Below are positions 1 to 64,000 of a stretch of DNA of 64,000 nucleotides, in pieces; the first letter of the stretch is position 1, and each line of letters opens with the position of its first letter. Below the pieces are notes generated by a model that did not search any database, was not told where the DNA came from, and worked only from the letters and a program-made list of their open reading frames with translations. Source of the stretch: Gordius sp. MW1 (lineage: Eukaryota; Nematomorpha; Gordioida; Gordea; Gordiidae); the NCBI GenBank assembly GCA_964036665.1, contig OZ038532.1, forward strand, positions 434,001 through 498,000. Direction: 5' to 3'. A program made the translations under genes and the position numbers.

Positions 1-83
1 GGACAGACAACGGACGGACGGACGGACGGACACCAAAAAACGAGCCCATAAATTGCATAGCAATTCAAATTGAAAGCATTTAA

Positions 84-1232
84 TAAAACTCGGGCCTTCG
101 GCCCTCGTGGGAAGGGGGAGAAGGGAAGGGAAGAGGGGAAGGGAAGGGGGGACGACTCATCTGTACTTCGTATAAATGTATCATATTTGCTATGCAATTT
201 ATGGGCGAGAAAGGTGGGAAGGGGCGAGAATGCCTATAGGGGGGTATTAAATGCCTAATGATTAATTAATTATTTATACAAATTTTCCATTATAGGCAAA
301 ATGTAATATAGGCAAAATGTAATTTAGGCAAGGGTTAGGGTTAGATTTAGTGTTTGCATCTAGTTGCGTATTACATTAGTTTTTATGGCCTTTTGTGATT
401 ATGGGTCTAACAAACATTATATTATAAAACATCACAATGTTAAGAATTTGCAGAATTGTTGGGAGAAATTTTTTGTTGAATTTGAACAATTTTTAATTAA
501 AAAAATCAAAAATTTGGCCAATGGTCATTTTTTCTCTATTGGTCAGTACCAACAGATACTCTATAAGTCAATGATAGCCAAAAAAACGGAAAAAAAAATG
601 CTCACTTTGGCCAATGGTCATTTTTTTCCATTGGTCAGCAGCCAGCACACGGTAAAAGTGGATATAAATTCATAAGAGTAAAAAAAACGAAAAAAAAATT
701 TTCGAATCACATTTTGGCCAATGGTCATTTTTTTCCATTGGTCAGCAGCCAGGACACGGTAAAAGTGGATATAAATTCATAATAGTCAAAAAAAAACAAA
801 TAAAAAGTTTTCGAATCACATTTTGGCCAATGGTCATTTTATTCCATTGGTCAGCAGCCAGCGGACGGCCAAAAAGTTATAATAGCAATGGTAGAAACAG
901 GAACAATCATAATAGTCAAAAAAAAACGAAAAAAATAATTTCGATTCACACATTTTGGCCAATGGTCATTTTTTTCATCGGTCAGGAGCCAGCGGACGGC
1001 CAAAAAGTCATAATAGCAATGGTAGTAACAGGAACAATCATAATAGTCAAAAAAAACGAAAAAATAAACTCGGATTCACATTTTGGCCAATGGTCATTTT
1101 TTTCATTGGTCAGCAGCCAGCGGACGGCCAAAAAGTCTTATTATCAATGATAGTAACAAGAACAATCATAAGAGTCAAAAAAAACTCCGGGATTCTAACC
1201 CAAAAACTAGTTAAATTGCATAGCAATTAAAA
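84..1232 (+). repeat. 1.2 kb segmental repeat, copy 1
   Basis: Starts at AAAACTCGGGCCTTCGGCCC and ends near AACTAGTTAAATTGCATAGC. The same series of landmarks (purine tract, TATAGGCAAAATGTAAT, the TTGCATCTAGTTGCG stretch, then the ~100-130 bp array) recurs in the same order from 3045. Copies differ by small indels, so this is an old or gene-converted duplication, not an exact recent one. Confidence 0.8.
510..1190 (+). repeat. hairpin-bearing tandem array, copy 1
   Basis: Six units start with TTGGCCAATGGTCATTTT at about 513, 606, 713, 823, 953 and 1083, so the spacing is ~93-130 bp. Each unit contains CCAATGG, about 11 nt, then CCATTGG, a perfect 7-bp stem that can extend to 9 bp with one wobble. 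The second half of each unit carries CGGACGGCCAAAAAGTCATA and an A-rich tract. Confidence 0.85.
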
Positions 1233-1829
1233 GTAAACAACTTTTATTTATGTTTATTATATAATAAAATGAAACAATAATAGAACAAGCGGACGGCCAA
1301 AAAGTCATATTATCAATGGTAGTAACAGGAAAAATATATTAATTTAATTTAAAAAATAAAAAAATTTGCCCTCTCCGGGAATCGAACCAGCAATTCAGAA
1401 CGTTCGCCGGGGTTCGAACCCACATTAATAGAGGCATAGGCTTTTGTAGGGGCACAGGGACCCATATCAGTAGAGGCATAGGCCCTTGTAGTGGAGGGCA
1501 TAGGGTAATTATAGCAATTAATATCAATGTTACCCAATTCAAAAACGAATAGATATACTTATGCATTAATTTAACGTAGCAATTAAAACCCGACCCCGCC
1601 CGAAAGCGAGGGAGATAGAGATGAGGGGTGGGGCACCTCTTATGCATTAATTTCAAAAATAACACAGCGAGGGAGATAGAGATGAGGGGTGGGGCACCTC
1701 TTTCTCATGCATTAATTTAAAAAATCGATAACCTAATATACCCAATGCATATAGATAGGGAGGGTAACAGACGGACAACGGACGGACAACGGACAACCAA
1801 AAACGAGCCCATAAATTGCATAGCAATTA

Positions 1830-2000
1830 ACATAAATAAAAGTTGTTTACTTTTAATTGCTATGCATTTTAACTAGTTTTTTAGTTAGAATCCCGGAGTT
1901 TTTTTTGACTCTTATGATTGTTATTGTTACTATCATTGATAATAAGAATTTTTGGCCGTCCGCTGGCTCCTGACCGATGGAAAAAATGTCCATGGGCCAA
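1830..2000 (-). repeat. inverted copy of the array end
   Basis: Reads as the reverse complement of about 1090-1230: the AACTAGTT / GGGATTCTAAC / GACGGCCAAAAA landmarks occur in opposite order and orientation. The inversion lies directly before the 110 bp array. Confidence 0.75.
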
Positions 2001-2019
2001 AATGTGATTTAAATAAATT

Positions 2020-2528
2020 TTCATAAAATTTTTGGCATGTCTAAAAAATAAATTTTGAAATCATTAAACAGATTTTAGCCATCTATATAGAAGATTCTAC
2101 AAAGCGAAATTTCCCACCTTTTATAAATTTTTAAAAAATTTTTGGCATGTCCAAAAAATAAATTTTGAAATCATTAAACAGATTTTAGCCATCTTTATAG
2201 AATATTCTATAAAGCGAAATTTTCCACCTTTTATAGATTTTTATAAAATTTTTGGCATGTCTAAAAAATAAATTTTAAAATCATTAAACAGATTTTAGCC
2301 ATCTTTATAGAAGATTCTATAAAGCGAAATTTCCCACCTTTTATAGATTTTTATAAAATTTTTGGCATGTCTAAAAAATAAATTTTGAAATCATTAAACA
2401 GATTTTAGCCATCTTTATAGAATATTCTATAAAGCGAAATTTCCCACCTTTTATAAATTTTTATAAAATTTTTGGCATGTCTAAAAAATAATTTTTGAAA
2501 TCATTAAACGGATTTTAGCCATCTTTTT
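2020..2528 (+). repeat. 110-bp tandem repeat, about five copies
   Basis: The anchor TTTGGCATGTCTAAAAAATA recurs at 2031, 2141, 2251, 2361 and 2471, exactly every 110 bp. Each unit also carries CATTAAACAGATTTTAGCCA and AAGCGAAATTTCCCACC. Units differ by only a few bases. No coding potential. Confidence 0.92.
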
Positions 2529-3044
2529 TTCATAAATAAAACATTACTTCTATAATGCAGCATAAGCAAAGCATAATAATTAACTATAATTTACTAGAGA
2601 TTAGATTATAAAGAATAATACTTTTCATTATGACGTCACAATGGGAAAAGTTTAAACTCAGTGACGTCATGATATAACTATTTTTATTTTCTTAAATTAA
2701 AAGTTTATTACCTAAAATTGATATATTTGCTTGCCCCACCCCAAACGACCAAAACCAAACCAAAAGGTTAATAATATTATCCACCCACACCCTTTAGGTG
2801 TTTAATACACCCAAACCTAAACGCCAAAGGTCACCCCAAAACATTCACCCAGAACGCTTTAGGTCTTTTTTACAAAAACGCCAAACGCCAAAGCTCTCCC
2901 AAGAAAATTCACCTAACACTGATAAGGCTGGGTGAAAATAAACGTCAACGCTTGCAGGCGACCAATAGAAACCCTTGGTTTTTTACAACACTAGTAATTA
3001 TAGCAATTAATATCAATGTTACCCAATTCAAAAACGAATAGATA

Positions 3045-4210
3045 AAACTCGGGCCTTCGGCCCTCGTGGGAAGGGGGAGAAGGGAAGGGAAGAGGGGAAG
3101 GGAAGAGGGGAAGGGAAGGGGGGACGACTCATCTGTACTTCGTATAAATGTATCATATTTGCTATGCAATTTATGGGCGAGAAAGGTGGGAAGGGGCGAG
3201 AATGCCTATAGGGGGGTATTAAATGCCTAATGATTAATAAATTATTTATACAAATTTTCCATTATAGGCAAAATGTAATAACGGCAAAATGTAATATAGG
3301 CAAGGGTTAGATTTAGTGTTTGCATCTAGTTGCGTATTACATTAGTTTTTATGGCCTTTAGTGATTATGGGTCTAACAAACATTATATTATAAAACAACA
3401 CAATGTTAAGAATTTGCAGAATTGTTGGGAGAAATTTTTTGTTGAATTTGAACAATTTTTAATTAAAAAAATCAAAAAATTGGCCAATGGTCACTTTTTC
3501 TCTATTGGTCAGTACCCACAGATACTCTATAAGTCAATGATAGCCAAAAAAACGGAAAAAAAAATTTTCGAAACACATTTTGGCCAATGGTCATTTTTTT
3601 CCATTGGTCAGCAGCCAGGACACGGTAAAAGTGGATATAAATTCATAATAGTAAAAAAAAACGAAAAAAAAAATTTCGAATCACATTTTGGCCAATGGTC
3701 ATTTTTTTCCATTGGTCAGCAGGCAGGACACGGTAAAAGTGGATATAAATTTATAATAGTCAAAAAAAAACGAAAAAACAATTTTCGAATCACATTTTGG
3801 TCAATGGTCATTTTATTCCATTGGTCAGCAGCCTGCGGACGGCCAAAAAGTCATAATAGCAATGGTAGGAACAGGAACAATCATAATAGTCAAAAAAAAA
3901 CGAAAAAAATAATTTCGATTCACATTTTGGCCAATGGTCATTTTTTCCATTGGTCAGCAGCCAACGGACGGCCAAAAAGTCATAATAGCAATGGTAGTAA
4001 CAGGAACAATCATAATAGTAAAAAAAAAACGAACAAATAAACTCGGATTCACATTTTGGCCAATGGTCATTTTTTTCATTGGTCAGCAGCCAGCGGACGG
4101 CCAAAAAGTCTTATTATCAATGATAGTAACAAGAACAATCATAAGAGTCAAAAAAAACTCCGGGATTCTAACCCCAAAACTAGTTAAATTGCATAGCAAT
4201 TAGAAGTAAA
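3045..4210 (+). repeat. 1.2 kb segmental repeat, copy 2
   Basis: Second copy of the 84-1232 segment, about 2.96 kb downstream. Contains the same hairpin-bearing array (units near 3481, 3581, 3685, 3793, 3927, 4053), and a further partial unit pair continues to about 4450. Confidence 0.8.
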
Positions 4211-4464
4211 CATCTTTTATTTATGTTTATTATATAACATTGGTCAGCAGCCAGCGGACGGCCAAAAAGTCATAATAGCAATGGTAGAAACAGGAACAAT
4301 CATAATAGTCAAAAAAAAACGAAAAAAATAATTTCGATTCACATTTTGGCCAATGGTCATTTTTTTCATTGGTCAGCAGCCAGCGGACGGCCAAAAATTC
4401 TTATTATCAATGATAGTAACAAGAACAATCATAAGAGTCAAAAAAAACTCCGGGATTCTAACCC

Positions 4465-4712
4465 CAAAACTAGTTAAATTACATAGCAATTAAAAAGTAA
4501 ACAACTTTTATTTATGTTTATTATATAACTAGTTAAATTGCATAGCATTAAAAGTAAACAACTTTTATCTATGTTTATTATATAACAAAAACTAGTTAAA
4601 TTGCATAGCAATTAAAAGTAAACAACTTTTATTTATGCTTATTATATAACTAGTTAAATTGCATAGCAATTAAAAGTAAACAACTTTTATTTATGTTTAT
4701 ATAATAGATAAT
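4465..4712 (+). repeat. ~60-bp tandem repeat, four copies
   Basis: AACTAGTTAAATTGCATAGC followed by AAAAGTAAACAACTTTTATT recurs at about 4470, 4528, 4591 and 4649. Each unit includes the palindrome AATTGCATAGCAATT or a slightly damaged version. Confidence 0.8.
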
Positions 4713-5505
4713 TTAACAAATCTTATATATAACACAGCGAGGGAGATAGAGATGAGGGGTGGGGCACCTCTTATGCATAGCAATTAAAAATAACACAGCA
4801 AGGGAGATAGAGATGAGGGGTGGGGCACCTCTTTCTCATGCATAGCAATTAAAAATCGATAACCTAATATACCCAATGCAAATAGATAGGGTAACGGACA
4901 ACGGACAACGGACAACGGACAACCAAAAACGAGCCCATAAATTGCATAGCAATTAATACTTATGCATTAATTTAACGTAGCAATTAAAACCCGACCCCGC
5001 CCGAAAGCGAGGGAGATAGAGATGAAAGGTGGGGCACCTCTTTCTCATGCATTAATTTAAAAAATCTATATCCTAATATACCCAATTCAAATAGATAGGG
5101 AGGGTAACGGACGGACAACGGACAACCAAAAACGAGCCCATAAATTGCATAGCAATTAATAAATTTTTTTAGCAAGATGAACATATGACATTAAAGGCCA
5201 GTCACAAGCTTCTACATTCCATTGAAGGCCAATTGGGCAACATTGAATAATTGGGGGTTTGATACAATTGACAAATAATCTATCGAAATATTTTAAAGAA
5301 TTATATTATTGTTTGGTAATTGATACATAAAAATATTGATTTTCTCAAAAACTACTTTTTCCTGTAAGAATATTAAAGATGAAAATGTGCATTGTATTAA
5401 ATTTCTAGCGACTACTGAACAAATATAATATGCTTATCCTACCTTCTTTAAAGGTATCTCAAAACTTTTATTCGACAATCAATAGTAAGTAGTTATTAAA
5501 TCTTC

Positions 5506-6459
5506 TTACGTGCAATCAGGAGGATAAGGTTTTAGATCTCCAAAAGAGGCTCCGAAACATATGGTTGTCAAATTGCCACATGATCCACCACCTATCGCGC
5601 GACTTATAATTGTCGAAGCCCACTGTCTTGCTGTGCATGTTGTATTGCTTGTTGCAGGTTGTCTCGTTGTACTTTGTTCTGTTATGGTTTGGCCTGTTGT
5701 AGTTTGTGTTGTAGCCTGTGTTGTGGTTTGTGATGTGGTCTGTGTTGTGGTTTGTGGCGTTGTAGGTGGTGCAAGAGTGGATTCGTAACCTGAGCATCTA
5801 GTGGATATTCCATTGTACACTGGTGTCAATAATGTAGCTTGTGGATCCATTGAGACATCCCATATAAACACTCCGGCATATTTTTTGGTTACATATGTAA
5901 AATTGACCTGCAATATATTAGCTATATAAATTAATTGCAAAGTTTGTCAAAACAGAATAATATTATAAATGACAAATTTATTTTTTGCTAATTTTATTCT
6001 CAATGGTGGCGAATTAAAAATGTATGTTTAAAATAAAAACACTAACCCTTAGAGGTAATAATAAAAATATAGATTTGTACTTGGTCAATAATTTTTATGT
6101 AGCCATGATTAGAAATACCTTAATGTCTAAGCTTTTGGGGTTCTCATAACTGACCCATTGGTCTCCTCTAAATGCGTATGGTACAGAGGCTGCCGAATCC
6201 CGAATTTCCGACCAAGCATTTTGTTGGACCTTAAATCGATAAACACACCAATGAAAAGTTTAAAAACGTTTCGATGGTATACCTCTGCCCCTGCTATAAT
6301 ACCAGCTTGATTAAGGCCTGTAGGATGTCCATCAGTTCCAGGAGCCCCCACAAGTGTGCTAGCAGATGACAAGGTCCAAGTACGACCATGGAATGCCAAT
6401 CCAACTAACAGCTTACTTTGAGGTACCTCCAACCTTTCCCACATTTCCGCAGCGGCCAT
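5506..6459 (-). CDS. GH18 chitinase-like, 3' exons only
   Basis: Three exons joined in phase 0: 6459-6283, 6229-6119 and 5907-5506 (TAA at 5508-5506). The introns are 53 and 211 bp, all GT-AG. The encoded C-terminal half matches glycoside hydrolase family 18: KLLVGLAFHGRTWTLSS (the G-x-(P/A)-F-Y/H-GR strand), then DQWVSYENPKSLDIK and KKYAGVFIWDVSMD, the last strands of the TIM barrel. After the barrel comes a Thr/Gln-rich, mucin-like linker of about 45 residues. A Cys-containing tail ends in PYPPDCT. It is probably secreted and acts on chitin or a related glycan, with the tail as a candidate binding module. The exons carrying the N-terminal half and the catalytic DxxDxDxE motif were not found between 6460 and 12730. 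The gene is therefore either a 3' fragment, a pseudogene, or has diverged upstream exons. Family assignment is strong; integrity is unknown. Confidence 0.8.
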
Positions 6460-7299
6460 CTATTAAACAAAAGGTTCTTGCTATAAATTATATATAATTC
6501 AAATTTTACAAAACATATTCTATGTTTAATTTGATCGAGTAAATAAAGTTAGATTCGCACTATTTATTGTGTGGTGTGGTGGTTAAGTATGGCATTCCAA
6601 TTGATTCTAAGTATATTGCATTATTTTTAAAAGACTAAATTTGTTAAAATTAATAAATTTAAGGCTAAGGAATTTCTTGATATGGTTTAAACAAACATTG
6701 TAGCGCGTTCTCGCAATCCTCCCATGATTTTCAATTTATATTATTTTTGCATTGTATATTTATAAAAAAATATTTGTTGGAATTTTACTTTTTGTATTTT
6801 ATTATTTTTGCGCGAATATCACTTTAAACTTTTAGGTAACGAAACATTTAGATCCCCAAAAAAATAGTTACAAAAAAAGTGGATCTTAAAAATTTTATAA
6901 ACCCCCCCCCCTTGAAATCCTACTTACGCCTATTCAAATAGCCATAATTATTGTTGAACAACAGAATGTACTAAAACAAAACAGGCTTTATTACATCGCA
7001 CCCTTCTATTATAATGTGATAATTATCACTCACATTATAATAGATGAGATGCTATGAGCAAGCAGTTTAGAGAAACTGCTTGCTCATAGCATTTGCTCAT
7101 ATTAAACTGTTAATAAACTTATAATGCTCAGGTACACAGCTCTATACATGAGTTACTTTTTTGCTATTACCACTTCGCCTCTCGAGCATTTTATCTGATA
7201 CATCAACAGCCTCATGAGTAGAGTAGGATACACAGTGCTTGTGAGGGGGCAGAGCTCACAGTGAGCAATGCTCACTGGAGCAAATCAACATCACTAAGC
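6460..7299. other. AT-rich stretch, no gene seen
   Basis: Should hold earlier chitinase exons if the gene is intact, but I find no GH18-like coding segment. A small inverted repeat around 7015-7100 (CTCACATTATAAT region and CAAGCAGTTT / AAACTGCTTG) suggests a short foldback element. Confidence 0.4.
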
Positions 7300-7407
7300 A
7301 TGATCATTTTCTAAAATTGTAGCCATAATTTTAATAAATTTCAACAAAATTTAGGATTCAGAGGGGAGCAACCGCCACTCCCTGCCCCCCCCCTGGCTAC
7401 GCCCATG
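7300..7407. mobile_element. MITE, GGGCGTAGCCAGG family, partial
   Basis: Only one end is preserved: GGATTCAGAGGGGAGCAACC followed by CCTGGCTACGCCCATG. The same terminal sequence closes the better copies at 9304-9468, 16504-16666, 22402-22567, 51931-52106 and 58986-59148. Confidence 0.65.
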
Positions 7408-7614
7408 TATCCAATTATAAGCATTTAGGTATTTATTCTGTATCGTATAGAAGTTTTTAATTAATAAAGCAATGAATTCAAAAAAACAATTTTGATTTTT
7501 AATAAGAGACTATCATCTCTAGCATTTGCTTATCTTTAATTGCTTCGTTTCAATGGAATATTTTAAATTTTGGCGTGAAAGGAGTATGCGTGTTGCTTAA
7601 ACATTTCTCGAATA

Positions 7615-8290
7615 TTAAAATGACCTAGCAAACTCGATTTTATTTAACAAAAAGAAGCCTATCACTTCATCTTTTCTAGCATAATTCCCTCTTCCATACC
7701 TCTTTATTAAGCTAATTTTACTTCTCATTCCGATTTTTTGGAGACAAAATCATCATGTTCAAGGCAACTAACAAGGCTATCCCTCGGGCCCAGTCCTCTT
7801 CTACATGACTATACAAACCTTTCTCTGTAAATTCTCATTACTTGACGACATTTCCATCAAACTTTGGTACATTAAAAAGAATTTTTGTCTTTTCAGTCGA
7901 TGATAATTGGAGTATCCGAAAGATAACATACTTTTCTTAGATATAAAGCCATTAAGCCTCAGCAAAATTTTGAGATCGTAAGGTATTCCTTTAACCCCGA
8001 CATATGAAGTTTCTATTATTAAGGTCGTCCTAATGGAGATGTTAAATCCGTTGTAACCGTTTTAAAGGTTTTCCGACTAAATCGGCTCTATAAGTCATAT
8101 CCTAGAACGCCTAGCTCCTAATTACGCTTATTTCTTTGAAATAGTTTCTCTTAATACCTAAAATAAAATGTGCTTTACGCGCATCTAATGACTTATCCGG
8201 GTCGCCAGACACCCAAAACTTGTGATTAAACTTCCAGGCCGGGTGTAAAATATCCGGAATAAGTAATTTCAAATATAAAATAATGAGGCT
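7615..8290 (+). pseudogene. decayed non-LTR reverse transcriptase
   Basis: With frameshifts and stops, this stretch reads like the RT domain of the retrotransposon family intact at 59.9-62.8 kb. FFGDKIIM aligns with FGDSTV. QGYPSGPVLFYMTIQ aligns with QGDPLGPPLFCLGIQ. ISIKLWYIKK takes the place of the YLDD catalytic box, which is lost. Further on, LERLAPNYAYFFEIV aligns with LLKCLPSHHAFYIIK. It is an old dead copy. Confidence 0.6.
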
Positions 8291-9303
8291 CTTAAACCGA
8301 AGTTAACAATTTATAAAAGTCTTTTTCTCCGTGACACTAAATATGAGTATTATAATTCATTCATTTAAATTAAAAAATGTTTCAATTGGATTTAAAAGGA
8401 AAATTTCTCCTCAAATCGGAAAAATCCTTTTTTTGTTCTATTAAATAGATTTTTAAGAAGGGTTTAGTATAACAAAAGTTTCTTTATGTCTTAAATATAA
8501 GGGACAGAAATTGCCTATTTCTTTTATTCTAAGTCACATATAAAATAAAATCGCTTTAACACAAAAATTAAAATTTGAATTTTGAAACTACAACTCTTGA
8601 GTACGTTAATAATGGTTTATTTATAAATATAAATAGTTGAATCATAAATTTGTAACTAAACTATTAAGCGCCAAGTCGATAATAAAAGTATGTTAATATA
8701 ATGTAACAAATAATACTTGATTAAAATGTAAAATTTTATTAATCATTAATCCCCATTCATATAAATATTTTAGGCATTCTATTATTATAATTGCTCCAAT
8801 CAAAAATTTATAATTTAACCTGACAGATTACATTATATCAAATCTCTGGACAAAATGATGTTCACTGATCATTGCACACGTTTTATGAGATAGTGATTAA
8901 AAACGTTAAGTAGCCCATAATTTTAGCAACAAATTTTGTCAAATAAATGTTCTTTAACCTTTTAAAAAGGAATAGTTGATCGCTTTGACCCTTTTGAAAT
9001 AGTATGGTTTGGAGCAACGTTTTCTTACATTAACCTCTTGATATTGTTATCTTCAGGGATAAAATGATCATTTCACATATTAAATATTAGACTTGACTTG
9101 TCCTTTTTTTAAATCTACTATTTCATTCTGTAATATTTGTAGAATAATCGTAGGCGATCAATCCTTTATTTAACCAATTAACATTTAAGGGCCTAGTAAA
9201 CCTTAAGATCGCATTAAAACGACTTTCAATTCTGATTATCACAGGATTAAGGTGCTACCATGTGTAAGCAAAGTTGTAACTAAAAACTATTCTTACAATA
9301 TTT

Positions 9304-9468
9304 GCATGCGCGTAGCCAGGAAGGATTGTAACTAGAGGGGGGGGGGGCAATAATGTTTTATGGAGGAGCAAAATCATATTTTTTTATATTTAAGCCATAA
9401 TTATATTAAATTCTGGATTTAGAGGGGGGGTGACCGCTCTTTCCTGCCACCCCCTAGCTACGGCCATG
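9304..9468. mobile_element. MITE, GGGCGTAGCCAGG family
   Basis: Bounded by CATGCGCGTAGCCAGG and CCTAGCTACGGCCATG, imperfect terminal inverted repeats. The interior shares G-tracts, GGGCAATAATG, and a TTGAGCCATAATTA-like core with other copies. Too short to encode a transposase. Confidence 0.7.
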
Positions 9469-10019
9469 AATATTTGGATCACTAATAATAATCATTTATA
9501 GTCCTACACCGACCCAATTTTAAAAAATTTAGAGCTGGGAAATGGCCCAACTCGAAATCTCTTTATTTATTTGCAAAATTAGCAAAAAAGCCAAGGAAAT
9601 ATTTTTATTATACAAGTGATACTTAAGACCTTTTAAGAAGGGTTTTCCACACCAATATTTTTAATGGATTGATTTTTCGTTCAACCCATACTTAAATGAG
9701 CTGTTAAAATTCTATTCTATAGTTCAATTTAACCCCTAGTAGTAAAAAACTAATTTAGTTCTAATTTACTTGGCAAGAATAAAATCCTTAAAATTTCCCC
9801 AATTTTTGTTGTTGTAAAATAGTGGATTCAATAATAATTTAAAATTTGCTTATATACCCAAAAATTGTTATAGCATTAAAAGAATCTACCTACACTATGA
9901 AAAATGCGGGTTTATATTTGATATGCATATTCCTTTTATTTATGTCAAAAATAAACACTATTTTTGCATTTAAAGATCCTATTAATTAACTCAATATCTA
10001 GGTGTATTCAAATAGAGGA

Positions 10020-10165
10020 CATAGGGGGCAATAATGATTTAGGGAGGGGCAAGATGATACGTTTTTTTTAATTTGAACCATATATTTATGATAATTTTAA
10101 GATTTTTTTTTGGATTTAAAGGGGGACAGTCGCCTCTCCCTGCCACTCCCTTACGCCGATGCTGT
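10020..10165. mobile_element. MITE, GGGCGTAGCCAGG family, degenerate
   Basis: Contains GGGGGCAATAATGATTTAGG and the closing GCCTCTCCCTGCCACTCCC of the family. The terminal GCGTAGCC motif is eroded at both ends. Confidence 0.55.
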
Positions 10166-10170
10166 CAATT

Positions 10171-10375
10171 TGTGCTGTAAAAACGGCTGGGTTTTGCTTG
10201 TTTAACCTTTGGTTTTCGTTGACTGAACATAAACAAAGCAAAGATATTTGGTCTGTCTTTCTTAGTCGCATAAAGAGAAAAGGTTTTTTGGTCAAGCCTT
10301 AGGTCTGTTTATGTTTAGTCTACTAAAACCATAGGTCGACCAAACAAAACCACCCAGCCCTTTTTACAGCACTAC
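10171..10375. mobile_element. MITE, TGTTGTAAAAACGGCTGG family
   Basis: Terminal inverted repeats GTGCTGTAAAAACGGCTGGG and its complement ending at 10374. Inside is a second, longer palindromic zone of GGTCGACC-type sequence (TTTAGTCGACT, TTGGTCTGTTTTTCTTAGTC). Five more copies are at 20181, 20709, 20981, 22140 and 59531. Confidence 0.75.
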
Positions 10376-10403
10376 TGTCAATCCTTTGTAATTCTACTCC
10401 TAC

Positions 10404-10500
10404 ATCGTGGGTGTAGCCAGGTTTTAAATTAGGGGGTGGGGCGAAACGTTTAAAAGTTCAATCAGGGGGGGGGGGCAAAGCATAATTTTTTTTCAAATCT
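10404..10500. mobile_element. MITE, GGGCGTAGCCAGG family, partial
   Basis: Starts GTGGGTGTAGCCAGG, followed by the family's G-rich AGGGGGTGGGGCGAAACG. The distal end is not recognisable. Confidence 0.5.
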
Positions 10501-11589
10501 TAAGGGTTTTTGCATTGAAAAATTATTTTTAATCAAGAATCAAGATTTATATCGAGAAAGATGTTACGCAGCAACGTTAATAATACATTAAGTTAAGGTC
10601 TATTTTTCTAAATGTCCAAAACGTAAAAAATGCATAAAAGTTCTGAAATTCAATAAATTGTTTAAAATTGGCTTAAAGAAACAATTCTTCCATCAAATAT
10701 GAGAATGAGTTAAATTATTTTTATTCCATACATATATCTAAAGAAATTGACCACCTTAGCTTGACAGTTATTGAAAATTTTACTTTTATATTTTTATTGA
10801 GGGTTAAAGTATCATTCTTTATAACATATAAATTCAAACTCAAAGTTAATTAATAATAAGATATTATCAAATAAGGAAATTTTATTACTTTATATTTATA
10901 AGTGTTAAAATATAAATCTTAACTCGTACTAAAAGGACCACTATAGGTTTTGGCCCAAACTTCATAATAAAAATCTAATTTAATCTTAAAACCAACTAAA
11001 CATAACAAAATAAATTTTCGTCTAATTCCAACTTAAATTTGATATTATATGTAATTTTTGTATTCATTCACGTCTAATAAATTTTAAACATTTTTAAAAA
11101 TTACATAAAATTCGGTGAGTTGGGGGAAATTTTTTATAAATATTTACAAAAATAGAAGGAAAATGAAAGAAATCTTAGTTAAGGAATCACTAGGTACCAG
11201 GCAAAAGGTCATTCTATTTATCACGAGCTTACAAATTTCCTATTGAAAGCCTCAAGGTGTATTTTAGCCATAATAATTTGCATAACAACACGTACAATAT
11301 AGTTAAATGGATCGAATGGCTAAATTGATTTAGTAAAAGGTAGCTAGATTGACCTAGATAGTGTTGTTTTAAGGTGCTATAATACAGCAAAACACATTTA
11401 TTTTCCGGACTTGAGAAGTAGTATTAATATTCTATTTATGCACTTAAATTATAATTTATATATACACTTTTCCAGATACATCAGGCATATTCATAATATT
11501 CAATAACAACCCCTTTTGCACACAGGCACCATTTATGCTAATTCAGAGATCCCCCCCCCATACGTTTTACATTAATTGCCATGTAAATC

Positions 11590-12225
11590 GTTTTTAAAAA
11601 GATGGGGCCAAGTTCCAAAGAAGATATCTACTTTGAAATTAGCACTGGGGAAACTACCCTTATAAAATTAGCAGCATTGGGGACAGGGATGGGCAACAGA
11701 CTTGCAACGCATAAGCTCACCATCATTAAAGTAATGTCTGCTGAACAACATCAGAAGAGAGGACTCACGATTGCAGTGAGGGGACATTGTGTGTGCAATA
11801 TAAATAAGTGACGAGGATGGTGACCACGAACCTTCGTTGAATTTTTAGTCACGGTCGAGTAATGTTACTATTCATACATATCCACTTGCCCAACAATGCG
11901 TGGAGAGAGGGCTGGGTCAAGCTTGAATGACCATGATAAGGGCAAGCAAGCATATAACCGTTATCTACACTCTTGGCGACTTCAATTAATGAAATGTACA
12001 CTGGACAAGGGGTTGGGGGTGGGTGCTTTTGTCCCCCCCTCCCTATGTGGCCCTCGAATAAATTTTCCTCCATTTTAATTTCAAAGTTATAATACGCTGC
12101 ACGGTCGAGAGCATCTTCCTTTGTCTTAGCGAGGCAGCCATTACATTAATTACGTCGAGTCCAGGGGACTTATCAATTTCATTCCAGTCAAGATAATGTG
12201 TGGTAAGTCGCGATATTTTAGCCAT
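11590..12225. other. unexplained moderately GC-richer segment
   Basis: This piece stands out from its AT-rich surroundings and has open frames on both strands: 11602-11811 plus, and 12043-12225 and 11849-12073 minus. No recognised domain and no convincing splice structure link them. It could be a retroelement fragment, a noncoding RNA gene or exons of an unknown gene. Confidence 0.3.
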
Positions 12226-12730
12226 TTTTGCACGAATTTTGATTTATATGAATATAAAAATACACATTTAGGACACTTTTCAAGACGCAAATTGCAATTG
12301 GATTCTCCGAGTGAAAAAACCTTTGAAATTTACTGGTTGTGGGTGATGTTTGTGCCTCTAGTGCCATGTAAAAATAATCAAAAATATAATCATGACTAGA
12401 TCCACACTCATCCCTCAAGATTAGTTAACACACACACAAGAATCTTAGCAAATTCGGAATGTCAAGAAAAGTTTTTAAAAATGTCCGCACAGGTGAATGT
12501 AACCTGGTAAGATGTAAATTTGTTAACCAAAAAACCGTACAAAAATTATTTCATCACCGGGTACACATTCATCAATGCGGGCTATATACAATTCACATTT
12601 TTAACTGAAAATTTTTATACATTTTTTTGTGTAATATTTCGCGTATACTAATTTAACATATATCGTAGACAATTTGAAAATAAATATTTTTCAACTAAAT
12701 TTACAATGAAAATGTATGATGTGTTAAATA

Positions 12731-15700
12731 TCATGGTTCCAATGGCCTTTTCACGCCTCTTTCTACATTTTTAGCCGGCTCGGGAAAGCTCGGTTTTAAT
12801 GGAATAGGTATATGAGTTTCAATGAATTTGAACAAGAATTCTGCCGTCACTGGTTGATGAATGCTTTGCCAAACGCCTAAAAAATAAAATATTTTTTTTA
12901 CCATTTCCAAATCAAAAATATAAACTAACTTTCATGAAAATCAAAAAACTAGATCAAAATTTTAGCCATTTTTTAATCACCTTTTTTATACATAAAACTT
13001 AATTGTAGTTTTTCCTAAAAATTAAAACAAAACCAATTATAAAAAAGGAACTTAAATTTTAAAATCTTCGTTAAATTTAGGTTTATCAACTTACATATAA
13101 GATATTATCAAGTATAAAACTCTAATTTTTTCAGTTTTATGTTGTTGTATTTAACGGAAGTGCTGGGACTATTACCTTTAACCGTAGATATGTGATTTGG
13201 GAAGGATTTATCGGGCCTGGTTCTCATAAATTTCCACTGATTATTTTCAATTTTACACTCTATTATTTTGTCGTGATAAGCTCGAAGTTCTTTCGTCACC
13301 TATCGTGTAAGTATGGTTAAGTGTCGAGCGGGCATAAGTATGTTTTAAAAATAAAAAGTTGAAAAAGTTTTAACCTTAATTTGAGCAAATGGCTTTTCGT
13401 AACCACCAACATAGAGATAGCCCTTGTGTTCCGTCACCATCCTTTGGCAAACAAATACGCAAAATTTAGTCATTTTGTATTACATTTTACACGGGATTCA
13501 ATCTCTTATTTTTTACATTTTAATATAAAAATTTCAAAAAGTTATCATTTTGTCCCTCCCTAAATCATTATTGCTCCCCTCTAGTTCCAATCCTGGCTAG
13601 GCCTTTATATTCAAAGGGCCTAATTACCTGCCAATTATTATAAAATTTACACATAGACTGATGGGTTAAAAAGTTTTAAAAGTTGAGTGGCTTAAAACTG
13701 TTAGCATAGGGGATTTTGATTTGAACTCTGGCATAAGCGTAGCAAATAGTTCATAAAAAGACTTTAAAGATAGTCCTATCCCTAAAACCAAATCGACATT
13801 TTAACTTACCCAATATACAAATTGGCACTTTACGGGTAAAAAAATACAAAAAACGTTTTTTGTAAAAACTTTTACTTTAACGCAAACAAAGTGAATTTTA
13901 AAGATAGATTTTATCCATGAAAATAAGGTTAAACTTACCCATATTTAGATTCCTTGACAACCTTCAGTTTAAAATCGACGGAATTGAGCTCGGGTGGTTT
14001 CCATTTAAGCACCTGATCCCAACGCCCAAATTTGTAAGGCTATATGACAAAAATTTGTCAGAATTTACAATAAATTTTTATTTTAGTAAAAGATAGGTCT
14101 GTCTCTGTGGTCGTAAACTTAGCGCTTTTCAATAAAAATAACTTGGCATAAATCGGTTTATTAATACCTCGTTGATGGGTTGGAAAACGAGGCCGTCCAT
14201 GGCGTGGGAGAGTTGCTTGGTAAAATTTCCTTGCCACAACTTAGAACGAAAATAGATGAAAGATAAAATAAGTGTAACTAAGAAATGTTTAAAATTAAAA
14301 TGCTCGAGGATTTGTGCTGGTGAGTTACTTCCCAACAACAATTAATTTATGATGAAAAATCGATTGAACTTTTAAAATCCCAAATTTCCTTTAAATTCAC
14401 GTTACGCTTTCGGGTTTTATTATTATTAATTTAACGATAAAAAGTATGAATCCCAGTGTAGGCTATATCTTACAGTTTACAAAAATCATTAAATGAGTTT
14501 TAAGTAGAATAAGATTATAAAATAACGAAAAATATGGTGCTAATGTAGTTATAATATAAATAATCTTTTTTTCTATATTAGCTATTAATTGATTTTTAAA
14601 TAGATGGAAGCGAAATTTAAACATTTATAATTAATGCAAGCTTAAATAAGGTTGATTAAAAAACATTTTGTTATATTTGCTTGGGCTGTAGAGGTCAGAG
14701 AGCAGAAAATACCGGCCCGCTCGGGCAACTGTCTTAAAATTAGACTTTCAGGCGGGCCGGACGGGCACAATAACAAGATTCAGGCAATTCGGGTTCAATG
14801 AGATTTTTTTATAATAATGTAATATTTTGTCACGTTTGGTATCAATTTAATTTATACTCAATTCAGGACATCCTTTAAATTTATAAGCCCGTTCTGTCGG
14901 CCCTAGACCCTTCCTTCCATCTTTAATTAATGTGCGGTACATTAATAAAAACAAATATTCCAGGCATACCTAAAGGTTTTACTAGGATTTATTTCAATTA
15001 GCTCAATGAGCATGGCAAACCAATAATTGATTATTGGAAATTGATTACTATTGAAAAGAACAAGATTTTGCCCTCCCCCACCTTCACCCAAATCAAAAGA
15101 CCACATATGAGTTATATCAAAAATCTGTCTCGTTATTTCTAACGCGCACCGCACCATATCATCGAATACAGAATAGAGTTAATGATTACCTTTATATAGA
15201 ACCCCAGAAAGACCAAAATGTTTGGCATGAAAGGCAAAAATTGCTAAAGTCTCACTTGTTGCTGCACCATAAATATTTAAAGTCCCTGGTATTTTATCTA
15301 CGAAATCACTTAAGAAAGGGCACTAGTCAACGAAGGTAAGTGGAAAATTCAAAAAAAGTTAATTGTTAGCATAAACATATTATGTAAAGTATTCCTTATA
15401 AATTCATTAAATTAATGACTTATCAAAACATAATTCAGTTAACGATTAATTGTGGATTTATAAATGCTCTACAAAATTTTCTGATCCAATTTACGGATAA
15501 AATTTTAAACCCGTAATAATCAGTCTCCTTACCAAACCAATGTGAAGTGTTAAAAGTGACCTTTATTTTTAATATGAGAACCGCAAAATATTTTTTCACA
15601 AAACTATGACTTAGGAAAATAAGTTGGGTGATATCAAATCATTAAGGAGATTGACCAGCCTAGGGACCAGAAAAGCCCATCCCGCTCGGCCCGTGGCCCG

Positions 15701-18700
15701 GGCAACTGTCACAAATTTAGATTTTCGGGCGGGCCCGGCGGGCACCATAACAAGATTAGGGCAATTCGGGTTCAATGATGTTTTTAAGTAATGTGTTATT
15801 TTGTTTTTGTGTATTATTTAGTCACTTTTTTATTTGATTGTATAGTAGTTGTTAGTCCTATTTCTTATTCAATATTAGACTAAAATCTAAATTTTCACAA
15901 ACTTTACTGCCAAAAACATACACTTAGAAGAGCCCGGACGGGCATTTTGGGTATAAAATTGGAACGGGCAGGAATCGGACATATAAATTGAAACAAATCT
16001 GACTTTCGGTAGGTCAAACTAGGAGCTATCGAAAATAGCGCTAAATTTTAAAACGTGCAAAAATTTATAAATTGCACCAGACCCATCTTGGCTCGCCCTT
16101 GGTTCATCGTAATTACACTGTTAAAAGACTTTTAGGGCCAAATATTCACAGGTAACGTCATAAAATCCAAACCTGCAAATGTTCTATCGAGAATATAAAA
16201 CGAAATTCTTTAATTAAAAAATAGGAGGATGGTATATTGTTAAAAGCATTGCTTGATAGGCTCAGAGTACAGATCAAGAATTATCCCAAAACTAAGCCCA
16301 TACAAGTTTTTTCGATACTAACCTAATACTTTTGTGGTTAATATTAAATTTGCAAATTAAATATGTTCGATGAAGGCGGGAACTCATACATTTAATGAGA
16401 ACTTATCATAAACTAAATTCAACATTTTAGTGATATTTTTACCTGGGCACACTCTAAACTAAATTTAAAATTTACGAAAAAATGATTGGATAATAGAGAC
16501 GAGCATGGGCGCCGCCAGGATTAGAAATAGAGGGGGGCAATAATGATTTAGGGAGGGGCTAAATGATAACTTTTTGAAATTTGAGCCTTAATTACACTAA
16601 ATTTTAAATATTTTTTTGGCATGGGGGGGGGCCGCCCCTTCCTGCCTCTCCCGAGCTACGCCCATGGAAACGAGCTTCAAGGTAACACAAACTAACACAT
16701 GACTGTCATAACGCACGTTTAGTTGTTGATGCACCAAAAAGGATCATTAATGTTATAACACAAGCAGAAGTTCACAGTCATTAAAATCCCGCACAAGTTT
16801 CCACGGCAATTATTCAAAAATTATAAGTTGGACAGGACGGACAGACAGGACAGAAGAAAACACAGCCAAAAACGAGCGCATAAATTGCATAGCGATTAAT
16901 ATTGCAAATACAATTACCAAATACACTTAAAAATCCAATGTTGACAATACGCATATTAGCTCATTTTTAACTTGAATATTTGAGCCGCCACCAAAAAATG
17001 AAATAATTTAAAGGATTGCCTTAGAACTGGTCTATGAAATCGACGAAAACCGCAGTGTTTTTTTGGTAATAAAACAAAATTATTTGCCACAAAATGACAA
17101 AAAGCATAAAAAATAGTAATTTAACCATACACTACATAGAAACATAGATTGCTCATGTCGTATGTTTCATGTGGCAAAATGAGTACCATTAAATCCACCA
17201 TTTTGAATTTAATTATTTCCCATGTCTTTTCGCAGTGAATTTACAAAAGAATGTTAATAAATGATTATTTAATAAAATGCAGATGGCACTAAATTGCTTT
17301 AGTATTTTTATTTTTTATGAATTCCGTAAAAGATATATAGTTTTTAATGTTTAACTAGTTCTATATTTTTTTTATTAAGTTTTAAAAAAACTATAACTAA
17401 TCAAAATTACTATATAATTTTTATAACCTTCCCTTATTTCTGCACATTTCAAAATGGCGGAAAAGGGTACACTCATTTAAAGTTGATGAGCAGTCTATCT
17501 AGTCTTTAAATTTATTTGCCAAAAACTGTAATGGTTATTTTTTCGCTCTCTCTCTCGCTTAAAATAACCTTATGTGCTTCGGACAGTGGCCAAAATGGCT
17601 TGGCTCTCACACTCATAGATTCCTTATTTTTGTCAATTTTATTTTCTGAAGCCGCGACGGTCCGTGGAAATATAATTTCTTTTTCGATACACAGTAACCT
17701 GATGTCAAAATTGCTTTTCCAAACTTCGACTTTCTGAAAATAAAGCAAAAGACAAATTGTAAAGTGCAAAATAAATAAAAATTATTTCATAAAAAAATTA
17801 TAAAACTCACCTCAAACATAATGATGTCGTAAATGAGGTACCGAGGGATGGGCTTACCGTCTATCTTATCAATCACCATTTCCTAAAACCATAAACGGAA
17901 TAAAATATTTCAAAATTAAAAAAAAAATTAAAAAAGTAACACTAAATATGGAGTAAAAATAAAAAATTTATAATTTTACTCCGTCTAAAAGGGTATTTGT
18001 GAGCAAATTTTCCGGACTTTTGCGTTTGGGGAAAGTTAAATGAGGAACTTTGAAATAACGATTATCCCTGTCGATCATGAAAACTTTTTCACCGTGTATG
18101 AGCATCATGTATCTGAAATATTTCGTTTTAAAAGACATTTTCGTTAAAAAATTCACGATTCACATTCGCATCCTAAACATATATTAGTTTCACGTATATA
18201 ATTAAAAAAATTGATGTAGCTAAAGTTTAAATAAAACCTCTCAAAAACGCATTTTTGTTGCTTCTACAGGTAAAAACAAACGCTGTAAAAGGACACCATT
18301 TTATATCTGGCCTTATCTAAATGTCCTATTTATTTTTTTAAACTAAATTTGACATAGACGAGCAAAACCACTATTCTTCACACGGTTTTACTAGAAATAC
18401 AGTGTAAAACATACACCCATAGTCGACATAGACTGCCATGTTTCACATGATAAAATGTGTATCATTAAATCCACCATTTTGAATTTAACTATCTTCCATG
18501 TCTTTCTGCAGTGTACCCCATCGTTAAACATAAAAAGGAAGATTTTATATAATGCAGATGACACTAAATTGCTTTAACATCATCACAATATTTTTATTTT
18601 TTTTTAAATTTCGTAGATGATTTATATTTCAAAATGCTGTTTTTAATGTTTAACTAGTTAAAAATACTTTAATTAACCAAAACGACTATAATTATATATC

Positions 18701-21700
18701 CTTTCCTTATTTGTGCACATTTCAAAATGGCACAAAGACGATAAACTTAATTAAAGCTGATGAGCAGTCTATCTAGTCAATGCATACACATTTGGTAATT
18801 TATACAGTAAAAATAAACTAATTAAATATGATTATTTATAAAAAAAGTTAAAATAAAATGAGAATGAACCTAGTTCCGTCAGCTTTCCAACTGACTTTAT
18901 ACGGAATTTTGGCCATAAATTCCAGATTTTCTATCGACATCGAAACGGGTTGACTACCGGGAAACGATTTTCTAAGGCAAAAAATAAGGACAATTAATAT
19001 ATGTAAATGAATTTTTAAATATAAAAACTCCTTTTTAAAATTAACTTGTATATCAAAAACAAGATTAAGCAGAAAAAAATAAAAAGAAATCGTGAAAATT
19101 TATTATGTTCTGAACTAAATATGGAACATAGGTGTAAGTAGTTTCTTTCAAGGAAAATAATATGCTTTCTAAAACTATATATTTCATTGCATTGAGACGA
19201 TGTTCAATATAGTATAAAAAGGAAAACTCGGTATTTTTAAGAATATATCAAATTTATATGCAAGTAGTTAAATTCTGTAAAAATAGGCAACAAGATGTAA
19301 TAGAAAACTTGTAGAAATCGAAAGGACTTGTTGAACGATACAACTTTACTCGGCCTATTTTAGATGATAATGATATAAATCTTCGTATTTTAACAATGTA
19401 TGTCTTTTTTGTATTACGCTTATATATGTAACTTTGTTTTCGTTAAAATAAACTTTTTAACCATAAAAATTTATTTTTTACTTTTTAACACCACACATCT
19501 CTTTGCACATGGTACGGAAGGCATTTAGTTCTATTGAATCCGTTAGTTGTTCTAAGGACAACCCCTCCATGAAGGCTGAATTAGGCTAAATTTATAATAT
19601 TTAACACAAAAATATTACCAACAAATATAATTTTAAGTTATTTTATATGAATATAATCAAAAAGTAGGATAATAATTAAGGACAAACCATATAACATAAA
19701 AAGGTACTTTATACCATTAAAATTAGGATACTGTTTGTTTGAATAAGAATTTCTAAATTTTTACTACTCATCAACTTCAAATAAGTGTACCTTTTTCTCG
19801 CCATTTTGAAATGTGCGCAAATAAGGGAAGAGCATATTGATTATAGTATTTAAGGTTATCTAAAGTGTTTTTAAAATTAATAAAAAAAATTATTAAACTA
19901 GTAAAACATTAAAAACAGCATTTTAATATATATTATTTACAAAAATAAAAAACGGTGATAAAGTGATGTTAAAGCAATTCGGTGCCATCGGGATTTAATC
20001 AAATAATCCTTTATTAACATTCTTGTTTATTTAATTGACTAATGAGGAAGGTAACTTCACTTTTTCTATTATAACATTGGGTAACTGCAAAAAGAAATGG
20101 GAGATAGTTAAATACAAAATGGTGGATTTATTGGTACACAGTTTACCCCATATGAAACATGTGACATGAGCAGTCTAGGTTAGTGTTGTAAAAACGACTG
20201 TTTTGGTCGATCGACCATTGGTTTTAGTCGACTAAACATAAACAGAGCAAAGGTTTTTTGGTCTGTTTTTCTTAGTCGACTTTTAGGCTTAGTCAAAATG
20301 TGAAAAACAGGCCAGAGTAGACCGTTAATGTTAGTTGAACCAAAGGGCGACCAAACAAAACCCAGATCTTTTTAAATCACTAATCTATGTAGTCTGTGAT
20401 GGCATCTAAGTTGAAATACAGGCAAAAGTTTGCGATAATAAGATCTAGGGGTTAAAAAGTCTACAGCTTTAAGTTGTCCAATACCAGCAAAATTTTATGA
20501 TTTGTTAAAAATTTGTAAAATCATAAAATACGGCTTTAAGCGAGTTTTCTTCCGTGATATTCGACGCGATTTCCTCATTCTCCAAATCGTTTAAGGGGCC
20601 CGAAGCAGAATCTAAAAAGAAAATTTCGCAAAAAAGAAGTGTTATTATCTTGCAAAAAAACGAGCAAAATGATGAAAAATTAGTTTTCAGCCACAACCTA
20701 GCTCATAAAGTTGTAAAAACGGCTGGATTTTGTTTGGTCTTGGTTCAACTTAAACTAACGGTCGACACTGGTCTGTTTTTAAGTTTCGACTAAGTCTAAG
20801 AGTTGACTAAGAAAAACAGACCAAAAATAACCGTTGTTGGTCTCATTATGTGTAGTCGACCAAAACTAAAGGTCGATCGACTAAACAAAACCTAGCCGTT
20901 ATTACAACACTAGGCTGTGTCAAAGCCCGGCTCTTTGTATACATAAAAATTGTGTTATTTTATTTCAAAGATTGTTCCAAGCGTTGTAAAAACGGCTGGA
21001 TTTTGTTTGGGACTTTGGTTCAACTGAGACTTACGGTCCATTCTGGTCAGTTTTTCAAATTTCGACTAAGCCTAGAGGTCGACTTAGAAAAACAGACCAG
21101 CCTTTGGTCCGTTTAAGTTGAGTCGACCAAAACTGAGGGTCGGTTGACCAAACGAAACCCAGCCTTTAAAGTTTTTGATAAATAAGGGACTTGCCCCAAT
21201 CTGGTCTGGGGGGAGCAGCGGGAGTATCGGCTACATCGTCATACCTACTGAAGAGCTCGTTCAAGTAATCTTGCTTGTATATTCCAGGCGGTCGGGCCTA
21301 GTGAGGAAAAATAATAAAAATCTATTATTTATTGTGACAGAATTTAGGACTAAAATTATGTGACCCAAGTTTCATTTTTTTAACTTACTAAAACATGCCT
21401 TACCAAAATTAATCGATCTGTTATATCAACTAGCGTTAAATTTCTCCGTAATTTAATATAAACGATTATTTCAAAGTGTATTAATTTAATGTTTACTAGT
21501 CATTTATTAATAGAAGGCGATTTATAAAATACCAAATCTGCCCCACCCCATCCCTTAATTATAATAAAAGCATAGAGTGTCTATCAAACGTAAGTTTTTT
21601 ACACATCAATATTGAGGCTTGATTGGTCTGACGTACAACTAAACACACGCTAATCCCCTTATTTTTGCAAAGATATTCCGCTCATTTTTGCAGTCAGAAC

Positions 21701-24236
21701 ATTGAAAAATCTTAAATTTTATATAAAAAATCCAAATTTCAGCACTAAAAACGTTTCATAAACATATTTAAAAGTGAAAAGTTTCAATTAGTTAGATCAA
21801 AGCCGTGTGTTCTCACTTCGCAGAAGGTTTGTACGGCTGCTATTGGGCTGAGTTGAGGATGGAACAGCGTTAAGGAATTGTGAGTTATAATGATGATATG
21901 AAGTAAACACTTACCTCCAAGACATTTGGTCGATGAGGTAGGAACTAATGAGAAAGCCTGTCCTATTGTAACCGTGCGTACAATGTACGGCTAAAAGGAA
22001 GAAATGCATAAAAAGGGGAATTTCACGAAACTACAATGCTTGTTTAATCATAATTTAATCTTTTATACCGTCAATTTTATCCATTTTGTTAGCATTTTAA
22101 AATAAGTTGAGCTGTTCAGTAGCGAGCGCGCCATGCTTCTAGTGTTGTAAGCAGGGGTGGGTTAGGCTTTGCCGACCTTTGATTCAACTAAGACTTAGGG
22201 TCGATTCTGGTCTGTTTCTCAAATTTCGACTAAGCCTTGAGGTCGACTAAGAAAAACAGGCCAAAGTCGACTAAAACCGAAGGTCGCCCAAACAAAACCC
22301 AGTTTTTACTACACTACGATAGCGAAATGAAGGTCGCTCCTTCCCCTGTTCAAATTTACTTTTTAAAACCTTTTAATATTTGTAACGCGACTGACACATT
22401 CGCAAGGGCGTAACCAGGGGGTGGCAAAGAGGGGCGGCTGCCCTACTCTAAATCCAAAAAATTATTGAGATTTATTAAAAATATGACTAAGATCAAAAAA
22501 TAATAATTTTTTCCCCTCCCTAAATCATTATTGCCCCCCTCTAATCCGAATGCTGGCTACGCCCATGGGGTCACCCGTACTTGACCCTGCCCAGCAATTC
22601 GGTCTTAAGTGGCATTTATTGCTCGAGGTAATTCTTTATTTCAGTTACAGACGCAGCGCATTTTGATTTTGTTGTATCAGAAGTCCGCATTCTTAACTAG
22701 AGTCACACACAGCACATGGACCGAGAACGATAATAATTATACAATAAACAAGTTTGGACGGGCCGGGCACAGAAATGGGGTTTGAAATCCTTTTAAATTT
22801 TATGACTTTTTATTACGAAATTAATTTTATAAATATCCTGTGTGCTGATGCTTTGATAAAGATAAACAGTTTCCTTTAATTTAAAATACCATTGTCAAAA
22901 GTTATACTGAGATACATATCAATATTTTAGCTCCTCAAGTCTTATTAGAATGTGCCTTCTATACATTTTACATCAAGTATACTAGTTTGTTACCTAATAT
23001 TAATCCTATATTTTTATACATTTTTTTATGATGTTTATTCTGGTAATAATGATTAAATAAAATTCTCAAATAAATTATTTTGTTATTGCAAATTAAAATT
23101 ATGCAAATATCCCCCGTAAAAGCAGGTATTAACAACTCTGAAATATACCAGGAATGAATAATTGTACACACAAAACCCATGATTGAATAATTATGACACC
23201 AAACATAAACCACCCCTATTTTTAGTTATGTCAAAATTTTACGTTATTGTTAAATTCTAATAATAAAATTTCACATAATTGAACGCATAATTAGAGTTTG
23301 TCAATACACTTCAAGGTGGTTGACCTCTCTAATATATTACCAAAAATTAGTAATACATGATTAATCAAAATGTCAACAAAACTAAAAATTAGCAATCAAA
23401 CTTTATGATACATGTAACATAATATGTTACCTATAATATCATCAGGATGTTTTGCCAGATAACGGGAACATAGATCAATGAAAGTTTCGGCTTGTTCAGC
23501 AGATGGAGCTTGGCCAAAACTTTAAAAAACAAGATTTATAAACTGTAAACATTTGTGACAGCTTTAGCTAAACCAAACAGTAGGAAAATTATAGATTTCA
23601 AAAAACATGTAATATACTAAACGATGGACCTTATAAAATTATTTTATATACCCTCGACAGGCTAATTTATAGTATTGAGCACCATGAGATTCAACTTCCT
23701 TTTGGGAATAAAATCTGCTTGTATTAGTGAGATCAATCCATAAACCAATTTTATGCTATTTTTAAAAGATGTATATTAACTTTATAATGATTAATAAATA
23801 TGTGACAAATAAATCAAAATACCACAAAACTCAAAATTGACAATAAACTTCATCCCCTATATAGCAAATTTTTATATAATTTTTATTTAATTTAGCATAT
23901 AATATATATAGCATTGCAACACAACTATTAATAAATAATAGAAGATCAATCAATTTATAAATAATTTAATCAGTTAAAATATTTTTCATATTATTATTTA
24001 ATGTATAGTACCTTAGTGGTTTTTATCGAATTAAACACCATTTCAAGATTAAATCGATTTGTTTCAGGAATGAGTGGGTTATATGAATTGTCAAGAGGGG
24101 TTTTAAAAGGCAAAAATTTATCTACAATAAATTTAATTATTTTCTAAAAATGTATGCCTCTACCTGCTACTAACCGACCTTTTCTCGGGCTATTTAGCCA
24201 CCTCGCTGGTAACTTTAGACTATGGTTTATATCCAT
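12731..24236 (-). CDS. RNGTT: mRNA capping enzyme, bifunctional, complete
   Basis: Eighteen exons, all in matching phase: 24236-24164, 24121-24012, 23755-23652, 23519-23431, 21990-21915, 21847-21817, 21297-21195, 20611-20532, 19585-19482, 18971-18870, 18112-17980, 17882-17811, 17733-17569, 14239-14168, 14039-13939, 13441-13375, 13299-13176, 12876-12731. They sum to 1752 nt, 583 aa, close to the animal enzyme (~597 aa). The start [15 protein letters not shown] matches the conserved N-terminus. The RNA triphosphatase domain has [10 protein letters not shown] (Cys129 nucleophile). The guanylyltransferase domain has KADGTR (Lys286, GMP-accepting), VFMIDRDN (motif III), DGLVFQP (motif IV), LKWKP (motif V) and [14 protein letters not shown] (motif VI). 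A Glu/Asn-rich linker exon (20611-20532) joins the domains. The protein caps nascent RNA polymerase II transcripts in the nucleus. All introns are GT-AG except intron 7, which is GC-AG. Introns hold MITEs and a pseudogene. The gene looks functional. Confidence 0.95.
13540..13605. mobile_element. MITE fragment in capping-enzyme intron
   Basis: CCTCCCTAAATCATTATTGC followed by CCTGGCTAGGCC, the right end of the GGGCGTAGCCAGG family. Lies in intron 15. Confidence 0.5.
14690..14905. mobile_element. CGGGC-rich hAT-like MITE, fragment
   Basis: Begins GAGGTCAGAG and continues with GCCCGCTCGGGCAACTGTC, GGCGGGCCGGACGGGCAC and GGCAATTCGGGTTCAATGAG. These phrases occur in the same order in the complete element at 61104-61910. 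The remaining part ends by about 14905. Located in capping-enzyme intron 13. Confidence 0.6.
14942..15340 (-). pseudogene. ornithine-decarboxylase-like pseudogene fragment
   Basis: On the minus strand a nearly continuous frame reads [20 protein letters not shown], then [17 protein letters not shown], stop, LYSVFDDMV, then [20 protein letters not shown]. The order resembles the alanine-racemase-like barrel of group IV PLP decarboxylases (ornithine decarboxylase family): the KFGA strand, the VSFHVGS strand, the helix before FD, and the LDIGGGFPG glycine loop. Two in-frame stops (one near 15330, one within the FHVGS region) and the damaged glycine loop argue for a dead copy. No intron is needed to read through it, so it may be a processed copy. 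It lies in intron 13 of the capping enzyme. Similarity is judged by eye. Confidence 0.5.
15652..16010. mobile_element. CGGGC-rich hAT-like MITE
   Basis: Left end region GGGACCAGAAAAGCCCATCC, interior GGGCAACTGTCACAAATTTA and GGGCAATTCGGGTTCAATGA, right end CAAATCTGACTTTCGGTAGG. Same family as 61104-61910 but older. Located in capping-enzyme intron 13. Confidence 0.6.
16504..16666. mobile_element. MITE, GGGCGTAGCCAGG family
   Basis: CATGGGCGCCGCCAGG at the left and CGAGCTACGCCCATG at the right form imperfect terminal inverted repeats. Interior GGGGGGCAATAATGATTTAG and TTGAGCCTTAATTACACTAA match other copies. Confidence 0.75.
16825..16900. repeat. isolated copy of the 5-kb-block terminal motif
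   Basis: GGACAGGACGGACAGACAGG followed by AAAAACGAGCGCATAAATTG and CATAGCGATT reproduces the boundary motif seen at 1-66, 1770-1830, 4895-4955 and 5105-5157. It is alone here, 11.7 kb from the satellite block, inside a capping-enzyme intron. Confidence 0.7.
17128..17503 (+). repeat. ~380-bp intronic repeat, copy 1
   Basis: Shares with 18396-18776 the ordered landmarks ATTAAATCCACCATTTTGAA, ACTAAATTGCTTTA, TTTAATGTTTAACTAGTT, GCACATTTCAAAATGGC and GATGAGCAGTCTATCTAGTC. The ends resemble short inverted repeats (TAGATTGCTCATG / GATGAGCAGTCTA), so it is probably a MITE. Confidence 0.7.
18396..18776 (+). repeat. ~380-bp intronic repeat, copy 2
   Basis: Direct-orientation copy of 17128-17503, in intron 10 of the capping enzyme. 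The copies are diverged throughout but colinear. Confidence 0.7.
19762..20180 (-). repeat. ~380-bp intronic repeat, copy 3, inverted
   Basis: Reverse complement of the 17128 and 18396 copies: GCCATTTTGAAATGTGCGCA, AGTGATGTTAAAGCAATTCG, AAAATGGTGGATTTATTGG and GACATGAGCAGTCTA occur in opposite order. A MITE of another family abuts it at 20181. Confidence 0.7.
20181..20382. mobile_element. MITE, TGTTGTAAAAACGGCTGG family
   Basis: Left end TAGTGTTGTAAAAACGACTG; right end AACCCAGATCTTTTTAAATC ACTA. The interior carries the family's GTCGACC palindromic tract. Located in capping-enzyme intron 8. Confidence 0.7.
20709..20912. mobile_element. MITE, TGTTGTAAAAACGGCTGG family
   Basis: Left end GTTGTAAAAACGGCTGGATT; right end CCTAGCCGTTATTACAACAC TA. 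Located in capping-enzyme intron 7. Confidence 0.75.
20981..21175. mobile_element. MITE, TGTTGTAAAAACGGCTGG family
   Basis: Left end GCGTTGTAAAAACGGCTGGA; right end AACGAAACCCAGCCTTTAAA, eroded. It ends about 20 bp before exon 7 of the capping enzyme, close to the GC donor. Confidence 0.7.
22140..22317. mobile_element. MITE, TGTTGTAAAAACGGCTGG family
   Basis: Left end TAGTGTTGTAAGCAGGGGTG; right end CAGTTTTTACTACACTA. TA dinucleotides at both outer ends, as in the 59531 copy, are consistent with a TA target duplication. Located in capping-enzyme intron 4. Confidence 0.7.
22402..22567. mobile_element. MITE, GGGCGTAGCCAGG family
   Basis: GCAAGGGCGTAACCAGGGGG at the left and GCTGGCTACGCCCATG at the right. 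The interior has CCCTCCCTAAATCATTATTG. Opposite interior orientation to 16504. Located in capping-enzyme intron 4. Confidence 0.7.
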
Positions 24237-24974
24237 ATGATGTGTAAATCGTTAAGCATAAAGCTACATAAATTTGAAAAGTCGAATAAGGGATGTGCGT
24301 GTACACTATCATAAACAAATGTTTAAGCTGTTAAAATCTGCTTCCTTATTAAGCAATAATTACTTAAATTTCTATCTTTAGACTTAAATAGTGTAAATAC
24401 TTTATTTTAGCTATATCGCCTGCAAAGATTATAAGGCTGCTAATTTAATAATGTAGTTCATCAAAACTACACTATTAACAATTTATTCCAAATAAAAAAA
24501 ATAGTAAACGCAATTGCTGTCACACTAGTCGGCATTTGGATATACCAACATACAGGCGAAAGATACTTTATATTGCCTAGAAAAATGCACTCTAATAATT
24601 GTTGGATCAGTTAATTAAATGGTAAATGAAATTCGATTTTAGTTCAATTTACAAAGCACTTAGTAGAAGCTAGTATATTTCTAATATGTTTCATTGATTT
24701 ATTATACTGATTTTATTATATTAAAATAAGAATTCATAAATAGAAATGCCTAATTTAAATCTCTTTTATGTAAATTTTAAGTGAACATTCATATTTTTTT
24801 TATTGCAACCTAATCAACTAATCAATTAAATTTCCTCATATAAAAGTGCTACTAAAAGCTTGGTTGCACAATGTTTTGAGGTAGTTTACTTTAAATCCCA
24901 ATTCTGCAATCTGCAGTGCACATTTCTTAGCTAATTTTTGTCGCTCTTATAAAAAATACAACCAAACCAGATAA

Positions 24975-25345
24975 GGCTCCGAGCGGGCACAATATCAAGC
25001 TTGGGGTAAATTAGGCTCAATTATGTTCTTATATAATGTATTTGTTTATGTGTATTATTTTGTTACTTTTTTATTGGATTGTGTAATATTTGTCAATCCT
25101 AGTTCTATTCAAAAAAATTTAATTAGAAATTTTTGGAAATTATAACGATATTACTGCTTAAAATTAAAAAAATTTGATCTCAGGCCGGGCATTTCGGGTA
25201 GCTTTAATAATTCGGGCACGGCCGGGTAGATATTTAAAAGGGTTCAGCCGGGTCCGGGCGGGCAGCTTAGTTATAAAATCAGACAGTGCAAGATTCGGCA
25301 TAAGATTTTTAACATATCTGACCTTGACCCCCTGGTTACGCCCAT
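24975..25345. mobile_element. CGGGC-rich hAT-like MITE plus MITE tail
   Basis: CTCCGAGCGGGCACAATATC, then CCGGGCATTTCGGGTAGC, GTTCAGCCGGGTCCGGGCGG and a right end ACATATCTGACC match the 61104-61910 family. It is followed at once by CCCCTGGTTACGCCCATG, the terminus of the other MITE family. Confidence 0.55.
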
Positions 25346-25788
25346 GTTCATATATTATTATATGGTATCAACCATGTCGAGTTTCTAACTAGTTTTAAAA
25401 TGAAACATGAGCATTTATTAATAAAACAAATGCACAATAAACATATAACAAATATTGCGTTCAAAATTTTTCTTTCAAATAGAGACATTCATTTTTTAAT
25501 GGAGATAAATTTTGAAAAAAGTTCTTACAATAAAGACTAAATTGTTTACCGAGATGTCAATAGAAAGCACAATAAAGCCAATCCCGCTCCGACATTTTGT
25601 TCCTAATTTGCCGCTTTTTTTATTTTCCCACCCAGCTCTATATTTTAGTATTTGTTTAAACTTATATTATTTTAATATTACTATCAAGAACATAGAATAT
25701 TCTTAATAATTTAAATTTATAAACAATAGCTCACATAATTATCGAAATACAATTGAGTGTATAAAAATGCACTTATTCATTACTCACA

Positions 25789-26130
25789 TGTCGTATCCAC
25801 AGGACCCTAAATATCTCGTTCCGCCCCCTAATTGTCCCTGCCTTAGTGGTCCCTTTCTGGTTATTGTTCTACGTATCTAGTTTTTGTTCTCTCCGCCCCC
25901 ATAATCTATTATAGGTGTTTTTAAGGTTTGGAATTAAGGTTAATGTGTGTATATAAAGCTTGGAATATTCTCGTTGTGGTTGATCGTTAAAATTTATGGG
26001 CAAGGTTTGGAATGTTCGAGTGTTAAACATTAAGATTAATTTGCTAAAAAATAAGTTTGAAATGAGGCCGCGGTTGGTTCAAGTATGTCAATAAACTCCA
26101 GGGGGTCAAGGAACCCTGGAGTTATAGAAA
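25789..26130 (+). mobile_element. possible solo or 5' LTR
   Basis: Starts TGTCGTATCC and carries, in LTR-like order, a TATA motif (GTATATAAAG near 25949), a polyadenylation signal (AATAAA at 26090) and a strong hairpin CTCCAGGG / CCCTGGAG at 26096-26123. An integrase remnant lies at 30180 on the same strand. The right boundary is not defined and no second LTR was found. Confidence 0.3.
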
Positions 26131-26543
26131 GATAAAAATCTTTTTAAATATATACTCCTTTTTGCTTTACTTTTTATTCTCCCCAAAAACTACCTCACCT
26201 TCCCCCGATTTATGGCTAAGTTGTCTTTACTCTTACCCAATTAATTCTACTTTTCCATTTTCTCGACTATTTAATTTTCCATTACTCTTATTCTGTGGCC
26301 TTAAGAATCCCCTACAAAACTCTCGTCCCTTCGATAACCCACATGACAATTATATATTTCCTCGCTATTTTTCCCACGCCGTCTTAATAATCTGATAACC
26401 CCAAAGTCTTTACCCGTTCAGTTGTACCACCTTATCCCCATAACCTTATGATCCGCTACTCCAGCCCCTTGATTATACCCACCTTACGTACCGACAATAC
26501 CAGAAACACTGTCCCTCGCCGAGATATCTGCGACATATATATG

Positions 26544-27699
26544 TAGAGCTGTTAAAGTTCATCTATGATACGAACTAGTTCAAGTTCATAGTTCAATTTG
26601 AAAAAAATCATTAGTTCTACTTCATATTTTTTTAAAAGGTAACAAGTTCATGTAGGAAAAAATGTAACTAGTTCAAGTTAATAGTTCAGTTTTACAAAAA
26701 TAACTAGTTCAAGTACAGTTCAAAGTTGAGTTCATTTTTTTAAATATGATAAAGTTTAAATCTAATCCAAGAGATTTTAGGAAATGATTCCTGAATTAAA
26801 ATTAGTTTTTTTGAATCCTATCCAAAATTTTAAATAAATTTTATAACTTATTAATTATATATTTGAAAATCTAATTTAAGGAAATATTCATATATAACAA
26901 AAGCATCAACTATACAATGTTTAAAATCTTTATTACAAACAATTTATAATAAAAATCATGTGAAAGTAGATGTGAACTGGATTTTAATTAAATATTGTTT
27001 TCAAAATTATCATTTAATAAACAAGAACGTTTATCTCCAAATATAAGTTTTCCCAAACTGAAAAACCTTTCAACTGGAGCACTAGATGGGAGGCAAACGT
27101 TATATTTAAAAATCTGTTTTAGATTTGGAAATTCATCAAATATCAAATAATAAGGTATAAAGTTGAATATAGTCTTCTTATTTCTTCATTAGAATTATCA
27201 CGTCTTATATCTAAGAAATCTAAACCATTGTGTGTATGCACCTCTATACTCGTTCCTATTATCTACTTCAAAGCAAATACCCGAATCACAATTGATATCC
27301 ATCTTTTCTAATTACAAGCTTTTATAAATCACATTAATTAGCTAAATCTTATTAAGTGCTGACAATAATGCAAGAATTTTTTTGTATTTTTAAAATCAAA
27401 AATGCGCGGTTACTGTATGTCTGTCTGTGTGATTACCGCGAAGACAATGCACGTCAAATTGTTGATGCATACAAACAATAAACTCGGCTTATAAATTTAT
27501 TTTAAATAATATATATGTGATGAATTAGTTCAATTATATTGTATAGTTCAAGTTCAAGTTCAGAATTTGAAAAAAATAACTAGTTCAAGTTCAAACTTAA
27601 AAAAAACGAACTAGTTCAAGTTTACAATTCAAATTTTTTGGAAGGTAACTAGTTCAGTTCTAAGTTCAGAAAAAAGTGAACTAGTTCTTAACAGCTCTA
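26544..27699 (-). mobile_element. hAT element, internally deleted
   Basis: Terminal inverted repeats TAGAGCTGTTAA at 26544 and TTAACAGCTCTA ending at 27699, flanked by a perfect 8-bp target duplication TATATATG (26536-26543 and 27700-27707). Subterminal ACTAGTTC/GAACTAGT repeats occur at both ends. On the minus strand, 27130-26997 encodes FPNLKQIFKYNVCLPSSAPV followed by ERFFSLGKLIFGDKR, the hAT C-terminal dimerisation domain. The rest of the transposase is missing, so it is non-autonomous. Confidence 0.88.
26997..27150 (-). pseudogene. hAT transposase C-terminal remnant
   Basis: Contains the PSSAPVERFFS motif (family consensus P-x-S-x-x-x-E-R-x-F-S) followed by a basic GDKR stretch and NDNFEN. 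There is no intact upstream reading frame within the element. Confidence 0.75.
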
Positions 27700-27787
27700 T
27701 ATATATGACAATACAAATCGAATAAATTCTTGAACGTGCTTATTGTCAATTCGGACATAAATCGAATAAATTCTTGACCGTCCTTAC

Positions 27788-29211
27788 TACGCCTCTGGAT
27801 TTCGAATCGAATCGAATATTTTTGGTATTCGATTTGGAGTCGAATTTTTTTTTCGAGATTCGACGAATATTAAAATGAAGATTCGAATTCGATTCAAAAA
27901 AATTTAAGGATTTGAAATCGATTCGAATATTTATTAAGTTTTTTGAATTATTAAAAAACACATTAAAAAGGCTACTATGAATTTTAATTTGCATATATAC
28001 ATTTGAAAGATTTATTTAAAAGAAATCTAAAAAAATACACACATCAAAAATAAAAATATTAAAAGTGAACAAAAACTATGATATGTTAAAGACAATCAAG
28101 AACCGTTTTTAGCCAACTTTTAAGGCTAACTATCTTCCTAACACTAGTTCTTTAAACGATATTGGTTCCTGTTAAAAATATTCTTTTGCGCGGGGTAAAT
28201 GATCCAGGTATAGAGAGAAGATTTTTTGCCAATTTTTGGATGGCTGGAAAACGTCGTTGATTCGATTTCCACCATTGTAAAGGCCCAACATTGGACGCCA
28301 CAAGTGGTTTGTGCAAAAATGTCTCCAATGATGACTTTGCGTTCATGTTGCTCTTAATAAACGATCCAGTGTTGATACCTAGCCAGTTGATACAAAATCG
28401 GGCTGACTTCATATAACAGTTTTCCAGTCATCTTTAATTTCTCAACAGGATATGCCATGTACGTGAATCACCCCAGTGGTGATAAACACTCAAATTTTGA
28501 ACCTTAAATCGACGACATTCGCTAATAAGGCTATCTTCTTATTAAATGCCATATATCTTCAATTTTCTGTTTGGCCATTTTGAAAGCATGATCTTCTGTG
28601 CCTGGTTGTATACCGGTAATACCAAGTTAATTGTGGGATTTGCCCCCCGGATTATAAATTAGTTGCACTGTAAAAGGGAAAAAGTATCAATTTAATTTTT
28701 TCAATTTGTTTCCATTCAATGTTGGATAGCAATTCCTCCTAAGAGGAATTTAAAGGCCAAATCCAATGCCTGCCTTACTAAAATAGCCTTTTCTATCATT
28801 ATATAGGTGCTGTTCCACCTGACTACCATAAGTTTTGCCTTTATGTAATTAATTGGTGGGTCAAATTCTTAACATATAGCCCTTAATCGTAAAATATTTT
28901 TGTGCTATCTCGCAGTTTTTTTTAAAGTCCATATTTAATTAAATTGTAATCCTCGTTCTCCATAACTTATGTAAGTTTGAAAATTTTAAATAAAATTTAT
29001 TCAAATTGTTGCAGGAAAAATAAATGAAATGCGGTAAGATAAAAATAGCTGAATATTTGAATCTCGTCTATTTAAATTAAACTAAAAAAAAAATAAAATT
29101 GGAATTTTCAAGGATTCGATTCGGATTTTCGAATCCTAGCAGCGTAAATATTCGATTCGAAACTTACACTTACGGATTCGAATCGAATCTTGAATATTTC
29201 TCAGAGGCATA
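27788..29211 (-). mobile_element. hAT element with dead transposase
   Basis: Ends TACGCCTCTG at 27788 and CAGAGGCATA at 29211 are imperfect inverted repeats. Flanks GTCCTTAC (27780-27787) and GTCCCTAC (29212-29219) form an 8-bp target duplication with one difference. Subterminal ATTCGATTCGAA-type palindromic repeats fill both ends. The internal minus-strand coding remnant is described separately. Confidence 0.82.
28080..28412 (-). pseudogene. hAT transposase C-terminal fragment
   Basis: The frame reads LQWWKSNQRRFPAIQKLAKN and then LLSIPGSFTPRKRIFLTGTN. This matches the hAT dimerisation domain: W-W-K, F-P-x-L-x-x-L-A, and the L-S-I-P turn. The usual S-x-E-R-x-F-S has decayed to TPRKRIFL. Downstream residues continue in another frame, so it is frameshifted. 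Confidence 0.8.
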
Positions 29212-29219
29212 GTCCCTAC

Positions 29220-30120
29220 TATCAACCTAACCATAAATACTTAAGCAATTAATAATCCCGCAAACTCAATCCTAAGAACCCCTTACCCCATACCTTATCG
29301 ACGACTAAGGACCCGAACTAACAGCTAAAACCCTTCGGACATATAGCTCGAACCAAACCACAACGTAAGAGTTGGCCGACTTTCACCTTCCTTTCTTCAT
29401 CACAACACATATATCAAATTTATTAAAAAAAACAATTAAACGCATTTTGACTTTCTTGTTAACCTAAAGGGGCATAAATTGAAATATAAGAAATTACAAA
29501 GTTTGGGTGATAAAAATATATAAAATACTTAGTCCTATGGACCTCAGGGGTCCGTTTATTTGCGTTGCTTCAGTCCCAACTTTTTCTATGCTTTTTATAG
29601 AGGCAGTAATTTGATTTACTATGCAACTCTTGGGGGGTACGACATCATCATCCTGACTAAAATAGTAAAAAAAACTCCTTCCACGGCTTGTAGGACCGAG
29701 GAATATATATACATTAATCATAACAAAAGAAGCATTGCTTTTTTTCGCGATTATAAATATTTGGTTTGATTACCTTTGGATGATTTTAAAATTGAAGAGT
29801 TCTCACTGGAGGTCTGCCTGGGTCATTATTTTAAGCTGCGGTCCGGCCCATACCTGAACAAATATAAAACTTTATGCGCCGCATTAACATGAATCAACTC
29901 TTTTTGTGTGTTCTCTGACATTTGTTAAAGCATATTAAGAAACTTAATCTCAAACACGACACTTGTGTCTGACAAGGTCCCATGTTTCCGTTTTCCATGA
30001 GTTGCTTATTATGTCTTGGCAATTGTTGCATTACATTGTACAAATTCCAATTTCAAAGCTATATTGTTAAAGTTCCATACAAAACTTATATTATTGTTTT
30101 AGTAGATATTGAAGTTTCGC
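29220..30120. other. no gene seen
   Basis: Mixed AT-rich sequence with small frames on both strands around 29494-29769 that overlap each other. I recognise no protein. 29230-29400 is unusually C/A-rich compared with its surroundings and may belong to the same LTR element as the integrase fragment. Confidence 0.35.
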
Positions 30121-30164
30121 AGATTTTTTAAGAATATTTTAACTTTACTTTTATCAACAGCCAT

Positions 30165-30374
30165 TATAATCATTCTGTTTTGAAGATAATTAAAAAAGGG
30201 TGCCGAGGTTGCAATCACACAGCCGCGGCGGCGAAGAAGGCACCGTTGATAGAGTGTCAACCTAGCCATAGACTTTGGGTTCAAGTTCAAATCGATATAA
30301 TGGGCCCTCTCAAGCGTAAATCATACTTGGTCATGGTGGACAATAGCTCGAATTGGGTAGAGGTGTTTAAGTAG
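30165..30374 (+). pseudogene. LTR-retrotransposon integrase fragment
   Basis: The frame reads KGCRGCNH, then APLIECQPSHRLWVQVQIDI followed by MGPLKRKSYLVMVDNSSNWV and EVF, ending at TAG. This is the junction of the integrase zinc-binding module (CxxC) and the first catalytic Asp of the DDE core (QIDIMGP; later VDNSSNWVE). It fits the Gypsy-type polyprotein. The following catalytic residues and all upstream polyprotein are absent. Confidence 0.75.
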
Positions 30375-30561
30375 AAGACACCACATCGATGACCAAAATA
30401 AAAAAAATTAATAAATTTTAATTAACTACAATAGCTAATGTTAGTTATTAAAACATTATGATCACTAAATTACCTTAGTGCTGCCAATATGTGGACCTTA
30501 AATAATCAATGTTTCAGAAATAAAGCTAAGCACTAACATTACATCTTCTACTTTTTATACA

Positions 30562-31975
30562 TGACTAGCTGTGCCCGGCCAAGCGTTGCTTTGGCTCAGT
30601 CCTTAAGTGGTTAAATAAGTATAAGCTATTAATAAGACTTATCTAAAATGGGGTCATATATGAAATAATTTATAATGTGAAAGGTCCGAATGATTTTATA
30701 AACCCACTATTTTTAGTATCTATTTATATAATAAGACAAACCAAATGCAAATTCTGTTTTAGTCATCAAATCCGACTAAAATTAAATGTTTTTGAAAAAA
30801 TTGCTTATTAAAGCTGTTACTTATTATACAATAATACCATTATTTTATTTTTCTAGTTAGCTGATTTATTTGAAATACAATTTTCTTTAATATAATAAAA
30901 TAATTAATTGAAGGATGGATAATTATTAAAAATATGCTTCTATGATCGACCACGTGATAATAATGACAAAAACTGCATAATTTAAATTTTATTTATTTAA
31001 TTTAAATAGTCTGTTAATGTCAGATATTTTTAAAACAAAAAGGTATTTTAGGAATCTGAAAAAGCTATTTTACCCCTGGCCTATCTGGGCATCTACGGCT
31101 AAATTTTCGCTCGAATCGGATCTGAAGTTTCAGAATTTAGCTCTTTTTTAAAACCAAAAGGCCGAGAAATGTCCGATATTTTTAAAACTAAAAGGAATTT
31201 TAGCAATCTGAAAAAGCTATTTTACACCTGGCCGCCCTGAGAACCTACGGGTAAAGTTTCGCGCGAATCGGGCCGGTAGTTTCAGAATTTATTCTCATTT
31301 AAATATCTCATTTAATAAAAATTAATGATAGATAAATAATGACATTTATATATAAATAGCATTTACTCAGAATAATCAACGTTGGACTATTTTATATTAC
31401 ATTTAAATTATATACACTTTCATCTTTCTCATTTAAAATATAATGAGAAAAATTCATCTTCTTCACCTATATATTTTCTCAAATAATCTATAATTTTATT
31501 TATTTCAGGTTAATTCCTAAATTTTATGTTGTCACCGTTAAGAAAAAATGACGTTTAAGAAATTTAATTCATAAATTTTATATTGTCACCATTAATAAAA
31601 GATGACGTTTAAGAAATTTAATTCACAAATTTTATGTTGTCACCGTTAAGAAAAGATTACGTTTTACTACAAACTACTATAAGTGATACACTTTTACTAC
31701 AGAACTGTCTGTATATTCAAATTTTCGACGAACGCGAGGAGGTGCGTTTGATTGACATTTTATTGAACGTCAAAACGCATAAAACCCAATATCTCAAAAA
31801 CTAAAAGGAATTTTAGAAATCTGAAAAAGCTATTTTACCCCTGGCCGCCTTGGGAACCTAGGGGTAAATTTTCGCACGAATCGGACCGGTAGTTTCAGAG
31901 ATTAGCCCTTACATACATATATACACTTTACTTTATATATATAGATATACACTTTACTTTATATATATAGATTTG
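30562..31975 (+). mobile_element. LINE/SINE-type repeat with threefold module
   Basis: Starts ACTAGCTGTGCCCGGCCAAG and ends with a TATATATAGAT simple tail at about 31970. A module of ~110 bp (TTTTAGNAATCTGAAAAAGC, ACCCCTGGCC, ACGAATCGG, AGTTTCAGA) occurs at about 31045, 31195 and 31800. A second repeated element (TTTTATGTTGTCACCGTTAAG) occurs three times at 31520-31655. The 3' end resembles tails of non-LTR elements common in arthropods. No intact frame. Confidence 0.5.
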
Positions 31976-32154
31976 TTTTATTAAGTAAAAAATATTGAAT
32001 CTTATGTTTCCTCATAAATTGATTCCTTTATTACTAGTTAATATTAGATTTATATTATTATAAATATAGGTTTATTACCTCCAAACGATTGTGTGTATTC
32101 TTTTGTTTTTATATTGATAATATAAGGCCAAATAAATTGGAATTGCTTTCCTTA

Positions 32155-32285
32155 TTTAGGCGCAAGCCCAGCCCGCACTTTTAATTCAGCTCAGGTCTGG
32201 CTTGCAGACCGGGTTTGGACTTGTGAGTCGGCTCGGCCCATGCAGGCCTCCGTACACACAGGGCACCAAATGCTTTTTCACAGGG
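32155..32285. repeat. CGGGC-rich repeat fragment
   Basis: Short GC-rich tract (GCAAGCCCAGCCCGCAC, GACCGGGTTTGGACTTG, GGCTCGGCCCATGCAGG) within AT-rich DNA, similar in style to the hAT-like MITE family but too short to define ends. Confidence 0.4.
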
Positions 32286-32329
32286 AGAGGGGGGTGACGT
32301 AATAACTGCATAGCATAGCAACTAAATTG

Positions 32330-33860
32330 ACAGATTCGGCCAAATTAAAATCAAGCCTGTAATACCTTAGCACTTACATTTTGACTATTGTACACTTTCA
32401 TTATATAGAGTGCGCTTTTATTTTCCCAGATAATATTATATATTAATTTATAGCAATGAAATAATGTTTTCCATAACGTTAGTCATTCACATTTAACAAA
32501 ATTATTTATAAGGCATATAATAGATAGCTGTTCCGAAGTGCAAACATTTTAAGAATTATTCGTTGCATATTAGTAGTTATATATGTCTAGAATGGTAAAT
32601 TTTTTTAACTCATTTTCTATAATGCTTATATTTTAAGCTACTGTTGATTTGCTTAACTTCTCCAGCTAGTCCATGGGTTGGCCGCCTATAACCAAATTGT
32701 AAAGATAATTGATATTCAATATCAATTCCGTCAAATAAACATAAGATGATTTTTTCTAGTTTAAGGAGGGAAGGGGGGGGCGAAAAAATATTTTATCTTG
32801 TCAACCAATGTTTTTTTATTTATTCGGAGGGAAAAGAATCACTCTTAAAACATTCGATGAAAAAAACTGTGATTTCATATACCATAAACTGAAAATACTC
32901 TGATTCGCTTACTAAAAATATTTGTTACACACATTTGACGCGTAGCATGTACATGCTTAGTTTATGGGAAAATGATATTACCTATTACTAAATTAACAAG
33001 CTTTTAGATAACTTGATTATCTTATTTCACAAAGCGGTATAAGCCAAGCCTGTATGAGGGTCCAAGCACAAAATAATTAATTTCTAATGGTAAATTGTTA
33101 AAATAATCTTTTGTAAGCTATGAACAATACTTTTAAGTCAATTTTGAAAGGAATTGATGGAATTACTCTTTTTTTAACTTTAGCTTTTATAGGTAACTAA
33201 TAAATGTAGTATGCACGTAAAGCATATAAATTGGAAAAACATAAAATCTGTAAAACAACTTCAACGTTAAAAAATAACTTTGGCACGTTTTTTTAAACAA
33301 AAAAAGAGAGGAAAACAATTTAAATTTCACTTATTAATAAAAGGCCATGTGAAGAAGAGAGGATGAAATTATCTGTGGCAATTTTTATTTCATATGGTAG
33401 CACTTATAGTATATTAAGCATAGGTAATAAATAACCTAATTTCCAACCTGCACTGCAATCGATTCGGCACAGATATGGGTGGGAAAAATATCATGGAAAG
33501 TTAGTATTAACCTAGAAATTTATTGAATAAGCATTATCATTATCTCGCCTGTATTGAGTGCCCTATAATAACTGTAAAATTTATAATGATAAAATCAAGG
33601 TGAGAATCAGCCAGGGGCTAATGAACAAGCATTTTTTTCCAAGCTTCTTGTCTAGGATATATTTTTTTTATGTGTCATACTTACTCCCAGATAATTATTT
33701 TAATTTTTTTACCACTTTTTTTGCTTAATTAATTTATAACATTTTTAATACTAACATATCACCCAATTTATTATTCCGTTAGACTTGCCAAAAACAATGA
33801 GTATATATATTAATTTTTTAAATATTATTTCTATTTATGCGAATTCTACTTTTAAATTTA
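32330..33860. other. AT-rich intergenic, no gene seen
   Basis: Upstream region of the four-exon secreted-protein gene. A TATA-like GTATATATATTA lies near 33801, 85 bp before the ATG; no other clear signal. Confidence 0.4.
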
Positions 33861-33886
33861 ACACAGAACGAATCAATAAATACGAA

Positions 33887-36800
33887 ATGAAATGGCTTTT
33901 GATTTCATTTTACGGGCTGTTGGTAAGTTAACATGCTTTATTTAAAATTTTAAATTTCAAAATCGAGAAAAATTAATGAATCAAGTTTTATTAAAATGTA
34001 CAAATGCAGGAAAATATATTTAATTCCTGCTTTAAACAATTTAATTTTAATTTTACGTAAAAAATCTATTATAGTAAATAATATTTTCTTATTTTCTAAT
34101 TACTAATAAGTTAATAATAATGTCAGATTGCTTTGGTCAAAGTCGAAGGATACGGGGTCACTAAAAGAACTCCAGGTAATGTAACTTCCCCTTTATATAT
34201 TTATTTTTTAAATCTAAGATTATATACTCTGATGTTTTTGATTAATATAAATATGGATAAATAAAAAAATAAAAAAAAATTAAATTTGTAATTTAGGTAA
34301 TAACAATTAAGTCTTTTAGCAGCTTAAAAATAATCTCTTAACCTCGTTAAATTCATACATGAATTTGTATGTTTCTTTCATATTTTATTTATTAAAATTT
34401 TAGTTTGTTATTCAAAATATCCCATACTAACATCATTTTTCATCAAGGCTTTCTTCCAATTATATTATTATCTAAGATGCACGCAAACTAGAATAAAAAT
34501 CATATTCATGTATACCATTATATTAACGTAAAGATTTAATGGTTTTCAAAACTATTTTTATATTAAATATTTTAATTTTAAATGTAAATTACAAACAAAC
34601 CCTACCGCTACCCGATGCTATGAACAGTGTGCATATCGTGCCTAGCCGCGGTAGCTATAAGGGACATTGCTTGCGGAGGATCCTATGGAGCAATATGCCC
34701 ACCAAATTATTTTTGTGATCAGCGCACTGGTGGACTCAAAAAAGTTTCTGAAGATTATGGTTGTTGTTGCCCCATCCCATCTACACGTAAATACTTTATT
34801 TTTCGATATATTGCTAATGACTCAAAATCGGATCGCACTTACGTTTATTAAATTAGAGTTAAGAATTTGATGTCAAATTAAGATTATAACTTTTTCTCAA
34901 AAGTTTCCAAATTTAAAACCAAACCTATTCTAGAGTTGTTCCTATATTAGGTTGATATCTAGTGAATCGCTAGAAATTATGAGTTAAGCTAAATATGTTT
35001 TAAAAGGTAGGCGTGGATTAATAAAGAAGTAAGAATAATTGACAATCTTGTGGAATTATGTGGTATTTGTATAAACAAGCTCTGAACTAAACTTTAACTA
35101 GCTATTTTTATGATATTTCAATTAAATGGATTTGAAACATGTGCAAGGATTTTGTCGTTATATTTATGTCTCTATGCCTGAGTTCGGTCAATTGAAATTC
35201 AGGATAGTAGGTAATATCTCAAAATTAACAATTTATTAAATAAGGTAAATAAGGTATTTTATATTATTCCTGAAAAAAGTTTATAATTGTTAAATTAAGT
35301 TAAAAATTGACAAATGTTTTTAGCTGCATAATACTTATTCAAACGTTATATCAAAATTTTAAACTTTCATAACTAGAGCCCTGCAAAATAAAAAAGTTTC
35401 TGCCCGAGCCCGGCCCGAGCCCGACGTCTCAGTTTTTATTTTGCCCTAGCCCGGCCCTAGCCCGAACCACTTTTTTATTTTTGTCCCGACTTGAGCCTGA
35501 GCCCGACCTGATTGTTTCCTTATTTTAATTCTAAAGTAACAGCTACTGTGAATATATTTAAATACTAGAATAAGATTTGCAGTTTAGGTCAAAATATTAT
35601 AATGGACAGGGGAAAAAGCTGAAGCTTGGAAGCTATATTATGTATGGTGTACGAAGATAATTGTTTAATATCGATTTGAGTTTGTTTAAATCGTGTTTTG
35701 TAAAAGATTAGTTTGCTTAGTCAATTCGGGCCGGGGCCGGCCGCCTCACAGGCCCGACCCAAGCCCGAGGCCCGATTGTTTTATTAAATTTTGCCTGAGC
35801 CCGGCCCAAAGCGATCGGGTTGGGCCGGGTCGGGCTTTGGTCGGTCCGTGCAGGGCTCTACATAACGCATAGTAAGTTTCTATATTAAGACTCGTGTAGA
35901 CGCTAAAATTGATGGATACTAAATGATTTCATATATATAGTTTTTTTAAATTAAAAGGTTTATTTGTACGAGAACGAAGTCCTATATATACTTAAAACAA
36001 AAAAGACATATTGGTTAAATACAAAGATCTAATTTATTACGGTCCAAAACGGGCCAAGAGTCGGCAAATGCATCGCATTATAAGAATCCCACGTAGTTGT
36101 ATGGGTAAAAAGGAAGTGGAAAATTTAAAGGGGAGCGTTTGCCGATTCTTTAAAAAGAAATGAATAACTTGTTTACCGAAGGTAGCAGAGTACGGGCAAC
36201 AATGGGGATAAACTATTTGATGCCAAAATGGCTGAATCGTTTTAAGCTCCTCTGCGAAGGATGGTGCAAAAGGTGGATTTAAAAGGCTTTATCTTTTTGA
36301 AACCGGAACGGTCCCAAAGTCGTGGGTTTGCTTTGATCGGTTTTTTCAATCTTGATCGGATATGCCATGTCTTGATTAATCTTCTTAGTTTTCATAATTT
36401 TGTCGGCCTTTTCCACGAGACACGAGGTTGTCCTCTTCCTCTCTTCCCCGGTACCTTCATGTCCAGTACTTTTCGATTTATATCATTCGTCTCCCTTCTT
36501 AGTATACGCCCCTAGCCAATTTTCGTTAAATTACCATCTCGATTTAATACCTTGTACAAACGAACCCGTCAGATATAAATCTACACTTGATTTTTATTAA
36601 ACATACAGCCTAGGCCATTTGTGAAAAGGAAGACACAATTAGATAAACTATATCTTTATTTTTTTTATTGTTTATTGGAACATAAGAACATTATAAAAAC
36701 CAAGTGTTAAAATTAGAAAAATATAAGAGCGTGTATAAAATTTTTTTATAAAAAGCGTCGCATGTATCATCTAATAAAAATGGCCAGCTGTCGGCCAGGG

Positions 36801-37686
36801 ATGTAAAATTGTTGCTATAAAAATGTGCAATTTTTAGAGACTATATCATAACTTTCGAATACAGGAAACTTGATATCAAATAGTTGTCAAAAAGCGGATT
36901 TTGTAAAAAATAATTATCTCGGATTAGTAATCTACAATTAAGCAACTTTTATTTTCACGTGCATATTTAAGTAAAATATGGGCTGCTTCTTGGGTATATG
37001 TATGATCGTTAAACTTTATTTAAGTGGTCAACCCAATTCTATTTTTATGATTTAAATGTGCAACATTTGACCACTACCTAGTTTAATTTAATACATAATT
37101 AGTAATTAATACACCAAGCAAATTAATTTAATAAAAACAGTGACACCCAATCTTTATCATAAATCATCGCGTCTTCATAAAATATTTAAGGAGAGTTTTA
37201 AATTAAGGTAACTTTTAAATTTCTAAGTATATTCATTATACAAGACAACGTTAAAGATCACTTCGCCGTTTTACGTAGTAGAAAAATCAAACGAACTATA
37301 TTTTTAACCATTAACTTTAAACCCTTTAAATTTTCTATGATTAATAATAATCTATTTTCTCGACATCTTTAATGCCATTAGTCTTCACCGGAGTAACCAC
37401 ATCAACAGCTCCCACCGGAGTAACCACTGGTGCCCTTACCACAGGAACCGGGTTAACAGTTACAACGGCAACTCTACCACCCCCAGTAATAGTTACAATA
37501 GGTGGCCCCTTCGATTGTGGTCTCGGAATTGCAGATCCTACTTGTGACGCTTGTTCAGGAGCATATTACTGCGTGCCAGCAGCTACCAACGTTCTTTGTC
37601 TCAATTATAATTGCGACGGGGCTTGCATCGGACTGTTCACAGATACGGCTACGGGGCAGGCTACCAGTTGTACCAACCAGATCTAA
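33887..37686 (+). CDS. secreted Cys/Thr-rich small protein, four exons
   Basis: Exons 33887-33922, 34127-34175, 34655-34786 and 37382-37686 join with matching phases (0, 1, 1) and GT-AG borders, giving 173 aa. Exons 1-2 encode a clear signal peptide, MKWLLISFYGLLIALVKVEG, followed by YGVTKRTP. Exon 3 encodes a Cys-rich module (IACGGSYGAICPPNYFC and EDYGCCCPIPS). Exon 4 starts with a Thr-rich stretch (GVTTSTAPTGVTT onward) likely to be O-glycosylated, then a second Cys-rich module (FDCGLG, PTCDACSGAYYC, LCLNYNCDGAC, TSCTNQI). It is probably exported to the extracellular matrix or gut lumen. I do not recognise the family. The Cys spacing is regular enough for disulfide-stabilised domains. The 2.6 kb last intron hosts repeats; additional exons inside it cannot be excluded. 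Confidence 0.75.
35374..35860. mobile_element. GCCCG-rich MITE with perfect TIR
   Basis: TAGAGCCCTGCA at the left and TGCAGGGCTCTA at the right are a perfect 12-bp terminal inverted repeat. CATAAC flanks the element on both sides (35368-35373 and 35861-35866). The interior has GCCCGAGCCCGGCCC-type repeats in both orientations. The TIR resembles hAT ends but the flanking duplication I can see is only 6 bp. Lies in the last intron of the secreted-protein gene. Confidence 0.7.
36240..36570 (-). pseudogene. non-LTR retrotransposon C-terminal remnant
   Basis: The minus strand reads RRETNDINRKVLDMKVPGKR followed by GRGQPRVSWK, then (after a frameshift) DKIMKTKKINQDMAYP. The VLxMxVPGKRxRGxPxxxW segment is the familiar C-terminal tail of many animal RTE/Jockey-type reverse-transcriptase proteins. 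Only the tail survives. Confidence 0.5.
36650..36815 (-). mobile_element. 5'-truncated non-LTR element, 3' end only
   Basis: Matches 52733-52905 closely: ATAAGAACATTATAAAA, AAAAGCGTCGCATGT, GCCAGCTGTCGGCCAGGGAT. It therefore represents only the last ~160 bp (3' UTR and final codons) of the retrotransposon family present at 45.6, 52.7 and 59.9 kb, in minus orientation. Extreme 5' truncation is typical of target-primed reverse transcription. Confidence 0.8.
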
Positions 37687-37689
37687 ATT

Positions 37690-38478
37690 ATTTGCCCACT
37701 ACACTCTTCCCTAACAATATCGATGTACATATAATATACAATTTTTAAGTTATCTCGTTCCATTTTACATATGTTTTCCATCGCATATTTTTGTCACCTC
37801 AGTTCAACTTTAAAAATGTATCGATCATTAAAATGAGCAAATAAATGATTAGTATTATGTCGAGGAGATTATCAATAATGTTAGTAAAGAACGACAGAGA
37901 GCAGAGGGACTGGATAAAAATCTCACCTCCAATTTTTCATTATTTTGTTTGTATAAGTTAAATTGTTTAACAAATGCTCCTTATTAATGATAACAAGTGA
38001 ACTGAGGAAATAAAGCATGGACGAACTATGGGTTAAAACTAAATATTTTTAATTCTTATCTACGATTCATATTCCTCAATATTATAAATAAAATAAAATA
38101 ATTCATATCTCAAAAGGTTAAAATTAGTGATTTTGAACGTTTCTAATGTTATGTTGTTATATTGATAATAAAATATTCCAAATTTAACAACGTACTTTAG
38201 TGCGTTGAAACAAAAGCTAAAGGTTTTTGAATCAAGGAAACTGTAATAAGGTAGACCTTAACCTTGAAATCCTTTGGAATTTAAAATAGTTTATTAAAAA
38301 GTCCTTTAATTTAATATAGTGTTAATTGTAAAAAGTTAATTTAGTGTGCATTTTAATTTATTTGAATAGCACCCAGTTAATTATTCAAATAAATCGCAAT
38401 GTGATTAGCCTATATATAATCAATGTTACGTATGACCTTGATTTTGCAAATGCCTTTATGAAAAAAACTAGGTGTTAA
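37690..38478. other. AT-rich intergenic, no gene seen
   Basis: 3' flank of the secreted-protein gene. I see no coding segment and no clear repeat. Confidence 0.4.
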
Positions 38479-38822
<344 letters not shown>

Positions 38823-38854
38823 AGAGTTTAAACTAATATCTTGCAAATCGTTCG

Positions 38855-38882
38855 CTGCCCCCCCCCCTTGGCTACGCCCATG
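38855..38882. mobile_element. MITE terminus fragment
   Basis: GCCCCCCCCCCTTGGCTACGCCCATG is the end of the GGGCGTAGCCAGG family, next to the microsatellite. Confidence 0.5.
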
Positions 38883-41478
38883 TAAAGTGCTAAACTCAAC
38901 CTCAATTTTATAAACCCTTTCGGTTCTTGGGAGGGATATTTTAAAGCTTTTAAAATAAATTAAAAAGCGTTTAGAGCAGACACCCCACGATAATGAGAGC
39001 TTCCCTCGATGACAAAGAACTCCTCGTGTACATTCTTGTTAATATAAATCTCTTTTAAGATTTTATATGTTCTGGATTTATCCCAAAAAAATTAACGATA
39101 CGGAGTTTAAACTAATAATTAAAAAGCATTCTATGCTTAGATTTAACAAAGTAAGTATGTGGATTCATAAAAGATTATGGATTCCAAATTTTAAAAATAC
39201 ATTCAAAATTTAGAAAAAACGGCATTTGTGCATTTTATTAATTTTTATTCCAAATCAACTTTTAATTTTAGATGTTGAAACTCAATTTAGCGCATTAATT
39301 GGTAGTTTATAAGTGTTGTTGATTAGTGTCATCATTTAGGTATAAAGCATGGTGCAAAATATTATAAAATTAAACAATTTAAGTGAAGAGTTTAACTTTA
39401 ATACAAGCCCAAATAATGCCAGTTACTCTAAATCGTATAAATTAAATATCACTAGCCATAAATAATTTAAATTCTTGTGAGGATATGCTCCAAAGAGAAA
39501 ATCAGTATTTTGATTTTACGTAAAAGTACCTACCTCTAAAAATATAGTGATGGGGTGGATATGACATAGTATAAAATTTGTGCTACAATGTATTCGCATA
39601 ACATACCCTTAAATAGGACTGGGTTGTAGTTTAAGATTGAATGGTGTAAGACCAAAACAATCTTGACATGTTTGCAAAACGATTAACTGATTGATAACCT
39701 ACGTCAGTGATCTCTAGTTCAGAGGAATCAAAAAATACTAATTTAGACGGTATTCTCATTAATAATGCAAAAGCCCAAATATCTCTATCAGCTCAGACTT
39801 TTTTGGTTGAAATAAATATTCAAGGTTTTACCAGGTATGACTCGACAATTTTAAGCAAGCTGATCTATGCCTAACATCACTACTGGCTCAAAATCATTGG
39901 AATATACAATAGATCTAATATTAGTCCAATACATATTATTCGTGATAAACATCTGATTAATGGGAGCTTTATAAAATAAATCCATGCAAACCCAGGAATT
40001 AAAACATAGATATTAACTATGTCAGAGTCTTAATGAATGTATAAAACAGCAAACAATAATTTACTCGTAAAAATATAAAAATAGTGTAAGCATTTTTAAA
40101 TGTTAATTTGAGAGGAGACAATATAAGCTCTAATATTTGTATCTGTTATAATGTTACAAATCGCTTCCAAAGCCAATCACCCTCTCCCCATCCTGATAAA
40201 AGTCAAAGTGTTGATAGAAGCTTTTGTACAATTTTGACTCTCAAAGCTTCACAATGGACTGTTTATGTTAATATTAAAAACTAATTATTGAGTTATCCCT
40301 AAGAACCATTTTTTGACGTACATAAAAGATATAAAATACAAGATTATAAATTCAATAGTTTTATAGACTTAGTTGGCAGCTAGTATGGACACTAGAAATT
40401 AATGAAAGAGGTTCAAAATAGAATACAAAACAAATTTAAGGCTGGGGCATACTAAAAAGCCAGTTATAACTTTTTTATCATGCATAAGGGAAAACAAGTT
40501 TTTAAAGAATTGTTATATTTAATATATATGATGTATCAACCAATCAAATTATATATATATATTTCGCGCCATTTATCATCTTAACGGCAATGTTTAGACA
40601 GTGATACAAATCTTTATGTTTAATTTAAATGTTTTTGTCTAAGAATTTTATGGAAGGTAATCCACTAAGCGTCAAACATTTATAAGGCTTACGTAGACAA
40701 TCCAACTGCAAATTAAAAGTAGATATATATTAATTAGCAACTCACCTTTCTCAATGCTAACTTTTATGCAAATTACTATCTTATTTATAAAGTCCACCGT
40801 TGCATAAACAAAAATTAATTATTTATTGCTATAATTATTTGCTTTCCCACAATCGTATATATAGGTGAGTCAATAGCTACACCCAATATCGATAGTTAAC
40901 CTTGGTAAAATTAAAAAGTATTAAGGCTGATTTGACGTCACAGAGAGTAAAATTTAATTATTTCCTTCATAGATGAAAAATTTAAGCGCCTCATAGATTG
41001 ATTAATATAATTTCCTTCTCAAATGCAAATTATATGAACGCGCTATCAATTTAGGAATCCATTATAGAATTTGGCTCTTCGTTTTGTGTATTATCGTTAA
41101 AAGATACATACTATATGACATCGGTTTAGAAATTTGATAGTATTAACTTTTTAATATAACCCAAATAATTAGATGGGTGTTGATATCTTTAATTTAAGGC
41201 ATTTATAAAGTCTCCGAGAATCAATGATGTTTTATGATGACACCTAGGAGGAATAAAAAAACTAAATTATATTAATTTTAATATGTCCTCATAAATAATT
41301 AATTAAAATTGAACCTACGTAATATACATTAATCATTACCAACATCGATCACTGCTTTGTTTATCCTTAAATTCTTCATTACAAATACAATACCTGACAG
41401 TTTTAAAATTGATGATTTTGTACTGATTTTATTTTAGGCAATTGAATATTTTAGCATCCAAGTCTATTTATTGACCCG
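38883..41478. other. AT-rich intergenic, no gene seen
   Basis: 2.6 kb upstream of the three-exon secreted-protein gene. I find no coding exon, no long open frame and no repeat family shared with the rest of the window. A short (TA)n stretch lies at about 40550-40562. Confidence 0.4.
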
Positions 41479-41484
41479 AGACTA

Positions 41485-41490
41485 TATAAA
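41485..41490 (+). promoter_or_regulatory. TATA box of the 41554 gene
   Basis: GACTATATAAAG gives a consensus TATAAA 64 bp before the ATG. An initiator-like TCAATC sits about 30 bp downstream of it. Sharp TATA promoters are common for highly expressed secreted-protein genes. Confidence 0.6.
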
Positions 41491-41553
41491 GATAAGTATT
41501 GTAAAATCCAGCACCTCAATCCAATTTTGGCACAACCCTCTACTCTTTCTATA

Positions 41554-43422
41554 ATGAAAATTCTAACAGGTAATTTTATAAACACTTGTAATTTTACACA
41601 TTAGGGATGAATTCGATATATTTAAAAACTTTGGTCATAAATCATTCCCGTTCCAAAACAATTATAATAACTCGCTAATTTGAAAAAAGAAATTTTATAT
41701 TGCATTAGTTCCAAATGTGACAAAAATTTATTTCAAGCTTAAAATTTTAAAATGATGTGTAGTTTTAAACAAAATGTGAAAGCATGTACACACAACGGAT
41801 TCTATATAAAGTTGCCATTCTAAATTAAAAAAAACATAATTATAATTATTATCAATTTTATTTTGAACTTCTTCAAGTAATAAAGGCTTGGTGAAGTGTA
41901 GTACATTTTTTCTAACATAACTAGTCTCTTCCACTATTTTTCCCAAATCGGCAGGCCCGAAAAAATATTCTTATTTAGACATTCATAACAACACGGACTA
42001 GACTTTTGTTATAAGTTAATTCTAATAACTTTACAATTAAACATATTAGAAGATAAAAATAATTGACTTAGTATGTCATATATCCCTTAGCTAATTAGTT
42101 ATAAGGTTCTGATAAAATACCTGGCCGATCATTGCTTAAGCTAGGAATCATAATGCTTAGATATATTATCAGCGAATGTTTACAAAGCTTAAAGTTTATT
42201 AGTAAGTACGCTTAATGAAATCAAACATGTAATTTGTTGCCCAATTTAAATTATCGTTTTAAATCAGGTTTGGAGGCCATCATAGTGATGTTAAAGATGT
42301 TTAGTCCTTTGGCTACGTCTGCAATATTACCCAACTTGAGCAATGAATTTACTGACTTTCAGCACAACAAAGATCCCAATTTCAATCATGGTTTCAACGA
42401 ACTGTCAGAAGCAATTAGTAGTGCTTACTCAAAAAACATTAGACATCCATATAATTTTAAAGATTTGAACAAATTGCTTGATTCTAATGTGATGGCTGAT
42501 GACTATACATTAGATCAAATTACAGACTTGTTACCAATGAACGTCAGAAGTTTTGGCAAACAAGATAGATCGTTTAAAGTACCTCGAGAAGGTTCACAAA
42601 ATACCCGGCAAAGTTACGCTAAATCACCCGAAGAAGGTGTTGCACAAGAACTCACTGCAGCTGAAAATTTATATATGAACGCTCTAAATTTGTGGTTGCA
42701 TAAGACTAAGAATAGGGGACATCATGGGATGAAAAATTCTTACAGTCAAAATAGAGTTCAGTCTAAGGTAAAATGTCTAGTAATAGTTACAAATTTCTTA
42801 TAAATATCCGAAGTGATGTAAATAAATTTAGCTAATATTTGCTTATAAGTGCAATGTAAATATTATTAATATTATTGAGCAAGTCTATACCGGCTAGCTT
42901 ATCATTTGTAATCATAATTGTCAATTTATCGGATATAACTTAACAAAATCTTAAATTTCATCTTTTATTTTATTGGATGCGAGTCCAACTTTTATTGGTT
43001 ATACCTGTATTAAATTTATTGTATTTGCAAGTAATTATTAATTAAATTTTTTAATAGCTCCCATAAATTGCTACTATTGACTTAATATTATGTGATTTCT
43101 AAGGAGTTTATACCTTAGTGGTCACAACATATTTATAAAAATTTCAAAAGTAGTTAAAGTAAATATTTTTTTGATTTAGCCCTATGAGGAGTTCAAAGGT
43201 TTGGAGAATTTTATGAATACCAGATTAGCTTCATTTAACCAGTTAGGAGACAAGATGAATAAGAGAGATAACCCTTCGGATAAAAATCCTTTCAATAGCT
43301 GGATGCGAACTTCGGTGATGAATCCGATTATTACGCTTATGGACTATTTGCATGGGAAAAACGACGATGATAAATTTAATGAAATGATTCTCAAAAATAA
43401 AGAAATACTTGAGGGTCAATAA
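41554..43422 (+). CDS. secreted 252-aa protein, unknown family
   Basis: Exons 41554-41569, 42268-42767 and 43180-43422 (TAA at 43420-43422) join with phases 1 and 0 and GT-AG borders. The 16-nt first exon encodes MKILT plus one base; with exon 2 it makes a signal peptide ending LKMFSPLATSA. The mature protein is hydrophilic and probably helical, rich in Asn, Lys and Asp, with no Cys pattern (HNKDPNFNHGFNELSEAISS, YNFKDLNKLLDSN, AENLYMNALNLWLHKTKN). The last exon contains WMRTSVMNPIITLMDYLHGK and ends KFNEMILKNKEILEGQ. This C-terminal piece is shared with the gene at 57100. No known domain is recognised. The TATA promoter and secretion signal suggest an abundant extracellular product, but the function is unknown. 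Confidence 0.8.
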
Positions 43423-45350
43423 TAGACCAAAGCACATGCGCATTACATGAAAGTTACCAAAAATAATAATTGTTTTTGTATAAATGTCAAAACATTTTAT
43501 ATATTTTAACAATTTTGTGCTCAGTCACCGTATTTAAATTGTCGCTTTTGTCATTTTTATCTGATTTTTGTCATTTGTATAAAGTAGTAAATATTCATGC
43601 ATTTTAACAATTCACTCTCTAAAAGTTGTATTCCACACTGTGCGAGAGATTTTCACAATTTTCATTTAATATTATTTTAAGCAATTCTCTAAAAATCTAA
43701 TTTTGCTTAGCTATTTGCCATAGTATTTTAGTTACAACTGTCGAAAATATGAAACAATGTTTAAACAAAAAATTCTTAATGAGTTGATCTCAAAAAGGCA
43801 TAAATAATAACCCTTATTTGTTTAAAGTCGATAACAAAGAGCAGCATTATGTAAGCCTTATACATGAATAATAAGCTAAGATTGACAAATGATTTTTCTC
43901 CTATTTTAAATCAGACATAGTTAATACTCTCCTGATCGATGTTAAGCTCACAATTAAATGTTAAGGTAGAATCTAGAATGGATAATTAGTTCAATTATGA
44001 AGACGGTTTTATAAAGTTAATCTTAAGAGTTTAAGTAGTAATAAATAATAGTTAGGTAAAATGGATTCATACCAATTACTACATAAGGCGCAGACTCCAG
44101 TACTCCTTTAATTTTCTTTGTTACAAGTTAACAATCTAACGTATTTCACTTGTCATTATAGGTTCTCTAGATTTCTTTTTGATTTTATATAGGGATATAA
44201 AAATAAATTTTATAAACAACGAAAGACAAGCAGTTTATGTATGGATTTAAAGGATATCTGGATCCTAGAGGGTTTTAGCGCCTTAACAATATAGTTCAAT
44301 CTCATATATCAATAATAAAAGAAGATTACTATCAAATTTTTAAATGCTATTGTTAATGCCTATCATTCCCGTTTTTTAAGCTTATATTCATAGCTATTTT
44401 GTAACATAAAATTAAATGAGTAATAACATTTACATAAAGTTATATTATAAGGAAGTGCTCTATCAATCAGATAGATGCGTTTGAATGTTAATGAATATTA
44501 TAAATTTTTAGCCTAATATAGTGAGTGAGGAATAATTTACTTTTAGCTTTTAACACTAATGTATACCTTTAAAAATACAATATTTGTGGAATTTATTTAA
44601 ATGATGTTAATTATCATTGGACATATTTATTTTTTATATATTTTAAATAGTCAAAAAAGCAGTTTGCACGATCATTTTAGAATTAGAATTAATTAGTCGT
44701 TGTGCTTGAAGTGTTAATCTAGACGTAATTAGAAGTGCTTAACGCGCGCAGCAATTTATGGTTAAAATTTAAAAACTCAAGCATTTAAGGTGCAAAGCGT
44801 CCCTCAAAGAACAAATAAAAAAAACCCTGGCATTCTGCAACATTATTGAAAACAATTATAACAAACGCGTGAAGATTTTATGCATTTGACAATTTTTAAA
44901 CATTAGCGCTGACAACACATCTTACAAGTAGGTAAAGTAAATCACTTTTACCAAAGATTTCATTCAAATTCACATCTTATTAAGAATTGTACCAGATAAA
45001 ATTTTACACACATTTTATAAACTTCTGCAACCTCATATATGTTAGGTCTAAACCCCCTACGTTTTTAGGCTAATTTCTCATAGCCATATTAAAAATAGAC
45101 TATATGAAGCATATTAACGCTTTTGCAAAATATTTGGTATGATAAAGAGTGTTCATAGTTAATAGCTTAAATAAATAATTAAATATGTACCTCTATTATA
45201 GTTCTTGTAAATAAAATCTCATTGTTTATGTTTTAATCATACTAAATATTGTAACATTACGACGCTCTTGAAAAAACGTTATTTTGGTTTAAACGTAAAA
45301 TAAATTCGTGCACAAATTGTACAAACTATTTTACGTGTTTCAATATAATA
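43423..45350. other. AT-rich intergenic, no gene seen
   Basis: Between the 41554 gene and the decayed exon at 45.4 kb. AATAAAATCTCATTG near 45207 resembles AATAAAATCTCATTATACG at 57789, downstream of the 57100 gene, so it may be a leftover 3' end of a lost paralog. Confidence 0.35.
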
Positions 45351-45500
45351 AATACGTTTTACTAGTTTTAGTTAATGTTCTAGTTATAATTTAGGAGTAA
45401 CAAAATAATAAATTTTAGTGCTGTCTGTGTTAGTGATGTTACTGGCATCTCCATTGGTGTGTGCCTAGGTCAATCATCGTATATTAATGGTGAGTAAACT
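45345..45500 (+). pseudogene. decayed first exon of the 57100-gene family
   Basis: Closely matches 57045-57205, including upstream sequence (TTAGTTATAATT before the start), the signal-peptide codons (LSVLVMLLASPLVC), VNHRIL and the GTGAGTAAA donor. The ATG has become AGG, there is a 1-nt insertion near the start, and a TAG replaces the Trp codon after VC. No downstream exon follows, because a retrotransposon begins at 45.6 kb. Confidence 0.8.
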
Positions 45501-45612
45501 TTTTTTTTTCAAGGATGAAGTTAGTTTATTTATATATATCTAAACATAGTATTAAATGATACAATTATATAATAATTATATTTAAAAAAAACATCATATG
45601 AGTAATATGTCT

Positions 45613-46227
45613 TCATCTTCCTCTTTTTAGAAGAGGCCAGGAATCCAAAAAAGATTTGAAATTAAATTTTGCAATTAAGATAGCTATTGATTGTTTCAAT
45701 AAAAATGAGGGGGAATGTTTGGAGGGAGGGGATCGCCTGCCAATTTTTCTGAATAAAGCCAACGCCATTTTTCCATAGGTTCCTGAACAGGAGGAAACTA
45801 TTGGGATAAAAATACTAGAGTCCAAAAGGGCCTTATATTTTTGGAGCTTGCGTTCTTCAGCGAGGGCCATGGGGTCATAATTAAGATTAGAGGGGGCAAA
45901 TAGGTCTATGCATGTAAAATCCCACTTTAAAAAGAGACCATTTTCCCATGGGACTAACGAGGAACCGTCAGGACGCATTCGATCTTCAAGGGCAGGATCC
46001 GAAGGTTCAAGTATGGAGGGAATATGGGCCTTTCTAAGGGCTGACTGGATAATAGAACTAATTTTAGAGTCTCGCAAGTGTTTAAATTTATTTAGTCTGC
46101 AGTGTAACGGGAGGCGTGCTTCTTCATCCACTGGCAGGTTGCAATTTTTACAGGCATATGCCTTGGTGTATTTTATTCCCAGGCGTAGTGCTATATTGTA
46201 GGATAGCTCGCAATCCTCTAACATCAT
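45613..46227 (-). pseudogene. retrotransposon CCHC/endonuclease region
   Basis: 204-residue frame starting in MMLEDCELSYNIALRLG. It holds CKNCNLPVDEEARLPLHC (zinc knuckle) and PDGSSLVPWENGLFLKWDFT followed by CIDLFAPSN and a KYKALL segment, fitting the PD...D...K layout of restriction-like endonucleases. It belongs to the element above, and the frame is broken from the RT by a shift near 46250. Confidence 0.75.
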
Positions 46228-46253
46228 TTTGGAGAACTTGCTAGGATACGCCT

Positions 46254-47621
46254 CTAGCCATTCATGTCTAGATTTTCAAACACCAAAGATCTAAGGTTGT
46301 AATGTTGTTTGGTATCGCAGCTCGAGAGGAGATAAGCAACGGAGCGCGAAACCAAACATGCATCCCAATCCTTTTGATTTGGTGTTTGTGGTGGTGAGCT
46401 TTCTGGTAGAACATTTAAATTCCAAAGGGATAGGGCCTGTATAAATGTTTCATCAAGTGAGTATGAGATTAGTTTGGCGACGATGGATTTTGAGGATAAG
46501 TGGGAGGATATAAATGAGGCCAAGGATAAGGAGCTTGGTGAACGAATTCCCAGAACCCCAGATTTTGTTGGTAATGTGGCTTGTAGCCAGGTGTTAGCAT
46601 CGAATGATAAGTTCAGGGTGGATTCGATGACAGATTTTATGTGGGTTTCGAAATTATGTAAAAATTGTGTATGCAAAAATGCGCTTGTGGATCGGAGGCA
46701 TAATAATATTTTGGCTATATTAAAGTAGTTTTTCAATATGTAAAATGCGTGATGGCGGGCATAAGCTTAAAAATTTCATTTTTACATTTTAATTTTTAAG
46801 GTTATCGTCGAGATAACTTCTTAAGCACTCAGGACCGTTTATTGGAGAACCTAGTAAAAATACCTCGTCCTTCTCAAGGCGTAGAAAAGATGCAAAGAAC
46901 GGGTGGATGTCAGTTGTGCTGTCAGAATAAATTTCGCATTTTGTCGCGCTTAAAGATAGGTTAAGTTTTATGTAAATAGTATTCATTAATGATGTTAAGA
47001 GCTTTGATTAGCTCTTCCGTGGTGCCTGATAGAGTGGCATCGTCGAGATACCATACGTTTAACTTTAAATTGCATTTTTCCTTGATTTCATCTATTAATG
47101 GTTTGATGGCCATACAAAATCAGGGGGGGGGGGCCAAGGGGGTCCCCCTGTTGAATGCCGTGCTGAATCAATTAAATAATGCCCGAATTTTAGGATAGAG
47201 GGTGTCCCATAACTTAAAAGGATATAATTAGCATATTTAGGATAAGTCTCGATAAAAGTTTTAATAAAGGAATCTCTGTTTAAGTTATTAATAGCGTTTA
47301 AAAAATCTAATTTTAAAAAAGACTCATTGGGTAATAGATTTTCGAGGGTCAATCTTGCGGCGTGGTTGCTATTTCATACCCTCCTTTGACCCCGAAGCCT
47401 AGCTGGTGAGGCATTAGCGATAGGGTTAAATTTGGTTTAATTGCTTTGCATATTATTTTAGAGATGATTCTTCTAAAAACTCCGCCGATAGCGATCGGTC
47501 TCAATGTTTTTATCGTGTACCCATACACGAAGAATGAAATTAGCGTATCCGGAGATACAAGTATACAAAGACTAAGCCAGATGTTTACTTTGTTTGTAAA
47601 AGGTATAGACGCCGCCGCCAC
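46254..47621 (-). pseudogene. retrotransposon RT core, fragmented
   Basis: Pieces in different frames: RPIAIGGVFRRIISKIICK and HQLGFGVKGGYE (47499-47380), FLKLDFLNAINNLNRDSFIK (about 47330-47270), the QQGxPLGPP region spoiled by a poly-G run near 47125, the YLDD region at about 47040, and FLHNFETHIKSVIESTLNL onward (46736-46254). At least three frameshifts. The insertion at 47511 removes continuity with the upstream RT. Confidence 0.75.
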
Positions 47622-48057
47622 ACGTCTCTCCTTTTCTAATTAAGTTTAGTACGCATATTAAATCCCCCCCCCGACGCGCTGATATTATTTATTTTATCCC
47701 CATATATGATTGTGTATCACTGATAATATGCCTGAGTCATTATGATAGTACGGGGATATCTTTTAGATATTAATTAATTTATTCTTGGTTGTATTTGTGT
47801 AATAGAAATAAAGTTTATACACAAGAGAGATTTTAGTTTAATAATACGACATTTTTACCGGGGAGAAGGTTGGTTTTCCCCGGCCCCCTATCATCCAGTA
47901 AAATCTCCCCAATATATCTCTAAAAACTCCCCAATATATTCTAAATGACCTATCCCCCTTTTCATCAATTTAATCCTGCCACGAATATTCTTCCCAAGTT
48001 ATTCTGGGTCCAACAAGTTTTTAATCATATCACATAAAAATGCCTGGATATGAAATT
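47514..48057. repeat. left arm of 544-bp palindrome
   Basis: Reverse complement of 48117-48660 over 544 bp. The only difference I found is AAAATCTCCCC against the arm's AAGATCTCCCC (near 47903). The outer end CGTGTACCCATACACG is itself a hairpin. Contains CCCCCCCCGACGCGC and CGTATCCGGAGATAC, shared with 49079-49582. Confidence 0.93.
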
Positions 48058-48116
48058 GGCGCCGGAAAGGTGGAATCGAACCACTTCGCCGTTAAGCGAC
48101 TACAGGTTTGAAGCCT
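48057..48116 (-). tRNA. 3' portion of tRNA-Sec, truncated
   Basis: Read on the minus strand it is AGGCTTCAAACCT (anticodon stem and loop, anticodon TCA), a long variable arm with TCGC / GCGA stem, GTGGTTCGATTCCAC (T arm), the acceptor 3' strand, and a final CGCCA. These are the hallmarks of animal selenocysteine tRNA. The 5' acceptor strand and D arm are missing, so this is not a functional gene. The encoded CCA shows it was copied from mature tRNA, not from a tRNA gene. Confidence 0.85.
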
Positions 48117-48660
48117 AATTTCATATCCAGGCATTTTTATGTGATATGATTAAAAACTTGTTGGACCCAGAATAACTTGGGAAGAATATTCGTGGCAGGA
48201 TTAAATTGATGAAAAGGGGGATAGGTCATTTAGAATATATTGGGGAGTTTTTAGAGATATATTGGGGAGATCTTACTGGATGATAGGGGGCCGGGGAAAA
48301 CCAACCTTCTCCCCGGTAAAAATGTCGTATTATTAAACTAAAATCTCTCTTGTGTATAAACTTTATTTCTATTACACAAATACAACCAAGAATAAATTAA
48401 TTAATATCTAAAAGATATCCCCGTACTATCATAATGACTCAGGCATATTATCAGTGATACACAATCATATATGGGGATAAAATAAATAATATCAGCGCGT
48501 CGGGGGGGGGATTTAATATGCGTACTAAACTTAATTAGAAAAGGAGAGACGTGTGGCGGCGGCGTCTATACCTTTTACAAACAAAGTAAACATCTGGCTT
48601 AGTCTTTGTATACTTGTATCTCCGGATACGCTAATTTCATTCTTCGTGTATGGGTACACG
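48117..48660. repeat. right arm of 544-bp palindrome
   Basis: Inverted copy of 47514-48057, starting AATTTCATATCCAGGC directly after the tRNA segment and ending at GGGTACACG. Arm lengths are equal to the base. Confidence 0.93.
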
Positions 48661-49078
48661 CATATTAAAATGCTGAGAATTCCTCATTTTAGATGGATTT
48701 CAGAACGACAATAACAGAATTATCCAATAAAAAGAAATTCATAGAGCCGGGATTCAGTTACCTATAGAGCGGGGAAGAAAATTATTATTGGATTATTCCA
48801 GGAGTATTCCCACAAGCCATAGATGAGGTATTTATAATTACATCCCGTTGGCCATGAATACTTAATTTTTCAAAAGAAGAGACCACGTGATTGCTTTGAA
48901 GGATACACATGTCGTATATAATAATTTTTGGATAGTTAGTATAATATTTTTGATATTGTTACTATTAATATCATGTAAACCCATAATTAGAACGTTGTTG
49001 ATAAAAACCATCCGATTGCATGATATCAATTATTCTTTTATCCACCCCTGGTCCTAATTTTTTTTGGAAAACCGCAAG

Positions 49079-49582
49079 GTATCGTATCCGGAGATACGAA
49101 GATATTTCCCCCCCCCCCCCCTGTTCTTTTATAAAAAGAAACGCCGCCGCTCACTATACGTGGTACGTATGTTACTTTTTCTTTCCCCCATGCCCCCTGA
49201 CACAAAAGGTTAATTGATTGTAACATCTGTGTACTGAATATATACATAGAACTTTATTCCTTTACATTTAATTTCTAGTACGCGTATGTTATCCCCCCCC
49301 CCGACGCGCTTATACGTATTTGTTATTTCTACCAATACGCATCATTGATTTTTACATACTCGAGAGTTGCGTGATTTTATTCATTAATAAATTTATTCTT
49401 GGAGATAAATAAAATACATAAAGGACCTAAAGAAAGAATTAAATGGTGAGTCCCCCCTTTGGGGGGGGGACAAGGTTTATCACTTTAGTGACCAATATTT
49501 CCCCCAATTCTAGCAATGATAATTCCCCCTTCCTTCAAATCATTTTTATTCATATCTTATATTCCTTTTTAAAGATATGAAA
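49079..49582 (+). repeat. diverged 3' LTR-like sequence
   Basis: Shares with the left LTR, in order: CGTATCCGGAGATAC, GCCGCCGC, TAGTACGC, ATCCCCCCCCC followed by GACGCGCT, AATAAATTTATTCTTGG, and the end GATATGAAA. The sequence between landmarks is substantially different, unlike the near-identical palindrome arms. Confidence 0.6.
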
Positions 49583-49782
49583 GTTTTGTTTGGTTTTTCG
49601 ATAGCAAGTAACTTTGCCCCAAAGACTATCGGTCGTACTTCCTGGGGAATGTTGCTATTAATGATTAGATTGCAAAAATTTGTTAGGGCAGTGAGTAAAA
49701 CAGGAGAGTTAATGTTTTCAACTTTTATGAGATCTTGAAGATAGATTGGTTTAATGCCATCCAAACCTGCAGCAGAATCCAT
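49546..49782 (-). pseudogene. retrotransposon RT N-terminal segment
   Basis: Encodes AAGLDGIKPIYLQDLIKVEN and then VRPIVFGAKLLAIEKPNKT, RT motifs 0-2 of the element at 45.6-50.6 kb. The frame enters the LTR insertion at 49587 and continues at 47505. Confidence 0.8.
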
Positions 49783-49919
49783 GGGAAAAGAATGGATAGC
49801 TTCACTTATGTCTAAGGACTTTAAAATTATGCAGGATGGTGTAAGGAGGAAGGTATATTGTGAGTAATGTTTGTGGTGTTTTGCTAAGAGTTGTTGATAC
49901 TCCTGACTAGGGGTTACAA

Positions 49920-50560
49920 TTAGATTATTACCTCCAAAAGTCTCATAGCCCCTTTGATGTTAAAGGAATTAATTTTCCTTGAAATCCTATTTGCCGTTTG
50001 TTTTGGAGTAAAAGGCTTTAATTCTCTCTCTGAATGTGTGTAAGGCTCAAGGGTATCATTTACATTAAAATTCAAAATATCCTTTTTAATTTTCTGTGAT
50101 AAATTAGACTCTTTAGTTTGAGATGGAGCCAAAATATGATAAGAAAATTTGATAAGTTTTTCCCATGCTGTGATGTTGTGTGGGTCACTAATAATGCTGT
50201 TAAGCAAATTTATCAAAAATTGTTGCATGCAAGGTTTGGCTCCTCTTGGAATTCTTGAAATTGTGGGGGTGAAGTCATGTGTTAAAAGGACTTTACTCCA
50301 AGTTGAATCAAGAGGCTCATCGATAAAATAAACATTATTAGGAGTAGCTGGGAATGTATTAGAGTTAGGTGTAATATCAATATTATTATTAGATTCAATT
50401 TCTAATGCTGTAGGAGGACATATTATACTTGGGGGGCAGCTTACCAGATGAAGGGCATTTAGCCAATAATGGGCCATGGTGGACAAAACAATTTTTTTTG
50501 TTTAAACAAATGTTTCTCTTACATGTAGGGCATAGAGATTTAAGTGCTACCATGGGTGTA
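49920..50560 (-). pseudogene. retrotransposon N-terminal region
   Basis: Probable start ATG near 50552 (MVALKSLCPTC). A Cys/His cluster CPTCKRNICLNKKNCFVHH lies at the beginning, followed in another frame by a Ser/Pro/Asn-rich region and PFTPKQTANRISRKINSFN. There is no apurinic-type endonuclease domain here, which fits an element that carries its endonuclease at the C-terminus. Confidence 0.65.
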
Positions 50561-50642
50561 AATTTAAACGTACAAGTTTGATATTTTCAGGGTACGTGTT
50601 TAATTGATATTATGCCTTTAGTAAAAGTGATGTAATAGCATA

Positions 50643-51101
50643 ACCCCGCGTTCGTGATGACGCGCGAAGCGACAAAAAGCGAAGTGAATTTTTGTGCTAA
50701 TTTATCAAACTTTTTATTATTTTTCTTAATATCTTATATTCATCGTGAATTTTATCATATATCACGAAAATAACAATTGTAGATATGAGGTGTATATAGT
50801 GAAACCGCAGACAATTATTTTCGCCTGCGGCAAAAAGCGAACGAAAATAATTTTTTTACCATTGCGCGAAAAGTACAAAAAGATATGTATCTTAATTTTC
50901 GTTCGCTTTTTGCCGCAGGCGAATATAATCGTCTTCGGTTTACTATGTATACCTCATATTTACAATTGTTATTTTCGTGATATATGATAAAATTCAGAAG
51001 ATGATTATAAGATATTAAGAAATATAATGAAAAGTTTAATAAATTAGCACAAAAACTCACTTCGCTTTTTTTCGCTTCGCGCGTCATCACGAACGCGGGG
51101 T
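50643..51101. mobile_element. foldback element, ~205-bp arms
   Basis: Ends ACCCCGCGTTCGTGATGACG and its complement at 51101. The arms are ~205 bp, imperfect, with a ~50-nt centre. They include GCGAAGCGA / TTCGCTTCGC and CGCCTGCGGCAAAAAGCG in both orientations. No coding capacity. A similar terminus stands alone at 52365-52422. Confidence 0.88.
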
Positions 51102-51930
51102 AAGTCTGTTTATTTTTAGATTTAAGTGGTATACAGCAAAATTAAAAGGTTGTTATGCAATATAAATTTAAATAAGGTGGGATCAGGGAGTTCATAAATG
51201 AGCATAGTTAAATTGTATATTGCCTGAATAATAGATCATATGAATAATAAAAATTGTATATTTCTCAAATTTTGATATCTGTTTAGAAAAATTAAACCTT
51301 TTATCCAGGGGGATCAGGGTTTATTGGTGTAAAAGGGTGTACAAGTTAAATATGCTTCTATATTAGTCTTGTTTGTATTGATTCTAAACTGTACAGCGTT
51401 TTGTATTGGTTATATGGGTAAGCTGGTTATCTAAGTTTGATATTAATGTAGAAATGCGTTGAAGTGTATATCTTCATGCTTAAAGAGTGGTATGTTTTAA
51501 TGTGGAATTAGTGGATATAAGAGATTAATTGATTGTGAAGTTGTATAATGGATTTTCTTTGATATAGGCTTGATTTAAACCTCTAAATTCTTCATGGTAG
51601 AAAGCCTTGAATTAGGTGGTAAAATGTAATTGTCTCAAGTTATAAGGGGATCATTATGATTGTCTATATTGGCTTTAATATTATTTTCTTTTGCACTATG
51701 GTGTGTTAAAAGTATTTCGGAATAGATAAAAAGAAAAAGTCAATATTGAAATATAAATCAGCTGTAATTGCTATCCATATCATTAATTAAAATTAAGCCT
51801 AATATCACAGTGCTTTAGTGTATTTATAAACATTAGCAACTTAAAGTGTACTGGGAATATATAGTCTGGCTAAGAGCGGATATTAATTAAGTAAGGGTGT
51901 AGTCCGCCATTTAAAGTTAACACCAGCTGC
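51102..51930. other. AT-rich stretch, no gene seen
   Basis: Between the foldback element and the MITE at 51931. No recognisable coding segment or repeat. Confidence 0.4.
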
Positions 51931-52106
51931 CATGGGCGTAGCCAGGCGGAGCAGGGGGGGGGGCGGCTGCCCCCCCCTAATTTATAAAAAAAAAATTTCA
52001 ATGCAAAAACTTTGAAAAATTAAAAAAAATTATGTTTCGCTCCCCTCTAATTGAACTTTTAAACGTTTTGCCCCCCCCCCTAATCCAAAACCTGGCTACA
52101 CCCATG
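51931..52106. mobile_element. MITE, GGGCGTAGCCAGG family
   Basis: CATGGGCGTAGCCAGGCGGA at the left and CCTGGCTACACCCATG at the right. G-run and C-run tracts are inside both ends. One of the best preserved copies. Confidence 0.8.
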
Positions 52107-52364
52107 GCATCCACTAAATGAAAACATATAAATACCTTGCTCATCCTAAAATAATTGAAGAATCTCATTAGACAGATCACTAATTTAGGAAAGGTAGGGT
52201 AATATTCACTTTCTTTAACACATTTACATTAATCTTATTAACATTTATGTTTTCATAGCATAATATAAATATCAGTATTTAACGTTAGGTGTTAAACCAT
52301 GTTAAAAGCGAATTAAATGGCACGCATTATGAACAACGATCCGAATGGCTTAAACATTTTCGCG

Positions 52365-52422
52365 AATCAAAATTCGCTTCGCTTTTTTTCGCTTCGCGCG
52401 TCATCACGAACGCCCCGTTACT
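52365..52422. mobile_element. single terminus of the 50643 foldback family
   Basis: AATTCGCTTCGCTTTTTTTC GCTTCGCGCGTCATCACGAA CGCCCCGTTA matches the right end of the element at 51050-51101. The opposite terminus was not found, so it is a fragment or solo end. Confidence 0.6.
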
Positions 52423-52732
52423 CATCCTGCATGATGCGGTAATTATAAATTGGTGTTCATTCTGTTTGAATATTATACAAGTTAACTAAGGAGGCTAGAG
52501 ATTTTTAAGCATCCGCCTAACGATTTCAAAAGTACAATAGAGTATTTAATGACACCGTAATAGATTAATCTTAAATCATGAGTTTTTTAGAAGTTTATAT
52601 GCTTCTACCTCCCTATATAAATACATAGTTTTGCCATATGCATGACTTTTCACATTATAAGCTGGGTTAGCAGGTGCATTCAAATCAACTATAAGTGCGA
52701 TAAAATAAATATACGAACCTATATATATATAT

Positions 52733-55141
52733 TTTTTTTAAATGTATATATTGTTTATTTGAACGTAAGAACATTATAAAACGAATTGTTAAAATTCGAA
52801 ATATATAAGAGCGGGTATATAAAAAAAAATTATAATTAAAAAGCGTCGCATGTGTCATCTAATAAAAAAGGCCAGCTGTCGGCCAGGGATTTAAAATTGT
52901 ACGTGGCGATAAAGATACCAATTTTTTGTTTAGGTAAAAAATTTGTGGAATATTTAGAGGGCGGGCAGCGCGGCTGATATCTTTAAAAAGCTTGATGGCG
53001 GCAGGACCAAAAGTCCCAGAACACGAGGCAACGATAGGGGTAAAGATATTAGAGGGTAGGAGGGCCTGGTATTTTACCGTTTTGCGGTGTTCGGCGAGGG
53101 TCAGAGCATTATAGTTCTGGTTAGAGGGGGCGAAAATGTCTATGCAGGCGAAATCCCATTTAAGGGGTAGACCATTTTGCCAAGGGATGAGGGTAGAGCC
53201 GTCTGGTCGCATCCTTCCCTCCAACGAAGGGTCTGACGGCTCTAAGACGGACGGGATATTGGCAAGCGGCTTGGATAAGGCTATTCACCCTTTCGTGCCT
53301 TATGTATTTAAATTTATTGTAAAGGCAGTGTAGGGTGCCTTGCATAAATGTCTATGTTCTGGGAGCAGTTGTGGCAGGAATATTCTTTGAATAGAAAATT
53401 CCTAGTCTGAGGGCAATGGAGTATGCTAGCTCTGGGTCCTCCAACATCAATCCAGAAAGTGAGCTAGGATAAGCTTCTAGCCACTCGTGACCCGATCCAT
53501 CAGAAACCAAAGATTTAAGGTTGAAGTGCTGGCGGGCGTCGCAACTCGATAAGAGGTAATCAACGGAGCGCGATACGAGGCCAGCATCCCAATCCTTTTG
53601 TTTTGAGGTTATGGGGAAAGGGGTCGCTGGATTGACGTTGGCGGACTAGACATCTAGAGCTTGCACAAACGAAGGATCCTCACTTGTTGTGATTAATCGG
53701 TCGATCAAACCTTGGGCGGATTTATACGAAGAGATAAAAGCTGCTAAAGAAATTGAGGTAGCTAGGCGTATGCCTAAGTCGCCAGCTTTGGTAGGTAATG
53801 AGGCTTGGAGCCACGAAGAAGTGCTGAATTTGATATTAAGGATGGCTTCTAGCGTGTTTTTCATGAAGCTATCGTAGCTTTTTAAAATCTCGGGTAATAA
53901 AAAAGCTGATGATGACCGGAAGCAGTGTTGAATTTTTGAGATATTAAAATAATTTTTGATTATATAAAACGCATGATGTTTTGGGAGGGTATTAAGAATT
54001 TCCGTCTTCGAGAAAAGAGTTGATAAGTGCCTATGTAAAAATTCTATTAAGGCGATTTGCCCACCTATTGGTGAGCCTAGATGAGTTAAACTCTTCATTT
54101 CAACTTTTAAAAAGGCTTAAAAATTGGAAATAAGTCTGTATCCGGGCACTGATATATCTCGCATTTAGAGATATTTAATTTCAGGTTTAGGATACCTTAT
54201 AATCTCGGATTAAAAGAATGGCCTTAGAGATTTCTTCCGGAGGACCGCATAGGGTAGCATCGTCTAGGTACCAGACGTTTAATGATAAAGAGCATTGGTT
54301 TGAGAGAGAGTCGGTTAAATTTATTACTAGACAAAACAAAGGTGGACCTAGAGGGTCACCCTGTTGAATACCTTCTGCCGATTCAATTAAAAAGTCCCCA
54401 ATTAGTTTTGATATGCAACCGTAACTTAAACTGATGTAATTTGCAAACTTTGGGAACTCATCAATGAAGGAATTAATTATCGTTTCTCGGCGAATATCAT
54501 TGAATGCATTGGCAAAGTCCAATTTAACCATGCAGTGATTGCAGGGAATTTGTTGAAGACTTATCCGCGCAGCGTGATTGGCAGCCTCACAGCCGCCTTT
54601 AACCCCAAACCCTAATTGATGAGGAATTAACTTGTCGCTTAAACTGGATTTGATTGTCTTACAAATGAGTTTTGATATAATACGTCGGAAAACACTGCCA
54701 ATAGCAATGGGTCTTACCGAATTATCAGGTTTTTTGATAGCGATGAGTTTAGCGCCGAACAATATAGGGATTATTTCGGTAGGAATATTACCGTTGACAA
54801 TTAAATTGCATAGGGACGTTATAGAGTTGAGTAAAATTGCAGCGCTCACGTTTTGGAGGTTAATCAGGTCTTGTAAATAAACGGGGCGGAAACCATCAAG
54901 GCCTGCTGCAAAGTCGATGGGAAAGGAATTGATGGCTTCCCGAATGTCGGATGAGTCTAGTTTTATGGAAGAGGCTGAGGTAGGGAGTCAATTTGCCGAT
55001 GAGGATGGGGGATGTTTAGATTTGAGTTGTTGGTATGAATCAAGGGAGTAAGGAGCAATTGAGTCATTGTCATAAAATATTCTGAAAGCACTTTTGGGGT
55101 TAAAGTTATCAATTTTTTTAGAAATTTGTTTAGCGTTTTTC
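52733..55141 (-). mobile_element. non-LTR retrotransposon, second copy, dead
   Basis: Minus-strand copy of the same family as 45.6-50.6 kb. From 5' to 3': linker (KQISKKIDNFNPKSAFRI), AAGLDGFRPVYLQDLINLQN, RPIAIGSVFRRIISKLICKT, HQLGFGVKGGCE, MVKLDFANAFNDIRRE, IQQGDPLGPPLFCL, WYLDDATLCG (54849-54187), thumb region (54098-53646), endonuclease PDGSTLIPWQNGLPLKWDFA followed by CIDIFAPSN (53224-52859), and a ~125-bp 3' UTR. The catalytic YLDD is intact in this copy. Frameshifts around 54180, 53640 and 53400 kill it. It is truncated at the 5' end near 55141, where a foldback element begins. Confidence 0.88.
54187..54849 (-). pseudogene. reverse transcriptase domain, second copy
   Basis: 220 residues in one frame covering RT motifs 1-5: FGAKLIAIKKPDNSVRPIAI, LGFGVKGGCEAANHAA, VKLDFANAFNDIRRETI, EGIQQGDPLGPPLFCLVI and LNVWYLDDATLCGPP. 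The YLDD box supplies the two catalytic aspartates. It ends at a stop after LLIRDYKVS, where a shift separates it from the thumb region. Confidence 0.85.
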
Positions 55142-55633
55142 AAACGTCAATAACTTGCAAATTAGTCGGTTAAAATTTTGTTTAATAGATTTAATTCGTA
55201 GATATATGGGGAGAAATGTATTCACAATTTTTTTTTATCCTAGCACTTTAACTTTTTAAATTATATACAAAATTAACTATCCATATCGTTTACATTGACA
55301 AATTACACCAGAATTGAGGGCGCCCTCCCTTCTCTTCAACACTAGGAACTAATTGCGTGTTGTTGTTTGTGTTGTTGTTTATCTACTCTACTACTACTAT
55401 TACCAAAACAACAACACGCACTTAATTCCTAGTGTTGAAGAGAAGGGAGGGCGCCCTCAAGTCTGGTGTAATTTGTCAATGCAAAAGATAGGGATAATTA
55501 ATTTTGTATATAATTTAAAAAGTAAAAGGGCTTGGATAAAAAAAAATTGTAAATACATTCCTCTCCACTATATCTACGTATTAAATCTATTTAATAAAAT
55601 TTTTACCGACTAATTTGCAAGTTATTGACGTTT
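55142..55633. mobile_element. foldback element, ~215-bp arms
   Basis: AAACGTCAATAACTTGCAAA at the left and its complement ending GACGTTT at 55633. The arms run inward through GAGGGCGCCCTCCCTTCTCT and continue to GCGTGTTGTTGTT / AACAACAACACGC around a ~40-nt centre. Non-coding. It abuts the truncated 5' end of the retrotransposon. Confidence 0.88.
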
Positions 55634-56640
55634 AAAAAACACAAAAATCGCGTTTTTGGCAACTTTGACAGCGAATATTTAAAAAACTTGACGTATAGGA
55701 AAAAACTAAAAACATATTTGTGTTCACCGTGAAAAACTCTACCAGAATCTGCAAACAGTTTGCCGGTTGATTTTTCTTGTTGAACCGTGTAATTATATTC
55801 AAATAAAAATTTTATATTTTGCCGTAGAAAGTTTAAGATTGATAACTCTCAATAAATTTGCAAATAAATACATTATAAACACAAGGATAGTAAAATTTAA
55901 GAAGGGAGAGACATAACATTTTAGATTGGGAAATATAGGTCATTACTTTTCATAGCTTTTCTAATTTGTCATATTTATTTGAAGGGTGAGAAGGGGGGAA
56001 AAAATTTAAGACACGAAGATACCTTTTAATTGATAAAAATTTAACAATCAGGTATCCAATCTGTTTAATGTAGCCAGAATAAAAAACTATTTATATTTCC
56101 ACAAACTCAATTTAACTTTATTTTTATAAAATATTAACGCTAAATAGATTAATATTGAGTATTATTAATTAAACTTACTGAGCATTTTTTTGAAATTATT
56201 GAGCATTTTATATTTATAACTGAGCATTATTAAGTTTATTTACTGAGCATTTTTGAATTTTTTACTGAGCATTTAAATAACATCCATTAAAATATATTAT
56301 TATTTCAAAATATTTATTAATATTGTACTAAAGTAATTTATGAAATGGCTTTCAAAATTTAAATTTAGGGGTTGGGCCAAAATCATAGGATATTTTATGT
56401 AGATAAAAATTTATTTTGCACATATATAAAAAGAACTGAACAATTAATAAGAGTAACCAATTAAAATTCATTAAATGTTTATTACATTTTTTACCTGTTG
56501 TGTCACTTCTTTAAATTTTTGGAATACAAATTTGTACTAAATTAATATTTTATATAATATTGGTAATTTACTGATAAAATAGATTATCTATTCGAAATTT
56601 TCAAATTTGATCCGCGAAGTAAATTTAAATTGAAGTAAGT
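55634..56640. other. AT-rich stretch with small TGAGCATT repeats
   Basis: ACTGAGCATTTT recurs at about 56177, 56199, 56220, 56240 and 56263 in an AT-rich context. No gene seen. Confidence 0.4.
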
Positions 56641-56842
56641 ACCCAAACTAGACGTGTAATTTAAATATTTAACTAAAAAATTTTAATTTATAAAAAGTAA
56701 CTGCAACTTGAGTTACACAGTTACTGAAATAATGTAACTAACTCCCGTTACAGTTACCCTGAAGTAAAATTAACTGGTTACAGTTACTCTACTGAAGAAA
56801 AGGAACTAGTTCCAGGAACTAGTTACATGCTTAACAGCTCTG
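56640..56842. mobile_element. one end of a hAT-like element
   Basis: Ends GGAACTAGTTACATGCTTAA CAGCTCT, close to the GAACTAGTTCTTAACAGCTC TA terminus of the hAT element at 27699. Preceding subterminal GTTACAGTTAC repeats are different, so it is a related family. The other end was not identified. Confidence 0.5.
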
Positions 56843-57099
56843 ATTAAAAAGCATGCTGACTTAACAAAAAATTTGTATTTTAAGATTTTTTTATAATAAA
56901 ATTTACTTTGTACCTATATTAAATCCCATTTATTAATCATTTTGTACATACCAAATACTACAATTTTATGAGACTCTCAAAAAGCCTTTTACGACACAAG
57001 TTTTAATTAAAGCAAAATGTATTCTTGCACAATGCACAAACTTTTTATGTGTTACAATTAAGTATACACATTACCTTTAAAATGTTTTAGTTATAATTC

Positions 57100-57738
57100 A
57101 TGAGTAACAAAGGTTTAAATTTAGCGTTGTCGGTCCTAGTGATGTTACTGGCGTCCCCAATAGTGTGCGTATGGGTCAATCATCGCATTTTGAAGGTGAG
57201 TAAATTAAAACCACACCAACTACTAATGCTATTTAGTTGGGGGCTGGCTTTTCAAGGATTTTATTGCATTCCACCAGTGGTATATATTTTTATATTGTGA
57301 CACGGGTGTGCTATTATAGGATACTCACTCAGTTAGGTTAAATATTGTCGATTATAAGTAGCGTGAGCACTAATGGGAGTTGTCTTGTATAAGTGTTAAC
57401 CCCCTAGTTCTATTAAGGTTATGAATATTTAAGGTCGGCTAGTTAGTTTCAAATAGATTTAGTTCTAAAATAATTTTTAATACATGCAAAATAAATAATT
57501 AAATTGTTTTTAGGCAGACAAAAAGGTTGAAAATTTGGAAAGATGTAGAAAAGTAGGCAAAAGAGAATATTCTGCTCCTAGATTTCCATTTAAAGGTTGG
57601 AACAAGGTATTAATTATGAATCCATTCGTTGCGCTCATTAAAAGTATATTAGACACGACGATGTTGATAAAATTAATGCGATGATCGTCAAAAACAAAAA
57701 ATTACTTGAGAATCAAAGAAGATGGTGTATTCGTTAAA
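57100..57738 (+). CDS. secreted paralog, frameshifted last exon
   Basis: Exon 1, 57100-57195, encodes a signal peptide (MSNKGLNLALSVLVMLLASP, IVCVW) and ends at AAG/GTGAGT. Exon 2 starts at 57514 after TTTTTAG, phase 0. The frame runs to TGA at 57682-57684 (88 aa). However, the natural continuation lies in another frame: after LIKSIL the codons for DDVDKINAMIVKNKKLLENQ run to TAA at 57736-57738. This matches the end of the 41554 gene (DDDKFNEMILKNKEILEGQ). MNPFVALI also matches MNPIITLM. So it is a paralog sharing the last exon, with a recent 1-nt-type frameshift. It is either a fresh pseudogene or a shortened protein. Exon 1 is shared with the relic at 45.4 kb. AATAAA follows at 57789. Confidence 0.65.
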
Positions 57739-57948
57739 TTTTTTAATTATTTTATATCTCCGTCATATTTATATTTTCATTTATTCAAAATAAAATCTCA
57801 TTATACGCCCAGTTTAAGGTTAGTAATTATTAAAATTGTTATATTTCCAAAAGCGTGCTAAAATATTTGTTATTATCATTTTTACGCTATACACAAATTA
57901 ATACATAACATAGCATGTTTGTGTGTAGAATAGAGTCACTTCCATAGG

Positions 57949-58293
57949 TCAAGGCTTTACATCTAATATCTCTAAGCATTCAATTTCTTCGATATTTTCG
58001 TTGGTCAAATACATTTCGCATGGGTAGCATGGAATTCTGGTGCACGTGACATTCTTAGTTGCTGGACTACACTTTGTAACTTTGCTTGGACACTTTCGGC
58101 ATTTTTCATCCACTTTTCTATTTATACATGGGATGGCCCCTATATTGTGAACTATAAATATTTTCTCATGTTTATGGCTCCTTTTAATCGCTAACGGTTT
58201 TGGAGCTGTGGCTTCCAGATTCACTTTTTTCACGCTTTTAAAATTGTATAAATTACTCAAAGTTATTAACAAAATTATTAATTCACTAAACAT
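57949..58293 (-). CDS. secreted Cys-rich protein, single exon
   Basis: 114 aa from a genuine ATG (58293-58291) to TGA at 57951-57949. The N-terminus MFSELIILLITLSNLYNF is a signal peptide. A basic segment (SVKKVNLEATAPKPLAIKRS) is followed by a C-terminal domain with eight cysteines: IPC, EKC, RKCP, TKC, VTC, RIPC, YPC and IEC. The CxxCP and PCYPC spacing suggests a small disulfide-rich fold, but I recognise no family. It lies convergent with the 57100 gene, 210 bp apart at their 3' ends. No intron is needed, so it could be intronless or the last exon of a longer gene. Confidence 0.65.
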   Translation of the reverse strand: MFSELIILLITLSNLYNFKSVKKVNLEATAPKPLAIKRSHKHEKIFIVHNIGAIPCINRKVDEKCRKCPSKVTKCSPATKNVTCTRIPCYPCEMYLTNENIEEIECLEILDVKP

Positions 58294-58985
58294 TGTTGCA
58301 CATTCATGTGATATCGTTTCCTATACATAGTAAAATTGTGACGCACGCAATAATTCTTTTAGTATCTTAAAAATTATACCATTATCATAATATTCTCCAT
58401 ATAACTGATCATCCTACATTAATTACAAAGTTGTAATTCACAGTCTTAAATATTGGACTAAACCCTATATTTGACCAATTATTTTCTTGGCTATTTACTG
58501 TTTTATTGATTCCTTAACTAAATTAGTTGACAAACAAAATTATGTTATGAAAATCGTCTATAGAACAAATGTCAAAAATAGGCTTTCTCTAGCATATTGA
58601 CGTTTTAAATAATGTGACGAAGTAGCAAAGCTAAGACAAGCATTTCACCTTTTGAAATTCATTAATTGAAAAAAACATTAAAATGCGCTAAACAATTTAA
58701 AATGTCAAACATTTTACGGTAGATATATATAGTAAGATGACCTTTTTCACAAGTCTAAAATAGTTTGAAGTCACCTTTTGTAAATCTAACTTTGAAACGT
58801 AAATAATGATTAAGTTGAATCATTAGTGCAGAACCAAACATATAAACATACCTTACAAACTCAAAAAAACTGGCATTAAATGTAATCAACAACAGGGTGG
58901 TTTCCCACAGTGGAGATTTAATACTTGAAAGTGTGAAAATTAACACACGACCCAAATGCTATTAAGGTTGCCCATATATTAACTG
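58294..58985. other. intergenic, no gene seen
   Basis: Upstream side of the Cys-rich gene. I see no clear TATA box or further exon. Confidence 0.4.
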
Positions 58986-59148
58986 ACAAGGCGTAGCCAG
59001 GGGGTGGCAGAGGGGGGCGGCTACCCGTTCTAAATACAAAAATTCTTCAAAATTTAATATAATTATGGTTATAATTACAAAAAATTATCTTTTGCCCCTC
59101 CCTAAATCATTTTGGCCCCCTCTAAATCCAATCCTGGCTAGGCCAATG
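58986..59148. mobile_element. MITE, GGGCGTAGCCAGG family
   Basis: CAAGGCGTAGCCAGGGGGTG at the left and ATCCTGGCTAGGCCAATG at the right. Interior CCCTCCCTAAATCATTTTGG in the same orientation as 22402-22567. Confidence 0.75.
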
Positions 59149-59530
59149 TTAATTGACAACACCAAAACTAATAATAAACTTGACGTCAATATAAACTCTA
59201 TTTGAAAACGTTAGCAGTGCCAACAATCTGAGTGTCAAGTCAACCTATAGTTGGCAAGGTAGAGTAGCACAATATTTGAATTCCAATCGCATAGCTTGCG
59301 GCTCGTAATTAATAGTTACTCACCGTAATTAGATAACTACCGAAAAATGAATAGAACTAGAAGTCAATTAATTTTTTATTCTGACTTACGTGTTCAAACT
59401 TGATGAAAAAAGTAAAAAAATATTTATTTAAATTGAACTCCAAGCTACGATAAAACTTTAAGTTATTTATCAATAACTTGAATAAGGTTATCTGTAAAAT
59501 TTAACACACAAATTCCAAATAATAATGCGA

Positions 59531-59734
59531 TAGTGTTGCAAAAACGGCTGGGTTTTGTTTGATCGACCTTTGGTTTAACTAAGATTAATGTTGGCCTCTG
59601 CTCTGTTTTTCTAATTTCGACTAAGACTAAAGGCCGACTAAGAAAAGCAGACCAAAAAATCATTGGTCCCTTAGTGTTTAGTCGACAAAAATTAAAGGTC
59701 GATCAAATAAACCCCAGCGGTTTTTACAACACTA
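59531..59734. mobile_element. MITE, TGTTGTAAAAACGGCTGG family
   Basis: TAGTGTTGCAAAAACGGCTG at the left, CAGCGGTTTTTACAACACTA at the right: nearly perfect terminal inverted repeats ending in TA on both sides. It is the clearest copy for defining family ends. Confidence 0.85.
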
Positions 59735-59939
59735 CTGCTTTGCTTAAAAATTGTTTAATATAAAAAGCAACACAAATAGAAACGCACTTTAATCATAAAG
59801 TCAAACCAAAATTTTGACAACCCAGGACTCAATCAAAAATTTTAAAATATACCTCCAACAATAAATTGCAAAATTAAATTACTACCATAAAAACTCATTT
59901 CAAATAATTCGTTTTCTATGGGTTTTACGACACGACAAA

Positions 59940-61103
59940 ACTTGAGATCAAAAGACCTATCGCTATTGGCGGAGTATTTAGGAGGATTATTTCGAAAATA
60001 ATATGCAATAAAATTAAACCGATTCTTTCCATCAACCTAAGTCCACACCAATTAGGTTTTGGAATAAAGGGAGGCTGCGAAGCTGCTAGTCATGCCGCTA
60101 GGCTAGCCCTCGAATTCATACCATCGGACCATTGCATGGTCAAATTAGACTTTGCTAACGCTTTCAATTGCATTCGTAGAGACGTCCTTATTAAAAATTT
60201 TCTCGAGGATTTTCCAGAGTTCCATAACTACATCCTATTAAGTTATGGCTCAACATCCTTTTTAAGATTTGGGGATTCTACAGTTAAATCAACTGAAGGT
60301 ATCCAACAGGGTGACCCATTGGGTCCGCCATTATTTTGCTTAGGTATTCAAAGTTTAGTAGAAAAAATATCGCACGAATGCGACCTATTATTAAATATAT
60401 GGTACTTGGACGATGCCACCCTTTGTGGCCATCCTCGCGAAGTTTTTAAAGCTATCAAAATTATAAAAGAATTCGAACCAATTTTAAAACTTAGACTAAA
60501 TGAGACCAAATGTGAGATCTTTCAACCCCCTGACTACACATTATATCCCCACGTTACCCCTTTTTTAGCAATCAAGAAAGACGCTATGTGCCACCTTGGA
60601 TCGCCCATAGGCGGTAGAGTTGGACTCGCTACTTATTTGGAGAAAAATCTCTCTATTTTAAAGTCAAAATTAGATCTCTTAAAGTGTCTGCCTTCACACC
60701 ACGCTTTTTACATAATAAAAAACTATTTTAATATTTCAAAGATTCAGCACTGTTTTCGCTCTTCAAGTGCTTTTTTACACTCGGAAATTTTAAACCTCTT
60801 CGAACAAAATATTAAATCTATTTTACAATCTATTTTAAATATTAAATTCAATACTCATAGCTGGTTACAAGCTTCCCTACCAACCAAATCGGGTGGTTTA
60901 GGGATTCGCTCACCGGCCTCAATATCTCTAGTCTCCTTTATTTCATCTTATAAATCCGTACAAGATACCATTTTTAAGTTGTATCCGGTTAAAGAAGATC
61001 CGCTTCTACCCATTGCTTTAGCTACTTGGGAAAACAACACCAATCCCGAAACACATTTGCCACAAACCTCACGACAAAGAGATTGGGATGCCGGACTTGT
61101 GTT
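59940..61103 (+). pseudogene. reverse transcriptase domain, third copy
   Basis: Open frame from about 59940 through the RT palm and thumb to the hAT insertion. The first in-frame ATG (60136) lies in the middle of the RT, so it is not a true start. Catalytic YLDD is present at about 60400-60411. The polymerase domain itself has no stop in this copy. Confidence 0.85.
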
Positions 61104-61910
61104 CAGAGATCAGATTAACCGGCCCGGCCCGCTGCCCGAACAGGCCCGGCCCGGCCCGTGGGCCGGTGTCGGGCCGGGCAACTGTCATAAATTTTTTTTT
61201 CGGGCGGGCTCGGGCGGGCACGAAGAAGACAGCATTCGGGCAATTCGGGCTTAATGAGATTTTTTAGATAGTGTATTTTTTTGTTACTTTTCATTAAATT
61301 GCATATGAAAATGCTAAAAAATCGCCATCCGTCCCCAAGTTATTTTTACAATTTTTGCCAGAACCCCTTTATTTCCATCAAGTCCCTAGCTAGGTTATGA
61401 AAAGGATTAAAATATTTATATATATGCAGCCCTTTCATTGTTCATAATTCGCATGTGCCGTCTATACTTAGTACAAAAACGTCACGGCCAAATTGATACA
61501 ACGCCTGAAAGTGTTAAATTTCATTATAATATCATTTAATTTTTTTAAACAAATGATTTAACAAGGCTTCTCCAATTCGCTCTTATTATTCCCTTATCAC
61601 TCATCGCTATCGCTAAGCTCAAATATTTTAGAAAGACCAAATACTACGTTTTTTGACCAATTAGGATTAAAATTAAAGTACAAAAGTTTCATTTGAAAAA
61701 ATCATTCGACTTTTAAATATTGAAAGAATTTTAGGTCGCAAAATTTCGGGCCTAACAGGCAAATTTAATATTTCGGGCCGGGCATTTCGGGCAGCATTAA
61801 TGTTTCGGGCGGGCTCGGGCGGACACCAGAAGGGTTCGTGCGGGCAATGAGGTTCGAGAATTGAACCGGGCAGGGTTCGGGCAGAAAATTCCTAACAAAT
61901 CTGACCTCTG
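61104..61910. mobile_element. CGGGC-rich hAT-type MITE, complete
   Basis: 807 bp. Terminal inverted repeats CAGAGATCAGATT and AATCTGACCTCTG (one mismatch). Perfect 8-bp target duplication CTTGTGTT at 61096-61103 and 61911-61918, the hAT signature. GC-rich blocks (CCCGGCCCG runs, CGGGCGGGC) lie inside both ends, with an AT-rich centre and no transposase. Removing one duplication and the insert restores the retrotransposon reading frame (GLV then LHSVDYL), which confirms the boundaries. Confidence 0.93.
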
Positions 61911-62692
61911 CTTGTGTTGCACTCCGTTGATTATCTAATTTCGAGTAGCGATGCAAGTCAGTGTTCTAATTTAAGGTCGTTTTTGTTTGATGGCTCAGGT
62001 CACGAATGGCTAGAGGCCTACCCAAGCTGTCTCACCGGGATGATGCTGGAGGACTCGGAGCTTTCGTACTCCATAGCACTCCGGCTAGGGGTCAAATTTT
62101 CGAAGCCATTTACTTGCCGAAATTGCAGCATACTCGTAGACGAACAAGCCAGGCATCCCTTACACTGCCTGGCAAACAAATTCAAATATGCTAGACACAA
62201 TAAGGCCAACGCCTTAATTCAAAGTGCCCTGAAGAGAGCAAAGATTCCATCCATCTTGTAGACATCGGACCCCGCCTTGGAGGGACGTATGCGTCCTGAT
62301 GGATCTTCTTTAGTCCCATGGAGCAATGGTCTTCACCTTAAATGGGACTTCACATGTATTGACCTATTTGCCCCCTCTAACTGCAACAATGATTCTTTAG
62401 CGGTTGCAGAGGGGCGGAAAACCAATAAATACAAAGCCCTATTATCCTCAAATATTTTTATTCCATTGGTTGCTTCGTGTTCAGACACCTTTGGCAAACA
62501 GGACAGGCCTTAGCTTTTTTTAAAGAGGTTGGAAGACGTTCTCCCCCGTCTAAACATTCGGTACCCTTTTTACTAAAACAAAGGCTTGGTATTCTTATAG
62601 CCAAGTACAACTTTAAATCGTTCGCGGATTCTTGGCCAATTTTGGAAGATCCCCTCGATGATGATATATCCGAATAGTGTATTATTTTATTC
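61911..62692 (+). pseudogene. retrotransposon CCHC/endonuclease region, third copy
   Basis: Continues the third copy after the hAT insertion. MMLEDSELSYSIALRLGVKF precedes the CRNC...HPLHC zinc knuckle, then RHNKANALIQSALKRAKIP and a TAG. The same frame continues with GRMRPDGSSLVPWSNG and CIDLFAPSN. The last part (GRRSPPSKH to PLDDDISE, TAG) is in a shifted frame. Confidence 0.8.
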
Positions 62693-62767
62693 GGCGCATT
62701 TTGCCTTTTATATTTCATGTATTTATATTATATTACTGTCAGCGGAATTTTAACAAATAAACTTTTA

Positions 62768-62790
62768 AAAAAAAAAAAAAAAAAAAAAAT
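62768..62790 (+). other. poly(A) tail of the third retrotransposon copy
   Basis: A run of about 23 A follows AACAAATAAACTTTT, which includes a near-consensus polyadenylation signal (AATAAA at 62755). This marks the 3' boundary of the insertion. Confidence 0.85.
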
Positions 62791-63283
62791 TCTAAGGGCA
62801 AGGAAGGCATGGGTTATAGTAAGCTTCAGGGGTCAGTATTTTGTTTGGAGTGTCACCCTCAAAAATAAAATTTATACATTTCCAAGGTGAATTAAAACTA
62901 TCATTACTTTATTTAATCATTAATTGTGCTATAACATATGTTGCCGCATAAATGTAATTGTGTAATGTGTCAAGCAGTAGGTAATATAATACGAAGAATT
63001 ACAATAATAATTAAGGCGATATGGTAGAATCACGTAAATGTATAAGTTAATCAGATCGAGGGGGGGGGGGAAGAAGGGAAGGATAATGTCGAAAAGATAT
63101 TACGACCGAAAAAGTTATAATAAATCCCAACGTAGCCCATTCACTATATTCACCATATAGAACTGTGAATATGTAAGTGGTGAGTCTATGCCTTGTGTAA
63201 TGAGTGACGGATGTAGCTAGAGCAGAGAAACTAAAGCGAAAGCAAAAAATAGCAACATTTCGAAAATGGGAGGCACGAATAAT
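62791..63283. other. intergenic, no gene seen
   Basis: Contains a poly-G run at 63060-63070 and a minus-strand AATAAA (TTTATT near 62909) that could serve the terminal minus-strand gene. Confidence 0.35.
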
Positions 63284-63884
63284 TTAAAATTCGTTAGATA
63301 TGAAAAATTTGTCGCTCTTGGGTAAATCAGCCAACTCTTCGTAAGGAGATGCATTCAAGTTAAAAAGATATTTCAGGTACACTTCCAACTCCTCTGAATT
63401 ATCTTCCACCAGAAATTCCATTTCATAGCAGGAAGTTAGGGTCTCTGTTACAGGTCCTATTCCAATATGTTTTTCCAACATATGCCTATTTGATATATTG
63501 TTAAATATTAGCTAATATTATATGGATATCTTTGTTTTTCAAATTTTTTACTGTTTTGCACGTAAAACAGCTAATAAATTTGGAAAAAAAGAAGTTTAAA
63601 GTGAAAGCAGACGAAAATAAAAAGATTAAGATAATAATATAAAAAGGCCAAACTTACTTCATATCTTCACTAGCTAAGAATATGGTTTTGATGGATGAGT
63701 CATACTTAAATTTAGTGCTTTGTTCATCAGTAAAATAAAATATGAGCCAATCCCCAGCCCTTAGGGTAGAAGGTAAGTGATAATTAACCCCTATTTTATC
63801 TTCCTCAGCCCCCGTAGATCCGCATATGTCTGATACAGTCATTTCTCTGCCATCTTTGTTCTGGCCTGCCTCACAATCTGTCTC
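63284..63884 (-). CDS. unidentified gene, last two exons, runs off the window
   Basis: Exons 63884-63658 and 63485-63284 (TAA) join in phase 2 across a 172-bp GT-AG intron (GTAAGT donor), giving 142 codons. The upstream acceptor TCCTAG/GAG at 63885 shows that earlier exons lie outside the window. The sequence begins ETDCEAGQNKDGREM, continues CGSTGAEEDKIGVNYHLPST and RAGDWLIFYFTDEQSTKF, and ends in an acidic stretch (FLVEDNSEELEVYLKYLFNL). Three cysteines are present. I recognise no family. It may be an extracellular or cytoplasmic protein; the visible part has no membrane segment. Confidence 0.65.
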
Positions 63885-64000
63885 CTAGGATGCAAATTAT
63901 ATTATAAATGTGACTTAAATCAATTATTACCCAAAACAGCCCAGGACTCTAATTATAATAAATTTACAAAAGCTTATCATCACCCAACGAACCAATCAAT

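Follow-up and report, generated by a model that had tools for sequence, protein, structure and literature searches.

The window analysed here is a 64,000-nt stretch of the Gordius sp. MW1 genome (contig OZ038532.1). At 47511-49582 it carries a single insertion of 2,072 bp, with GTTTT on both sides as a 5-bp target-site duplication (TSD). The insertion is a composite of LTR A, an anti-tRNA-Sec segment, an inverted LTR A and the 3' part of a TRIM-like family, A', in this order. The features are the following:

46611 to 50487, minus strand: flanks examined (46611-47510 and 49588-50487), the split reverse-transcriptase frame being one of the three frames of the stretch
47506 to 47510, no strand: left target-site duplication, GTTTT
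47511 to 48056, plus strand: LTR A (5' LTR), starting with TATCGTG and ending with GATATGAAA plus T; at least 39 further matches in the genome and one complete copy of the element (L004)
48057 to 48116, minus strand: 3' part of tRNA-Sec with CCA, 60 nt; the minus strand is the tRNA sense, and the first bases are the primer-binding site
48117 to 48660, minus strand: second LTR A, inverted, with one extra A at its start and a few nucleotides missing at its outer U3 end
48661 to 49079, plus strand: 3' 419 bp of the A' internal region, with a purine-rich tract at its end, before the LTR
49080 to 49582, plus strand: LTR A', the 3' LTR of the composite
49583 to 49587, no strand: right target-site duplication, GTTTT

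The insertion splits a reverse-transcriptase-like frame, and removing it together with one duplicate leaves an open frame across the flanks (..KLLAIEKPNKT/LRPIAIGGVFRRIISK..). The reverse-transcriptase nature of this frame was assigned by eye and from a 296-bp alignment, with 67% DNA identity, to a part of the window that overlaps an ORF with the Pfam domain RVT_1.

The original prediction, made from the sequence of the window, had placed an LTR palindrome in 47511-49582. These limits proved to be the exact bounds of the insertion, marked by GTTTT, but its final 922 bases (48661-49582) belong to family A' and not to family A. The predicted 544-bp inverted arms with a single mismatch are present: by exact count they occupy 47514-48057 and 48117-48660, with 543 matches in 544 nt. 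The LTR ends are separated by 60 nt (48057-48116), and the arms by 59 nt if the shared end base is counted. No TSD was seen by eye around the palindrome alone (47511-48660), and the TSD encloses 47511-49582. To the right, 48661-49079 is identical (419/419) to the 3' part of the A' internal region, with L065 as the reference copy, and leads into LTR A'. The inverted LTR A meets the A' strand in a joint with a 1-nt overlap (G), and A' breaks off 196 nt before reaching its 5' LTR.

Read as its reverse complement, the spacer is the final 60 nt of tRNA-Sec with CCA, and 60 of 60 bases are identical to the gene-derived sequence, as had been predicted. A covariance-model check confirmed a real tRNA: the host tRNA-Sec gene, at C1:17842328-17842413 on the minus strand, scores 78.9 bits against the Rfam tRNA-Sec model (gathering cut-off 47) and has the anticodon TCA and no encoded CCA. 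A chance match is excluded, since it covers 60 bases. When the 212-Mb assembly (12 contigs) was searched with this 60-mer, at least 42 matches were found (best 40 of 46 candidates scored). Four Rfam tRNA-Sec matches lie above the cut-off, and an origin of the segment from a tRNA gene was rejected, since L010-L012 carry both CCA and an LTR end and only the gene locus, L009, lacks CCA. Rfam miRNA matches over the palindrome were also set aside; they are below their own cut-offs and reflect the hairpin shape.

Concerning family A, the search of the assembly for full-length relatives recovered L004, a complete copy of 1,798 bp with LTRs of 543 and 551 bp, an internal region of 704 bp and the TSD GAAAC. 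Its primer site follows the 5' LTR, which bears out the prediction that the left LTR of the window is a genuine 5' LTR with a tRNA-Sec primer site, and its purine tract (GGTAAAGGGAAAGA) precedes the 3' LTR. LTR A has at least 39 further LTR-length matches at 96-99% in the genome (best 40 of 529 candidates scored), and the A' internal region has at least 41, the window's own included (best 40 of 211 candidates scored). Family A presents the direct LTR pair, short internal region, primer-binding site and purine tract of the TRIM type, and the longest open stretches, 75 aa in L004 and 68 aa in L065 (A'), agree with the lack of coding capacity of such elements. Target duplications of 5 bp border complete or near-complete copies, L004 (A, GAAAC), L044 (A', ATTCT) and L065 (A', ATATA), as well as the window composite. 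The A' primer site is TGGTGTCAGAAG in L065, with one extra base in L042, and fits the CCA end of tRNA-Leu, so the composite appears to unite a family primed by tRNA-Sec with one primed by tRNA-Leu. Within 6-kb loci of some copies there are RNase H and integrase domains and a DUF7041 protein, which are hints only of an autonomous partner.

The terminus of LTR A is GAAA in the integrated 3' LTR and GAAAT ahead of the primer site. In HIV-1 one tRNA-derived base is kept at the end, and the difference between GAAA and GAAAT would fit the loss of two end bases, provided that one tRNA-derived base is kept here too. The additional A that separates the inverted LTR from the tRNA copy fits an uncut end, as if the terminal A of the tRNA had been retained. 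It precedes the second LTR in the window and in L027, L039 and L048, is ambiguous in L056 and is absent in L040; at the same junction L011 retains GCCA, and L021 and L071 can be read as retaining CACCA.

Among known elements, family A resembles TRIM elements such as ta-TRIM of tapeworms (PMC4558846) in its LTR pair, primer site, purine tract, lack of a long frame and short TSD. It differs from ta-TRIM in its longer LTRs (543-551 bp in L004), in ends that are not TG..CA and in its primer, which is tRNA-Sec for A, whereas ta-TRIM and A' fit tRNA-Leu. A further observation is an array of family A LTRs at C6:15337615-15343631, spaced by 1,248 bp, in which the third LTR is followed by a 60-nt tRNA-Sec copy (L003/L022) and one more LTR lies about 2.3 kb further on.

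In canonical copies of family A and of another family, D, found via a search with TGGCGCC, the primer site lies directly at the LTR end. The primer region is TGGCGCCGGA-TTAAAAAAGT-AATCGAACCA in canonical A, TGGCGCCG-AAAATGTTGGA-AATCGAACCACTTCGCCG in canonical D and TGGCGCCGGAATC-ATCGAACCACTTCGC in a copy of family B. In the three families part one fits the acceptor end of tRNA-Sec and part two fits its T-loop, extending into the variable arm in D and B; this second box was not seen by eye in the A' copies L065 and L042. In sequence terms, A, B and D have a bipartite site with a T-arm complement, as in Ty1 and Ty3, which likewise combine a short acceptor-end site with a second T-arm site (PMC5371799). 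The present families differ from Ty1 and Ty3 in that the primer is tRNA-Sec and the second box lies directly downstream, repeated in some D copies. In L067 and L070, of D type, there are tandem repeats of AATCGAACCACTTACTAAAAC, each unit being the complement of the tRNA-Sec T-loop (part two).

In some copies the spacer between the two parts is replaced by tRNA-derived sequence (L004 and L005 in A, L059 and L061 in D), and the hybrid L016 has 17-19 tRNA bases followed by canonical sequence. Such inheritance of tRNA sequence sets these copies apart from Ty1, in which, going by the title of a 1994 paper, it is reportedly not inherited. As the replacement requires at least 17 copied tRNA bases in A and about 20 or more in D, the D copies are stronger evidence that part two can accept strands that were extended beyond A58. 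The second box could catch over-extended DNA, and it probably does so for moderately over-extended strands; ends lying beyond it would give dead-end products like the window insertion.

The junction in the window is not isolated. Among the matches listed, 36 places match tRNA-Sec over at least 34 nt (42 matches minus the gene at C1:17842327, four in loci already counted and C5:9062921, of 33 nt), with 14 kinds of LTR end counted by eye. The copied length ranges from 34 to 90 nt; the whole tRNA is present in L023 (all 90 nt) and L036 (all 90 with two changes), and the complete LTR-CCA joint is missing in L047, L050 and L055. Judged by eye, the tRNA copy is followed by an inverted LTR of the same family in the window, L011, L027, L039, L040 and L056 (truncated in L064), by an inverted LTR of a different family in L021, L048, L057 and L071, and by a direct LTR copy in L014, L025 and L037 (partial in L029 and L054); the remaining copies continue into internal, unrelated or unplaced sequence. 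At L054 (C7:15844000-15852000) a 71-nt anti-tRNA-Sec segment stands tail to tail with a 54-nt sense tRNA-Leu segment and an inverted LTR, and this is the fusion of two differently primed cDNAs at their tRNA ends.

Ten other composites were inspected for a TSD. A clear one of 5 bp was present only in L026 (LTR D, 61 nt, internal region, LTR D; GTATT) and L037 (LTR C, 56 nt, LTR C; AACTG), none was seen in L011, L025, L027, L039 or L048, and the outer ends of L014, L040 and L056 were not settled. Some of the composites lacking a clear TSD may have entered by end joining.

A58 of the tRNA was compared between tRNA-Sec and tRNA-Leu copies. In the tRNA-Sec copies, the base opposite A58 is T in 33 of 33 places with this base left open in the search pattern (one place has G57 changed), although some of these places are family D or similar, where the base could have been passed on together with the second box. 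A58 is also correct in 46 of 46 rows of tRNA-Sec copies. By contrast, the 75 places with CCA-bearing tRNA-Leu copies, not all merged for near-duplicates, have C opposite A58 in 62 cases and T in 13, and never A or G. A58 is thus read as A in 33/33 against 13/75 (p=2e-17, counting copies that are not proven independent).

A second tRNA-Leu pattern gave 41 places (e.g. L076-L114), five taken as genes and 36 as copies, the latter including L103 and L104, in which one CCA base is changed. The five sequences taken as genes (L089, L091, L105, L106 and L114) lack CCA and all have A58; ARAGORN names only L106 and L114, and L105 is cut short. Among the copies, 28 of 36 read A58 as G, at 18 different 14-base LTR ends and with different end points. 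After merging L098/L099, L093/L094, L108/L109 and the two arms of L113, the misread fraction is 26/32 against 0/33 for tRNA-Sec (p 9e-13). A58 is the only mismatch present in more than two tRNA-Leu copies. L083 and L113 keep the tRNA-Leu intron despite their CCA, and both are misread at A58. The end points of the tRNA-Leu copies cluster at 46-51 nt; G37, which may carry the known modification m1G37, would be the 51st base.

With laboratory reverse transcriptases, m1A causes arrest and mixed misincorporation, and misincorporation is efficient where U follows m1A (PMC4787781). This is the context of tRNA-Sec, so its correct reading argues for an unmethylated A58, provided that the enzyme of these elements behaves similarly. 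The contrast suggests, as far as genomic copies can tell, m1A58 on the primer tRNA-Leu and little or none on the copied tRNA-Sec. The hybrid L016 fits a stop at A58, and some tRNA-Sec may be methylated.

An improbable explanation, though one with some points in its favor, is that A58 of tRNA-Leu is read as G through inosine or through inherited primer sites, and not through m1A. Only C (62) or T (13) stands opposite A58, against the mixed misincorporation of laboratory enzymes at m1A (PMC4787781). Moreover, several of the 28 misread copies share the LTR end ccatcttag, and near-duplicates are present. Against it, the 28 misread copies stand at 18 different 14-base LTR ends with various end points, and all five sequences taken as genes have A58. 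Furthermore, we know of no inosine at tRNA position 58.

Returning to methylation, the genome could be read more broadly as a record of tRNA chemistry, and we consider this reading to have an even chance of being right. A58 would be methylated on tRNA-Leu and largely unmethylated on tRNA-Sec, the second box of the Sec-primed families would have evolved because tRNA-Sec gives no stop, and the intron-bearing L083 and L113 would place the modification of A58 before splicing.

For the window, the family A tRNA-Sec primer site, the 60-nt copy, the joins to the inverted LTR and to A' and a 5-bp duplication like that of complete copies are all observed. The insertion is very probably a fixed, mis-assembled reverse transcript, that is, over-extended plus-strand strong-stop DNA that was mis-joined at the second strand transfer and then integrated normally. 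Plus-strand strong-stop DNA of A would have run beyond A58 because its primer tRNA-Sec presumably lacked m1A58, and the second transfer would have failed because the over-long 3' end had lost its match to the minus-strand copy of the primer site. This end (LTR A plus 60 tRNA nt) would then have been joined to the U5 end of another A molecule, with the last tRNA nucleotide (A) still attached, and this second A molecule would have linked it to an A' minus strand left incomplete within the same particle. Once completed, the composite DNA would have integrated with the outer U3 end of LTR A at the left and the U5 end of A' at the right. We infer the order of these joining events, which one product cannot reveal. 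The original prediction of a fixed aberrant transcript, with the primer over-copied and joined to an inverted LTR, is supported by the 60 tRNA nt followed by inverted LTR A; it had missed the TSD shared over 2,072 bp and the dozens of similar junctions.

This step is known from HIV-1. According to a 2026 review, m1A58 stops plus-strand strong-stop DNA, and on unmodified tRNA the DNA is copied to the tRNA 5' end, only shorter products being active (PMC13191261). A counter-case is one study in which A58U tRNA-Lys3 supported HIV-1 normally, with no extra tRNA sequence in the proviruses (PMC1785368). The likeness lies in the step, the predicted over-extension and the inactivity of over-long products; the difference is that the HIV-1 cases are intermediates in vitro or in mutant cells (PMC13191261, PMC1785368), and here there are fixed insertions of many families.

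A snap-back hairpin, in which an over-extended plus strand folds on its own tRNA-like stem and copies its own LTR, would need one molecule only, and it is a doubtful but serious competitor for the window. It fits L011 exactly (whole tRNA, acceptor-stem pairing, then GCCA-LTR) and also L113, with anticodon-stem pairing in tRNA-Leu. Self-primed snap-back would be expected to give a palindrome like L113, whose midpoint falls on the intron and anticodon stem of tRNA-Leu. In the window it would be possible through a 3-bp GCC/GGC pairing, but it predicts GCC-AATTTC where the sequence is GCC-T-AATTTC; L027 and L039 are off by 1-2 nt, and one molecule cannot unite the different LTR families of L021, L048, L057 and L071. 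More than one route operates, mis-joining being preferred for the window and snap-back explaining L011 and L113 better.

The original prediction had also proposed a half-tRNA primer, which would account for a copy of just 60 nt. A half-tRNA serves as primer in copia, and in Ty5 a cut in the anticodon loop creates the internal 3' end used for priming (PMC5371799). End points at 59-62 nt account for 10 of 33 events of at least 36 nt against a uniform expectation of 2.4, in an interval picked after seeing the data; the events derive from 46 rows, without 11 rows of 34-35 nt, L054 (a canonical primer site) and one of L062/L063. However, this cluster lies just before the D stem of the Rfam structure, where a pause would suffice. 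The ends spread over 34 to 90 nt, with the whole tRNA in L023 and L036, and the primer sites of the copies found begin at the CCA end; the LTR is joined to this end in its intact form, unlike Ty5 and copia. A half-tRNA primer is hence very unlikely, and 60 nt is just one end point among many. Perfect long palindromes do occur as a sequencing artefact, but an assembly or chimeric (fold-back) read is scarcely credible here, as the arms differ at one base (543/544), the outer flanks differ, a TSD is present, the sequence to the right passes into a different family, and elsewhere in the genome there are junctions that stop at different points of the tRNA.

Regarding the literature, the search returned no tRNA-Sec-primed LTR element and no genomic record of tRNA modification, a weak negative as subscription papers were mostly outside its scope; several genome papers among those listed do mention selenocysteine tRNA as well as LTR retrotransposons. 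The primer-tRNA list in the 2026 review (PMC13191261) is without tRNA-Sec, and also without tRNA-Leu, so it is incomplete. Helenus elements are likewise short LTR elements with tRNA sequence, but in Helenus this sequence is part of the LTR and has no complementarity to the primer site (PMC10886601); here the tRNA segment adjoins the U5 end of the LTR from outside and is a copy of the primer. In HIV, over-copied primer DNA is regarded as a dead end, and the fixation of such products in this genome means that the step can be studied by sequence alone. If the A58 contrast holds, tRNA modification states could be sought in the insertions of any genome. This genome would then be a positive case against a review of mammalian endogenous retroviruses, which concluded that primer-site mutations did not match the positions of tRNA modifications (PMC7472051).

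Two other features of the window can be mentioned. The region 60136-61254 contains a reverse transcriptase ORF (Pfam RVT_1) whose nearest named match is a hairworm (Gordionus) protein with 44% identity, and the left flank of the insertion is related to 60136-61254 but has diverged from it (67% over 296 bp). At 50746-50996 there are two nested pairs of inverted repeats (58 nt at 93% and 47 nt at 94%), which resemble a small hairpin element.
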